Shown in pieces: positions 1 to 50,904 of a stretch of DNA of 50,904 nt. The DNA comes from Methanobacteriota archaeon (GTDB taxonomy: Archaea > Halobacteriota > Methanosarcinia > Methanosarcinales > Methanosarcinaceae). The position numbers and the translations under genes were made by a program. Numbering within the stretch: the first letter of the stretch is position 1; every line of letters starts with the position of its first letter. The notes beneath the pieces are model-generated. The model saw only the letters and a list, made by a program, of their open reading frames with translations. It made no database searches and was not told the origin of the DNA. The stretch covers positions 1,124-52,027 of the forward strand of contig JAENYU010000029.1 of the NCBI GenBank assembly GCA_016841625.1, in the 5' to 3' direction.

Positions 1-138
1 CATGTAAGTGGTAGAGGATCATTGAACCTGTTTCTGGAATTCCACGCAGGAACATACATGGAGCAAGGCTACAAAATGCGTGCCATGTAAGTGGTAGAGG
101 ATCATTGAACCTGTTTCTGGAATTCCACGCAGGAACAT
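1..138. repeat. 55-bp direct repeat, two copies
   Basis: Positions 1-55 and 84-138 are identical, separated by a 28-bp spacer (period 83 bp). The first copy lies on the window edge, so more copies may lie to the left. Neither 55 nor 83 is a multiple of three, so this is not an in-frame protein repeat. I recognise no tRNA, IS end or CRISPR repeat in it. Nothing else is visible before the trxB stop at 267. Confidence 0.85.
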
Positions 139-266
139 GAGGCATGCTTCCGGGCTCAGGCTCGGGAGCAGAAGCTACAGCACAGAAAGGATATAATATT
201 TTATATAAGTTAGCCGGTGCTTATTTTTCAGCAATTTCCTTTTCGAGGAGCTTGCTTTCAACAAAC

Positions 267-1187
267 TTACTTTTCAATACCCTGAATATATTCATTTGCA
301 GCCGTAGCCGCCACCGCCCCATCGCTTACGGCAGTCACGAGCTGCCAGATGGTAGTGTCCCGGCAGTCCCCTATAGCGTAGATCCCCTTCTCCGAAGTTT
401 CCATCCAGCGGCCTGTTTTGATGAAACCACTTGAATCTTTTTCTACATCCACGATTTCGGTGTTCGGGTGAATGCCTATGTAGATGAAAACCCCGTTTGT
501 GAAAAGTTCCCCTGTCTCCCCGGTCTTCACGTTTTCCAGGATGACTTTTTCCACTTTCCGGACCTCGCTTCCGGTTCCCACGATTTCCCGGACAGTGGAG
601 TCCCAGATAAACTCAATGTTTGGTGCCGCAAAGGCCCGGTCCTCAAGGACTTTTACGGCTCTCGTTTCGTCCCGGCGGTGGACGACATAAACCTTTTCTG
701 CGATCTTTGAGAGGATCAGGGCATCCGTGAGGGCGGAATCCCCTCCTCCTACCACAACCACGGTCTTGTTCCGGAAAAAAGGCCCGTCACAGGTGGCGCA
801 GTAGGAAACCCCTTTGGCAATAAGTTCCTCTTCCCCGGGCACGCCCAGATGTTTCGGGTTTGCCCCGGTGGCAATGATCACAGTTCTTGCCTCAAGGTCC
901 CCGCTATCTGTCAAGACAAGCTTTTTCCCGGCTTCGGAGCGGACCGACAGGACATCCGTGATTTTAGTCTCCACACCGGCTGCAAGAGCATGTTCTTTGT
1001 ACTTCTCCATCAGTTCAAGGCCCGTGATAGAAGGAAAACCGGGATAATTTTCCACGATATCCGTAAGGGCAATCTGTCCACTTATTTCACTTCTTTCCAG
1101 GACGAGAGTCTTTAGCCCGAAACGCACTCCATAAATTCCCGCAGTAAGCCCTGCGGGCCCCCCTCCGATAATGATAAGGTCGTACAT
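267..1187 (-). CDS. trxB: thioredoxin reductase
   Basis: FAD-dependent thioredoxin-disulfide reductase of 306 aa, the usual low-molecular-weight length. It passes electrons from a pyridine nucleotide to a thioredoxin in the cytoplasm. Visible features are the N-terminal FAD-binding GGGPAG (residues 8-13), the redox-active CATC (130-133), a second Rossmann motif GGGDSA (147-152), the HRRDETRA segment (170-177) that in characterised enzymes contacts the NADPH phosphate, and a C-terminal YAIGD FAD motif. Its start lies 113 bp downstream, in transcription order, of the thioredoxin-like gene at 1300-1542, so the two are probably co-transcribed as a couple. NADPH preference is inferred from the motif only. 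Confidence 0.95.
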   Translation of the reverse strand: MYDLIIIGGGPAGLTAGIYGVRFGLKTLVLERSEISGQIALTDIVENYPGFPSITGLELMEKYKEHALAAGVETKITDVLSVRSEAGKKLVLTDSGDLEARTVIIATGANPKHLGVPGEEELIAKGVSYCATCDGPFFRNKTVVVVGGGDSALTDALILSKIAEKVYVVHRRDETRAVKVLEDRAFAAPNIEFIWDSTVREIVGTGSEVRKVEKVILENVKTGETGELFTNGVFIYIGIHPNTEIVDVEKDSSGFIKTGRWMETSEKGIYAIGDCRDTTIWQLVTAVSDGAVAATAANEYIQGIEK

Positions 1188-1299
1188 GTTTACCCCAAAA
1201 ATTAATGAAATGTTAGCCGGTAAAACGTCAGCCAGGGAAATTTTAAGGCGGCTAAAGCGCTTAAATCAGCAGATAAATGTTAAGGCGATCCAGGGATGC

Positions 1300-1542
1300 T
1301 CAGGTGATCCGGGCTATAGCCTCGGCTTTTTTTGGAAGTCCGGTAAAAGCGATTTCCCCATCGATGATGGTCGTGGGAATCCCTACTATGCCATGTTTCT
1401 CGGACATTTCCTCCCCCTCGGGCGTTTCCACATCTATTTCCTCGTACTCAAAACCGTATTCGGATTTCAGATCCTTCCAGAGCCTGCGCGCTGATGGGCA
1501 GACCGTACACCAGCTGGCATGGAGAAGCGTAACTTTGACCAT
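1300..1542 (-). CDS. thioredoxin/glutaredoxin-like small redox protein
   Basis: An 80-aa thioredoxin-fold protein with a WCTVC active site (Cys12 and Cys15) and a cis-proline motif GIPTT near residue 54. It is shorter than classical thioredoxin, similar to the archaeal glutaredoxin-like thioredoxins. A good ribosome binding site (GGGGAG) sits about 9 nt before the ATG. It is upstream of trxB on the same strand, so the simplest role is the substrate and partner of that reductase, reducing protein disulfides in the cytoplasm. The physiological target is not deducible. Confidence 0.88.
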   Translation of the reverse strand: MVKVTLLHASWCTVCPSARRLWKDLKSEYGFEYEEIDVETPEGEEMSEKHGIVGIPTTIIDGEIAFTGLPKKAEAIARIT

Positions 1543-1677
1543 TTAAATATCTCCCCGGAAAATTTCAGTCTTAACCTCATTCCTATTATTAATTTTCAGA
1601 TATTTATAAGTTGAGCGTAGACCAGGAAGCCGCCGGCTCCAAAAAGCTTTAAGCAAATAAGCCCCCTAAAAACGGCT

Positions 1678-2478
1678 ATGCTCACATTCATAGGGCTGGG
1701 CCTCTTTGATGAACATGACATTTCTTTAAAAGGACTTGAAGCTGTCAGGGCAGCCGATCTGGTCTATGCGGAGTTTTACACCTCCTGTCTAATGGGCACA
1801 ACTCCTGAAAAAATGGAGAAACTCTACGGAAAGGAAGTCCACCTCCTCTCAAGGGAAGATGTGGAACAGCAGCCTGACTGGCTTGAGGAAGCAAAGACAA
1901 AAAATGTGGTCTTCCTGACAGGCGGGGACACCATGGTCTCCACAACTCACGTGGACCTGCGCCTGAGGGCAAAAAAGCTGGACATCGAAACCCGCCTGAT
2001 CCATGGAGCCTCCATCACTTCCGCGGTCTCGGGGTTGACCGGACTCCAGAATTACCGTTTCGGGAAATCCGTAAGCATACCCCACCCGTATGAAAGCAAG
2101 CGGGGGGTCCTGGTCATTACCGAAACCCCCTACGATACCTTAAAGCAGAACTCCGAACTGGGGCTGCACACCCTTGTCTTCCTGGATATCGATAAGGACA
2201 AAGGCTATATGACCGTAAACAGAGCCCTGGAACTCCTGCTCGAGGTGGAAAAAAGGAGAGGCGAAGGCGTAATGACCCATGCAGTTGCCGTAGGAATCGC
2301 CAGGGCAGGTTCAAAACAGCCTGTGGTAAAGGCGGACTATGCGGAAGAGCTCCAAAATTTCGATTTCGGGGAAGCCCTCCACATCCTTGTCATCCCCGGC
2401 AAGCTGCACTTCCTTGAAGCCGAAGCCCTTGTGGAACTCGCTGGGGGTCCCGTGGCAATCCTGGAAGAAGCCGACTAA
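1678..2478 (+). CDS. dphB: diphthine synthase (Dph5)
   Basis: S-adenosylmethionine-dependent methyltransferase of 266 aa that trimethylates the modified histidine of elongation factor 2 during diphthamide synthesis. It has the SAM/precorrin methylase fold: N-terminal MLTFIGLGL, the GGDTMVSTTH loop (around residue 83) and the conserved ITSAVSGLTGLQNYRFG segment characteristic of Dph5. No ribosome binding site precedes the ATG; a TATA-like ATTTATAAG lies near 1610, so a leader of some 40 nt is possible. The last codons run into a 15-bp tandem repeat. The amidating enzyme of the same pathway (Dph6) is encoded 2.4 kb downstream on the same strand. Confidence 0.95.
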   Translation: MLTFIGLGLFDEHDISLKGLEAVRAADLVYAEFYTSCLMGTTPEKMEKLYGKEVHLLSREDVEQQPDWLEEAKTKNVVFLTGGDTMVSTTHVDLRLRAKKLDIETRLIHGASITSAVSGLTGLQNYRFGKSVSIPHPYESKRGVLVITETPYDTLKQNSELGLHTLVFLDIDKDKGYMTVNRALELLLEVEKRRGEGVMTHAVAVGIARAGSKQPVVKADYAEELQNFDFGEALHILVIPGKLHFLEAEALVELAGGPVAILEEAD

Positions 2479-2561
2479 GGAACGATCGACTAAGGAAAAA
2501 TCGGGCAAGGAAAGACAGAGCAAGGAAAGCCCTACTAAGGAATGACCGGGCAAGGAAAGGC
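2472..2561. repeat. 15-bp degenerate tandem repeat, six copies, at dph5 3' end
   Basis: Six consecutive 15-bp units of the form NNNN(T/C)AAGGAANNNN begin in the penultimate codon of dph5 (2472) and end at 2561, just before the next gene. The stop codon of dph5 is part of the first unit. The AAGGAA core resembles a ribosome binding site, but the array ends 35 nt before the GTG start at 2596. Confidence 0.8.
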
Positions 2562-2595
2562 TGAACGAAAAAGTGAACGAAAATAATTCCCAGAG

Positions 2596-2886
2596 GTGAT
2601 CCTGACGCCAGCGGATTTGAACGAGAAGGTCAACAGATACGAAAACATGCTGAAAAGAGCGCTTCAGAAAGCAAAATATGCCCCTATCCCCGAATCCCAC
2701 ATGTACTCCGTTGCCGAGGACTATTACACCATGGCAGAAGCTTACTATAAAGACGGGGTCTATTTCCTGGAAAAAGGGGATCCTGTAAACGCCCTGGCCT
2801 CCTTCAGCTACGGGCATGCCTGGCTCGATGCGGGAGCGAAACTCGGGGTTTTTGCTGTAGATGATGAAACACTCTTCACCATATAA
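2596..2886 (+). CDS. DUF357 family protein
   Basis: A 96-aa mostly helical archaeal protein. The motif pattern VAEDYYTMAEAYYKDG followed by GDPVNALASFSYGHAWLD is typical of DUF357, an archaea-only family of unknown function with a two-helix, TPR-like appearance. The start is GTG at 2596, preceded by CAGAG. It lies 117 bp after dph5 on the same strand and may be in its operon. No catalytic residues can be identified. The family call comes from recognition of the sequence pattern. Confidence 0.85.
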   Translation: MILTPADLNEKVNRYENMLKRALQKAKYAPIPESHMYSVAEDYYTMAEAYYKDGVYFLEKGDPVNALASFSYGHAWLDAGAKLGVFAVDDETLFTI

Positions 2887-3135
2887 ACAGGCAAAAACAG
2901 GTCACCAGAAAAACAGGTAAATTAAAGGCAGGGTATAAAACCGGATTAAAATGAAAAATTCCCCTACAGTAATAATTTTTGTGAAACAGAAATAATTATA
3001 TCCTTTACCCTATTCTTTAGGTTCTGCAGGAATATTTCCCTGAATTCAGGGATCTTCTGGACAGAAATTTTTGAAAAAACACTTGAAAAGAAACTTTTTA
3101 AGAAAACGTTTAAACGGATAATTACGGTGACATTA

Positions 3136-3516
3136 ATGAAGAACTTTCATGTGGTACTTGAAGCAGCTTGGTTGGTTAGAGATGTAAAAACGGCTGATGA
3201 CGCGATCGGGGTTGCGATTTCGGAAGCTGGAAAACGCCTGAATCCCAAACTGGATTTTGTTGAGGTCGACGTTGGAACCACCTACTGCCCGGCATGTAAC
3301 GAGCCTTTCGGCAGTGTATTCATAGCGGCAAACACCGCCCTCGTTGGACTTGTTTTTGAGATGAAGGTATTTGACGCCGAATCTGCGGAACATGCGGAGC
3401 GGATTGCAAAGTCCGTGATCGGAAAGTCTCTCAGGGACATTCCCCTGAACGTAGTCGAAGTTACGGAATTCGAAAGGTCCTCCGAAAAGGAAGAAAAACC
3501 AAAAAAGCAGGCTTGA
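3136..3516 (+). CDS. UPF0212 (DUF555) family protein
   Basis: A conserved archaeal protein of about 126 aa and unknown function. The sequence from [17 protein letters not shown] onward, the central [13 protein letters not shown] with a CxxC, and the C-terminal [12 protein letters not shown] match the family known as UPF0212. I chose ATG 3136 rather than the in-frame GTG at 3127 because family members begin with this methionine. The tail (after residue 112) is Lys/Glu-rich and unstructured. The CxxC may bind a metal, but this is inference. It stands alone, about 250 bp after the DUF357 gene, with an AT-rich promoter-like gap upstream. Confidence 0.88.
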
Positions 3517-3830
3517 AATAATTCATTCTCCGGAAACCCGTACACTGAGTGAAGAGAACCGACCGGTGTGCCGCAGGCACTGCACTTACTGCGGCGCAGG
3601 TTTCCGGGAAGGTTTGAAACTTAAGGCAGGGCCTTAATCAGCAGGGATCCGGAGTAGAATTATAGCAAGCACCTAAACTGAGGAATTTTTTAAACTAAGC
3701 AATTAAACTGAGGAACTTCTTATCCTTTAAAGAACTGTACTTTATTACCTGCAATTCACCTTTTGAGATTTAGCCAGGCCAAAAAAAGCAGGGGTGGCGC
3801 CCATAACCCGCTTAAAAAGAGGACAGCTAC
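3517..3830. other. intergenic spacer with a possible 23-codon Cys-rich ORF
   Basis: No standard gene. One reading frame open from about 3455 to a TAA at 3635-3637 encodes a compact Cys/His stretch (VCRRHCTYCGAGFREG). The only ordinary start is GTG at 3566, giving 23 aa. It may be a very small metal-binding peptide or a gene remnant. The rest (3640-3800) is AT-rich and carries near-repeats of AAACTGAGGAA (around 3676 and 3706). Confidence 0.35.
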
Positions 3831-4727
3831 ATGGATAGAGTGATTTCCGTGGTCGGGCACACTGCTCTGGACTACATCGTGGACGTTGAAAGGATAGCAG
3901 GAAAAAACGAGTCATCTCCGGTTATAGATTACGAGGAGCACCCCGGCGGGGGGGCTGCCAACATCGCGGTCGCCATTGCAAGACTCGGGGGAAAATGCCA
4001 GCTCATCTCCCCTGTGGGTGCGGATTTTGAAAGTTCGGGATACGAAAGGCACCTGAAACACGCCGGCGTTGACCTATCCCGCCTTTACCGGCTCGAAGAC
4101 CAGAAGCTTTCCAAAGCCTTCATTTTCAACGACAGGGGAGACGACCAGGCCACCTACTTTTACTGGGGAGCCTCCTCGAAATTCAAGGAACTCGAACCCG
4201 AACCCGTGGATTTCGTGCACCTTGCAACAGCAGATTCCGTCTATAACGCGAAAATGGCAAAAATCGCAGGTTTCGTTTCCTTTGACCCCGGACAGGACCT
4301 GGTCACCTATTCGAAAGAGAACCTGGAGACTATCCTTGCCAATACCGATATCCTCTTCGCGAACCGGCACGAGATCAAAAGGGTCTCCGAGATGACCGGA
4401 AAAAGCTTCTCCGAACTCAAGGCCATGATCGACATCCTTGTGATCACCTATGACGCAGAGGGCAGCCGTCTCTACACCGAAGCAGGGGAATTCCCTGTCC
4501 CGGTCGTCCCCGTTACAGCCCTGGACCCCACAGGGGCGGGAGATGCCTACAGGGCAGGGTTCCTGCTCGCCTACACCAGGGGATATCCGCTTCCCACCTG
4601 CGGGAAAATCGGGGCAACCGTGGCATCCTTTGCCGTGGAGACCCGGGGCCCTCAGACCGAGCTCCCGACCTGGGAGAAAATGCAGGCCCGCTACGAAGCT
4701 CATTTCGGGAAACTGGAAAAAACCTGA
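3831..4727 (+). CDS. PfkB-family sugar/nucleoside kinase
   Basis: A 298-aa ribokinase-fold kinase that uses ATP to phosphorylate a sugar or nucleoside. The N-terminal PfkB signature is seen as HPGGGAANIAVAIARLGG (residues about 37-54), and the second signature with the catalytic base as DPTGAGDAYRAGF (about 233-245; the Asp of GAGD is the base). Length fits archaeal PfkB proteins such as the broad-specificity nucleoside kinases. The substrate cannot be set from sequence: nucleoside kinase, ribokinase and ADP-type sugar kinases remain open. The 3' end carries a duplicated AAACCTGATG. dph6 follows after 156 bp. Confidence 0.88.
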   Translation: MDRVISVVGHTALDYIVDVERIAGKNESSPVIDYEEHPGGGAANIAVAIARLGGKCQLISPVGADFESSGYERHLKHAGVDLSRLYRLEDQKLSKAFIFNDRGDDQATYFYWGASSKFKELEPEPVDFVHLATADSVYNAKMAKIAGFVSFDPGQDLVTYSKENLETILANTDILFANRHEIKRVSEMTGKSFSELKAMIDILVITYDAEGSRLYTEAGEFPVPVVPVTALDPTGAGDAYRAGFLLAYTRGYPLPTCGKIGATVASFAVETRGPQTELPTWEKMQARYEAHFGKLEKT

Positions 4728-4883
4728 TGAAACCTGATAAAACCAGATCTGAAAAACAGGCTCCTTGAAGGATTCCGAAAGCTTGCTTAAGAAGGGAAAT
4801 CTTATAAGAGCTCAAAGAATACAACCCCCATAAAAATAAAGCCCTGAATATAGAATTAATGAAAAAATAAAATGGAGATGCAG

Positions 4884-5555
4884 ATGAAATTCGCAGCACT
4901 GGTTTCCGGTGGTAAGGACTCGATCTTCGCCATCCAGAAAGCCCTCGAAGCAGGGCACGAGGTAACCTGCCTCATAAACATCATCCCTGCCAGGGATGAC
5001 TCCTATATGTACCACTCCATCAACCTGCACATGGTGGAACTTATCTCCGAAGCCTCCGAAATCCCGCTCATCCGGCAGGAGTCCAGTGGAATAAAAGAGC
5101 TTGAACTCGACGACCTGACCCTTGCCCTGAAGAAAGTTAACGTTGACGGGGTAATCGTCGGCGCCATCGAGTCCCAGTACCAGGCAAGCAGGGTGAAGAA
5201 GATCTGCGATTCCCTGGGCCTTGAGGTCTACTCCCCCCTCTGGCACCGGGACCCTGAAGAATTGCTCCAGGAGATGGTAAAAGTGCTCGAAGTCCGGATT
5301 GTCCAGGTCGCAGCCGACGGAATGGACGAGTCCTGGTTGGGCAGGCCGATCAACAGCACCTCCATCGAACAGCTGAAAGCCCTGAACCGCAGACGTATGG
5401 TCCACATGGCAGGGGAAGGCGGGGAATACGAAACCGTCGTCCTGGACGCTCCCTTCTACAAAAAGTGCATCGAAATCGTAAGAAGCGAAATCGAATGGCG
5501 GGGCGACCATGGAGTCCTGAATATCATTGAAGCAAAACTTGTAGACAAAACCTGA
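4884..5555 (+). CDS. diphthine-ammonia ligase (Dph6), PP-loop ATPase
   Basis: An ATP-pyrophosphatase of about 223 aa that amidates diphthine to diphthamide on elongation factor 2. The N-terminal PP-loop SGGKDS directly follows MKFAALV. The conserved EGGEYET near residue 178 and an SQYQASRVKKIC segment are typical of the archaeal TIGR00289/DUF71 group, to which yeast Dph6 belongs. In-frame ATGs lie at 4872, 4878 and 4884; I chose 4884 because GGAG sits 6 nt before it and family members start MKFAALVSGGKDS. The C-terminal extension of eukaryotic Dph6 is absent, as usual in archaea. With dph5 at 1678 this makes two pathway steps in one neighbourhood. Confidence 0.9.
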   Translation: MKFAALVSGGKDSIFAIQKALEAGHEVTCLINIIPARDDSYMYHSINLHMVELISEASEIPLIRQESSGIKELELDDLTLALKKVNVDGVIVGAIESQYQASRVKKICDSLGLEVYSPLWHRDPEELLQEMVKVLEVRIVQVAADGMDESWLGRPINSTSIEQLKALNRRRMVHMAGEGGEYETVVLDAPFYKKCIEIVRSEIEWRGDHGVLNIIEAKLVDKT

Positions 5556-6456
5556 TTTCAATCCCCTATTCCAAAAGCACCGGGAATCCCGGCCCGAAAC
5601 CCAGCTCTGAACCCGGGTTTTCGGGAACGTTCGCTTCCGAGACACATACTCTGCACCCTAAGAAGCCGCAGGAATATGTTTTTTCACGGAATTCAAATGA
5701 TCTCCATTTTTGATTTAAAGCCAGTTGCATCCTCTACACGCTTCAGACCTTCGCATAATTCAGGTCTTTTACATTCTTTCACATTCTTTCACCTATTTGT
5801 TTAATTTTTTATTTTTTTTCAATCAAGAAGCTTCGGTTTTGAAATACCTCCAATCTCCAGCTTTGATGATTTCCAATTTTCAGCTTGAAATCCTTTCAAT
5901 CCGAGATTTCATCCTGCATCCAGTGGTCTACGTCGGCTTAATTTCAGGACTTGAATACTCACAGGGAGGAGTTCTTATTAAAAAAATAAAAGTACTGCTG
6001 AAATTTATAAAAAAATGGCAGTATAAAACTATTATTATATATAATCAGCGATAATTTCTGTTTAGGGCATCTGAGAAAAATCTTTTCTCGTTGTAAACCT
6101 CACCCAAATCTTTACCCCCTTATTTCCACCAAATATTCAGGTGCCCACCCTCCTCCTATTTCTGAAAAGCTCTATTTCTGACAGGCTTAAAAGCTCTTAG
6201 CTTAAAAGCTCTTATTTCTGACCAGCTCTATTTCGGACAAATTTTGCGTCCATCAAATCTGGCCCGGCAAAAGATATCAAGCACAAATATATGAACACGG
6301 TTTTCCCCGGCAGCATGAAGCATGTTCAGCCCTTTCCTGTAAAGCAAGGAGTCAGGAATCGAAAAAGAGATAGAAAAAGAGATAGAAAAGATTAGAGTGG
6401 AAATAAATGAATGGGAATAAATGGAAAATTTGCAGGTTCAGGAAACCCGTATCAAA
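5556..6456. other. 900-bp AT-rich convergent spacer with short repeats
   Basis: Between the convergent dph6 and purE genes I see no credible gene. An open frame at 5725-6054 is hydrophobic and Phe/Ile-rich because the DNA is AT-rich, with no start context. At 6156-6238 are repeated CTATTTCTGA and CTTAAAAGCTC words, the latter being the core of the 16-bp array at 15798-15941. An imperfect inverted repeat (6406-6419 with 6458-6472) overlaps the last codons of purE and could help terminate it. Confidence 0.6.
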
Positions 6457-6852
6457 TTATTCCCTATTCATTAAATCCAGGATCCTTATGGCAAGGTGCG
6501 CACCGTTTGCCCCGTTGTCGACCCCCACGCTTGCGACAGGCACCCCGGGGGGCATCTGGGCTATGGAGAGAAGGGCATCAAGACCCCCCAGCTTTGCACT
6601 TACGGGAACACCTATGACCGGTTTTTTGGTTTTAGAGGCAACGACTCCGGGGAGGGCAGCCGATAAGCCTGCTATGGCGATAAAGACCTTTGCATCGGAG
6701 CCCGCAACGTAGATGTCAAGCTCATCCGGGTTACGGTGGGCGGAAATTACCCTTACTTCATATGTGTAATCGCTTTTTTCAAGAACCGAAATCGCACGGT
6801 TGGCGATTGCCCGGTCGGATTCAGAACCCATTATCAGTGAAATGTCTGCCAT
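6457..6852 (-). CDS. purE: PurE: N5-carboxyaminoimidazole ribonucleotide mutase or AIR carboxylase
   Basis: A 131-aa purine-biosynthesis enzyme making CAIR. Visible family features are MGSESDRAI at residues 8-16, the SAHRNPDEL loop, the [15 protein letters not shown] segment and [10 protein letters not shown]. It lacks the GSSSD form of the first motif common in bacterial class I enzymes. Whether it acts as mutase (with PurK) or directly carboxylates AIR with CO2 cannot be decided here; no purK is in the window. It is the last gene of the run shikimate kinase-chorismate mutase-purE, with 24 bp after the chorismate mutase stop. Confidence 0.92.
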
Positions 6853-6876
6853 TTTTTTACTCCTTTAAGGCCCGCT

Positions 6877-7164
6877 TCAGGGAAGGTTCCCCCTTCCGCT
6901 TAACTCTTCCTGGCGTTCGATACTCATCTGGATCAGGATCTTGAAGATCTCTTTTACGAACCCCACGTCAAGGTTAAGTTCTGTGGCGGCGTTCACGCCC
7001 CGGTTGATTACAACCTCGTTTTGCGTACGGTCATTTATGGAGGCCCCATTTATTCTTTTTGATTCCAGGACCTTTTCGGCAAGGTTGACCCTTCTGCTGA
7101 TAAGGGCCAGGATTTCCCTGTCGATTTCTTCAATTTCTTTACGGACAACTTCAAGTTCGCTCAA
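6877..7164 (-). CDS. chorismate mutase, AroQ type
   Basis: A 95-aa all-helical chorismate mutase that converts chorismate to prephenate for phenylalanine and tyrosine synthesis. The pattern VRKEIEEIDREILALISRRVNLAEKV, then a Lys in ESKR and an R-x-Q-N-E segment (DRTQNEVV), corresponds to the AroQ helix-1 and active-site residues. Its start overlaps the shikimate kinase stop by 4 nt (7161-7164), so translation is coupled. It is a stand-alone single-domain enzyme, not fused to prephenate dehydratase or dehydrogenase, which is common in methanogens. Confidence 0.93.
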   Translation of the reverse strand: MSELEVVRKEIEEIDREILALISRRVNLAEKVLESKRINGASINDRTQNEVVINRGVNAATELNLDVGFVKEIFKILIQMSIERQEELSGRGNLP

Positions 7165-8045
7165 ATGGATCCCTCGCTACTCAAATATATTGAGTCCCTG
7201 TTATTTATAGTGGTTTCTATGACCCGGCCTTCAAGCCCGCAGTTTTCCCAGGCGCTCCTGACTTCCTTCAGTTCCCCGTCGCTGACCAGGGCAGCATAGG
7301 AAGGCCCTGTCCCGGACAGGCTTACACCCTTTACCCCGCATTCCAGGGCCCGGAGCATATACTCGGTATCAAAGCCAAGCGCCCCGCAGTAGAGAAAACC
7401 GTTAAGGGTCATTGCCTGCTCATAGTCACCCCTGAGGGCAAGGTCATATGCCATTTCCACATAGGGGGCAATCAGGCGGGAACGCTTCACGTCAGTCTCC
7501 GCACTGAAGGCTTTCTTATCAGGGGCAAAGATCAGGACCTTTGACTCGTACTCTTCCCTTCGTACCAGTTCCATCTGCCTGTTGTCGGTCAACACGACTC
7601 CCCCGAAAAAGGAAGCACAGGCATCGTCAAAAGCCCCGGTCACCGTAACCCCGACTTCTTTTGCAGCCAGGACCCCCATTTTCACGATCTCAAGCGGGGG
7701 GAGGGTTTCGTCAATTGCCCTCAGCGTCGCAAGGACAGTCGCGTTTGCCGCTGCACTGCTGCTCTTGAGCCCTCCCGCTAGAGGTACCTCGCTCCGGGTC
7801 CTCACAGTGCCCCCAAGTTCAAGCCCGAAATGCCCGAGGACCAGCTCGACGCAGCGTTCGATAAGCCTGGTGTCCCCGTCAGGTAGCTCCTCGATGGAGC
7901 CGGAAATCCCGGATTTCCCTTCCGAAAGGTCCACTTCTGCAAAAGTCTTTAAGTCTATCCCGAATGCCGAACCTTTCCAGGTGGCAATCGCGTTTATGAT
8001 GGTCCCTGCTCCGGAAGCACAGGCATACCCTTCAAACGTCATCAT
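7161..8045 (-). CDS. archaeal shikimate kinase (GHMP family)
   Basis: A 294-aa GHMP-superfamily kinase that phosphorylates shikimate with ATP, replacing the unrelated bacterial AroK. The ATP-binding motif PLAGGLKSSSAAANA is at residues 88-102, and the C-terminal SLSGTGPSYAALV is the GHMP motif 3. Homoserine kinase is the main alternative in this superfamily, but the coupling to chorismate mutase and the whole-sequence pattern favour shikimate kinase. It is the first gene of the operon. The start ATG at 8045 is followed by a second Met; no strong ribosome binding site is visible. Confidence 0.92.
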   Translation of the reverse strand: MMTFEGYACASGAGTIINAIATWKGSAFGIDLKTFAEVDLSEGKSGISGSIEELPDGDTRLIERCVELVLGHFGLELGGTVRTRSEVPLAGGLKSSSAAANATVLATLRAIDETLPPLEIVKMGVLAAKEVGVTVTGAFDDACASFFGGVVLTDNRQMELVRREEYESKVLIFAPDKKAFSAETDVKRSRLIAPYVEMAYDLALRGDYEQAMTLNGFLYCGALGFDTEYMLRALECGVKGVSLSGTGPSYAALVSDGELKEVRSAWENCGLEGRVIETTINNRDSIYLSSEGSI

Positions 8046-9072
8046 CCTTCTGATGCACTGTTAGTTAATATTTTTTGCCTCCGGCCGGAAACATTTCAAG
8101 ATCGAAAATTTCCAGAGAGTGAACCATTAAAATAAGCAGTATTTCAAAAATATATCTACGGATACGACAGAATCGACTTCGTATCGAAGCGGTTTTTTTC
8201 CGAACAAAAGCAGTTCATCAGGAAACTGCGGCTCGGAGATACCCGATCTTTTGGAAACAGTTATCGAGGAATACCACGATTTCAGGATGGCAGTAAGCCC
8301 CCCGAAGTATTCGCAGACCATTCGCAGACCATTCCCGAAGGATAGAAAACTTTGCTTCAAAACTGGAAACCCACATTCAATCCAATGTAATGGAAGGGGT
8401 AGAGAAGCTCAGAAGCATGCTACAAGGTTGCGGCAGATCCGGAGAATCCTGTTCTGAGAATATTCTGCCTGAAAGCGGCAGAGGGGAAGGACCGAAGCAT
8501 CAGGAAAGGGCAGGTTCCTGTTTCCTGTCCGGCTGATAAATCCCCGGATCAAAAGCTGCTTCCCGCCGGAATTCAGGATTCACCTCAAGCTTATTTTTAT
8601 TTTTAATGATAGCAAATAAAAATAGGAACTTATATAAAGGAAAGTACTGAACATCATTACACACGGAAAAAATTTCGTGCGAACAGAAAAAATTTCACGG
8701 ATTCAGAAATTTTCGGTATGAGTAAGGGTCTTCAGGGATCGCATTCAAGGGAACCGGAATCTGTACAGGAATATTTCTTAGGAATATTTATTTATACTCC
8801 GGGACGCATTTTTCGCGGATGCACTTCCCTCCTCGGGGAAGCAGGAGTTAAATAATACGGGTTCAGAGTAGAATAACACAGGTTCAGAGTAGAAAACCTT
8901 AGTAAAATCTACCCTTTTCAGCTTCTCCGGTACCCGGGGTTCAACAAATGAAAATTATTTATATACATGGGTCAATTAAAGAGAGAATAATTATTAAAAA
9001 CACCAGTTACCCCATCAGGAAAGCAATCTGAAAATCTTTTGCTGTTTATGCTGTTCCCAAGGGAGGAAAGCG
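8046..9072. other. 1-kb spacer with possible decayed coding DNA
   Basis: No intact gene is convincing. On the minus strand, 8127-8360 encodes up to 77 aa with a protein-like C-terminal half (PDELLLFGKKPLRYEVDSV). On the plus strand, two frames join if an exact 11-bp tandem duplication (8311-8321 and 8322-8332) is removed. Either may be a remnant. From 8580 the DNA is AT-rich and promoter-like. GGTTCAGAGTAGAA recurs near 8860 and 8880. A TATA-like TTATTTATATA near 8957-8967 probably serves the GTPase operon. Confidence 0.45.
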
Positions 9073-9714
9073 ATGAGTATGATAAAACGATTTAGGTTAA
9101 GCTTTTCAAGAATGTTTGACAAATTGTTCAAGAAAAAGGGTGCATGCATAGGAATTTACGGCCCCCCCAATGCCGGCAAAACAACCCTTAGCAACCGAAT
9201 TCTCCGGGACTGGGTAGGAAATGAAGAAACCATGGGTTCGGTATCCCACATCGCACACGAAACAAGGCACGCAAAACGCCGTAATGAGGTCGCCATTGAA
9301 TCTAACGGGCACACTATCAGCCTCGATATCGTGGACACCCCCGGGCTTGCGACAAAAATAGATTTCCATGACTTCATGGAACAGGGGATGAGCGATTCCG
9401 AATCGAAGAAAAGGTCCAAGGAAGCAACGGAAGGTGTGATCGAAGCTGTAAAGTGGCTCGAAGACCTGGACGGCGTAATCCTTGTCATGGACTCCACGGA
9501 AAACCCGTACACACAGGTCAACGTCACGGTAATCGGAAATATGGAAGCCAGGAACCTTCCGCTCCTTATCGTTGCAAACAAGGTAGACCTTCCGGAAGCT
9601 GACCCCGGAGTCATAAAGGAAGCCTTCCCCCAGCACCCCATGGTACCGATTTCAGCACTTGACGGGGTCGGAATGGACTCGTTTTACGAAGCTCTGGCAA
9701 AACAGTTCGGGTGA
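9073..9714 (+). CDS. Era-like GTP-binding protein
   Basis: A 213-aa TRAFAC-class GTPase with all switch motifs: G1 GPPNAGKT (30-37), G3 DTPG (88-91), G4 NKVD (169-172) and G5 SAL (194-196). The first 22 residues are basic and Phe-rich (FRLSFSRMFDKLFKKK), possibly contacting RNA or membrane. There is no KH domain, so it is not a true Era. GGGAGG lies 7 nt before the ATG. It overlaps the DUF2073 gene by 4 nt, and a third gene follows, so the three proteins probably act together. The role is unknown; ribosome or RNP assembly is only a guess from the superfamily. Confidence 0.88.
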   Translation: MSMIKRFRLSFSRMFDKLFKKKGACIGIYGPPNAGKTTLSNRILRDWVGNEETMGSVSHIAHETRHAKRRNEVAIESNGHTISLDIVDTPGLATKIDFHDFMEQGMSDSESKKRSKEATEGVIEAVKWLEDLDGVILVMDSTENPYTQVNVTVIGNMEARNLPLLIVANKVDLPEADPGVIKEAFPQHPMVPISALDGVGMDSFYEALAKQFG

Positions 9715-10079
9715 TAGATATGCAGGGAATTCAAATGGACCTTATATCCGAAGTCAAGATCTCACAAATGGCTTCGATGGAAAAAGTCCGCTACATCATC
9801 GACGAAGTAAGGAAAGGAAAAATCCTGGTACTCGAAAAAGGCTTAAATCCGATGGAGGAAGCAAAACTCATCGAAATGACAATGTCTGCTATCCAGCCGG
9901 ATGAGTTTTCAGGCATCGAGATGCAGAGCTATCCTTCAAGCGGGGACTCCTCTATCTTTGGTAAGATCTTCAAAAAACAGGGAAATAAAAGGCTTACAGT
10001 GATAGGCCCTGCAAACCAGCTCAAGACCCTCAAAAAGGACCGGAATCTGATCAGTGCACTTGTCTCTGCAAGTAAATAA
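9711..10079 (+). CDS. DUF2073 family protein
   Basis: A 122-aa archaeal protein of unknown function. The sequence around MEKVRYIIDEVRKGKILVLE and LNPMEEAKLIEMTM is typical of DUF2073, an archaea-only family. The start is GTG at 9711, overlapping the GTPase stop (4 nt), so it is translationally coupled. The C-terminal third (KRLTVIGPANQLKTLKKD) looks like a small alpha/beta element with a basic face. Partnership with the Era-like GTPase is inferred from the coupling. Confidence 0.85.
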   Translation: MIDMQGIQMDLISEVKISQMASMEKVRYIIDEVRKGKILVLEKGLNPMEEAKLIEMTMSAIQPDEFSGIEMQSYPSSGDSSIFGKIFKKQGNKRLTVIGPANQLKTLKKDRNLISALVSASK

Positions 10080-10093
10080 ATGAAGTGGAAGCA

Positions 10094-10609
10094 ATGTGTG
10101 CCCATAAGAGCCAAGATTTGGAACTAAGAATATCCCCTTCCCAATCCCTCGGATCCTTTGAAATGGGCAGGAATGATGTTGATGTGACATGTACCTACGG
10201 TAAAATCGCCGTATGGTTCGGGAGAACGATTCCCGATTACATCATCGCGCAGGTACTCATAGGAATCTCGAAAGTGGACCCGTCAACAGTTCACGAGTTT
10301 GAGCTTATCTGTGATTTTGAGGAGATCACGGAGTACGAAAGCAAAGGATACACCCTGGTCTCCTACGGGAAAACTGCAGGTGGGTATAGGGTAAATTACA
10401 GCATCCCTTTTTCCAACAAAAAAGCCCTTTTCCACCTATCCAAATTCATCCTTGAACAGCTCCGGAGGGGAGACGTGCATAAAGACTTCTACTGGAACGG
10501 AAACGACTCTGATATTCAGCGGCTGTACCAGGAACTGAGGTCCATTATCGATAAATGGGAACTGAAAGCTATCAATTATAAGGAAGGAAAAGAAGTTACG
10601 TCAAATTAA
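10094..10609 (+). CDS. uncharacterised protein, third gene of the GTPase operon
   Basis: About 171 aa, not recognised. ATG 10094 is preferred; an in-frame GTG at 10085 is possible, and the gene follows the DUF2073 stop by 5-14 bp. It has no signal peptide or membrane segment. The middle (GKIAVWFGRTIPDYIIAQVL, then alternating strand-like segments) suggests an alpha/beta domain, and the C-terminus is helical and charged. It contains only two cysteines (MCAH and LICDF), so a metal site is unlikely. The operon position suggests a partner of the Era-like GTPase. Confidence 0.75.
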   Translation: MCAHKSQDLELRISPSQSLGSFEMGRNDVDVTCTYGKIAVWFGRTIPDYIIAQVLIGISKVDPSTVHEFELICDFEEITEYESKGYTLVSYGKTAGGYRVNYSIPFSNKKALFHLSKFILEQLRRGDVHKDFYWNGNDSDIQRLYQELRSIIDKWELKAINYKEGKEVTSN

Positions 10610-10910
10610 CCGGTTCAATAAGCGGTTACCTGCAGTCAGGCCCGACCTGTCGCCGGATTTTAAAAGCACGTTGTTTTGAAAGTACATACATAGCTTACGA
10701 AACTTTTATAACTTACAACCCTTTTAGGTTTATAATTAACAACTCTTTCAGGGGTTTAACGGTAGATAAATTCCCTACCATAATAGTGCTTTATAGACTT
10801 TTGCAGAACGTTAATTATTTGAAGGAAACCGTGAAATCAAGCGCGAACTAATCAAAGAGATATTTACAATTTAGTCGGGACTTTACCCAACATTTTTTTG
10901 GAGAAATCAT

Positions 10911-11525
10911 ATGACAGACTGTCAGGTTACAGACTGCGAAGACGTAATATTATCGATGAGACTGATAGCGGATCAGCTAAATGACGTGATTAACAAGCTT
11001 GATAATGAAGACATTCAGGGAATGCTTCAGAAGATCCTTGATGCAGAGCGGATCTTTCTGATGGGCGCCGGCAGGTCAGGGCTTGTTGCCAAGGCATTTG
11101 CTATGCGCCTCATGCACCTCGGGTTTACCGTATATGTGGTTGGAGAAACCACAACCCCTGCTGTCCAGGAAAAAGATGTCGCAATTGCCATTTCAGGCTC
11201 CGGAGAGACCCGTTCCATCGCCAACCTTGGGAAGATCGTTAAGGACATAGGTTCCACCCTGATAACGGTCACCTCCAAAAAGGAGTCAACCCTTGGAAGG
11301 ATCTCTGATATAGCTGTGGTCCTCCCTAGCAAAACCAAAAACGACCTTGATGCCGGAGGCTACCTTGAGAGTAACATGCGAGGAGACTACAAGAACCTCC
11401 CGCCTCTCGGAACGGCTTTTGAGATTACCTCGCTTGTATTCCTGGACTCGATAATCGCTCAGCTGATTACGCTTACCGGAGCATCCGAAGCCGATCTCAA
11501 GTCCAGGCACACGAACATCGAATGA
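10911..11525 (+). CDS. hxlB: 6-phospho-3-hexuloisomerase (PHI)
   Basis: A 204-aa SIS-domain isomerase interconverting D-arabino-3-hexulose 6-phosphate and fructose 6-phosphate. In archaea it works with hexulose-6-phosphate synthase to make ribulose 5-phosphate for nucleotides, or to fix formaldehyde. The SIS motif FLMGAGRSGLVAKAFAMRL and the phosphate-binding ISGSGETRS are clear, and the 204-aa length fits PHI proteins. The synthase, often fused to Fae in Methanosarcina, is not in this window. The spacer before it (10610-10910) is AT-rich, with a short inverted repeat GGTAG/CTACC near 10762-10780 and no gene. Confidence 0.92.
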   Translation: MTDCQVTDCEDVILSMRLIADQLNDVINKLDNEDIQGMLQKILDAERIFLMGAGRSGLVAKAFAMRLMHLGFTVYVVGETTTPAVQEKDVAIAISGSGETRSIANLGKIVKDIGSTLITVTSKKESTLGRISDIAVVLPSKTKNDLDAGGYLESNMRGDYKNLPPLGTAFEITSLVFLDSIIAQLITLTGASEADLKSRHTNIE

Positions 11526-11620
11526 AATCCTGAAATCGGGCAATCCCCGGAATACCCATATTCCGGGGAGCATTTCACCGAAATCGGCCCTGGAAGGGAT
11601 TGGAGCAAGAGGGTTTTAAC

Positions 11621-12733
11621 ATGAAGGACATGAAGTTTTCAGAGAATGTATTCAGGATAGACACATCGGGAATCAGGAAGATCTTCGAAGCCGCCGGCTC
11701 GGATGCCATAAACCTCGGGCTCGGGCAGCCGGACTTCGACACCCCGGCGCATATCAAAGAAGCGGCAATTAAAGCCATAGACGAAGGTTTTACCGGTTAC
11801 ACCGTGGGCCCGGGAATTCCGGAACTCAGGGAAGCCCTGAGCAGGAAATTCGAAGAGGAAAACGGGTTTTCCGTCTCCCCCCAGGAAATTATTGTCACCT
11901 CAGGAGCGTCGGAAGGCCTTAGTATTGCCCTTGCCGCCCTCCTTAGCCCCGGGGACGAGGTACTGATCTCGAATCCCGGTTTTGTTTCCTACAACGCCCT
12001 GGTCGAAATCCTGAATGGCAAGGCAGTAAGCGTGCCCCTCTCGGAAGACCTCACCATGAAACCCGAAAGCGTGCTCGAGAAGATCACCCCGAAGACCAAG
12101 GCCCTTATGCTGAATTCCCCTTCGAACCCCACCGGAGCCGTGGCGAGCAAGGCCGACATCAAAGCCCTTGCCGAAATTGCCGACGACCACGACATCACCA
12201 TCATCTCCGATGAGGTCTACGAGTACTTCATCTACGAAGGGGAGCATGTAAGCCCTGCCAGCTACTCGGACAACGTCATCACCGTAAACGCCACCTCCAA
12301 GAGCTATGCCATGACCGGCTGGAGGCTTGGCTACGTGGCAGCCAGAAAGGAGTACACGGACCAGATGCTCAAAGTGCACCAGTACATCCAGGCCTGTGCC
12401 AACTCGATAGCCCAGAAAGCCGCCTATGCCGCCGTTACCGGCCCGAAAGACTCGGTAAACACCATGCGTGAAGAGTTCAGGAAGCGCAGGAACGTGCTGG
12501 TAAAAGGCCTCAATGACCTTGGAATGGAATGCCCACTCCCAAAAGGGGCTTTCTACGCCTTCCCGAAGGTTTCCGATTCTGCGGAAGTTGCCTCCAGATT
12601 TATCTCGAACGGCGTGGTAGTCGTCCCGGGAACGGCTTTTGGCAGCGGAGGCGACGGACACATAAGGCTTTCTTATGCAGCTTCCATGGAGAATATAGAA
12701 AAGGCACTTGGAATCATGGAAAAAGTGCTTTAA
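11621..12733 (+). CDS. class I/II PLP-dependent aminotransferase (aspartate aminotransferase-like)
   Basis: A fold-type I aminotransferase of about 370 aa. Visible features are LGLGQPDFDTP near the N-terminus, GASEGL in the cofactor phosphate-binding loop, NSPSNPTGAV with the conserved Asn and Pro, SDEVYEYF with the Asp that pairs with the pyridine nitrogen, and the Schiff-base lysine in SKSYAMTGWRLGY (about residue 227). The C-terminal HIRLSYA carries the carboxylate-binding Arg. Archaeal members use aspartate, aromatic amino acids or alanine; the specificity is not readable. ATG 11621 with GAGGG just upstream is preferred to TTG 11600. A 17-bp duplication spans the stop codon. Confidence 0.9.
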   Translation: MKDMKFSENVFRIDTSGIRKIFEAAGSDAINLGLGQPDFDTPAHIKEAAIKAIDEGFTGYTVGPGIPELREALSRKFEEENGFSVSPQEIIVTSGASEGLSIALAALLSPGDEVLISNPGFVSYNALVEILNGKAVSVPLSEDLTMKPESVLEKITPKTKALMLNSPSNPTGAVASKADIKALAEIADDHDITIISDEVYEYFIYEGEHVSPASYSDNVITVNATSKSYAMTGWRLGYVAARKEYTDQMLKVHQYIQACANSIAQKAAYAAVTGPKDSVNTMREEFRKRRNVLVKGLNDLGMECPLPKGAFYAFPKVSDSAEVASRFISNGVVVVPGTAFGSGGDGHIRLSYAASMENIEKALGIMEKVL

Positions 12734-12820
12734 TGGAAAAAGCGCATTAAAAAATACCGAATAATCCCGGGACTAAGAAATCCGGAGACTGAATAACCCG
12801 GAGATTGAATAACCCGGAAA
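12703..12820. repeat. short direct repeats at aminotransferase 3' end
   Basis: An imperfect 17-bp duplication of the form ATGGAAAAAG(T/C)GC(T/A)TTA spans the stop codon (about 12716-12750). Shortly after, CCGGAGA(C/T)TGAATAAC occurs twice in tandem (16-bp period, about 12780-12815). The remaining spacer up to 12975 is AT-rich and contains the likely promoter of the next gene. Confidence 0.6.
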
Positions 12821-12975
12821 AAAGCGAGTGAATGATTTGAAGTTAAAAGAGGGCTGAAAAGTCCCTCCATCCGCTCCTTTCAACCTATTTTTTTAATTTA
12901 TTACATTTATTACATTTTTTTCTTTTACAGATTAGTTTTAAAAAAAGTTAAATCCAGATAACCCAATAATACACC

Positions 12976-13437
12976 ATGAAAAGCAGCGAACTCTTTGCTG
13001 TTTTTACGGCAGCTGTTCTCGTAGTTATCATTTTATGGAACGCCATTCATATCGACACTTTTTCGGGACTGGATGAAAACGAGGCAGCCCTGGACCTGAA
13101 CGTCAGTGCTTCCCGGGCAATTCAAACAGTTGTCAACGACTCTAATGCTTCAGCGTACATCTCGGAGAACTTCAGGGTTCCTGAATGGAGGGTTGTCCGG
13201 ACCACCCTCATCCGCCACAGCACATACGACCTGAACGGGACTGCTGTCCAGGAAGGAGAAGATGTCTGGAAAATAGAGCTCATGGAAAGGAACTGCGCCT
13301 GCGCAGGGGTGAACAGCCTCTACGTAATCGAAGGCTACGTGTCCGCCGAAACGGGGGAACTTCTGGATGTATCCACAAAAATCACCTCGGAAAGCGGCTA
13401 TGAAAAAGCGACCTGCTCTTCAACGGCATGCCATTAA
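12976..13437 (+). CDS. membrane-anchored exported protein with paired cysteines
   Basis: A 153-aa protein, not recognised. It has an N-terminal hydrophobic segment (about residues 7-24, LFAVFTAAVLVVIILWNA) and then a hydrophilic domain expected outside the cell. That domain has an NCACAG motif (about 110-115) and a C-terminal ATCSSTACH, so four cysteines may form disulfides. It overlaps the thioredoxin-CcdA fusion gene by 38 nt in another frame, which indicates translational coupling and suggests it is a substrate or partner of that redox protein. Function otherwise unknown. Confidence 0.8.
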   Translation: MKSSELFAVFTAAVLVVIILWNAIHIDTFSGLDENEAALDLNVSASRAIQTVVNDSNASAYISENFRVPEWRVVRTTLIRHSTYDLNGTAVQEGEDVWKIELMERNCACAGVNSLYVIEGYVSAETGELLDVSTKITSESGYEKATCSSTACH

Positions 13438-14557
13438 CACGAAAACAGGGCTGAAAATATGCCTATTTTTACTGTTCAGCCTTCTGTTCTTTAGCCCTGC
13501 GCCTGTTTCTGCTGCCGGAAACTTGACCGTTTCAGTTGAGTATTTCTACGAAGACGGCTGCCTGAAATGCCGACAGGCCCTGCCCGTAGTAAGCCAGGTT
13601 GTTGAGAGCTACCCTAACGTCAATTTTTCCATTTATGAAATAATGAGTTCCTATCCCCACATGAAAGAATACGGGATTACTACCGTTCCCGCAATCGTCG
13701 TCAACCGCAGTACGGCCATCACTTACCGGGACTACGAAGGAAACGAGACAATTCTCAAAGCCCTGTTAGAAGAAGCTATCGAAACCCCAGCTCTTCCGCC
13801 CCTCCCTGCAAGCGAGCCTTATGCAGGAGAAAGTTCAGCCTATAACGATGAAAACCTGGGAGGGCTGAACGGAGAGAAAATGAATCCTTTCTTCGTCCTT
13901 GTCGCAGGTATCCTTGCGGGTTTCAACCCCTGTCTCCTCGCTGTAATGGCTTTTCTGGCCACGATCACCATTTCCCAGCAGGGAGGAAAATGGGAGATGC
14001 TCAAGATCACAGCCGGCTTTTCGGCCGGAATCTTTGTCATGTACATGGTTGCCGGGATGAGCATCCTCGGCGCGGTCAGTTTCATCCCGAGAATCAGGGA
14101 GAATGTCGCGACTTTCCTGGTACTGCTGACAGGGATTATCGGGCTCTGGCACATCTACGATGCATACAGGCTTAAAGTACATGCAAAATCAACCTTCAGA
14201 ACCCCGAAGGCCCTGAATAATTTCATGGAAGGAATCGGGGAAAAGAACCTCCTGCTCCTTTCCTTCCTTGCCGGAGGGATGTTTTCCCTGGTCAAAGCCC
14301 CCTGTGTGGGAGCAATCTATCTCTCCATCCTGAACATGCTGGTCACGAAAACCGGAGTACTTGAAGGGGTTTTCTACCTTGCAATCTATAACCTTGGCCT
14401 GTTGCTCCCGGTAATTGGCCTGGGAGTACTGCTAACTGTCGGCATGAGTCCGGAAACCGTTACGGAATTCAGGGAAAAAAGGAGAGTAGAAATCAGGCTG
14501 ATGACAGGTTTTATCCTTATTGCCCTGGCCCTGCTACTGCATTTCAAAATGATCTGA
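13400..14557 (+). CDS. thioredoxin-like domain fused to CcdA/DsbD-type membrane thiol transporter
   Basis: A 385-aa fusion. Residues about 17-38 are a signal sequence (LKICLFLLFSLLFFSPAPVSA), followed by an exported thioredoxin-fold domain with CLKC at 54-57 and the cis-proline TTVPAI. From about residue 155 there are six hydrophobic segments of the CcdA type, with the paired conserved cysteines in GFNPCLLAV and KAPCVGAIYL. CcdA moves electrons from cytoplasmic thioredoxin across the membrane; here the outer acceptor is on the same chain. The start is placed at ATG 13400, since the open frame upstream adds only residues lacking signal features. It overlaps the preceding Cys-rich gene. Confidence 0.88.
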   Translation: MKKRPALQRHAINTKTGLKICLFLLFSLLFFSPAPVSAAGNLTVSVEYFYEDGCLKCRQALPVVSQVVESYPNVNFSIYEIMSSYPHMKEYGITTVPAIVVNRSTAITYRDYEGNETILKALLEEAIETPALPPLPASEPYAGESSAYNDENLGGLNGEKMNPFFVLVAGILAGFNPCLLAVMAFLATITISQQGGKWEMLKITAGFSAGIFVMYMVAGMSILGAVSFIPRIRENVATFLVLLTGIIGLWHIYDAYRLKVHAKSTFRTPKALNNFMEGIGEKNLLLLSFLAGGMFSLVKAPCVGAIYLSILNMLVTKTGVLEGVFYLAIYNLGLLLPVIGLGVLLTVGMSPETVTEFREKRRVEIRLMTGFILIALALLLHFKMI

Positions 14558-14718
14558 ATGTCAATGGTTATTTTCAATCTTGCCGCAAGGCAAAATCAAG
14601 AAAAAGTATCAGGAAAGTATCGGGAAAGGATAGAGGAAAATTAGAGAAAAAGGATTGGAAATAAGAATAGAGGAAAAAATTGGGAAAAAAGATTGGGACT
14701 AAGAATAAGAAAAAAGGA

Positions 14719-15732
14719 TCAGATATAAGATCCTTCTTCAGGCTCATCAGGCTCATCAGGCTCTGGAGATTGAAGGCGTTTTTCCTCAATCATTCCAACG
14801 AGTTTTTCGACTACCTCTTCAATCCCTTCCCCTGTCACGGAGGAGATGCTCATTTCGACTTCTTCAAGCTTCTGGAATTCCGGCCTGTCCATCTTATTCG
14901 AAACGATCAGCACGGGGAGATCGAAGTTTTCCTTAATCTCCTCGAGGAGATGCCTCTGGTCTTTGATCTCGTACCCGCAGCTTTCACTGGGGTCCATGAT
15001 GAACATGACAACCGCATCCAGGTAACTGATTGCAGTAATTGCCTGGCGTTCAATGTCGTTTCGCTCGGACATGGGCCTGTCCAGGAGACCGGGGGTGTCC
15101 ATGACCTGGTAGCGGACCATTTCCCGGGTGAAGTGCCCTATGCTGACCCCTTTTGTAGTGAAGGGGTAGGATGCGACTTCCGGGGTTGCTCCGGTAATTT
15201 TTGAAACGAAACTGGATTTTCCGACGTTCGGGTAGCCTGCAACCACGATTGTGGGCTCGTCCTGGACTTCAGGAAGTTTCCTCAGGAGGTTTCTTGCCTT
15301 GTTCAGGAAGAGGAGGTCCTTGTTAATGGAATTGATAATCGAAGCCAGCCTCCCGAAAGCTTCTTTCCTGACTAAGTCGGGGTGTTCGGCAGTCCTGATC
15401 TTCCCGACATAAGACCTGGCAAGCCCGTGGATCTTCTGGCTGGCCCATTCCACGGAACCCAGAGACATCCTGAGTTCGTCCACGCCTACCAGGACATCCG
15501 TAATTTCGTAATAGAAACGGGGAAGGTGTTCAAAACTCGGAAAGCGCCTGACAATATTTGCCAGGTTGTCGGAAAAAATGTTTGCTGCGGTTAGCAGCAT
15601 GGACTCGTTTGCACTGATCCGACTATCTCTTCCGTCGATGGTTTTACCGGACATCGCCCGGGAAGCCCTTTTGAAGGCTTTATTGATTAATTCCTCGGAA
15701 GTGGGAACGGTGTGAATTTTCTCGAATATCAT
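14719..15732 (-). CDS. NOG1-family GTP-binding protein
   Basis: A 337-aa OBG/NOG1-type GTPase. In eukaryotes NOG1 acts in 60S ribosome assembly; archaeal members are presumed to do the same for the large subunit. An N-terminal helical domain (1-160, ending in NKARNLLRKLPEV) precedes the G domain, with G1 GYPNVGKSS (about 166-174), G3 DTPGLL (about 212), G4 NKMD (about 277) and a late SSVTGEG. The C-terminal tail is acidic and repetitive (PEPDEPDEPEE), from a 9-bp repeat in the DNA. The 161-bp spacer downstream is purine-rich and separates it from the convergent CcdA gene. Confidence 0.92.
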   Translation of the reverse strand: MIFEKIHTVPTSEELINKAFKRASRAMSGKTIDGRDSRISANESMLLTAANIFSDNLANIVRRFPSFEHLPRFYYEITDVLVGVDELRMSLGSVEWASQKIHGLARSYVGKIRTAEHPDLVRKEAFGRLASIINSINKDLLFLNKARNLLRKLPEVQDEPTIVVAGYPNVGKSSFVSKITGATPEVASYPFTTKGVSIGHFTREMVRYQVMDTPGLLDRPMSERNDIERQAITAISYLDAVVMFIMDPSESCGYEIKDQRHLLEEIKENFDLPVLIVSNKMDRPEFQKLEEVEMSISSVTGEGIEEVVEKLVGMIEEKRLQSPEPDEPDEPEEGSYI

Positions 15733-15797
15733 ACTTTTCAGACTCTTTAATAGACGCTCATCTACTGGCTTCTCACAAAAAAACCCTTTTCAGGGCA

Positions 15798-15941
15798 TTC
15801 AAAGGCTCAACGGCTTAAAAGTTCAACAACTTAAAAGCTCAATAGCTTAAAGGCTCTATGACTTAAAAGCTCAATAACTTAAAGGCACTAAGGCTTAAAG
15901 GCTCTATGGCTTAAAAGCTCAATAACTTAAAGGCTCTCCGA
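15798..15941. repeat. 16-bp tandem repeat, nine copies
   Basis: Nine consecutive 16-bp units of consensus CTTAAA(A/G)GCTCAATAA fill 15798-15941, upstream of the NOG1-like gene. Units 4 and 7 are identical. The period is not a multiple of three, so the array is non-coding. The core CTTAAAAGCTC also occurs twice at about 6187-6212. Confidence 0.88.
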
Positions 15942-16180
15942 CTGAATACTACTTAGCTGCCCTGACCCCGGTAAAATTTCCTCAGGACGGTTTTTTCCGG
16001 GCTTTTACGTGTGCCGGATAAAATTGCCCGAAAAACCATACATAAAGATTAGACTGTTATTTGCCGTAACATCAGAAAGCTCAGGCAGAAGACCCGGGCA
16101 CAGGCTGCCAACATATTAACTATTTTCAATCCTCAATGACAAATCAATGAACATTTAACGACATTATCGCTAGTTTTTAA

Positions 16181-16276
16181 ATATTTGTAATTGCAAATTA
16201 AAACAATAAACTGCAGATGTAGCCTGCAAATCTATTGAAAATTCAAGTAACCGGACTCTTTTTATATTTGTAATTG
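16181..16276. promoter_or_regulatory. repeated 13-mer upstream of HTH-CBS gene, possible operator
   Basis: ATATTTGTAATTG occurs at 16181-16193 and 16264-16276, 83 bp apart. The first copy sits in a partial dyad (ATTTG, 6 nt, CAAAT). The second overlaps a TATA-like TTTATATTTG about 130 bp before the HTH-CBS start. Autoregulation by the encoded DNA-binding protein is a guess from position. Confidence 0.35.
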
Positions 16277-16396
16277 TAATTTGTAGTAGGAATTTATAAT
16301 AATTAATTATGGCAAATATACATGTGGCAATTATTACCGGTGTATATAGCGCTATACATCAACAGAATACATGTATATGAAATTGATGGTGGTTGC

Positions 16397-17272
16397 ATGG
16401 AACTCACTTCTATTCAAAAAGACATTATAATTTCATTAATCAATCTTCAGCGGCAGAAAAACCGTGCGATCAAAGGGGAAGAAATCGCCGAGGTCCTCCA
16501 GCGCAATCCTGGAACCATTCGCAACCAGATGCAGCTTTTAAAGGCCTTAGGTCTGGTAGAAGGTGTACCCGGACCGAAAGGAGGGTATAAGCCCACGGGG
16601 GCAGCATACGATGCCCTGAGGATCCAGCAGCTGAAACATGAATCCGTAGTCCCGATCTACAAGAACAACGTTATCGTTAACGGGGCGACAGCTTCCGAGA
16701 TAAGCTTTACGACGGTCCGCAGCCCGGACATGTGCAATGGGGTAATCCGGGTACTCGGAAATACAAAGGACTTCGTACTCGAAGATAAGATCCAGGTAGG
16801 CCCGACCCCTGTAAACCGGCTGATCATCCGGGGGGAAGTTACGGGGAGAGACGACACGAACAATTCCATTCTTTTCAACATCAGCGAAATGATCTCCCTT
16901 CCGAAAAAGCAGGTCAAGCACTACATGAAATACCCGCCCATGCTCGTAAACGTGAACGCCAGCATCCAGGAAGCAACAAGGCTTTTCATCCGCAATAATG
17001 TGCACGGTACCCCGGTTGAGGACAAGGGGAAAATCGTCGGAATCGTAACATACACCGACATTGCTCATGCCATTGCCCAGGGCAAGCTCAACATAAAAAT
17101 AAAAGACATTATGACAAAAGAGCTGATCACCGTGGACGGGGACATGCAGCTCTACGACGTCGTGAAACTCTTCCACAAATACAACGTAGGAAGATTGGTT
17201 GTTACCATAAATGGAGTGCCCAAGGGAACCCTTTCAAAAACCGACGTGATGAATGAACTCGCAGTTTATTGA
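16397..17272 (+). CDS. HTH and CBS-pair transcriptional regulator
   Basis: About 291 aa. An N-terminal winged-helix domain (residues 1-70: ITLINLQ-type first helix, then IKGEEIAEVLQRNPGTIRNQM as recognition helices) is followed by a middle domain and a C-terminal pair of CBS domains (about 177-230 and 236-290; HGTPVEDKGKIVGIVTYTDI and GRLVVTINGVPKGTLSKTDV). CBS pairs usually bind adenine nucleotides or SAM, so this is likely a ligand-sensing transcription factor. The start is ATG 16397, with GGTGG upstream; the open frame extends to 16322 but those residues are hydrophobic and unlike the family. Its ligand and targets are unknown. Confidence 0.88.
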   Translation: MELTSIQKDIIISLINLQRQKNRAIKGEEIAEVLQRNPGTIRNQMQLLKALGLVEGVPGPKGGYKPTGAAYDALRIQQLKHESVVPIYKNNVIVNGATASEISFTTVRSPDMCNGVIRVLGNTKDFVLEDKIQVGPTPVNRLIIRGEVTGRDDTNNSILFNISEMISLPKKQVKHYMKYPPMLVNVNASIQEATRLFIRNNVHGTPVEDKGKIVGIVTYTDIAHAIAQGKLNIKIKDIMTKELITVDGDMQLYDVVKLFHKYNVGRLVVTINGVPKGTLSKTDVMNELAVY

Positions 17273-17457
17273 ATTCGTAATTTATTGGAAAGTACAGTAA
17301 AGAAAAAAACAGGTAAAGAAACCGGGTAAAGATTTGACCTGAAAAAAAGACTCTGTACCTGCTGCCTGAAATTTTGCCGGAGAAATCTCCGGCCCGAAGA
17401 TACCCGAAATCAGTGTATCCGGCAACAGATTGGGGCCGTGAGCCCTTAACTAAAATC

Positions 17458-17511
17458 CTCTTTTCAATCTCTTTTCAATCTCTTTTCAATCTCTTTTCAA
17501 TCTCTTTTCAT
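17458..17511. repeat. 11-bp tandem repeat, five copies, at hisE 3' end
   Basis: CTCTTTTCAAT is repeated four times, followed by a fifth near-copy (CTCTTTTCATG), from 17458 into the last codons of hisE. The stop codon and the final residues (MKRD) are made from repeat units. The period is not a multiple of three. Confidence 0.85.
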
Positions 17512-17811
17512 GCTCTCATGGCGGGCACTAAGCTCGGCTGCAATTTCATCCAGGGTGATGTCATTTGCTGCAAATAGCACCAGAAGATGGAATATCAGGT
17601 CTGAGGATTCCGAAACGATCTCCGCATGGTCATTATTTCTAACTGCCAGGATTGTTTCAATGGACTCCTCCCCTACTTTTTCAAGGATTTTGTTCATACC
17701 CTTGCGGTGGTTCAAAAGTTTACAGACGTATGAACGTTCGTCATAGTTCATTTTTCGGTCAAGTATAATGTCATACACCCTGTTTAAAATGGATAAGTCG
17801 GCATCCGGCAT
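17497..17811 (-). CDS. hisE: phosphoribosyl-ATP pyrophosphatase (HisE)
   Basis: A 104-aa all-helical nucleotide pyrophosphohydrolase that performs the second step of histidine synthesis, hydrolysing phosphoribosyl-ATP to phosphoribosyl-AMP. The EKVGEESIE motif and the [12 protein letters not shown] helix carry the metal-binding acidic residues typical of the family. It is a separate HisE, not fused to HisI. The start is ATG 17811, preceded by AGGTG at 5 nt; an upstream extension to 17916 is a low-complexity stretch made by an 18-bp repeat. No other his gene is nearby. Its C-terminus is formed by an 11-bp tandem repeat. Confidence 0.92.
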
Positions 17812-17850
17812 TTTAACACCTGTTCTAGAATTGTAAAAACACAGATAATT

Positions 17851-17886
17851 GGAGTTTACTGAAATTCTGGAGTTTACTGAAATTCT
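17851..17886. repeat. 18-bp perfect tandem duplication upstream of hisE
   Basis: GGAGTTTACTGAAATTCT occurs twice back to back (17851-17868, 17869-17886) in the leader region between the aconitase-family gene and hisE. Confidence 0.85.
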
Positions 17887-17934
17887 GGAAATTAACTGGG
17901 AATTGATTGAAAACAAATGAAGAAGAAAGGTTTT

Positions 17935-19230
17935 TCAGACCTTTCTCGGGTCGGTAATTTCTCCGGTAAGGGCGGATGCACCCGCTGTTGCCGGGGAACA
18001 GAGATATACGAAGGATTCGGCACTGCCTTCTCTGCCTTTGAAGTTGCGGTTGGATGTTGCCAGGCCCACTTCTCCTGCCCCGAGGAGGCCGAAAGAGCCG
18101 CCCATGCAGGGCCCACAGCAGGGAGATTCGACGATTGCCCCGGCTTCCATGAGCTTTTCGATGTAGCCGGCTTTCATCAGTTTCATGTATTCGGTCCTTG
18201 AAGCCGGGACTACCAGGAGGCGCAGACCCTTTGCCACAGGTTCGTCGCCCATGATGTCAGCCAGGATCTTGATGTCCTCGAACCTGCCGTTCGTACAGGA
18301 GCCCATGAAAATCTGGTCGATTTTCGTGCCTTCGACTTCGGAAACGGGTTTAACGTTGTCCACGTTGTGCGGGCAGGCGACCTGGGGTTCCAGGTCCGAG
18401 ATGTCGTAATGCCTTACATCGAAGTACGCGGCATCCTCGTCGGACTTCCAGTACGGGTCGAATTCGTAGTCGGGAATGCGCTCTTTCAGGTATGCGGTGG
18501 TCACCTCGTCCGCCTCGATGATGCCTGCCTTTCCGCCCATCTCGATTGCCATGTTGGACATGGTCATGCGCTCGGGAATGGAAAGGGAACGGACCGTGGA
18601 ACCTGCGAATTCGGCAGCCCTGTACCTGGCCCCTTCTACCCCGACGTCTCCGATAAGGTGGAGGATAAGGTCCTTGGAACAAACACGTTCCTGCAGCTGA
18701 CCTTCAATTTCAAAGCGGAGGGTTTCGGGCACCCTGAACCAGAGTTTACCCGTGGCAAAGACGGCTGCCATGTCGGTCGAGCCTATGCCGGTGGAAAACG
18801 CCCCTAAAGACCCGTAAGCACAGGTGTGAGAGTCCGAGCCCACGATAAGGTCGCCGGGCAGCACATGCCCTTTCTCGGGCAGGACCTGGTGGCAGACCCC
18901 TTCATAAATGTCATAGTTTAAAATGCCCTGCTCTTCCGCGAACTTCCTTAACATGATGTGGTTTTTCGCGGCATGGATGGAGTCCGCAGGGACCTGGTGG
19001 TCAAATACGATTACAATCTTGCTGGGGTCCCAGACTTTTGTCTCTTCCTGGTCGTTCATAATCTCGTAAAAGCCCTGGATCGCCAGAGGACCTGTAATGT
19101 CATGCGTCATTGCCAGGTCTATATTTGCCAGCACAAAATCCCCGGCCTTCACGGATTTCCCTGAGGCTTTCGAAAATATCTTCTCTGAAACAGTCATCGG
19201 ACTTTCATCACTACCAGACATCCCGGTCAT
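17935..19230 (-). CDS. aconitase-family large subunit (3-isopropylmalate dehydratase / homoaconitase)
   Basis: A 431-aa [4Fe-4S] hydro-lyase large subunit. The cluster ligands are visible as GSCTNGR (Cys, about residue 310) and CCGPCMGG (about 370-377). [23 protein letters not shown] is the conserved substrate and cofactor region. In methanogens this family includes isopropylmalate isomerase (leucine and the citramalate route to isoleucine) and the homoaconitase of coenzyme B synthesis; I cannot separate them by eye. The small subunit is not in the window. ATG 19230 has a TATA-like TTATTATAAA just upstream and may be leaderless; ATG 19197 is an alternative. hisE follows 124 bp downstream. Confidence 0.9.
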
Positions 19231-19400
19231 GGGGAATAACTACGCTTTATAATAAATAAATTTAATTGATGGTTCGGGTACTGGCAGTGAAAAGAAAAAT
19301 TGTACAAAAGCACCATAAATGTCCGGAAAAGCACAAATCCGGGGCATAAATGGGAGATAAGAGGGAGATAAAAGGAGAAAAATAAACTGGAAAGCAATAG

Positions 19401-19460
19401 AGAGCTCAATCATACAGAGAACTCAATTACAAATAGAGCTCAATCATACAGAGAACTCAA
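19401..19460. repeat. 26-bp direct repeat at Cys-cluster gene 3' end
   Basis: A 26-bp sequence beginning AGAGCTCAATCATACAGAG occurs at 19401-19426 and 19435-19460 (34-bp period). The second copy covers the stop codon of the minus-strand gene. Confidence 0.85.
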
Positions 19461-20338
19461 CGATATTCCTGAATTTTCCAGGGAATCTTTGAAACCCCGC
19501 TACTGTCATGGACAATAAAGGTAAATGCACCTTTTTCCGCATTTTTCCTTGCGAGCTCCGGGCCGTTATCCCCTTTTTCGAAATTCTCAAAGCTTTCATA
19601 CACGGAAAGCATGTCTTCAAGTTCGGCAAGGTACCTGGAAAGCAGGTCTTCAGCCAGTTTCAGGCTCTCTTCCCGGGATATAGGGTATCCCAGCCCTTCA
19701 CACTCGCAGGTATAAAGCTTCAGGTCTTCCATGTAAAAAGGGTAAGTCCTGCAGAGCATCGGGCGCACGGAGTAAGTCCTGCACCTGTCTGTCCCCTGCT
19801 CCAGGAAAACACAGTCCCCGTTTCTTTTTCTCCTGAGCATCCAGCCAAAGGCATGGATATTGCCCTCGGAGTCGATATCTTCTTTAAGGAGTTCAAGGAG
19901 CTGCAGGGAATTCCCGTCTTTATCGCCTGAGATGCCTTCGCATTTCTCACGTTCTGCGGGCTCTCCCGCTTCTTCACCCTCATGACCCCCATCTCCGGCG
20001 GCACTTTCTACCTCATCCATCTCAGACCCGGATTCAAAAATGTCCGGGATAAGGGGGCCTGCAAGCTCGAGCTTCGGAAGACCCGTATGTTCCCGGATTT
20101 TCTCTATTTCCCGGGGGATTACCAGGACGCGGTTGTCCCCAAAAGTCCGCCTGCAGCACTTCCCGCACTGCTGGCAGGAAAATCCCTCTTTTCCAATTTC
20201 GGCTGCAATTTTTTCAGGGTAGAGGCTGCGGGCCGCCTCGATTTCTTTTTTGAGGCCGGAGATCAAAAGGAGCTGGAACTTTGTTTTTCCGGATTCTGGC
20301 CCGTGTTTTTGGCCCGTGTCCGAACTGGAAATGTCCAT
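19457..20338 (-). CDS. YkgJ-type cysteine-cluster (zinc/iron-chelating) protein
   Basis: A 293-aa cytoplasmic protein with the CxxCGxCC cluster (CQQCGKCC, Cys55, 58, 61, 62) and a second group CVFLEQGTDRCRTYSVRPMLC (about 177-197) followed by CRTYPF and CECEGLG. This arrangement is that of the zinc/iron-chelating YkgJ family (often called Fe-S oxidoreductase), whose function is not firmly known. An acidic insert of roughly 50 residues (105-155, rich in Glu, Gly and Asp) splits the two halves and looks unstructured. It is divergent from the ACT regulator at 20512. Confidence 0.87.
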   Translation of the reverse strand: MDISSSDTGQKHGPESGKTKFQLLLISGLKKEIEAARSLYPEKIAAEIGKEGFSCQQCGKCCRRTFGDNRVLVIPREIEKIREHTGLPKLELAGPLIPDIFESGSEMDEVESAAGDGGHEGEEAGEPAEREKCEGISGDKDGNSLQLLELLKEDIDSEGNIHAFGWMLRRKRNGDCVFLEQGTDRCRTYSVRPMLCRTYPFYMEDLKLYTCECEGLGYPISREESLKLAEDLLSRYLAELEDMLSVYESFENFEKGDNGPELARKNAEKGAFTFIVHDSSGVSKIPWKIQEYR

Positions 20339-20511
20339 ACTTGTCCTGACAGTGCACTGCTGCTAGATCAAATTAACGCAGGGGCAGGATAACGCTGAAA
20401 ACAACGCAAATTTTCATAGGCACATGCTCATATTCTGCTAGCAGTCAACACAGAAGGGTAGTATTCAGCAGGAAGTTTTATATCAATGACGAGGATTAAA
20501 CATTTATTTAT

Positions 20512-21015
20512 ATGTGGCAGACATTACTCAAAAAATTTGAAAAATATCCGGCTCAGGCAAAAGTGCTAAAGCTGTTATTTGAACGCGGCTTCCAGGTAAA
20601 CGAGGAAGGCAAAGTAACTTCCGGAAGCATCGAGATCGCGCACACCCAGCTTGCAAAGGAAGCCGGAGTTGACCGCAGGGTGGTTGACGCAACCACAAAA
20701 ACAATCGTCTCGGACGAACTGCTCAGCACTATTTTCAAAAACGTCCATTCCATCCCCTTCTTAAGAGACGTTGCCCCTTCCCTGGACCTCGGAGTCATCA
20801 TAATCATCCCCGAAGACGCCTCACACGTGGGTATACTCGCAGAAGTTGCAACCCTCATCTCAAAACACGAAGTGAGCATCCGCCAGGCAGTCTCCGACGA
20901 CCCCTACCTGACCGACAAACCCAGGCTCACCATCATCACCGACCAGAAAGTCCCCGGCGACCTCGTGGACGCTATCCTGAAACTGTCCAGCGTGAAGGGT
21001 GTGAGCATTTACTAA
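20512..21015 (+). CDS. ACT-domain regulator of amino acid metabolism
   Basis: A 167-aa protein. The first 70 residues are a helix-turn-helix-like domain (IEIAHTQLAKEAGVDRRVVDATTKTI), and residues about 93-167 form an ACT domain (DLGVIIIIPEDASHVGILAEVATLIS, then LTIITDQKVPGDLVDAIL). This pattern matches an archaeal group annotated as predicted regulators of amino acid metabolism. ACT domains bind amino acids, so it probably controls transcription according to an amino acid level. A TATA-like TTTTATATC lies about 37 bp before the ATG. It is divergently oriented from the YkgJ-type gene. Targets are unknown. Confidence 0.85.
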   Translation: MWQTLLKKFEKYPAQAKVLKLLFERGFQVNEEGKVTSGSIEIAHTQLAKEAGVDRRVVDATTKTIVSDELLSTIFKNVHSIPFLRDVAPSLDLGVIIIIPEDASHVGILAEVATLISKHEVSIRQAVSDDPYLTDKPRLTIITDQKVPGDLVDAILKLSSVKGVSIY

Positions 21016-21086
21016 TTGAAATACCGGCTGAAAAATAGTTTTAAAAAAGAAAGCGGGACAGGAAAGCCCCGTGCTTCATACTGTTT

Positions 21087-22010
21087 TTACGTTAAAAGGG
21101 CTGCCTTTCCGTCATTATAGGCGTTATAGTAGCCATTGTAGAATACATTATCAAGCCAACAATACTCGTCCCCATTACCGAAAAAGCCTGCAACTTTATC
21201 TTCAGCATTTTCGTATCCATCTACCTGGTGCCCCGGAATAATGAAAATGTTATCATCATGGTGGGCATTTGCTACCACCGCGCCGTTCGGAAGGGCCCAG
21301 AGCCGCGCATGATAGCCCCCAAGCACCCGGTACTTGCTGTCGGCCATACCGTCCCCCCGCACCCAGCTTCCGTCAGGATATGAGATGTAGTGGGTGTATT
21401 CCGAGGGGTTGTCAACCCACCTTTTCTTCAGGATTACACTTTTAACTGTTTTCAGGTTACTCTGCTCCCAGATCAGGTTTATCGGGTCCTCCAGTTCGTA
21501 AAACCACAGGATTTTTGACCACGTCCACTGAGGATAAGAGGCAGAGGCTGAAGCTGAAACAGAAGCTTCCGACCATGAATAGGGATCATCGGCAGTTGTC
21601 AGGACCACGGATTTCTCGGACATGACTTCTTTTTGGTCCCCCTGCTGCATCGTAAAAGGACCTGTCTGTGTATTCACAGTTACCTGCTTTCCCGAAGGGA
21701 CGGAAAAAGATTTTGTCTTTGTTAATTTATCGACTTTGAATTTCTGTTTAAGTTTTTCTCCGGAATAAGTCTCGATAATTTCGAACTTCCCGTCTTTTTT
21801 GTACTTGTAAACGGTTGTCACCTCTACTTCCACAGTGTGAGCCTGCTTCCATTCATCCCAGGAGGAAGCATCAATATGCTTTTCCTCACCACCTTCCTTC
21901 CCTGGAGATTTGTTTTCCGGAGCAGCCCCTGCCCCCGGAACCATCACGGTCCCGAAAAACAGCATCAGAATAACTAAGCTGATAAACATCGATTTTTTGC
22001 AGATATTCAA
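21087..22010 (-). CDS. secreted protein of unknown function
   Basis: A 307-aa protein, not recognised. Start TTG 22010 is strongly supported by GGAGGGG 5 nt upstream, and gives a clean signal peptide (KKSMFISLVILMLFFGTVMV, cleavage near AGAA at about 30). The mature part starts with a charged stretch, followed by a segment with many Lys and Thr (75-130), a Ser/Ala run (SASASAS), and a C-terminal half rich in Trp, Tyr, Asn and Gly (WVDNPSEYTHYISYPDGSW, GNGDEYCWLDNVFYNGYYN), typical of beta-rich extracellular domains. There is no anchor, so it may be released or bound to the surface layer. No close functional guess is justified. Confidence 0.78.
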   Translation of the reverse strand: MNICKKSMFISLVILMLFFGTVMVPGAGAAPENKSPGKEGGEEKHIDASSWDEWKQAHTVEVEVTTVYKYKKDGKFEIIETYSGEKLKQKFKVDKLTKTKSFSVPSGKQVTVNTQTGPFTMQQGDQKEVMSEKSVVLTTADDPYSWSEASVSASASASYPQWTWSKILWFYELEDPINLIWEQSNLKTVKSVILKKRWVDNPSEYTHYISYPDGSWVRGDGMADSKYRVLGGYHARLWALPNGAVVANAHHDDNIFIIPGHQVDGYENAEDKVAGFFGNGDEYCWLDNVFYNGYYNAYNDGKAALLT

Positions 22011-22481
22011 CTATTCCCCTCCAATAATTTTCCAGAACACCAAAAAATTGTCGCATACAAAAACAAACGTGAACTCGTATATATTTTTTTGAGAATAACA
22101 ATATCTGTATAGTTAATAAGTGATATTGAAAACAAAACCTTACAAATTTTGACTCTCAGGCGGGAAGTCCCCTTAAAACTGCCAGGAATTAAAGAAGTAT
22201 AAAGATTTTAAAGAATTTAAAGAATTTTGTAATTAATAAGCAGGAACTCAAGAGTCAGGATAAGAAAATGTGCAATATATTCGCCAGCTTTTCCATATAC
22301 CAGCTCAGGCTCTCCCTTTGTAACTTCGAATGAGTCCGCAGTTAAAGCCAGCTATAAATAATAACAGTGTATATTTTCTAATATGTCACTGGGTAAGCAT
22401 TTTTCTCTGCTTATTCTAAATTTTGAATAAAAATCAAAAGAAGATTTCATTTCCAATCCATAGAACAAAGGAGGGTTTTGC
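22011..22481. other. divergent spacer with an IS200/IS605-end-like 17-mer
   Basis: AT-rich divergent promoter region for the two exported-protein genes. At 22158-22174 the 17-mer AGGCGGGAAGTCCCCTT is identical to 29640-29656 at the left end of the IS200/IS605 element. It contains a small stem (GGG/CCC) and may be a leftover end or a shared insertion signal. AAAGAATTTAAAGAATTTT near 22203-22225 is a short tandem repeat. TATA-like words occur near 22352. No gene is seen. Confidence 0.5.
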
Positions 22482-24464
22482 ATAAAGAAAATTCTTATCA
22501 TTTTTTTAATTTTGCTGGCAGCCGTGCAGGTGGGAGCTGCCAGTTCCACTTCCGAATACCTTAAAATTACCACGGATGTGAACAACGGGTATGCAATTAC
22601 CACAGTTGAGGAAAAGCTCAACAATCCGGCAGATACGGCGATAACGGACGAATTCAGGTTCATGATCCCGGAAGAGGCTTTCATATCAGGTTTTTCCCTC
22701 ATCATTGACGGGAAAGAGTACAGGGCCAAAGTCCTCCCTGAAGAGGAAGCTTCCGCGAAATACGAAACTGCGGCATCGGAAGGGAGGACAGCCGGACTCC
22801 TGGAAACGAAAGAAGAAAACCTTTTTTCCTATGCCCTTAGCTTCGAACCCGGCCAGAGCATTACCGTGAAACTGAGCTATGAACAGGCGCTTAAGAAAAC
22901 GCTTGGAGAGTATGAACTGGTACAGTTCCTGGAAAGCAAGCACCGGGTCAACAACCTCTCAGTAACCGTAAACATAAACGCTGCAAACCAGCTCACCCGC
23001 CTGGAAGCTCCTGACTTCCCCGGCGCCGAGGTAGAGTACCTTTCTTCAAACAGCGGACAGGTGAGATATGAGGCAAAATCCTTGCCTTCCTCGGAACTCA
23101 GGGTCCTGTTCGAGACGGCAAACCCCCCCCTGAACGGGAACATGCTCTTTTACGAAAATGGGGGTCAGGGCTACATGATGCACATCTTTTCCCCGAGCGA
23201 AGAGGACATGGGGACTTCAGCCCTGAGCAAGGAAATAATCTTTGTGCTTGACAAGTCGGGCTCGATGCAGGGCTACAAAATGGAGCAGGTAAAGGAAGTG
23301 TTCGGGGACATAATTGAGGACCTACCTCCCGGAGACCACTTTAACATAATCTTCTTCGACAACTACGTCAAGAGCTATTCCAAAACCCTCATGGAAGCAA
23401 GCCCCGAGGAAAAAGCCGGAGCCCTGGACTTTGTAAACGAACTCAATGCAAGAGGCGGCACAAACATCAATGAAGCCCTCCTCACCGCCCTGGGGATGTT
23501 CGACCCCACAAGCGAAAGGGTCCCAATCATCGTCTTCCTTACAGATGGGGAACCCACGGAAGGGGTTACCTCCCCTTACGCAATCCGCCAGAACATCCAG
23601 GATACCAACAGGGCGCAGGTCTCAATCTTCTCCATCGCCTTTGGGATTGATTCCGAAGGCAATTACCAGTTCCTGAGGGCCATGAGCCTTGAGAATTACG
23701 GAACAGCGGAGTGGTTTTCCTCTGAAGATAACGCAGCCGAGGAAATAGGCAGCTTCTACGAAACGATTTCAACACCCCTGATCACGGACATGGAATTTTC
23801 CTACGGAGAAGGAGTTTCGGAAATCGTAAACACCGGGGAAAAGAACCTCTTTGCAGGCTCTGATGCCATCATCCTCGGCAAATATCCCACCGAGACCGGC
23901 AGCATCCTTTCGGAGGTTATGGCAAATACCAGGTCCGGAGACCGGGATTTCTCAAATGATTTCGAGGTAGACCCCGTAGCTGCAAACTCCTTTATTCCAC
24001 GGCTCTGGGCCTACACCACCATCGAAGCCCTGATGGACAGGATCGAGGTTGAAGGGGAAAGCGAAGAGCTGGTGTCCGAAGTCACGGCCCTTGCCCTGGA
24101 ATTCGGGTTCGTGACCCCCTATACTTCCCTCTTCGTGGAACTGCCTGCACTGGGAAGTTCGGAAGAGGAAAAAACCGATATAGAAAGTGAAGAGGTGGCA
24201 GAAGAAGCAATGGAAATGCCTGCAAAAGAGGAAGTAGAGCAAGCCTGGGGGGGATGGGAAGAAGAGGAAGTTGTAGATGAAGATGAAATGGTTGAATCCT
24301 ACCCGGCACAGCCAAAGCCTGCCGCAGGTTCGTCCTACGACAGGAACACGATGTATGAAGAAGCAGAGGGAGCGGAAGAAGAGTCTACCCCTGGATTCGG
24401 ACTACTCTCAGCCGTCATCGGAGTGCTTGGAATCGGCTTTTTGCTGCAGAGAAAAAAGATCTAA
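22482..24464 (+). CDS. VIT and von Willebrand A domain surface protein
   Basis: About 660 aa. A signal peptide (IKKILIIFLILLAAVQVGAA) leads to a VIT domain (residues about 25-190, as in inter-alpha-trypsin inhibitor heavy chains), a VWA domain (about 250-430) with the metal site DKSGSMQ and TDGEP, an acidic Glu/Ala-rich linker, and a C-terminal PGFGLLSAVIGVLGIGFLL with a basic tail, like PGF-CTERM signals handled by archaeosortase. It should be anchored outside the cell and bind partners through the metal-dependent VWA site. The only start that keeps the signal peptide is ATA at 22482, six nt after a strong GGAGGG; the first ordinary start, TTG 22512, would cut it away. Confidence 0.85.
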   Translation: MKKILIIFLILLAAVQVGAASSTSEYLKITTDVNNGYAITTVEEKLNNPADTAITDEFRFMIPEEAFISGFSLIIDGKEYRAKVLPEEEASAKYETAASEGRTAGLLETKEENLFSYALSFEPGQSITVKLSYEQALKKTLGEYELVQFLESKHRVNNLSVTVNINAANQLTRLEAPDFPGAEVEYLSSNSGQVRYEAKSLPSSELRVLFETANPPLNGNMLFYENGGQGYMMHIFSPSEEDMGTSALSKEIIFVLDKSGSMQGYKMEQVKEVFGDIIEDLPPGDHFNIIFFDNYVKSYSKTLMEASPEEKAGALDFVNELNARGGTNINEALLTALGMFDPTSERVPIIVFLTDGEPTEGVTSPYAIRQNIQDTNRAQVSIFSIAFGIDSEGNYQFLRAMSLENYGTAEWFSSEDNAAEEIGSFYETISTPLITDMEFSYGEGVSEIVNTGEKNLFAGSDAIILGKYPTETGSILSEVMANTRSGDRDFSNDFEVDPVAANSFIPRLWAYTTIEALMDRIEVEGESEELVSEVTALALEFGFVTPYTSLFVELPALGSSEEEKTDIESEEVAEEAMEMPAKEEVEQAWGGWEEEEVVDEDEMVESYPAQPKPAAGSSYDRNTMYEEAEGAEEESTPGFGLLSAVIGVLGIGFLLQRKKI

Positions 24465-24599
24465 GAAAAACAAATCCGGGCTGAAACCGGATTTTTCTGA
24501 AAACGGGAGGGGATACATATCCCTTCCCGATTCAAATTTTTTATGATTCGGGTTTATCCGGAAAAATGCAAAAACCGGAAACATCAAACGTCAAACCTT

Positions 24600-25088
24600 T
24601 CAAAACGTGTTATCAGTTCCAACTATTTTACTTAAATTCCGGATCGTCCGGTCCGTATTTTTGTGCAGTACCCCGATTCCCCCGGCGGCTTCCCATTCAT
24701 TGATATTTACGAAGTTGTCATCGATAAGTACCCGGGTGGGGCCGGATTGGAGAGCTTTTTCCGTCCTCTGGCAGAGAATAGCTTCTTTCGCATAAGCCTC
24801 CCCGAGTTCTCTCCTGAGCCATTTTATTTTCCCTGCCCTGGCACTTGCCAGAGCTTCCCTTCTTTCCGGGAAGGGGAGAGCCGAGAGGATGGAAAGAGGT
24901 AAATTCGAAGTGCTCAGGTGAGCGTAAAGCTCCCTTCCCCCTGGCAGCCAGGGCATGTCCGACCAGAAACTGATCCCCGCATCAGTAACCCTTTTCCAGA
25001 AGCGGTCTTTGTCGCACCTGTACCAGGTCATCATATTCAGCTCAATTTGTTCGCAGGCACCGTTGAAGTCCGTGAGTACCCCGTCCAT
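24600..25088 (-). CDS. HAD-superfamily 5'-nucleotidase-like protein, start unclear
   Basis: At least 162 aa. The reading frame continues upstream as KIFLD-MDGVLTDF, which is HAD motif I (DxDGV). The ATG at 25088 codes for the Met inside that motif, so starting there would drop the nucleophile Asp (codon 25089-25091). The rest fits the deoxyribonucleotidase/NT5C-like group: WSDMPWLPGGRELY, LSILSALPFP and LIDDNFVNINEWEAAGG (motif III/IV). The frame is open up to a TAA near 25227, yet has no ATG, GTG or TTG before the motif. AAAGGAGG lies at 25168-25175, and an in-frame ATT at 25152-25154 follows. Either the start is non-canonical or the gene is damaged. Confidence 0.7.
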   Translation of the reverse strand: MDGVLTDFNGACEQIELNMMTWYRCDKDRFWKRVTDAGISFWSDMPWLPGGRELYAHLSTSNLPLSILSALPFPERREALASARAGKIKWLRRELGEAYAKEAILCQRTEKALQSGPTRVLIDDNFVNINEWEAAGGIGVLHKNTDRTIRNLSKIVGTDNTF

Positions 25089-25351
25089 ATCCAGGAAGAT
25101 TTTGAGGCAGGGAGCTTCCGGAACCCGGAGCCTGACAGGGGATAAATCAGGAATCGTGCTCTGGAATCCTCCTTTACTGCGTTGGTCAAAGGAAATGGTA
25201 TCACAACCGCCTGGTGATTGTCTTGATTAACATATTTCTTGTTGAATCATAAAAAACCCAGTATAAAAAATATACATTTAAATTAAAATAAAAAAGCGGG
25301 GGATGAAAAGAAAACACCGAAAAAAAATTTACCTCAGCAGTCATGTTTCGG

Positions 25352-25481
25352 ATGGAAAAAGAAGATGGAAAAAGAAGGTGGAAAAAGGAAATGGAAAAAG
25401 GAAATGGAAAAAGGAAATGGAAAAAGGAAATGGAAAAAGAAGGTGGAAAAAGGAAATGGAAAAAGAAGGTGGAAAAAGAGA
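25352..25481. repeat. 13-bp tandem repeat, ten copies, at RDD gene 3' end
   Basis: Ten 13-bp units of consensus (A/G)TGGAAAAAG(A/G)A(A/G) run without interruption, ending 17 bp from the stop codon of the minus-strand RDD gene. The period is not a multiple of three and all plus-strand frames are open only because the unit lacks stops, so the Lys-rich open frames here are artefacts. The rest of 25155-25498 holds only the HAD gene leader and AT-rich DNA. Confidence 0.9.
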
Positions 25482-25498
25482 TTCGGCTGTCTCTTAAT

Positions 25499-25906
25499 TC
25501 AATCTTCTCTTACCAGTACAAGGGTCTTTGCGAGCATATCATGTATACCCTGTCTTTTTGCATTGAAGAGTATTGGAAGGAACCCTGCACCAAAGGGCAG
25601 GGCAGCCAGAATTTTTCCCACAAACCTCTTTGTGGCCCGGTCAAAGGGGATCCTGTTTCCCTCAAGGTCTGTTACTATGATGTTCATTGCCTGTTTGCCC
25701 ACGGTCCCCTGCCGGACCGAACTTTCCAGGTAGGCAAAATAGTTCCAGGAGACAAGGATCACCAGGACGTAGAAGAAAGCTCCTCCCAGCACACCTCCTC
25801 CCTTCATCCCCGAGATGAACTGGATGAACGCCACGAAAATGATGATTAAGAAAGAATCGATTATCGAGGCTATGAACCTCCTTAGAAAACCGGAATAATT
25901 ATGCAT
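25499..25906 (-). CDS. RDD family membrane protein
   Basis: A 135-aa integral membrane protein with the RDD pattern: FLRRFIASIIDSFLI (conserved Arg and Asp in the first helix), a second hydrophobic helix (GGAFFYVLVILVSWNYFAYL), then QGTVGKQAMNIIVTDLEGNRI and a third helix (KILAALPFGAGFLPILF), ending in RQGIHDMLAKTLV. Some RDD proteins have been linked to ion or proton exchange, but the family is mostly uncharacterised. It appears monocistronic. Its 3' flank holds the 13-bp tandem array. Confidence 0.9.
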   Translation of the reverse strand: MHNYSGFLRRFIASIIDSFLIIIFVAFIQFISGMKGGGVLGGAFFYVLVILVSWNYFAYLESSVRQGTVGKQAMNIIVTDLEGNRIPFDRATKRFVGKILAALPFGAGFLPILFNAKRQGIHDMLAKTLVLVRED

Positions 25907-26138
25907 AGACTTTCCTCATGGATTTCCCTTTAAGATATTTTAAACATTAGACGGCGATAAATAATAAAATTACCCTATTATGGAAAAAGCGGCTACCTTA
26001 AATAGGGGTCACAAAAAGCTGTGAAATCGTCCTGCAACTTAAGTTCAAATCGATTCAAACCTTAAACAATTCTTAAATAATTCACGGTTCATAATAAACG
26101 GCAGACAAGAGAAAAAAAGAGAAAAAAAGAGTATTCCC

Positions 26139-27140
26139 ATGAAAAAGTACCTGCTACTCCCTGCAATTCTTATGATAATCTGTAGCGTTACAGCCTTTTC
26201 CGGCTGCACGGAAACCGGTGAAAACGGCCCCGCCGAATTCAACGAAAGCTCCAAAGAAGAAAGCCGGCAGATCGCCGAAACCTATGTAAAAAACCTGGAC
26301 TCTTACAGAGAGTACAACCTTACCGAACCGGATCTTCTCGAAACCCGAGCCCTGAACCCCCCATATTCCTGGCAGTTCGTCTATAAATTCGACCTGGTCT
26401 CGGAAAAGGACCCCGAAGTAATCGATACTGCCAGGGTAACAGTCACGGTTATCGAAGGAAAAGTCTCAGATTCAATCTATGCTCAGGGCAGCAGGTACAA
26501 ACTTGGAATACCCACAGGTTCCATGGGTGTGGATTCCCTGCTGGAAAAACCGGTTTACGGTGCGGAAATCTTCGTATACGGCACGGTTTCGGAACTCGAA
26601 AAGGCGCCGAATGCCTCATTTAAGCTGAACTGGGAAGCAAATGTCCTTGACGTGGAAATGGTCGGGTCAGCTGCCGGCATCGAAGACATAGAAAACGGGG
26701 ACTGGGTCATCGTTACCGGGAGCTTGAAAGCCGAAAAAGAAGATGAAAATAAAACTGAAATCGAAACGGAAGACGGCAAAACCCCGGTACTTCTCGCAAA
26801 AATGGTTCAGACTGAAGACATTTCCGAGGACGAAATATTCAGCAGTGAAATGGTTCAGGTGGACGAAGAAGCAATAGTCGTCCACGAAATTCCCGAAAAT
26901 GTGACAGCTCAGACCTACCGCGTTCGGTACGAGATAAAAGAAGATGACCGAACGGTGGCTGCAGCCGAAGAACTTTTTGAAAACATCTCCCCTGCAAATC
27001 CCATAGAAATCAGGATCGATGACGTAAAAGTCGGGAGCACGTACACCATCCGGGTATTCATAAGGAATATGGAGGGCCGGATCCTCTCCGATGCAGAGCA
27101 TGTGGGGGGCTTTGGAGAAGAAAAAGTTGGTCAGGATTGA
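26139..27140 (+). CDS. exported lipoprotein-like protein
   Basis: A 333-aa protein with an N-terminal signal (KKYLLLPAILMIICSVTA) and a lipobox-like AFSGC (Cys at about 24), so it is probably lipid-anchored on the outer face of the membrane. After an acidic linker come beta-rich segments (ARVTVTVIEGKVSDSIYAQG; AEIFVYGTVSELEKAPN) and a probable C-terminal fibronectin or CARDB-like fold (TAQTYRVRYEIKEDDRTV; TIRVFIRNMEGRILSDAEH). I do not recognise a named family. The gene has its own AT-rich upstream region with GAGAAAAAAA repeats directly before the start. Confidence 0.78.
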   Translation: MKKYLLLPAILMIICSVTAFSGCTETGENGPAEFNESSKEESRQIAETYVKNLDSYREYNLTEPDLLETRALNPPYSWQFVYKFDLVSEKDPEVIDTARVTVTVIEGKVSDSIYAQGSRYKLGIPTGSMGVDSLLEKPVYGAEIFVYGTVSELEKAPNASFKLNWEANVLDVEMVGSAAGIEDIENGDWVIVTGSLKAEKEDENKTEIETEDGKTPVLLAKMVQTEDISEDEIFSSEMVQVDEEAIVVHEIPENVTAQTYRVRYEIKEDDRTVAAAEELFENISPANPIEIRIDDVKVGSTYTIRVFIRNMEGRILSDAEHVGGFGEEKVGQD

Positions 27141-27269
27141 GACTCCGGGTTTAAGATACGGAAAAATACACAACCCTGCACGCAACCTTAAAATTGCGTA
27201 AGCTTTTTTACTTTCTGCTGCAACTTCTTATTAAGGGAAGCATATTAAGAGAAACCGGAAAATGCCAGC

Positions 27270-28010
27270 ATGAAAAACCTGAAACTCTACCGCAGCTTTG
27301 TTCTTGCATTGATACTGACTTCAGTACTCCTGTATGCCGTAGAGTACCTTTTGCTCGGAGATTCCGGGAGCATCTTTACAGCGTTCATAGGCAACCTGGC
27401 ATTTCTCCCGATCAACGTCCTCCTGGTCTCGATAATCATCCACAGGCTAATCAATGACATGGAAAGGAAAAACCGGATTGAGAAGCTGAACATGGTCATA
27501 GGGACCTTTTTCAGCCAGACCGGGACCCGGCTTCTGGGGTACTTTTCCGAGGCAGACCCCGGGATTGAAGAGTTCAGGAAGTACCTGATCGTTAAAAAGG
27601 ACTGGTCTGACAGGGAATTTGCCGATGTGAGCCGGAGGCTGAAGAACTACGAATACGCAATCAAGGTTGACCTTCTGGACCTGGAAGGTCTGCGGGACTT
27701 CCTTGACCACAGGAACGATTCCCTCCTGCGCCTGCTCGAAAACCCTGTAATGCTCGAGCACGAGACCTTCACCGAACTCCTGAGAGCCGTCTTCCACCTG
27801 ACCGAGGAACTCATCAACCGGGAAGACCTGGAAGGGCTTCCTCCGAGCGACCTGGAGCACCTGGAGGGGGACGTAAAGAGGGTCTATGGTCTCCTGGTCT
27901 ACGAGTGGGTCGCTTACATGGAGTACCTGAAGAACAATTATCCGTATCTTTTTTCGCTTTCCATGCGGACTAATCCATTCGATAGGGAAGCTTCGCCTGT
28001 GGTGAAATGA
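27270..28010 (+). CDS. membrane protein with long cytoplasmic helical domain
   Basis: A 246-aa protein, not recognised. Two hydrophobic helices form the N-terminus (about 10-24 and 38-60, SFVLALILTSVLLYAVEYLLL and LAFLPINVLLVSIIIHRLI), followed by a charged helical region of about 180 residues that ends without cysteines or catalytic motifs. The domain after the membrane is rich in Leu, Glu, Asp and Arg (LLDLEGLRDFLDHRNDSLLRLL), as in signalling or scaffold helices. It lies 129 bp after the lipoprotein gene on the same strand, and co-transcription is possible. Confidence 0.78.
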   Translation: MKNLKLYRSFVLALILTSVLLYAVEYLLLGDSGSIFTAFIGNLAFLPINVLLVSIIIHRLINDMERKNRIEKLNMVIGTFFSQTGTRLLGYFSEADPGIEEFRKYLIVKKDWSDREFADVSRRLKNYEYAIKVDLLDLEGLRDFLDHRNDSLLRLLENPVMLEHETFTELLRAVFHLTEELINREDLEGLPPSDLEHLEGDVKRVYGLLVYEWVAYMEYLKNNYPYLFSLSMRTNPFDREASPVVK

Positions 28011-28211
28011 CCTGCTCCGGCTATAAGGGAGGAGCCTGGCGTTAAGAGTTATTTTGACAAGAGTTCTTGTAACAGGAGTCCCGCATCCTGAATCAAAGGT
28101 ATTATGTAAAAAAATGTGCTTTACTGCTATTCTTTTCTTAATGCCAGTCCAGGGTTCCCAACATAAGTAACTCTGATTTCACTTATATACGTTCAAGCCA
28201 TAATTTAATTC

Positions 28212-28946
28212 ATGCTCTTTAAAGTGAAACGTCTGCATGTGGCATTACGCCTAATGCTGGCATTTATTCTGGTCTTTTCGATAATCGGTATAAATGCCCA
28301 GGTCCCGATATGCAGTGCTGGTACTGAAAGTGAAATTTCCGGACCTGAGTCTCATGTTTCAAAAGTTGGACTGCAGCAAGGTTTTCCGATACTTTCCGAG
28401 CTCGGGATTGCTAAGCTGATAATTCACATTCCGGAGAGCTTTCAATCACAATCCCGAACCCCGGATAATTCGAATCCTCAGCCGCAAGCCATACCCACCA
28501 GTAAAAATCAAAAGGCACAAACCGGTTCAAGTTCAGAAAAACCCGCAACAACGGAAACAAAACCCATGCCAAAAGACCTTTTCAGCCAGATGGAACGGGC
28601 AGTGGGCTATTATAACAGTGGGATCGATGAAGTCCCAATACCCCTGAAAAAACTTGCAGGGAATGACATTATCTTCCTGAATATTGGCTTGAATGACGGC
28701 AGCAAGTTGCAAATCAAAGCCGTTACGGATAGCGGGGAAATTATCGAGTTCAGAAAACTTGCCCCTGGGGAAAAAGTGGATGCCTCTGTCTCTGTACATT
28801 GCTCCGAGGACACTTTCAGGGGAATAATGTACTCTAAAGATCCCCTCAATACCTTTGTCACAGCCCTGAACAGCGGGAAATTGAACATTGAATGCAAGGG
28901 AATACTTAAAAAAGGGGCTCTTTTAACTGTAAAAACGTTGGCTTGA
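28212..28946 (+). CDS. exported protein with Pro/Ser-rich linker
   Basis: A 244-aa protein with an N-terminal hydrophobic segment (about 12-30, LRLMLAFILVFSIIGINA), a low-complexity Gln/Pro/Ser/Thr linker (75-120) and a compact C-terminal domain of about 110 residues. The end of that domain (SKDPLNTFVTALNSGKLNIECKG) recalls SCP2-like sterol-carrier domains, but the match is weak and made by eye. The C-terminal domain is probably outside the cell. The upstream gap has a TATA-like CTTATATACG near 28182, about 25-30 bp before the ATG, so the transcript may be nearly leaderless. Confidence 0.72.
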   Translation: MLFKVKRLHVALRLMLAFILVFSIIGINAQVPICSAGTESEISGPESHVSKVGLQQGFPILSELGIAKLIIHIPESFQSQSRTPDNSNPQPQAIPTSKNQKAQTGSSSEKPATTETKPMPKDLFSQMERAVGYYNSGIDEVPIPLKKLAGNDIIFLNIGLNDGSKLQIKAVTDSGEIIEFRKLAPGEKVDASVSVHCSEDTFRGIMYSKDPLNTFVTALNSGKLNIECKGILKKGALLTVKTLA

Positions 28947-29072
28947 AATGAAAATAATTGATTTTTAGCTTTCTATTCAGAGCCCAAATTTTGTTTAACC
29001 CCGGGAAAATAACTCGAAAATAGAACCCGAGAATATAACTCGGGAAAAAGAAGACAGGAGAAATTTCTGTCT

Positions 29073-29396
29073 TCACTTCTCTTTTTTCTTTGTCACTTTA
29101 GCCATTAACCCTTTGATGTCTCCCTTGACGTCAGAGGCAAGCTTTTTTGCAGAATCTCCTGTGCTATCGGCCAGTTTTTCAACCTTGCCTGTGATTCCTT
29201 TTACCTCGTTTTTCACATCGATGGATTTGATATCTCCGGCAAGGGACTTTATCTCCCCGTTTATGCTCTTTGCAAGCTTTGAGGCTTCATCACCAGTTTT
29301 CTTTGCAAGGTCATCTATGTCGCTCCCAAGTTCCCCGATTTTTTCCTGGATCCCGGAACCTTTCTTGACGGTTTCTTCTTTCTTTTCACTTTCCAT
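29073..29396 (-). CDS. Lys/Asp-rich coiled-coil (LEA/apolipoprotein-like) protein
   Basis: About 107 aa starting at ATG 29396 (MESEKKEETVKKG). It is almost entirely an amphipathic repeating helix with an 11-residue-like pattern (IDDLAKKTGDEASKLAKSIN, then EVKGITGKVEKLADSTGDSA), recalling LEA or phasin-like stress proteins. No signal peptide is present from this start. A 20-residue extension to 29456 is possible but Phe/Leu-rich and poorly supported. Function unknown; protection or scaffold roles are only analogies. It lies beside the IS element. Confidence 0.7.
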   Translation of the reverse strand: MESEKKEETVKKGSGIQEKIGELGSDIDDLAKKTGDEASKLAKSINGEIKSLAGDIKSIDVKNEVKGITGKVEKLADSTGDSAKKLASDVKGDIKGLMAKVTKKKEK

Positions 29397-29456
29397 TAGT
29401 TTAGCCACTGAAAAACCCCCGTAACTGTCTTTTAAGAATAGTTTATTTTTATGCAA

Positions 29457-29764
29457 TTATTAATTGGCGATCCGAAATTATAAAATTATCTCTAAACTAT
29501 CTAATAATTTCTCATATACAGAAAGCTTACATACCGGACATACAATGCCGTAAAAGACGTACAAATGTCCTACGGGACGCCAAAAGACCCCACAAATGGC
29601 ATCCTTATAAGGATGAAAGTAGAAGGGTTTTAACTCCAAAGGCGGGAAGTCCCCTTCCTCGGAGGCCGTAGGCCGACAGGTGGGGGATGAAAGCCGTCAA
29701 CTTCCTCTAAAAACAATGTCTGCTAATTTACATATAATTATAGTTCCTCATTATACCTTCAACT
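29457..29764. other. spacer containing the left end of the IS200/IS605 element
   Basis: The first part is the AT-rich promoter of the coiled-coil gene. From about 29636 the element begins: AAAGGCGGGAAGTCCCC, then a GGCC-GTA-GGCC hairpin at 29666-29676, of the kind recognised by the Y1 transposase at the left end. Confidence 0.55.
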
Positions 29765-30181
29765 ATGAAATATGATCTTGATAAAGATAGTCATTCGGTA
29801 TGCTCATTACAGTACCACTTTGTTCAATGTGTGAAATACAGGAGAGGAGCACTGGTAAACCCTCTTGTAGTAGACTTGCTGAAAACAAAGATACACCAGA
29901 TCAGTGAGACATTTGAGGTTGATGTTCTCAACATCGAATGCGATAAAGATCATTTTCATATGATATTTAGAACAAAACCAACTCTTGATATTCCGAAATA
30001 CATTAACACTATCAAAACAATATCATCAAGAGAAATCAGAAGAAACTTTCCAGAAGTGAAACAACTATTGTTGAAAGATGCTTTTTGGTCACGTTCTTAC
30101 TTCATTGCTTCAACTGGGCAGGTCACTCTACCGATTCTTATGAAATATGTGGAGAATCAGGGCAAAGATGCAACTAACTGA
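29765..30181 (+). CDS. tnpA: IS200/IS605 transposase TnpA (Y1 HUH)
   Basis: A 138-aa HUH single-strand transposase. The HUH pair is HFH at 63-65 within CDKDHFHMIF, and the nucleophile is Tyr128 in LMKYVENQ. LQYHFVQCVKYRR near the N-terminus and SREIRRNFPE in the middle are standard. It cuts and joins single-stranded element ends. Length is normal for the family and no frameshift is seen, so it may be active. Its 3' end overlaps the tnpB start by 14 nt. Confidence 0.93.
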   Translation: MKYDLDKDSHSVCSLQYHFVQCVKYRRGALVNPLVVDLLKTKIHQISETFEVDVLNIECDKDHFHMIFRTKPTLDIPKYINTIKTISSREIRRNFPEVKQLLLKDAFWSRSYFIASTGQVTLPILMKYVENQGKDATN

Positions 30182-31418
30182 GAAGGTCAAAATCCATCCT
30201 ACAGAAGAACAGGTTGATGTTCTCTGGACTATCTCAAACCTCTCCAGGTTGACCTACAATTTTGCTCTGGCAGAAAGACAGGAAACATGGAGAAATGAAC
30301 AAAGAAGCGTCAGGTACGTAGAACAGCAAAACAAACTCCCTGAGATGAAAAAGAAATTTCCTCAGTACGCTATGGTCTATTCCAAAGTGTTGCAGGGAGT
30401 TCTCAAAAAACTTGATGGAAACTACAAATCGTTTTTTGCCCTTCGCAAAAACGGGGACACCAGTGCTAGACCGCCAAAACACAGGGGAAAAAACTATTTT
30501 TTCACAATAGTATACAACCAGAGTGGTTTCGAGTTCAGGGACGGAAAAGCCTCTTTTTCCCATAAGGTCAACGAAGTTCCTCTGTCTTTTGGGATTGATA
30601 GAGAGTTCGAAAACAAGAAGATCAAACAGGTTGAGATATTCAACAGTGACCCCTATAAGGCAAGGGGGGAATGGTACATCTCAGTAACCTATGACTATGA
30701 GCCAGAAGTTCCGTATCATGATAACGGTCTGTATCAGGCGATTGATGCAGGAATTACGAAAATAGTAACTGCTGTCAATTCTCAAGGAAAGTTTTTCGAA
30801 GCCAAAACTGCAAGACCTGACAAGTACTGGAACAAAAAAATAGATACTCTGAAATCCCGGAGAGATCACTGCAAGAAGAATAGCAAAAGATGGCAAAGGT
30901 TCAACACCAACATCAAAAAAATGGAGAAGAAAAAGGCTGACCAGAATAAGGATTACCAGCACAAACTCTCTAAAAAGATGATCGAGAACACTAAAGCCAA
31001 CACTATCATAGTCGGTGATCTGAAAGTCAAGAAAATGGCTAAGTCAAAAAAGCTGAAAGGGAAACGAAAAAAGGGACTTAACAGGTCTACTCAAAATCAG
31101 GGTTTCCTTTCTCGCTTCATCGGATTTTTGACCTACAAAGCAGAAAAAGTAGGTAAGAAAGTAATAAAAATCGATGAAAGTTATACGTCCAAAGAATGTT
31201 ATGTTTGTAAAAAACGGCATAAGATGCCGCTATATCAACGTACTATGTCTTGCGATTGTGGAAACACCATAGACAGGGATAGAAACTCTGCTATCAATAT
31301 CATGGAACGTTTCCTATTACAGAATGCCTTGTGGACAGGCTATCGGTACTTTGCCGATAATCTTCGACAAACAGGCTTGAAGATGGGTATTGAGTTCTTA
31401 GATCCAATACCTAAATGA
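30168..31418 (+). CDS. tnpB: TnpB RNA-guided nuclease, rearranged RuvC-II type
   Basis: A 416-aa TnpB with an N-terminal helix-turn-helix/OrfB domain, a RuvC-like nuclease and a Cys4 zinc ribbon. Asp193 in AIDAGI is RuvC-I. The usual glutamate of RuvC-II (EDL) is Gly283 in VGDLKVKKM, while Glu337 sits in IDESYTSKEC just before the zinc ribbon (Cys344, 347, 362, 364). Asp369 or Asp371 in DRDRNSAINI is RuvC-III. Known TnpB groups have moved the glutamate in this way, so the enzyme may still be active. Characterised TnpBs cut DNA next to a short motif, guided by an RNA from the element right end. The start is ATG 30168. Confidence 0.92.
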   Translation: MQLTEKVKIHPTEEQVDVLWTISNLSRLTYNFALAERQETWRNEQRSVRYVEQQNKLPEMKKKFPQYAMVYSKVLQGVLKKLDGNYKSFFALRKNGDTSARPPKHRGKNYFFTIVYNQSGFEFRDGKASFSHKVNEVPLSFGIDREFENKKIKQVEIFNSDPYKARGEWYISVTYDYEPEVPYHDNGLYQAIDAGITKIVTAVNSQGKFFEAKTARPDKYWNKKIDTLKSRRDHCKKNSKRWQRFNTNIKKMEKKKADQNKDYQHKLSKKMIENTKANTIIVGDLKVKKMAKSKKLKGKRKKGLNRSTQNQGFLSRFIGFLTYKAEKVGKKVIKIDESYTSKECYVCKKRHKMPLYQRTMSCDCGNTIDRDRNSAINIMERFLLQNALWTGYRYFADNLRQTGLKMGIEFLDPIPK

Positions 31419-31794
31419 TTCGAGTACTCGAAGGAAGCCCCTTCCTCGACTCCGAAGGAGGCAGGGAGGGGCAGTTCACTCCTACGATCCATAAGGTAGA
31501 AAACAGAAACCGCTCAAATAAAGAAACCACTTCAATAAGGAAAGCTCCCCATATCTATAAAAGTATAAATTGAAATAGTATGTTATCAAAGAATAATACA
31601 ACAGTTATGGAATTAAAAGAAGGCATTAAAAAAAGGTGGGATTTTTCCGACAACCTGAATTCCCCGGACCCCGGTAAAGTTCCCCAAGCATTATATATCG
31701 ACAATGGCTTTAGATGATAGCATCGGATAAAGAATATTCTTCAAATCTAGCTCTGGAACCCGCAAAACACGTAATCAGAAGAAATAGAGGAGCC
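31419..31794. other. IS right end and promoter of DUF373 gene
   Basis: Holds the palindrome and hairpins of the IS right end (to about 31485) and then AT-rich DNA. TATA-like CTATAAAAGTATAAATT is near 31555-31572, and another TTATATATC lies at 31691-31699, about 95-100 bp before the DUF373 start at 31795. No gene is seen. Confidence 0.5.
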
Positions 31795-32937
31795 ATGCGA
31801 ACTTTAGTTATCTGCATAGATCGGGACAATGACCTTGGAGAAAAGGCAAAACTCTCAACCCCTATCGTTGGAAGGGAAGCAAATGTTGAAGCTGCCACGA
31901 CACTCGGAATCGCCGATCCCGAGGATTCGGACACAAACACCATTTTCGGGGGAGTCAGGGTCCTTGACGAACTGCGGGCAAAGGGTATCGACGCGGAGAT
32001 TGTTTCATTTGCAGGCGACAGGAACGTAGGTGTTATCTCCGACCAGAAGATTGCCGAACAGCTGGAGACCTTCCTTGACATGTACGAGGTGAAAGGAGCT
32101 GTATTTGTATCGGATGGGGCAGAAGACGAGACCCTTGTCCCGATAGTGCAGTCTCGCATAAAAATCGATTCCGTAAAACGTATCGTGGTTATGCAGAGTG
32201 AAAACCTGGAAAGCACCTACTATATCCTCAAACACGCTTTTAGTGACCCGAAAATATCCCAGACCTTTTTCGTTCCGCTCGGACTCGCTTTCCTTATCTA
32301 TGCCATATTCCTGCTTGCCCAGTACCCCGAAGGCGCAGTCGTGGGGATCCTCGCTGCCGTCGGGATGTACATGCTCTACCGGGGCTTCGGGCTTGACGAC
32401 ACCCTCGCCCTCCAAAAAGAACGCCTGGGAGAGGCCTTCAAGGAGCAGAGGCTTATTTTTGTCAGCTATACCGCCGCCCTGCTTACAGGGGTAGTTGCCA
32501 CTGCCCACGGGGCAGCGCAAGTATGGGGACTCTACTCCGAAAGCGGGGTCTGGTACCATGGGACCCTCACCCTGATCTCGGTTTTCATCAATGCCTCAGT
32601 CTGGTTGTATGCAAGTGCATTCCTGCTGGCAAACCTGGGTAAAATATTTGACCTGAGGATGGCTGGAAAACCGACCCAAAAAAACATCTCGATCTCCCTC
32701 TTTATAATCGCAACCGGCCTGCTCTTCTGGGGAGCCAGCACCTACCTTCTGACAGAAGCTTCCCTTACAACCAGGTTTGCGGAGGATGCTTCCCTGGCTC
32801 TTCAGTACTTCGTATATTCAGTAATCGTCGCAATACTCATAGCCCTGGCAGGAATCAAAGTTTCCCTTGGAATCCCTGACTCCGGAGAGGATAAGAAAGC
32901 AAAGGGGAGAGGGAAAAAAAGGAAAGAAACTGCTTGA
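31795..32937 (+). CDS. DUF373 family membrane protein
   Basis: About 380 aa. The soluble N-terminal part (MRTLVICIDRDNDLGEKA ... ADPEDSDTNTIFGGVRVLDEL ... VFVSDGAEDE) is the DUF373 domain, an archaeal family of unknown function. From about residue 165 there are five or six hydrophobic helices, and the C-terminus is Lys/Arg-rich (KKAKGRGKKRKETA). I start it at ATG 31795, since the extension to 31714 lacks family character. The following gene's ribosome binding site begins about 60 bp after the stop, so the two are likely co-transcribed. The conserved Asp residues may bind a nucleotide or metal; this is inference. Confidence 0.85.
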   Translation: MRTLVICIDRDNDLGEKAKLSTPIVGREANVEAATTLGIADPEDSDTNTIFGGVRVLDELRAKGIDAEIVSFAGDRNVGVISDQKIAEQLETFLDMYEVKGAVFVSDGAEDETLVPIVQSRIKIDSVKRIVVMQSENLESTYYILKHAFSDPKISQTFFVPLGLAFLIYAIFLLAQYPEGAVVGILAAVGMYMLYRGFGLDDTLALQKERLGEAFKEQRLIFVSYTAALLTGVVATAHGAAQVWGLYSESGVWYHGTLTLISVFINASVWLYASAFLLANLGKIFDLRMAGKPTQKNISISLFIIATGLLFWGASTYLLTEASLTTRFAEDASLALQYFVYSVIVAILIALAGIKVSLGIPDSGEDKKAKGRGKKRKETA

Positions 32938-33002
32938 AAACGGAAAGCCAATTTGCTCTAAAAAGGAAATTAATACAGGCAGAAAAAGAGAGGAGAAAGG
33001 AA

Positions 33003-33779
33003 ATGGAAAAAACAGCCGAAAACGTTGAGATTGCAGTTCTGGGGGGCGTTGGTTTCGATTCGTACAGGGACTTTGAAAAACGTGCTGTAGAAACCCCTTA
33101 TGGGGAAGTAAGCGCCTATCTGACCGATATAAAAGGCAAAAACATCGCAGTAATTCCCCGGCACGCCGGCAAGAACCATATCCCTCCTCACAGGATCAAC
33201 TACAGGGCCAACGTCTGGGCTGTGCAGGTTCTGGGAGCTGAACGCATCATTTCCACAAACTCCGTGGGGTCCATGCGAGGGCACCCTGTGGGCAGCTTTG
33301 TCGTACTCGATGACTTCGTTGACTTTACCAGGAACAGGGTCTCAACCTTTTACGACGAGAATACTGTCCATGTCGACGTTTCGGAACCCTACTGCCCGGA
33401 AATCAAGGAAAGCCTCATAAAAGCCCTTGAAAAGCAGGGGATAGCCCACACTGAAGGCATCTACGCCTGCACAGAAGGTCCCCGCTTCGAGACCAGGGCA
33501 GAAATCCGCATGATGAGCCAGTTTGCCGACGTCGTGGGCATGACCGGGGTCCCGGAAGTCACCCTTGCAAAAGAACTCAGCCTCTGCTACTCTTCCCTTG
33601 CCATTGTCACAAACCAGGCCTGCGGAATGACCACGGAAAAACTGACAGCCGACGAGGTCACGGAAGTTGTGGGAAAAGCCCAGGACGCAATCTTCGAGAT
33701 CCTTTCCGATACAATCGAAAACATCCCCCAAACCCGGAACTGCAGGTGCAGGTTTGCAAAGGTGGGGGCCTGCCTTTAA
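33003..33779 (+). CDS. methylthioadenosine/methylthioinosine phosphorylase family (PNP superfamily)
   Basis: A 258-aa purine nucleoside phosphorylase-like enzyme that splits S-methyl-5'-thioadenosine, methylthioinosine or a purine nucleoside with phosphate. LGGVGFD, RHAGKNHIPPHRINYRAN, STNSVGSMRG, the ribose/methylthio pocket GMTGVPEVTLAKEL and TNQACGM match the MTAP group. ATG 33003 has GGAG 8 nt upstream and is preferred to TTG 32934. The C-terminus has two close cysteines (NCRCRF). The base preference depends on residues I cannot resolve. It follows the DUF373 gene. Confidence 0.88.
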   Translation: MEKTAENVEIAVLGGVGFDSYRDFEKRAVETPYGEVSAYLTDIKGKNIAVIPRHAGKNHIPPHRINYRANVWAVQVLGAERIISTNSVGSMRGHPVGSFVVLDDFVDFTRNRVSTFYDENTVHVDVSEPYCPEIKESLIKALEKQGIAHTEGIYACTEGPRFETRAEIRMMSQFADVVGMTGVPEVTLAKELSLCYSSLAIVTNQACGMTTEKLTADEVTEVVGKAQDAIFEILSDTIENIPQTRNCRCRFAKVGACL

Positions 33780-34095
33780 GCCTCTCCTTCTTTTAGAGTT
33801 GCTTCACCTTTAAACCGATCCTTCTTTTTTTGAGACCTGGCTTTTTATGCTGGGAAGTGCGGGAGGGAGTTTTTATATATAATAGATAAGTGATAATATG
33901 TATATGCAATAAGATTCTACTTGTAACGGTAAACTGATTCCTTTTTGAAGAGACACTGCAAAAAGGCACTGCAAAAAGGCATCACGCTCAATTTCTGTAA
34001 AACATATTCCGAAAAATAAAAATCCTGAAGCAAGCTTCCTGAAACAGGCCTGGTGAAGGAAGCTTACTTATATCATTCACATATCTGGGTATGCA
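33780..34095. other. intergenic promoter region of helicase gene
   Basis: AT-rich, no gene. TTTTTATATATAATAGATAAG near 33871 is a promoter-like cluster. GCAAAAAGGCA(C/T) is repeated near 33958 and 33971. CTTATATC at 34067-34074 lies about 22-29 bp before the helicase ATG, which suggests a leaderless transcript. Confidence 0.5.
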
Positions 34096-36579
34096 ATGAC
34101 GCTCTGGGTCCTCATCTCCGCTGAAAAATCGAAACTAATCCTGATGACGATAAAGGACCGGATGAAACAGCCTCTCCTGGTGGCTGAACTCGTTATGAAA
34201 AACGGGTATAAGGGACCGCGTCCCCACAAGATCAGGGTTCTTACGGATAAGAAGAAAAAAGAAGAGTTTCTTCCGCCCCAGAAATTCATAGAACTGCTCC
34301 GCAGTGCGAACAGGATCATGCTGGCAGAGGGAGGGGACCCTGCAAATTCGGCTGCTTTCCTGGAAATGCTGGAAGGTTTTCAGCTGAAGGCAGACAGGGT
34401 TGATATTTGCAGGCACTGCCTGCTCAATAAACGCTTTAACTTTGTCAACAAAAAATCAATCAAATTCCACAACGAACTTATCTGCAGGGAGTGTGCAAAA
34501 GAAGAACTCCTGAGGGGGGTGCAGACCGCGGAAGGAAATTACGGAGAAAAGTCCGTGGACTTCCTGGAACAGGTCCTGCTCAAAACCAGGGACCTGGACC
34601 GGACTCTCCGGATGCTTACCCCAGAACGGCTGGACCCGGAGTTCACCCGTTACGATACCATCGAAACAAGCCCCTCGGTTACCCTGATGCGTATAAAGGA
34701 GCTGCCTCTTGCAAAAAAGTTCAAGCAGATGCTCCTGGAAAAGTCCGAGACCCTGCTTCCCGTACAGGCGCTTTCCGTGGAAGCTGGACTGCTGGAAGGG
34801 AAGAACCAGTTCGTTGTCTCGGCAACGGCAACAGGAAAGACCCTCATTGGGGAGATGGCAGGGATCCAGAACCTCCTGAACAGGAAAGGAAAAATGCTCT
34901 ACCTGGTCCCCCTGGTCGCCCTGGCAAACCAGAAATACGACCAGTTCACGGCACGTTACACGAAACTGGGGCTTACCACGTCCATCAAAATCGGGGCAAT
35001 CCTCATCAAGACCCCCCAGCGGGTGAAGATGCACACCACCCTGCACTCGGACATCATAGTCGGGACTTACGAAGGGCTGGACCACATCCTCCGTTCCGGG
35101 AATGCGGACTTCCTCGGGAAAATAGGGACAGTAGTCATTGACGAAGTCCATATGCTGGAAAACCAGGACCGAGGACACAGGTTGGACGGGACCATAGCAA
35201 GGCTGCGCTATATCGCTCCGGAAGCCCAGTTCATCTACCTTTCAGCAACCGTCGTAGACCCCGGGTCCTATGCAAAAAAGCTCGGTTCAGAGCTGATCCT
35301 ATACGAACACCGCCCGGTTCCCCTTGACCGGCACCTGCTCTTCTGCCAGGAAAGTGAAAAGACCCAGCTGATTACCCGGCTTGCAAAGGAAGAATACTCT
35401 CGCTTATCTTCAAAGAAACACCGTGGACAGACCATTGTTTTTACGAACTCCAGGCGAAACTGTCACAAGCTGGCTTCCGCGATTTCGATCCAGGCGTCTC
35501 CCTATCATGCAGGGCTTTCCCAGTACGAGCGCAAAAAAGTGGAGACCCTTTTCGGGGAAGGAAAACTCCCGGTCATAGTGACCACCGCAGCCCTGGCTGC
35601 AGGCGTGGATTTTCCGTCGTCTCAGGTTATTTTCGACACCCTTGCAATGGGAATCGATTGGCTCTCGGTCCAGGATTTCCTCCAGATGAGCGGGAGGGCG
35701 GGGAGACCCGATTACCATGACAGGGGTGTGGTGGTGCTCATGCCAGTCCCCGGAAAATCCTACGCCAGTTCCCAGTCGGAAACGGAAGAAGAGGTTGCGA
35801 TCAAGCTCCTGCAGGGAGAGATGCTCTCCTCAGGAGTCGAATACGGGGAAGCCGAACAGCTGGAAGAAATACTTGCATCAGTTGCCGTGACCGCCTCGGT
35901 CCGGGACCTGAAAAGCATCCATTCCCTCATGTTCGGGAGTTTTGAGCTGGAAAAACTGGTTGCCCGGCTCCAGAAATACCGTTTCATAGAAAGAAAAGGG
36001 GACAGGGTAACGCTTACCCGCTTCGGGAAGATTGTTTCCGCCCACTTCCTTTCGCTCTCTAAAGCCTTCCTGATCAGGGACGCCGTACTTGCGAAAAACG
36101 GCCCCCTGAAGATCGTGACGAATCTGGAATTTTTCGACGCCGTATACTTCAAGTACGCCAACCAGATAGGAAGCGCCCTTCACGTGAACATGCCTTCAAG
36201 GGTTTTCCAGGGAGCTGCCATTGATATCGTTTTTGATGGTGAATCCCTTGCTCTCCTTGATCTGAAACTCCAGAACCTTTTACTGAGTTTTGCCGATGAT
36301 TTCCTTACCTGCGGCTGCAAGGATTCACCTCATTGCGGCTGTGCTGAGCAGAAGTTTTCCGAAACAATAGTCAGGCTGCGGACAGAAGGCCTGGACCCTC
36401 CCCGGATAGTAAAAAGGCTTGAAGATAAGTACGGGATTTCCGCGTACCAGGGAGATATTTTCGGGTATCTGGATAATGTAGTACGCAACCTTGATGCAGT
36501 GGAACTGATAGCAAACGTCCATTCGAAAAAAGAGATCGCTGCAGAAGCCCGCAAGTTGAAAAAACAGGTCCAGGGTTAA
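34096..36579 (+). CDS. archaeal Ski2-like DEAD/DEAH helicase with zinc-finger motifs
   Basis: An 827-aa superfamily 2 helicase. An N-terminal domain contains a Cys4-like finger (CRHC near 104 and CREC near 130). Then come motif I ATATGKT (about 242-248), motif II DEVH (about 349), motif III SAT (about 382) and motif VI QMSGRAGRP (about 529-537). The C-terminal domain has a cysteine group CGCKDSPHCGC (about 738-748) and a helix-hairpin-helix-like KYGISAYQGDIFGYLDNVVR. The order resembles archaeal Hel308/Ski2 relatives of the COG1202 type. It probably remodels nucleic acids in repair or RNA processing. A TATA box lies directly upstream of the ATG. Confidence 0.9.
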   Translation: MTLWVLISAEKSKLILMTIKDRMKQPLLVAELVMKNGYKGPRPHKIRVLTDKKKKEEFLPPQKFIELLRSANRIMLAEGGDPANSAAFLEMLEGFQLKADRVDICRHCLLNKRFNFVNKKSIKFHNELICRECAKEELLRGVQTAEGNYGEKSVDFLEQVLLKTRDLDRTLRMLTPERLDPEFTRYDTIETSPSVTLMRIKELPLAKKFKQMLLEKSETLLPVQALSVEAGLLEGKNQFVVSATATGKTLIGEMAGIQNLLNRKGKMLYLVPLVALANQKYDQFTARYTKLGLTTSIKIGAILIKTPQRVKMHTTLHSDIIVGTYEGLDHILRSGNADFLGKIGTVVIDEVHMLENQDRGHRLDGTIARLRYIAPEAQFIYLSATVVDPGSYAKKLGSELILYEHRPVPLDRHLLFCQESEKTQLITRLAKEEYSRLSSKKHRGQTIVFTNSRRNCHKLASAISIQASPYHAGLSQYERKKVETLFGEGKLPVIVTTAALAAGVDFPSSQVIFDTLAMGIDWLSVQDFLQMSGRAGRPDYHDRGVVVLMPVPGKSYASSQSETEEEVAIKLLQGEMLSSGVEYGEAEQLEEILASVAVTASVRDLKSIHSLMFGSFELEKLVARLQKYRFIERKGDRVTLTRFGKIVSAHFLSLSKAFLIRDAVLAKNGPLKIVTNLEFFDAVYFKYANQIGSALHVNMPSRVFQGAAIDIVFDGESLALLDLKLQNLLLSFADDFLTCGCKDSPHCGCAEQKFSETIVRLRTEGLDPPRIVKRLEDKYGISAYQGDIFGYLDNVVRNLDAVELIANVHSKKEIAAEARKLKKQVQG

Positions 36580-36805
36580 AATAAGGCTGGGAAATCGTAA
36601 CGTTTTTGCAGATCGGAATTCAATATAAGTACTGAAGACGCAAAACAGGAACTTAATCTTATAAAGAATATTTCTATTATAGCAAATATTAATATTATAA
36701 TGAAGACGTGATCATTGGTCAATATTGAGAGGGAATACCGGTCAATATTGGAACAATGTCCCATAATCCTAAATTTCAGGAGCATTAACCAAAGAGGTAG
36801 TTTTT

Positions 36806-37204
36806 ATGGCCGAGGATGTCGAACCCAGTAAAAATAAAGAGAATGCGGTTTCCAAAAAAGCAAAAAAAGGTATCACTATTGATTTCGTAAAGCCCGAAAA
36901 CTTCCAGCAGATATACGCCATCGGAGCTGCCGGCGGGCATAGCCCTTACGATTTCAGGATCGGCTTTTACAATGACACGCCCAAGATGTTTGGAGACTCT
37001 TCCGAGTCCAGGGTCATCGAAAGGCGCGTAGAAGCCGAAGTCATACTTTCTCCAGTAGCCGCTCTTGAACTAAGCCGCTGGCTTACCCAGCACATCAGTG
37101 AATATGAGTCAGTTTTCGGCCCTATTGCAAGAGCAATCCCAAGACCCAAAAAAGAAGTGCCGAAAGTTGTTGAAGACAGTACCGAGCTCCAGGGATATAT
37201 CTGA
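36806..37204 (+). CDS. DUF3467 family protein
   Basis: A 132-aa protein. The core (YAIGAAGGHSPYDFRIGFYND, then VEAEVILSPVAALELSRWL and ISEYESVFGPI) matches DUF3467, a small family in bacteria and archaea of unknown function, often with a charged N-terminus as here (residues 1-23 are Lys/Glu-rich). GAGGTAG lies 9 nt before the ATG. GTCAATATTG occurs twice just upstream (36717 and 36741) and may be regulatory. It stands alone. Confidence 0.86.
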   Translation: MAEDVEPSKNKENAVSKKAKKGITIDFVKPENFQQIYAIGAAGGHSPYDFRIGFYNDTPKMFGDSSESRVIERRVEAEVILSPVAALELSRWLTQHISEYESVFGPIARAIPRPKKEVPKVVEDSTELQGYI

Positions 37205-38035
37205 ACCCCTGTCCAAAAAATCAGAACGGAAATCGGGTTGGAAATATCCTGGGTGGGAGCTCTTGCACAAAATGGGGTAGTGTATACCCTGTACTTTCGG
37301 AGCCATCCGGTTCCAGAAGGTTTACTTCTCTTCCAAACGCAAGAAAACAAGCAAAACGACCCTCTCTGGAGTAAACCTGGCTGGCCGGAACCCGGACAGC
37401 AGACAGTGGTGCTTAAAGGAGGGGAGTTCCGTTGAGTGCAGCAGGTAATGTAACGGGTAATAAAAAAATCCTGTTCTCCATAATAATAACATTTACGCCT
37501 AAAATGCGACATAATTTTCATCCTGATGCCCTGACTCCTCCCTGCCTGCCGTAACCCACCAAAAAAACCGTTTTACAGCATAAAATTGTTAAACTTCCCG
37601 GATATTCGAAAAGTTGGCAGACCTTTGAAGACTTAAACACAGATTAGAACCAGTTGTGCACTTGCGAGAGGTAAAAACACAAACTGAAACACCAGAAACG
37701 GAATAAAGAACCGAACACCGGGATAAAAACCGGAAACTCGAATTTCCAGACCAAAACCCCAGGACCGGACAAAGCTTACAGGAAGCCCGGACATCGATGG
37801 TTATATAACTCTGGAGGGGATATGTATTTCTCAGTTTTCTTGAAAGCCGGTGGAGTGAGAACGCTTTATAAATTTTGGCCGCTTATTGAAGCGGTTGAGT
37901 AAAGGAAGCATGCGACTGAAAATGCACATCTATTTTGCAGCTTGCGCGGCCCCGGCTTCTGGATTGAAGAGCGAGCACCCGGGAGTACGGGAAATCAATA
38001 TTCAAGAATAATTATAAAGCAGCGAGGGATTAATT
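37205..38035. other. 830-bp spacer with strong promoter and structured leader before Lsm
   Basis: No protein gene is convincing: a minus-strand open frame at 36967-37521 is the shadow of DUF3467. At 37865-37872 is a clear TATA box (TTTATAAA), followed by a perfect hairpin CCGCTTATTGAAGCGG (37879-37894) and GC-rich DNA, including CCCGGGAGTACGGG near 37978. The expected transcript would start near 37893 and reach the Lsm start at 38036, so it is either a 140-nt leader or a small RNA gene. Confidence 0.45.
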
Positions 38036-38260
38036 TTGTTCCCAAATAAAAAAGTCCAGAAAATCGTTGGATCCAAGATCCAGGTAGAGATGAAAGGCGA
38101 CCTGAACTTGCTTGAAGGCACTCTCAAGAGTGTGGATGACTACATGAACCTCCATCTTGTGGACACAATGGAGATCGTGAAAGGAGAAAAAGTCCGCTCC
38201 CTTGGTTCCGTGGTTCTGCGGGGAAATAACATCATACTGATAACTCCTGTTGAAGAGTGA
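38036..38260 (+). CDS. Lsm (Sm-like) RNA-binding protein
   Basis: A 74-aa archaeal Sm protein (SmAP). Sm1 motif: GSKIQVEMKGDLNLLEGTL with the conserved DDYMNLHL; Sm2 motif: LGSVVLRGNNIILI. Such proteins form six- or seven-membered rings that bind U-rich RNA and influence RNA processing. The start is TTG 38036 (TTG TTC CCA); no ATG exists before the Sm fold. The next gene begins with a GTG that overlaps its stop by 4 nt. A long GC-rich leader lies upstream. Confidence 0.93.
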   Translation: MFPNKKVQKIVGSKIQVEMKGDLNLLEGTLKSVDDYMNLHLVDTMEIVKGEKVRSLGSVVLRGNNIILITPVEE

Positions 38261-38847
38261 AGCATCCGAACAGGATTGTCGAAAGAGTGGAAACATGCAT
38301 GGATCTCGAAGAAGAAGCATTTAAAATTATAAGTAAACATAAGGACGGCATCTTCCAGAACACGATCTGGAAAGAGCTGGACATCGACAGCAGGAAATGC
38401 TCGCGGATAATAAAGAAGCTCCAGGACAAGGACCTTATCATCCGTGAAGTTGCCGTTTCCAACGGGGCAAGAACCTATCTCCTGAGGGCAAAGGAAGAAG
38501 CCAAGGAGAAATACGACCTCCTGCTTTCTGGAGAGATGTTTTCTGCCTGCACCAGCTGTACCGGCGACTGTCAGCCCGAGTACTGCGGAAGGCTTTCCGA
38601 GTGGATCTCAAACCTCCCGATAGAAGAGGAAGGAGCCGGAGAAGCAGAAGAAACGGAAGATGTCGGAGAGCCTCAAGAAGTAGAAGATGTCGGAGAGCCT
38701 CAAGAAGTAGAAGATGTCGGAGAGCCTCAAGAAGTAGAAGATGTCGGAGAGCCTCAAGAAGCCGAAGATGTCGAAGAGTCTCAAGAAGCCGAAGATGTCG
38801 AAGAGCCTCAAGAAGCCGAAGATGTCGAAGAGCCTCAAGAAGCTTAA
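38257..38847 (+). CDS. winged-helix protein with Cys motif and nine-residue repeat tail
   Basis: A 196-aa predicted DNA-binding protein. Residues about 14-75 form a winged helix (FKIISKHKDGIFQNTIWKEL, RKCSRIIKKLQDKDLI), followed by a metal-site-like CTSCTGDCQPEYC (about 98-110). The tail consists of seven copies of a nine-residue acidic repeat (EDVGEPQEV, changing to EDVEEPQEA), encoded by a perfect-period 27-bp minisatellite up to the stop. The GTG at 38257 is coupled to the Lsm stop; ATG 38296 is an alternative start. Similar archaeal proteins are called Lrp/AsnC-like, but no ligand domain is present. The tail is probably disordered and may vary in copy number. Confidence 0.82.
   Translation: MKHPNRIVERVETCMDLEEEAFKIISKHKDGIFQNTIWKELDIDSRKCSRIIKKLQDKDLIIREVAVSNGARTYLLRAKEEAKEKYDLLLSGEMFSACTSCTGDCQPEYCGRLSEWISNLPIEEEGAGEAEETEDVGEPQEVEDVGEPQEVEDVGEPQEVEDVGEPQEAEDVEESQEAEDVEEPQEAEDVEEPQEA
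38656..38844 (+). repeat. 27-bp in-frame tandem repeat, seven copies
   Basis: Seven 27-bp units from 38656 to the codon before TAA at 38845. The first three units are identical; the last three share the change GGA to GAA (Gly to Glu) and GTA to GCC (Val to Ala), with the fourth intermediate, so the array grew by stepwise duplication. Confidence 0.93.
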
Positions 38848-38927
38848 GCTTTCGAAGGAACGGATAAATCTTTATAAGGAAAAACGAAAAACCAGATCAA
38901 CAAGCGATAATTATATATACATAAAGT

Positions 38928-38953
38928 CCTTATTGGAGATTCCTTCAATAAGG
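38928..38953. other. inverted repeat between promoter and first tRNA-Glu
   Basis: CCTTATTG (38928-38935) and CAATAAGG (38946-38953) form an 8-bp perfect stem with a 10-nt loop. It lies between the TATA-like TTATATATA (38911-38919) and the first tRNA, so it would be in the 5' leader of that precursor. No such stem precedes the second copy. Confidence 0.55.
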
Positions 38954-38988
38954 GCTAAAAGATCCCTACCTTAAACATCTACAAACGT

Positions 38989-39066
38989 GCTCCGGTAGTG
39001 TAGTCCGGCCAATCATTCCGGCCTTTCGAGCCGAAGACTCGGGTTCGAATCCCGGCCGGAGCACCA
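38989..39066 (+). tRNA. tRNA-Glu (TTC)
   Basis: A 78-nt tRNA including an encoded CCA. The acceptor GCTCCGG pairs with CCGGAGC. The T arm is TCGGG-TTCGAAT-CCCGG, and the anticodon loop CTTTCGA gives TTC. The anticodon stem has a C-A mismatch at its outer pair. A TATA-like TTATATATA is 70 bp upstream, so a leader of about 45-50 nt is expected. Confidence 0.95.
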
Positions 39067-39292
39067 AACTTTTTTACAAAAGCTTTTTTCCATAGTCAGA
39101 GGTAATATTCCGGATTTTATTCATTCAATCTGAATTTTCCTAACCTGCTCTGATACCCTTTTCAGCCTGATCCGATAATGGGCAGTATAAAATAATTATA
39201 GTTACAGAGTCATATACACATCTGCCTCAAAAAAGGGACAGATTTATATATTACAAGGTATATTGTTGGTCTCGCAGTAAGACAACAAACGT

Positions 39293-39370
39293 GCTCCGGT
39301 AGTGTAGTCCGGCCAATCATTCCGGCCTTTCGAGCCGAAGACTCGGGTTCGAATCCCGGCCGGAGCACCA
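39293..39370 (+). tRNA. tRNA-Glu (TTC), identical second copy
   Basis: Identical in all 78 positions to 38989-39066, also with encoded CCA, and with the same ACAAACGTG directly upstream. It has its own TATA-like TTTATATA at 39243-39250, 43 bp before the mature start. The 226-bp spacer between the copies is AT-rich and holds no gene. Confidence 0.95.
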
Positions 39371-39529
39371 AACCCAATTCTTTTCTCAAATGTTTTTATT
39401 TCGAAACGTTTTGATTTTTGATTTACGAGTTTTCAAGCTGTGGCTTTTTTAAGATTTTGCGGCTCTCTTGGAGAGGAACATAAGAAAGTAAAACGGGGAA
39501 TGGCATCGTTTTCGAAACTGTTCCCGGGA

Positions 39530-40465
39530 TCAGCTTTTTTCCATGATCTTCCGGTGGAATTTCTTGATTTCCTGAATTTTTTCCAGAGTCTGCTCTTCGT
39601 CCAGTTCGCCGGCCGCTTTTACGGATTCCAGGGTAAGTTTTGCGGTCCGGGCTATGGCATTCATGCCCATGTCCACGGCAAGGACGCGGATTGTTTCTAC
39701 GGACCAGGCTGCCTGGAAAAGCAAGCTTTTCATGCCGTGCATTGAGGAGGCTTTACTCAGTTTCTCAAAGGCGTTTATCACGGTCTTTGCTTCAGGCTCA
39801 TGTTTTTCCCTGACAGCGGCAATCCCGATTTCCTCCAGAAGGATTGAAGCCCCTATGGCACTTTCCTCGAATTTGTACTCTACCGAAGCCTCCCCTACCA
39901 CTCCAAGGGAAGCCACGGCTATTATTCCTGTTTCAGATAAACTTTCCTCCATGGCTTTCCTGACCAGTTGCATGAGGTAGATTTCGGAAAGGGTTATCTG
40001 GTTTTCGACCCCCATCCGGGCCGATATCGCCCCAAACTTCCCGAGGGATTCGGCTGCATCCTTTGCTGCCATGTCCATCCCCCTGGCAGCAAGTTCCCTG
40101 GAAAGGCTCCCCAGAACGGATGCAGCCTTTATAGCGAGAGTATCCCGCCTCTGGCTCACGGCTTCCACGGCGATGTCCCCGAGAGCACGGCTCGCCGCCA
40201 CTGATGCGATTTCCATACTCTGTGCGGCAGTTATCTTTCCTATATCCCCTATGGACACTATAAGCGCTTTTGCATCAAGTTCGTGTTCTGCGGTGACGTT
40301 CAGGTAGATCAACCCGATGGCAAAGTCCCTGAGCCTGTCAAAAGCTTCGACTGCTTCTTTCGTATCTCTTGCATAAGCCGCTTTAAACCCGCCCTCAATG
40401 CCCCTTACTTCATCAAGCTCCCTTCCATTCCCCGAAGACATGCCAAGACCCCTGAATAGCTCCAT
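39530..40465 (-). CDS. helical-repeat protein of unknown function
   Basis: A 311-aa protein composed of repeated pairs of helices rich in Ala, Glu, Leu and Ile (AAQSMEIASVAASRALGDIAVEA; ELAARGMDMAAKDAAESLGKFG; GIIAVASLGVVGEASVEYKFEESA), like HEAT or Armadillo folds. There is no signal peptide, membrane helix or cysteine motif. Such folds usually act as scaffolds. I do not know a named family. Its start codon region lies within the first unit of a 34-bp direct repeat that continues upstream. Confidence 0.75.
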   Translation of the reverse strand: MELFRGLGMSSGNGRELDEVRGIEGGFKAAYARDTKEAVEAFDRLRDFAIGLIYLNVTAEHELDAKALIVSIGDIGKITAAQSMEIASVAASRALGDIAVEAVSQRRDTLAIKAASVLGSLSRELAARGMDMAAKDAAESLGKFGAISARMGVENQITLSEIYLMQLVRKAMEESLSETGIIAVASLGVVGEASVEYKFEESAIGASILLEEIGIAAVREKHEPEAKTVINAFEKLSKASSMHGMKSLLFQAAWSVETIRVLAVDMGMNAIARTAKLTLESVKAAGELDEEQTLEKIQEIKKFHRKIMEKS

Positions 40466-40550
40466 TCCCTAATTATTTTATTTTCCGAATATACTCAGTT
40501 CCCTAATTATTTTATTTTCCGAATATTCTCAATTCCCGAATAATCTCATT
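40465..40550. repeat. 34-bp direct repeat at the helical-repeat gene start
   Basis: TTCCCTAATTATTTTATTTT plus 14 more bases occurs at 40465-40498 and, with two or so changes, at 40499-40532; a third partial unit starts at 40533. It abuts the start codon (40463-40465) of the minus-strand gene and so would form its leader or promoter. Confidence 0.8.
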
Positions 40551-40730
40551 GCTACTTTATGGCAAGTCCTACAAATCAGTGTTCCTTTTAAAATATATTT
40601 TTAATTTTATACAAAGTTCTGTACCGAGATTTTTATCACCCACTGAAGGTATGGGGAAGACGGACCCGGTCATCGGGACCTGAGATCCGCAAATGACAAT
40701 AAATCAGGATCTTAAAAACACAAGTTATAT

Positions 40731-40750
40731 ATACTAATGTACATTAGTAT
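40731..40750. promoter_or_regulatory. perfect 20-bp palindrome over TATA region, ECF operon operator candidate
   Basis: ATACTAATGTACATTAGTAT is a perfect 20-bp palindrome. It directly abuts the TATA-like TTATATATA (40725-40733), and a half-site-like CTCTAATGTATTA follows at 40752-40764. The centre, TGTACA, equals the published TRP box of the archaeal repressor TrpY. The ECF S subunit begins about 220 bp downstream. The spacer 40751-40973 has many CAATCAC and CAAGCTCAA repeats but no gene. Confidence 0.6.
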
Positions 40751-40973
40751 GCTCTAATGTATTATAGTGTCTAATTCATTCTTACTGTTCACCAGTTACA
40801 GGTCAATCACTTGACAATCACGATCACGATCACAATCACAATAATTGGACATCTCAATAACAAACTCAAGTTACATCGAAATTACAGGACAAGCTCAATA
40901 ACAAGCTCAAGTTCAATCGCAATCTCAGGACAATTACACGGTAACAATCAACAATAATGGAAAGTGGATCTTA

Positions 40974-41498
40974 ATGAAATCTCAGGATATTGCTGTCGTT
41001 GGAATTTTATTAGCAGTCGGTGCAATTGTGCGCTACTTATCCCTGGTAATCCCGGGACCCATTGTCTCGAACCTTGTAATCGCTTTTTACTGTCTTGCCG
41101 TTATCCTCGTGGTCCCCACCTTCAAGGAAGTGATAGGGATCGGGGCAGTAGCGGGAATAGTGTGTGCACTTCTCAGCCACTCCATCTTCCCCCCTGCAAA
41201 CCTCATCAGTGAACCTGTGGGAGCTGTGGTCTGCCTGTTTACATTCAAGGCTCTCCAAAACAGGCTTTCCATCTCTCCTGCCCTGGCAACCCTTTTAGGG
41301 ACTCTTGCCAGCGGGACCACCTTTGTAATTGTGGCGATGGTGATGGTCGCTCCGGCAATCCTCTCGAAGTTTACAACCATGGGAACTTTTGTCGCAGCCA
41401 TAATCCCGATCGTGGTCGGGACCGCAATCGCCAACGCAATTATCGCCCAGATCCTTTACATGCCAGCCTCAAAGGTCCTTGCGAGGGGAAGAGCATGA
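40974..41498 (+). CDS. ECF transporter substrate-binding (S) subunit, TrpP-like
   Basis: A 174-aa integral membrane protein with five or six hydrophobic helices, first in the operon before the ECF ATPase and T subunit. The sequence (QDIAVVGILLAVGAIVRYL; VVPTFKEVIGIGAVAGIVCAL; ANLISEPVGAVVCLFTF) resembles TrpP-type proteins, in which a short-range pattern of NxIxxPV-A after the third helix is typical. By eye this suggests tryptophan as substrate, but other vitamins or aromatic compounds are possible. It overlaps the ATPase start by 4 nt. A perfect palindrome over the promoter suggests repression by a substrate-sensing regulator. Confidence 0.82.
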   Translation: MKSQDIAVVGILLAVGAIVRYLSLVIPGPIVSNLVIAFYCLAVILVVPTFKEVIGIGAVAGIVCALLSHSIFPPANLISEPVGAVVCLFTFKALQNRLSISPALATLLGTLASGTTFVIVAMVMVAPAILSKFTTMGTFVAAIIPIVVGTAIANAIIAQILYMPASKVLARGRA

Positions 41499-43021
41499 TA
41501 AAGGTCAGGGACTTCTCCTACACCTACGGCACGGCGGAAAAGCCGACTCTGGAAAACATTAACCTTGAAGTCCCTGCCGGAGAACTGCTCCTGGTCACCG
41601 GCCACAGCGCAGCCGGGAAAACCACCCTTGCCCTCGCCCTGGCAGGCATCCTCCACCAGGAAATAGGGGGAAGCTTCGAAGGGAGCATCATATTCAAAGG
41701 AAAAGCCATCGGGGAATTCGACGGTATGAAAGAACTGAGCCGGCATGTGGGAATGGTTTTTGACGATGCCGAGTCCCAGCTCATCTTCACCAGCGTCGAA
41801 GAAGAAATCCTTTCAGGCCTTGAAAACCGCGGTTTTTCCGAAACCGAAATCAAACGCAGGCTGGAAGAGGTAATGCGGCTCTGTGAGATCAGCCACCTGA
41901 AACAGCGGGCACCTCATGCCCTTTCCGGGGGCCAGAAGCAGAAAGTCGCTCTGGCAGCCACCCTTGCCCTGGACACCGAAGTCCTCATCCTGGACGAAGC
42001 CACCTCGGAAATGGACACGAATGCAGTAAAAAGAGTCTTTTCCATTCTGAAAAGGTTAAAAGAAGAGGAAGGAAAGACGATCATAATCGTGGACCACAAT
42101 GTGGAAGCCTTCCTGGAAATCGGGGACAGGGTAGTGCTCCTTGAGAAAGGCAGGATAAAAGAAGTAAAAAGCCCGAAAGATCTCCCGGCTGCAGGACACC
42201 CTGAAGAACCCGTAATGTCCGAAACTCACGATAAAATACCACATCACTCCCCGGAGGAAGGAACAGCAGACCTTCCTCCTTCGGGGACAAAACCCAATAA
42301 TATTCCAATTATCTCCGTAAAGCAGCTCTCGCAGCGCTACGACGAAGTCCGGGCCCTTGAAGCCGTAGACCTGGAAATCTATCCCGGGGAGTTCATTGCC
42401 ATCCTCGGGGAAAACGGGTCAGGGAAGACAACCCTGGTAAAGCATTTCAACGGTCTTCTTAAACCCCATTCAGGAAGCGTAAGCGTAAAAGGGCTCGATA
42501 CCGGGCAGGCCCCGATAAACGAGCTGGTAAGGCACACGGGCCTGGTCTTCCAGAACCCGGACAATATGCTCTTTGAAGACACCGTTGAAGCCGAAATCGC
42601 CTTCGGATTAAACAATATCGGTGCAGGAGGGGACAGGGGAGCGATCACCCGTGCCCTGGAACTCGTAGGGCTCGGAGACAAGGAAAAAGTCTTCCCCCGC
42701 CAGTTGAGCAGGGGGGAACGGCAGCGTCTGGCTGTTGCCTGTGTGATTGCCATGCGCCCCGAACTGATCGTGCTCGACGAGCCGACCACCGGTCTGGACG
42801 CCGAAGAGTCCGACCGGATGATGCAGCTCATGTGCCGGCTCCAGCAGGAAGGGCACACCATCGTGATGGTGACCCATAACATGCAGATCGTGGAAAACTA
42901 CGCCGAAAGGGTCATCCGCATGGAATCCGGTAAAATAATTGAAGATACAAAGGGAGCGGCTCTAACTGAAACCGCCGCAGCAGATATCGCAGAAGGTACC
43001 AGAGGGGGTATGTGTGCATGA
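41495..43021 (+). CDS. ECF transporter ATPase, fused EcfA-EcfA'
   Basis: A 508-aa protein with two ABC ATPase domains. Domain 1 has Walker A GHSAAGKTT, signature LSGGQKQK and Walker B VLILDEATSEMD. Domain 2 (from about residue 265) has GENGSGKTT, signature LSRGERQR and LIVLDEPTTGLD. Each domain is of the EcfA or CbiO type and both look intact. The linker (about 235-265) is Pro/Glu-rich. It energises substrate uptake through the EcfT coupling subunit and the S protein encoded beside it. It overlaps both neighbours by 4 nt. Confidence 0.94.
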   Translation: MIKVRDFSYTYGTAEKPTLENINLEVPAGELLLVTGHSAAGKTTLALALAGILHQEIGGSFEGSIIFKGKAIGEFDGMKELSRHVGMVFDDAESQLIFTSVEEEILSGLENRGFSETEIKRRLEEVMRLCEISHLKQRAPHALSGGQKQKVALAATLALDTEVLILDEATSEMDTNAVKRVFSILKRLKEEEGKTIIIVDHNVEAFLEIGDRVVLLEKGRIKEVKSPKDLPAAGHPEEPVMSETHDKIPHHSPEEGTADLPPSGTKPNNIPIISVKQLSQRYDEVRALEAVDLEIYPGEFIAILGENGSGKTTLVKHFNGLLKPHSGSVSVKGLDTGQAPINELVRHTGLVFQNPDNMLFEDTVEAEIAFGLNNIGAGGDRGAITRALELVGLGDKEKVFPRQLSRGERQRLAVACVIAMRPELIVLDEPTTGLDAEESDRMMQLMCRLQQEGHTIVMVTHNMQIVENYAERVIRMESGKIIEDTKGAALTETAAADIAEGTRGGMCA

Positions 43022-43803
43022 AAGAAATTATGCAGTACATCAACAAGGACAGCTTCTTACACCGAATGAACCCGCTTTCGAAAATTGCAGCAGTAACAGG
43101 AATCATAGCACTCAGCGTGCTCTCAACGGATCCCGCCTTAATGGCCATAATGGTACTGGGAATTTTCCTGGCTTCCCTTAAAGCCGGGCTCCAGCAAGAA
43201 CTCCTTCGCCAGCTCAAGCTCCTGGTCTTCCTGAGCGTCACCCTGATCCTGCTTACCGTTTTCACGCTTAAGAGCGGACCCACCATCGGCTACCTCATCC
43301 CCCCGGGAAGCTTTGCAGCCGCCGGAATGGTCCCGGTGACCAAAGGAGCCCTTGATTTCGGCATGGTCCTTTCCCTCCGCTTCTTCGCCATGCTTTTTGC
43401 CTTCCAGCTCCTGGTTATCACCACGAAGCCAAGCGACCTCATGAAAGCCCTCCTCACCATCCACGTCCCCGTGGACTACGTCCTGATGTTCGTAATCGCC
43501 CTTCGCTTCATCCCGAGCCTCCAGGTAGAAGGCCAGAAGATCCACGAAGCCCAGCTCGCAAGGGGCTACAACCCCGGAACCGGCCTCCGCGGAAAAATCC
43601 TGAGTGTAAAGCCGATTCTTATTCCTCTGGTCGCAAACTCCCTGGGCCGGACCCAGGTCCTTGGCCTGACCATGGACATGCGGGGCTACCGGAACAGGCA
43701 GAGCGTGGAAAAACACAGGCTCGAATGGAATAAGATGGATATTGCAGCCGTCGGGTGTGTGGCGCTTATGGGTGTCGGGGTCGTACTGACAGGGTTGATG
43801 TAA
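43018..43803 (+). CDS. ECF transporter transmembrane coupling subunit EcfT
   Basis: A 261-aa membrane protein of the CbiQ/EcfT family. It has five or so hydrophobic helices and the two cytoplasmic coupling motifs with Ala-Arg-Gly: EAQLARGYNPG (about 180-190) and TMDMRGYRNR (about 219-228), which dock on the ATPases. The start is ATG 43018, forming the ATGA overlap with the ATPase stop; an upstream GTG at 43012 is less likely. It completes the S-A-A'-T operon. Confidence 0.93.
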   Translation: MKEIMQYINKDSFLHRMNPLSKIAAVTGIIALSVLSTDPALMAIMVLGIFLASLKAGLQQELLRQLKLLVFLSVTLILLTVFTLKSGPTIGYLIPPGSFAAAGMVPVTKGALDFGMVLSLRFFAMLFAFQLLVITTKPSDLMKALLTIHVPVDYVLMFVIALRFIPSLQVEGQKIHEAQLARGYNPGTGLRGKILSVKPILIPLVANSLGRTQVLGLTMDMRGYRNRQSVEKHRLEWNKMDIAAVGCVALMGVGVVLTGLM

Positions 43804-43880
43804 GTTCACCCGACCATTTCGTCCGAAGCAAACGGGAAACTCCCGGATCAAAAAAAGAAAGGAAAAAAGGAGCAAAGAGT

Positions 43881-46800
43881 TCAACTTTGCTTCCTTGAAA
43901 CCACAAATCCGATCAGGATCATAACCGAAAGCAGCCCAAAAGACAGCAATATTTTTGTCATGCTTCCGGATGTCCCTGCACCTTCCTCCTCAACTGCCGA
44001 AGCTTCCAGTACACTGGAATTGTTTTCACTCGATACCTCGCTCGATATCCCCCTAACAATATCTTCACCTTCATCTGCCGATTCAGCAGAACCTGCAATC
44101 TCCCCCTCCGGAGAAGGGATAGTTATTGAGAAAGGCGAAAAGCCGGGCGTCTCGGCTTCAAAGTAAATATAATTGTTATCTTCCCCGACTTTACGGGTAG
44201 AAAGCTCCCCCCATTTTTCTTCACTGTACCTGCAAAGTTTTATTTCGGATTCATCTACCCCGTTTGAGGCAATCCAGGCTTTTTCCACCCTGAACCCCAC
44301 GACCGCGTTTTCAATGTTCTCCGGGCTTGCAGTCCCTGCATTCCCCACCCAGATGTTAGCGTTCCTGTAGACCATCCCTGAAGGAGGCGTTGAGACTACC
44401 TTAGAGACACCATTCAGCATCTCCACAATGGTAGTCACCTTCCCTAAACTCCGCTTAGGGTCGAAATCAACATAGGTGATGCAGGTCACATTCCGCGGGA
44501 ATCCGAATTTAACGTGGTTTCCGTTGGTTACGAACTGCTGGGAGAGTTCTTTTACTTCAACGTTGCTGGCAGGTTCGGGAGAACCGGCTCCACCGCCTCC
44601 GCCGCCACCGCCGCCGGATGATGAGGAGGATTTGGAGGAGGAGGAAGAGCCGGAAGAAGAACCGTTGCTATTCTCCGAGGAACTATCATTTTCAGGAGTA
44701 TCTGAACCAGAATTTGGATCTGGAGACCCGATATTGAAGTTTACTGTCATTTCATTAGCCGGCTCCTCCCGTTCTGCAACTTCAAAATCGGCATGTGACA
44801 CGAAAGATACCTGAACATCTCCGACCCTGTCTGCCACCCAGCTAAAAGTTTGTATGAATCCTGAGTAGGCTTCAAGTTCAGGGATATACTCAGATTTAAT
44901 TTCGACTCCGTCAACATAAAATCCAAGAGTAGAACTTCCAGCGGGTACAGGAGCCTCATTGTATACATGTACCTCAAAAGTTATCGTATCTCCTATCTTT
45001 GGGGACGAAATATCTCGAGAGACAGATTGAACCATCAAATCCGGAAGTTCAGTGGACGGGGATTCTGGATTTTCATCGTTTTCCGGCGGAAGCAGCACGG
45101 AATCAATGGCGTAGATAACTCCATCGCTTTGCTCGACCACCAGGATGACTTCTGCGTCTTCAACAAACAACCTACCATCGTCGGTTACATTGAAAGTGAT
45201 GTCTCCACCCTGTAAAGTAGAAATACTAACCAAGTTGACAACATCCGCAGCCATTAGTTTCCCATCAACCAGATGATGCAGTAAAATCTCCTTCAGCTTT
45301 TTGGTGTCACCCATCAGTGCATCTAGGGTTCCCTCAGGAAGGGCTACAAAGGCATCATTTGTCGGTGCAAAGATGGTGATGGGCCCTTCACTGCTGAGGG
45401 TTGAGGAGAGATTAGCGGCTTCAAAAGCTGAAACGAAAGTAGTAAAGCTTCCATCAGCTTCCAATGCTTCTATGACGTTTTTGATCCCTTCTTCATTATC
45501 TACATCATATACCTCGATGTAGTCGCTCTTGACCACAGAGCTACTGCCTTTTTCATTGCTTACGGTGAGGGAGACAGAATAATTCCCTGCCTGTTCATAT
45601 GTATAAACAGGATTCTGGTCTTCGGAATCTGCAGTTCCATCCGAATAAAAGTCCCAAGCCCAAGACGTTGGATTACCGGTGGATGAATCTGTAAATTGAA
45701 CTGTCAGTGGAGCGTAACCCCAGGTGAGGTCTGCTGTGAGATCCGCAACCGGAAGTGGGACGTCACCAGAACCGTCAGAAACGCTTCCTGTGAGCCACCT
45801 GACAATATTTAATGCAAGGACATCATTTTCATACTCATTAAAGTTCGGAATCCCGTCATTGTCAAGATCCATATTGTCAAAAGCATTGGAATCCGGCACA
45901 ATTACAACTTTTTCCTGTGACGAATAAGCAATCACAGGCTGCGAGCCCATGGTTTCCCCGGAATCGTACACCTTATCATTGTCAGCCTCCAGCCAGCTAT
46001 CCTCATCCGAGTACCCAACCCCTATTACTTTCCCGGCAACATTTGCAGCGGGGACATACCCTCCGTCATACATTACTATCCGGTTTACATTTTCAGTTAT
46101 GGGATGGGGAGAGAAACTTTTGATTATAACCCATTCCGCATCTCCCTCATTATCTGTCGCATCGCATAAGATGTATTGGCCATACCACTCAACAGAACTT
46201 CCTCCGGATGAGAGGTCATCAAAAAGATGTGTTATTTCATTAACTAAACCTATTGTCCCTCCAGCCAAAAACAATCCCCTGTCTAGGTTCACAACAAAGT
46301 TTTGAATGGCCGACTTTTCCTCATCCAAAAGAGATTCCTCAAGTGCAACTATTATCAGTGCATCGTACCCATTCAATTTTTCCGGGGTAATGGGACGGGA
46401 AATCTGATCAACTGTGTAACCTTCGGCTTTCAATGCATCCGAATAATAAGAAAGCCCGGTTTTTGTCATGCTCGCGTCGGAGATGTATTTGGAAGTGCTG
46501 TAAATAGCAATTTTCGTATCCTGTGGCAACGGATCTCCTTGTACACTAAGATCAAGGACTTTCTGCCGCACAACATCACCTTTAATAGCCTCCGTGACTA
46601 AGCGATAATTACCTCCCTGCGTCAACTGGGAGGATTTGCCTGTATAAAGACCGCCCCCCCCGTTATTCAAAACGATGTTTTCAATAGTACTTCCATTCAA
46701 TTTGAGTTCGGCATTAACACTGGCGTTTTCTATGCCGCCAATATCGTCAAACAGTTCAACTGTGACATTAACTATGTCACCAGTTGAATAATCTGTTTTA

Positions 46801-48740
46801 TCAGTGCTTGCTGACAACTTAGTAGAAGTACTTGCAGATATTGTAAGGGTATAATCTTCCTCCCCGATTACATCCGCAGCATACACATCATATGACCAGT
46901 TCCCAGAAATTGCATTATATACTTTATAAATTTCATATGTGTCCGACGGAATATAAGTGATATTCGGATCTACTGTGCCACTGGTGCTACTAGGGTCAGT
47001 CTGGACCTTTGTGCCGTCCGGATAGTACAGTACGAGATCAAGGTCACTTCCAGGCCATGTAAGCAGGAAATCCATGAAATCCACTGAATCATCAACTTTT
47101 GCAGCACCCTGAAGAGTTTCCCCCTGAGAGATCTTGCCGGAATCTTCCTTCAACTGAACCTTCCCTGTTATAGACTGACCAATTCGGTTATAGATATCCT
47201 GAAGGACAGCATTTGTGGGTGCATCGTAGAATTCTCCCCCGGTTTCATCGGCTATTTTTTTAAGAGTGTCTCTATCCGCCTCACCAGAAAGAGCAATCGT
47301 ATAGATAGGCCATCCTTTAGACTTATATTCAGGGACTATTGAATATATGGGGTTAAGTCCTCTATTGGAATAACCATCAGAAAGCAAAATTGCAGCCTTT
47401 TGATTAGTAGGAACTGCATTGGGTCCATTCAATTGTTCATATCCGACCTGCAATCCGTCATTTATATTAGTGTAACCATCTGAATCTATCCCATTCACAG
47501 CAGATTTAAGATCAAAGATGTTATCCCCCACTGGGCATAATTCTTTCAGCAAAGTGACTGAGTCATCAAAATCCACTACTGTCACTTGATCATTTTTATG
47601 TGCCAGATCGATGAACATTTTTGCAGCGCTTTTTCTCATATCTTCGGGATCATTTTCATTCATACTCCCGGAACTGTCGATTACGAGGGCAATATCAGCA
47701 TTTTGAAAATTATCAGAATCTTCATTATCTTTTGCCTCCACTGCTTTTATGGTAATCCATTTTGCATAATAGCCCTCGGGGTCTACAGAACCTTTATCTG
47801 GGCTTATTACAGGGTTATAGCCTACATCAGGAGTGTCTAAAGCAGCCCTCCAACCTAAATTATAAGTTCCAGGTTTCGTCGCCCTGACATAAAGTTGTGA
47901 AAAACCAACATAACCATTTGAGTTTACAGGAGACTTCAAAGCCTCAACTCGATAACCGTAAGAACGTTTAGTGCCTTTGTTCCGGTAGATTATCTTAGAG
48001 CCGGATAACCCCTCTGGGTCGAAAAGTTCCAAATTAGGAGAGTCTGTAATAATCGTAACATTTCCTATACCCGCCTCCCCACCTTCATTATAGATTTGTA
48101 TATTCATTCCCTGAATAATCTCATTTACCTTTACTGTGGATGTGCTTGCGTGAACTGGTTCCAAACTCCAATGTATAGAAGGTGGAGGAGTTATTTCGAT
48201 TTTTTTATTTTCGGATCTCACCCAATCGTCACTAGGTTTAATAAAAAAACCCGGAGATGGAGTTGTTTTTACTTTAATGTAATAATCACCACTAGTAGGT
48301 ATAGAACATACTTCAGCATATTTTAACTCAATGAAATAATTGGCTGCTTCTTCATAATCCGTATATTTTTTTGAGCCTTCTTCAGTTGTAACTGTATAAG
48401 AACTAAAATCTGGAGAATGATAAAAACTGTGTGTAAACTTCTTTGAACCAATGAATTCGTTGGATCCAAATACATCTTTATAAACTTCCACTTCAAACTC
48501 GATTGAACCACTAGTACCTTTAGGTGGTTTCGTGTCGAAAATAGCATCAGCTTTAATGAGATCGATTGTAGAAATGGTAGGTCTACTTGATATTGATACA
48601 TCTTTTGCTACTGCTGCACCTGCCAAATCAACAACTGAAATTGACAAAAATATAATAGTTACAAAGCATAGATTTGTAGATACAAAAAATTTAAAAAATT
48701 TCTTTGAACGAATGAAATAATTTATATCATTTACGATCAA
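43881..48740 (-). CDS. giant multidomain surface protein (VWA, PKD, fasciclin, CARDB, PGF-pre-PGF)
   Basis: A 1619-aa exported protein. A signal peptide (about 15-45) is followed by a beta-rich region, a VWA domain (about 348-535, metal site DSSGSMNEND), a pre-peptidase-like beta domain (about 560-640), an amidotransferase-like domain (about 737-900), a PKD domain (about 998-1085), a fasciclin domain (about 1087-1218), a CARDB-like domain (about 1227-1333), a Ser/Gly linker with nine consecutive Gly (about 1370-1385), a PGF-pre-PGF domain (about 1388-1545) and a C-terminal membrane helix. It should be displayed on the S-layer side for adhesion or binding. Nearly identical tracts are shared with the gene at 49844. 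It is convergent with the ECF operon. Confidence 0.9.
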   Translation of the reverse strand: MIVNDINYFIRSKKFFKFFVSTNLCFVTIIFLSISVVDLAGAAVAKDVSISSRPTISTIDLIKADAIFDTKPPKGTSGSIEFEVEVYKDVFGSNEFIGSKKFTHSFYHSPDFSSYTVTTEEGSKKYTDYEEAANYFIELKYAEVCSIPTSGDYYIKVKTTPSPGFFIKPSDDWVRSENKKIEITPPPSIHWSLEPVHASTSTVKVNEIIQGMNIQIYNEGGEAGIGNVTIITDSPNLELFDPEGLSGSKIIYRNKGTKRSYGYRVEALKSPVNSNGYVGFSQLYVRATKPGTYNLGWRAALDTPDVGYNPVISPDKGSVDPEGYYAKWITIKAVEAKDNEDSDNFQNADIALVIDSSGSMNENDPEDMRKSAAKMFIDLAHKNDQVTVVDFDDSVTLLKELCPVGDNIFDLKSAVNGIDSDGYTNINDGLQVGYEQLNGPNAVPTNQKAAILLSDGYSNRGLNPIYSIVPEYKSKGWPIYTIALSGEADRDTLKKIADETGGEFYDAPTNAVLQDIYNRIGQSITGKVQLKEDSGKISQGETLQGAAKVDDSVDFMDFLLTWPGSDLDLVLYYPDGTKVQTDPSSTSGTVDPNITYIPSDTYEIYKVYNAISGNWSYDVYAADVIGEEDYTLTISASTSTKLSASTDKTDYSTGDIVNVTVELFDDIGGIENASVNAELKLNGSTIENIVLNNGGGGLYTGKSSQLTQGGNYRLVTEAIKGDVVRQKVLDLSVQGDPLPQDTKIAIYSTSKYISDASMTKTGLSYYSDALKAEGYTVDQISRPITPEKLNGYDALIIVALEESLLDEEKSAIQNFVVNLDRGLFLAGGTIGLVNEITHLFDDLSSGGSSVEWYGQYILCDATDNEGDAEWVIIKSFSPHPITENVNRIVMYDGGYVPAANVAGKVIGVGYSDEDSWLEADNDKVYDSGETMGSQPVIAYSSQEKVVIVPDSNAFDNMDLDNDGIPNFNEYENDVLALNIVRWLTGSVSDGSGDVPLPVADLTADLTWGYAPLTVQFTDSSTGNPTSWAWDFYSDGTADSEDQNPVYTYEQAGNYSVSLTVSNEKGSSSVVKSDYIEVYDVDNEEGIKNVIEALEADGSFTTFVSAFEAANLSSTLSSEGPITIFAPTNDAFVALPEGTLDALMGDTKKLKEILLHHLVDGKLMAADVVNLVSISTLQGGDITFNVTDDGRLFVEDAEVILVVEQSDGVIYAIDSVLLPPENDENPESPSTELPDLMVQSVSRDISSPKIGDTITFEVHVYNEAPVPAGSSTLGFYVDGVEIKSEYIPELEAYSGFIQTFSWVADRVGDVQVSFVSHADFEVAEREEPANEMTVNFNIGSPDPNSGSDTPENDSSSENSNGSSSGSSSSSKSSSSSGGGGGGGGGAGSPEPASNVEVKELSQQFVTNGNHVKFGFPRNVTCITYVDFDPKRSLGKVTTIVEMLNGVSKVVSTPPSGMVYRNANIWVGNAGTASPENIENAVVGFRVEKAWIASNGVDESEIKLCRYSEEKWGELSTRKVGEDNNYIYFEAETPGFSPFSITIPSPEGEIAGSAESADEGEDIVRGISSEVSSENNSSVLEASAVEEEGAGTSGSMTKILLSFGLLSVMILIGFVVSRKQS

Positions 48741-49135
48741 GTTTCGGATAATACCACCCCAAAATAATTAAAATGTACTCGATTTCCCAATTGAATTCAG
48801 TAACAGAGTATTCCACTACTGAAAAGGAAAGCCCTCGTATCAAATGTCGGAAATAAAATAATATACAAAGGTTTATATAATGAATGGAACTATAGGTTCA
48901 TATTAATATTACTTACTATAAAACAGAATTGAAATATGAATATGTATAAAATAAGTTTAGTATATAAAATGAAGTTTTTGCTGTCTCCCCATAAACAGGA
49001 ATTCCTAAAATCATAGTGGAAAATTAGAATTTCCTGCTTGAATATATAATAATATAAATTTTCATTGGTAATCGTTTAAACAATTCGATACTTCACACAT
49101 TACTGTTTTTATCCACACATCGTGATTTCTATTTA
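48741..49135. other. AT-rich promoter region of the giant surface gene
   Basis: No gene. The base composition is much more AT-rich than around the operons to the left. On the minus strand the likely promoter lies within about 100 bp of 48740. The left end of decayed mobile DNA begins near 49136. Confidence 0.5.
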
Positions 49136-49227
49136 GAGCCTATCCAAAAAGTAGAAAAACTACGATGTATGGTAATGTTTAGTAGTGACAACACGAAAAA
49201 ACGGACCTGACTACGAGATACCTTTTA
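49136..49227 (+). mobile_element. probable left end of an IS5-like element remnant
   Basis: GAGCCTATCCAAAAAGT at 49136-49152 resembles the terminal repeat of IS5-like elements, whose ends often begin GAGCCTxTCC. A GTAG-AAAAA-CTAC hairpin follows. The segment runs to the TIR element at 49228, which splits it from the transposase start at 49512. No matching right end is visible. Confidence 0.5.
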
Positions 49228-49512
49228 CATTTCGACCCCCCTTTCAAAAATGAGGTGATTTTTGCAGCAACTAATCATATTTATTAAATCTGTTGTAGAC
49301 ACAAGCCCAAAAAAATCGATGATTTTGGCTGAATTCCACAATTCTCCAAAAACTCCTGGCGAAATTCATAAAAAATATCATGAAGTTGACATATTTTTCA
49401 GTGATATCTCATGGAAGGTTGAATAATTAATTAAGAAGATAGGGCAAAATGAACACCGAACTGTGTGAATAAAAAAATTAAGTAGCTTTTTTTGGTGGGG
49501 GGTCGAAATGTA
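49226..49512 (+). mobile_element. 283-bp TIR element with TA duplication (MITE-like)
   Basis: CATTTCGACCCCCC (49228-49241) and GGGGGGTCGAAATG (49497-49510) are perfect 14-bp inverted repeats, flanked by TA on both sides, as expected of IS630/Tc1-type insertion. The flanking DNA rejoins to put ATG ATA CCT at the start of the broken transposase, so the insertion occurred at that gene's TATG start. The inside has one 54-codon frame and no transposase. It is a good candidate for a non-autonomous element. Confidence 0.65.
49262..49426 (+). CDS. possible 54-aa protein inside the TIR element
   Basis: A frame from TTG 49262 (preceded by GAGGTG at 6-8 nt) to TAA 49424. The product is small and protein-like, with a hydrophobic start (QQLIIFIKSVV), a helix resembling winged-helix proteins (SMILAEFHNSPKTPGEIHKKYH) and an aromatic end (DIFFSDISWKVE). 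It is not recognised. It may be a passenger gene of the element, a truncated regulator or chance. Low confidence. Confidence 0.3.
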   Translation: MQQLIIFIKSVVDTSPKKSMILAEFHNSPKTPGEIHKKYHEVDIFFSDISWKVE

Positions 49513-49717
49513 TGATACCTGACAAATTCTGGAATCAAATAGAACCATTACTGCCACTACCTAAGCCAAAAAGGAAACTTGTAAGACCTAGAAAAGATGA
49601 TAGGAAAATAATGAGTGGTATTTTTATCTCCTTCGTACAGGCTGACAATGGAAAGCATTGCCAAGATGTTATGGAGTTCCAAACACTGTACATGACAGAT
49701 TTCAGGAATGGCAATAA
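49512..49717 (+). pseudogene. IS5-like transposase N-terminal fragment, frameshifted
   Basis: The first 38 codons (PDKFWNQIEPLLPLPKPKR ... KIMSGIF) match the N-terminal helix-turn-helix (DUF4096) of IS5-like transposases. One base is missing after GIF (about 49622-49626). In the next frame the text continues as YLLRTG, then a TGA in place of the expected Cys, then QWKALPRCYGVPNTVHDRF and a TAA at 49715. So it carries a 1-nt deletion and a nonsense change. The DDE domain is absent. Confidence 0.8.
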
Positions 49718-49721
49718 GTAA

Positions 49722-49847
49722 TCAAACTTGCCGCCAATACTCATTGAAAGAAACAGCATTAATAATTCGATTGATGCAACCGGAATTATCGGTTCTTATG
49801 CAAACAACTATTGTTCAAAAAAAATCAAAAAAGGAAGCAAGCCTTAA
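49722..49847 (+). pseudogene. possible fragment of a DDE transposase
   Basis: Directly after the previous fragment, one frame reads NNSIDATGIIGSYANNYCS and ends at TAA 49845. SIDATGI plus an aromatic-rich follow-up resembles the first catalytic Asp region of DDE_Tnp_1 (IS5/IS1182-like) transposases. It may be the internal part of the same element after a deletion, or a second element. Weak evidence. Confidence 0.35.
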
Positions 49848-50904
49848 ACCCGCTTCCTTGAAACCAGATACCCGCCCAACATCACAACCGAAAGCAAAAC
49901 GATCCAGGTGAATATTTTCGATTTGCCCCCTGAAACCGGAGACTTACCAGCATCCTCTTCTGGCTCAGAAGACTCAACTCCCGAAGCTTCGGTACCTTCA
50001 GCTATCACTTTTGTCTGATCCGAATCCACAGTAGAGACAGGAGACTTCTCGTCCTCCCCTCCATCGGCTCCGGAAACAGAAGCTTCAGGCACTGTTATCG
50101 CAAATAGCGAAAATCCGGGCGTTTCGGCTTCAAAATAAACGTACCTGTCATCTTCCCTGACTTTCCGGGTAGAAAGCTCACCCCACTTTTCTTCACTGTA
50201 CCTGCAAAGTTTTATTTCGGATTCATCTACCCCGTTTGAGGCAATCCAGGCTTTTTCCACCCTGAACCCCACAACTGCGTTTTCAATGTTCTCCGGGCTT
50301 GCAGTCCCTGCATTCCCCACCCAGATGTTTGCATGGCTGTAAACCATGCCCGACGGAAGTTCGGGGACAATCTTAGACTGTCCTTTCAGCATTTCAACAA
50401 CCGTGGTCACCTTTCCCATACTCCGCTTAGGGTCAAATTCAACGTAGGCGATACAGGTCACGTTCCTCGAGAATTCAAACTTGACATGATTGCCATTGGC
50501 TATAAATTCCTGGGAGAGTTCTTTTACTTCAACGTTGCTGGCAGGTTCGGGAGAACCGGCTCCTTTGCCGATGGAAGAGGAACTGGAAGAGGAAGAAGAG
50601 GTACTGGGACTTTTCACGGAAAATGACTCTACTTTTTCATTATTTTCTTCCTCATATTCAAGAACCTGACTATCCGCATCTGCAACAGCCCTTATATTCA
50701 GGTTTCCTGAAGCCGGTGGAACCCAGTCAAATATAAAGGAAGTATTTGAGCCTGCTTCAAGTCCGGAAATTGAATCTGAAGATACTTCATTCCCATCAAT
50801 ATAGCATTTTACACCGAAACTTCCGGAAGGTCTGGAACCCTCATTTAGTAACCTTAACTCCATAATTTTGTAGGGAATATACTCACTTTTGTTGAGGATT
50901 CTAT
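49844..50904 (-). CDS. PGF-pre-PGF surface protein, N-terminus beyond window
   Basis: The C-terminal 350 or so residues of an exported protein; the frame stays open through the right edge (the residues before the first in-window Met, ILNKSEYIPYKIMELRLL, continue the fold). A CARDB-like domain, a Ser run of ten, a PGF-pre-PGF domain (SPEPASNVEVKELSQEF ... FEAETPGFSLFAI), an acidic linker and a membrane helix (FTWIVLLSVVMLGGYLVS) with an RKR tail are seen. It is a paralogue of the C-terminus of the giant surface protein, with tracts of nearly identical DNA. It likely sits on the cell surface with the anchor in the membrane. Confidence 0.85.
   Translation of the reverse strand, partial: RILNKSEYIPYKIMELRLLNEGSRPSGSFGVKCYIDGNEVSSDSISGLEAGSNTSFIFDWVPPASGNLNIRAVADADSQVLEYEEENNEKVESFSVKSPSTSSSSSSSSSIGKGAGSPEPASNVEVKELSQEFIANGNHVKFEFSRNVTCIAYVEFDPKRSMGKVTTVVEMLKGQSKIVPELPSGMVYSHANIWVGNAGTASPENIENAVVGFRVEKAWIASNGVDESEIKLCRYSEEKWGELSTRKVREDDRYVYFEAETPGFSLFAITVPEASVSGADGGEDEKSPVSTVDSDQTKVIAEGTEASGVESSEPEEDAGKSPVSGGKSKIFTWIVLLSVVMLGGYLVSRKRV

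Follow-up and report, generated by a model that had tools for sequence, protein, structure and literature searches.

The window, that is, the whole 50,904-nucleotide stretch of DNA that was analysed, contains a 291-bp MITE at positions 49224-49514. The element very probably belongs to a Methanosarcinaceae family of ~290-bp MITEs moved by cut-and-paste, or by a related DDE reaction, by an IS1634-family transposase whose own element has the same 17-bp ends. The family is a genuine non-autonomous one, being short, multicopy and without a transposase gene. The biology is ordinary, with a mobile element sitting within the remnant of another. The analysis corrects a plausible yet wrong family call. 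It also pairs a Methanosarcinaceae MITE, on good evidence, with an IS1634 element that shares its 6-bp duplication, and this pair is usable for a transposition test.

The MITE family and its probable IS1634-family partner

The element reads TTTACATTTCGACCCCCC...GGGGGGTCGAAATGTATG, its orientation being arbitrary. Its extent was taken from an alignment of 27 copies, with 6-bp duplications fixing each end 4 bp beyond CATTTC. The left terminal inverted repeat (TTTACATTTCGACCCCCC, 49224-49241, plus strand) is identical to the end of 2,084-bp IS1634-family elements and pairs at 16 of 18 bp with the right repeat (49497-49514, minus strand reading CATACATTTCGACCCCCC). The 14-bp inverted repeats described in an earlier, sequence-only reading are perfect: CATTTCGACCCCCC occupies 49228-49241, its complement lies at 49497-49510, and 255 bp separate the two. 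With the flanking TA they reach 16 bp, and a repeat search lengthens them to 25 bp at 84%. The 283-bp unit proposed in that reading is 8 bp shorter than the element. The inverted repeats do not reflect chance, as ends and interior recur across many genomes.

No conserved ORF is present in the interior across the 27 copies, whose reading frames differ from one to another; the absence of a transposase, suggested from the single copy, is thus confirmed. A conserved small protein encoded by the MITE was rejected because frames are not maintained from copy to copy, and an RNA family was rejected for lack of a credible Rfam match in the element. The sole weak Rfam hit, mir-4423, is far below the gathering score and lies outside the MITE. 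As single-stranded DNA the element folds more strongly than its shuffles (z -2.7), as the terminal repeats would lead one to expect.

Searches with the 283-bp core, of the kind that the sequence-only reading had proposed, hit the window's own genome at two places over the full length (100% and 87% identity) and find copies in related genomes. Two genomes of the same genus (G002 and G003) carry two full-length copies each at 86-99%, and many more belong to another genus of the family, g13; there G081, G104 and G085, for instance, give six matches apiece, mostly with identities of 71-82%. The MITE family occurs in at least ten Methanosarcinaceae genomes besides this one, at 71-99% identity; standard copies measure 287-292 bp, with up to 6 matches per genome outside this one. 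Among the relatives are Methanosarcina sp. KYL-1, Methanosarcina spelaei and Methanosarcina sp. 2.H.T.1A.6, and the MAGs UBA9310 and BM5_bin.6. A search of plasmids, phages and viral contigs found no copies. Four matches to a 17-mer in unrelated bacteria are compatible with chance, given the size of the collection.

Exact matches to ACATTTCGACCCC were listed over 112 genomes of the family. Pairs of matches ~2,075 bp apart (2,074-2,081) occur in G081 (two), G104 (two), G083 and G001 (one, with one terminal base altered). The paired-end loci are complete 2,084-bp IS elements (L099-L103, L121/L157) with ends TTTACATTTCGACCCCC and a 589-aa transposase, which scores 225.6 bits against the NCBIfam IS1634 model (NF033559, cut-off 100, E = 1.3e-66) and also matches Pfam DUF4277. 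Elements of the IS1634 family have been described (PMC2266710) as 1.5-2 kb long, with ends that are poorly conserved and AT-rich duplications of 5-6 bp. A full-length IS630-family relative with the same ends had been proposed as something to look for; the full-length elements found are IS1634. Together with the copies at other sites and the empty sites described below, this matching autonomous IS upholds the earlier proposal of a non-autonomous MITE family.

Only G104, G081, G083 and G001 have close full-length copies of the transposase; G093 has a partial relative at 72%. The copy in G083 carries a frameshift, and an intact one is found in G001, of the same genus as the window's genome. In G002 two contig ends lie inside this element, which is what an unassembled multicopy repeat would produce. 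In the assembly of the window's genome there is neither such an element nor a contig that stops in one. An autonomous partner in the same genome is usual, though not required, for IS1634-derived MITEs, and its absence from the assembly makes present-day mobility of the MITE here doubtful. The only IS1634 here, on contig C15, is 30% identical, has a stop codon and was rejected as the partner, since its ends (TGCTTTCGGCAG) differ. An IS1634 element of G083 that neighbours a short same-ended piece (L025/L068) was likewise rejected, the ends of its group being ATCCGACTTTCCGCAGAT; the neighbourhood is probably coincidental. We note that the IS1634-family element of another group at L068:2204-5403 in G083 has an MHITTN-type transposase (DUF4277) interrupted by an apparent IS66-type element.

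The first 18 bases of the MITE are identical to the left end of one autonomous copy (L102), and 17 to its right end. The two elements share the 17-bp terminal repeat and an AT-rich 6-bp duplication, but the IS has the 589-aa transposase, and their interiors, inward of the 17-18-bp repeat, are almost unrelated. At one end the MITE bears a marginal resemblance to the transposase-proximal IS end (P about 0.01 in a set of twelve comparisons), which is a weak signal. Such unrelated interiors, and the occurrence in these genomes of another short repeat with similar ends, could mean that the MITE is moved by a different autonomous element with MITE-like subterminal sequence, and that IS1634 shares the outer repeats by common descent. 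We consider this improbable. Among the end matches read out over the 112 genomes, the IS1634 elements are the only exact pairs at full-IS spacing, and they agree with the MITE in both ends and in duplication length. Furthermore, archaeal MITEs commonly have only the end repeats, generally <20 nt, in common with their partners (PMC3852290).

IS1634-type MITEs are already known from Methanosarcina (PMC3852290). In Table 4 of that paper, the one relevant table that literature searches brought up, M. barkeri has an ISMba11-type MITE (247 bp, 23 copies, IR 20, DR 6) and M. acetivorans an ISMac10-type one (249 bp, 15 copies, IR 18, DR 0). Both share with the present family the host and IS families, the size class, the length of the end repeats and the ends-only likeness to the partner, and the ISMba11 type also the 6-bp duplication. 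They measure 247-249 bp against 291 bp here, and on this comparison of published descriptions the present family is new or at least separately sized.

Target duplications and empty sites

The MITE in the window is flanked by exact copies of ATACCT at 49218-49223 and 49515-49520, a motif that is single in four MITE-free relatives of the interrupted IS5-like element. Empty sites were sought with joined flanks against four genomes of the genus. One of the relatives without a MITE at the site is in this genome (L054); the others are L052, L045 and L049. L054 reads GACTACGAGATCTCAGACGAATTCTGG, and the pre-insertion equivalent of the window is GACTACGAGATACCTGACAAATTCTGG. With the element and one ATACCT removed, the window aligns to each of the four with 2 gap positions and no internal gap. 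MITE-free orthologous flanks are also found for two further copies, L010 (in L048) and L011 (in L041 and L038).

These sites decide against the sequence-only reading, in which a MITE of the IS630/Tc1 type had entered the IS5-like transposase gene at its start codon and duplicated a TA target. Each perfect 14-bp repeat does have a TA immediately beyond it, and TA..TA flanks are seen in 24 of 34 complete insertions. However, taking out the core and one TA, which was expected to restore the host, leaves 14 gap positions, that is, 12 extra bases, against all four relatives. Empty sites, which that reading had proposed to compare, do exist; in the four relatives ATACCT is not duplicated. The TA flanks are termini of the MITE and no target duplication, and the IS630/Tc1 account, to which we attach almost no probability, is refuted by the empty sites. 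It also conflicts with the ten insertions without TA..TA (e.g., CTCA..TGAG and TTTA..CAAA), which include L022 and L121 with clean 6-bp duplications, and with the IS1634, not IS630, transposase encoded by the full-length elements that have these ends. The present family is like IS630/Tc1-mariner MITEs in being short and non-coding, with terminal inverted repeats and, in many copies, a TA by the perfect repeat; it differs in having a 6-bp rather than a TA duplication and an IS1634 partner. Element termini of the form TTTA..TAAA mimic a TA duplication, and the true ends can be set only with empty sites or copies with other termini.

The 34 distinct complete insertions comprise 28 of MITE type and 6 autonomous elements. 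An exact 6-bp duplication is found in 16, every one 4 bp outside CATTTC; with shuffled right flanks the mean is 0.56 and the maximum 5 in 5000 shuffles. All six autonomous elements have perfect duplications, as do 10 of the 28 MITE-type insertions, and the duplicated hexamers are 79% A+T. The other 18 MITE-type insertions have no exact 6-bp duplication, which counts against the model; decay, mis-set ends or recombination may be the causes. As for the IS1634 end consensus C-----YT, copies starting CTCACATT fit it; most copies and the autonomous elements start with T (TTTACATT).

In the IS1634-based mechanism that we infer, the transposase would act on the MITE in trans, recognising TTTACATTTCGACCCCC at both of its ends. 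The MITE would then be joined to an AT-rich target cut with a 6-bp stagger, and repair by the host would turn the stagger into the 6-bp duplication. In the window the insertion point follows codon 13 of the IS5-like transposase gene, in a copy that is now also frameshifted and truncated. The 342-bp copies of G081, described below, occur alongside intact autonomous copies and lend indirect support to mobilisation in trans.

The interrupted IS5-like element

The host is a DUF4096-type IS5-like element unrelated to the MITE, and the copy in the window is truncated. Its 5' part (49136-49223, plus strand) comprises the end repeat GAGCCTATCCAAAAAGTA, the leader, a GTG start at 49185-49187 and the first 13 codons, with 85-87% identity to positions 1-84 of the four complete relatives. 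The remainder (49521-49714, plus strand) is 82-86% identical to them, and the match stops at 49714. The complete relatives are ~856 bp long with ends GAGCCTATCCGAAAAGTA and a transposase of ~270 aa. The window copy has a 1-bp deletion that causes a frameshift, and nothing is left beyond ~position 283 of 856; for these reasons it is a remnant independently of the MITE. It gives a weak match to Pfam DUF4096, just under the curated cut-off.

In the relatives, the transposase frame reads through the site from the upstream GTG, equivalent to 49185 in the window, where the MITE follows codon 13 (MTTRKNGPDYEIP|DKFW). The insertion was therefore not at the start codon, as had been supposed. The apparent ATG at 49512 comes from the terminal TATG of the right MITE end, which is part of the element because the same terminus is found in copies L009, L010 and L011 at unrelated sites. 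The nested insertion itself stands. A reading of the segment as a leader native to the IS5-like element, which its position between that element's end and most of the coding region might suggest, is refuted by the four related copies without it, in three of which the frame crosses the site uninterrupted, and by the segment's presence at unrelated sites elsewhere.

The insertion lies between two minus-strand genes (43881-48740 and 49844 onwards), and no functional gene is visibly affected by it. The products of these genes (43881-48740 and 49844-50902) have closely similar C-terminal regions, from GSPEPASNVEVKELSQ... to a C-terminal membrane anchor, which places the remnant and the MITE between tandem paralogues of large surface-type proteins.

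Composite and related forms

The most unusual observation is a set of composites in which the MITE has 51 or 65 extra bp outside its left end, resembling an IS1634 left end. They are found in two genomes, with four copies in G081 (L035 at G081:C1:269205-269540, L027, L105 and L014) and one in G002 (L012/L046 at G002:C30:5506-5853). The duplications lie outside the extra piece: TTTCAG, ATTTAC, ATAGAA and the 5-bp ATGAA in G081, and TTACAT in G002. The G081 composite is a 342-bp unit whose four copies each have their own duplication. These forms imply recent mobility in G081, a genome with intact autonomous copies, and the differing extra lengths suggest two separate events. It is conceivable, though we would hold it rather unlikely, that the MITE has repeatedly captured ends, with 51 or 65 terminal bp taken from an IS1634-like left end, and that the G081 composite then spread while its buried end decayed. 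If so, capturing fresh transposase-matched ends could keep MITEs mobile while their autonomous partners diverge.

Other forms were seen in the same genomes. One MITE copy (L030, G085:C128:6616-7335) is split near position 190 by ~440 bp of other sequence in an insertion-like manner. A short repeat with the similar end CATTTCGACCCCCTGCCAATA and a different interior occurs at L008 (G000:C15:4092-4106), L072 (G002:C13:20352), L070, L092 and L089, and may represent a second MITE family. G104 (L015:298-420) and G083 (L068:5534-5657) have mini-elements 123-124 bp long, bounded by similar ends; that in G104 has a 6-7-bp duplication, TTTGAAT, and that in G083 resembles an internally deleted MITE.
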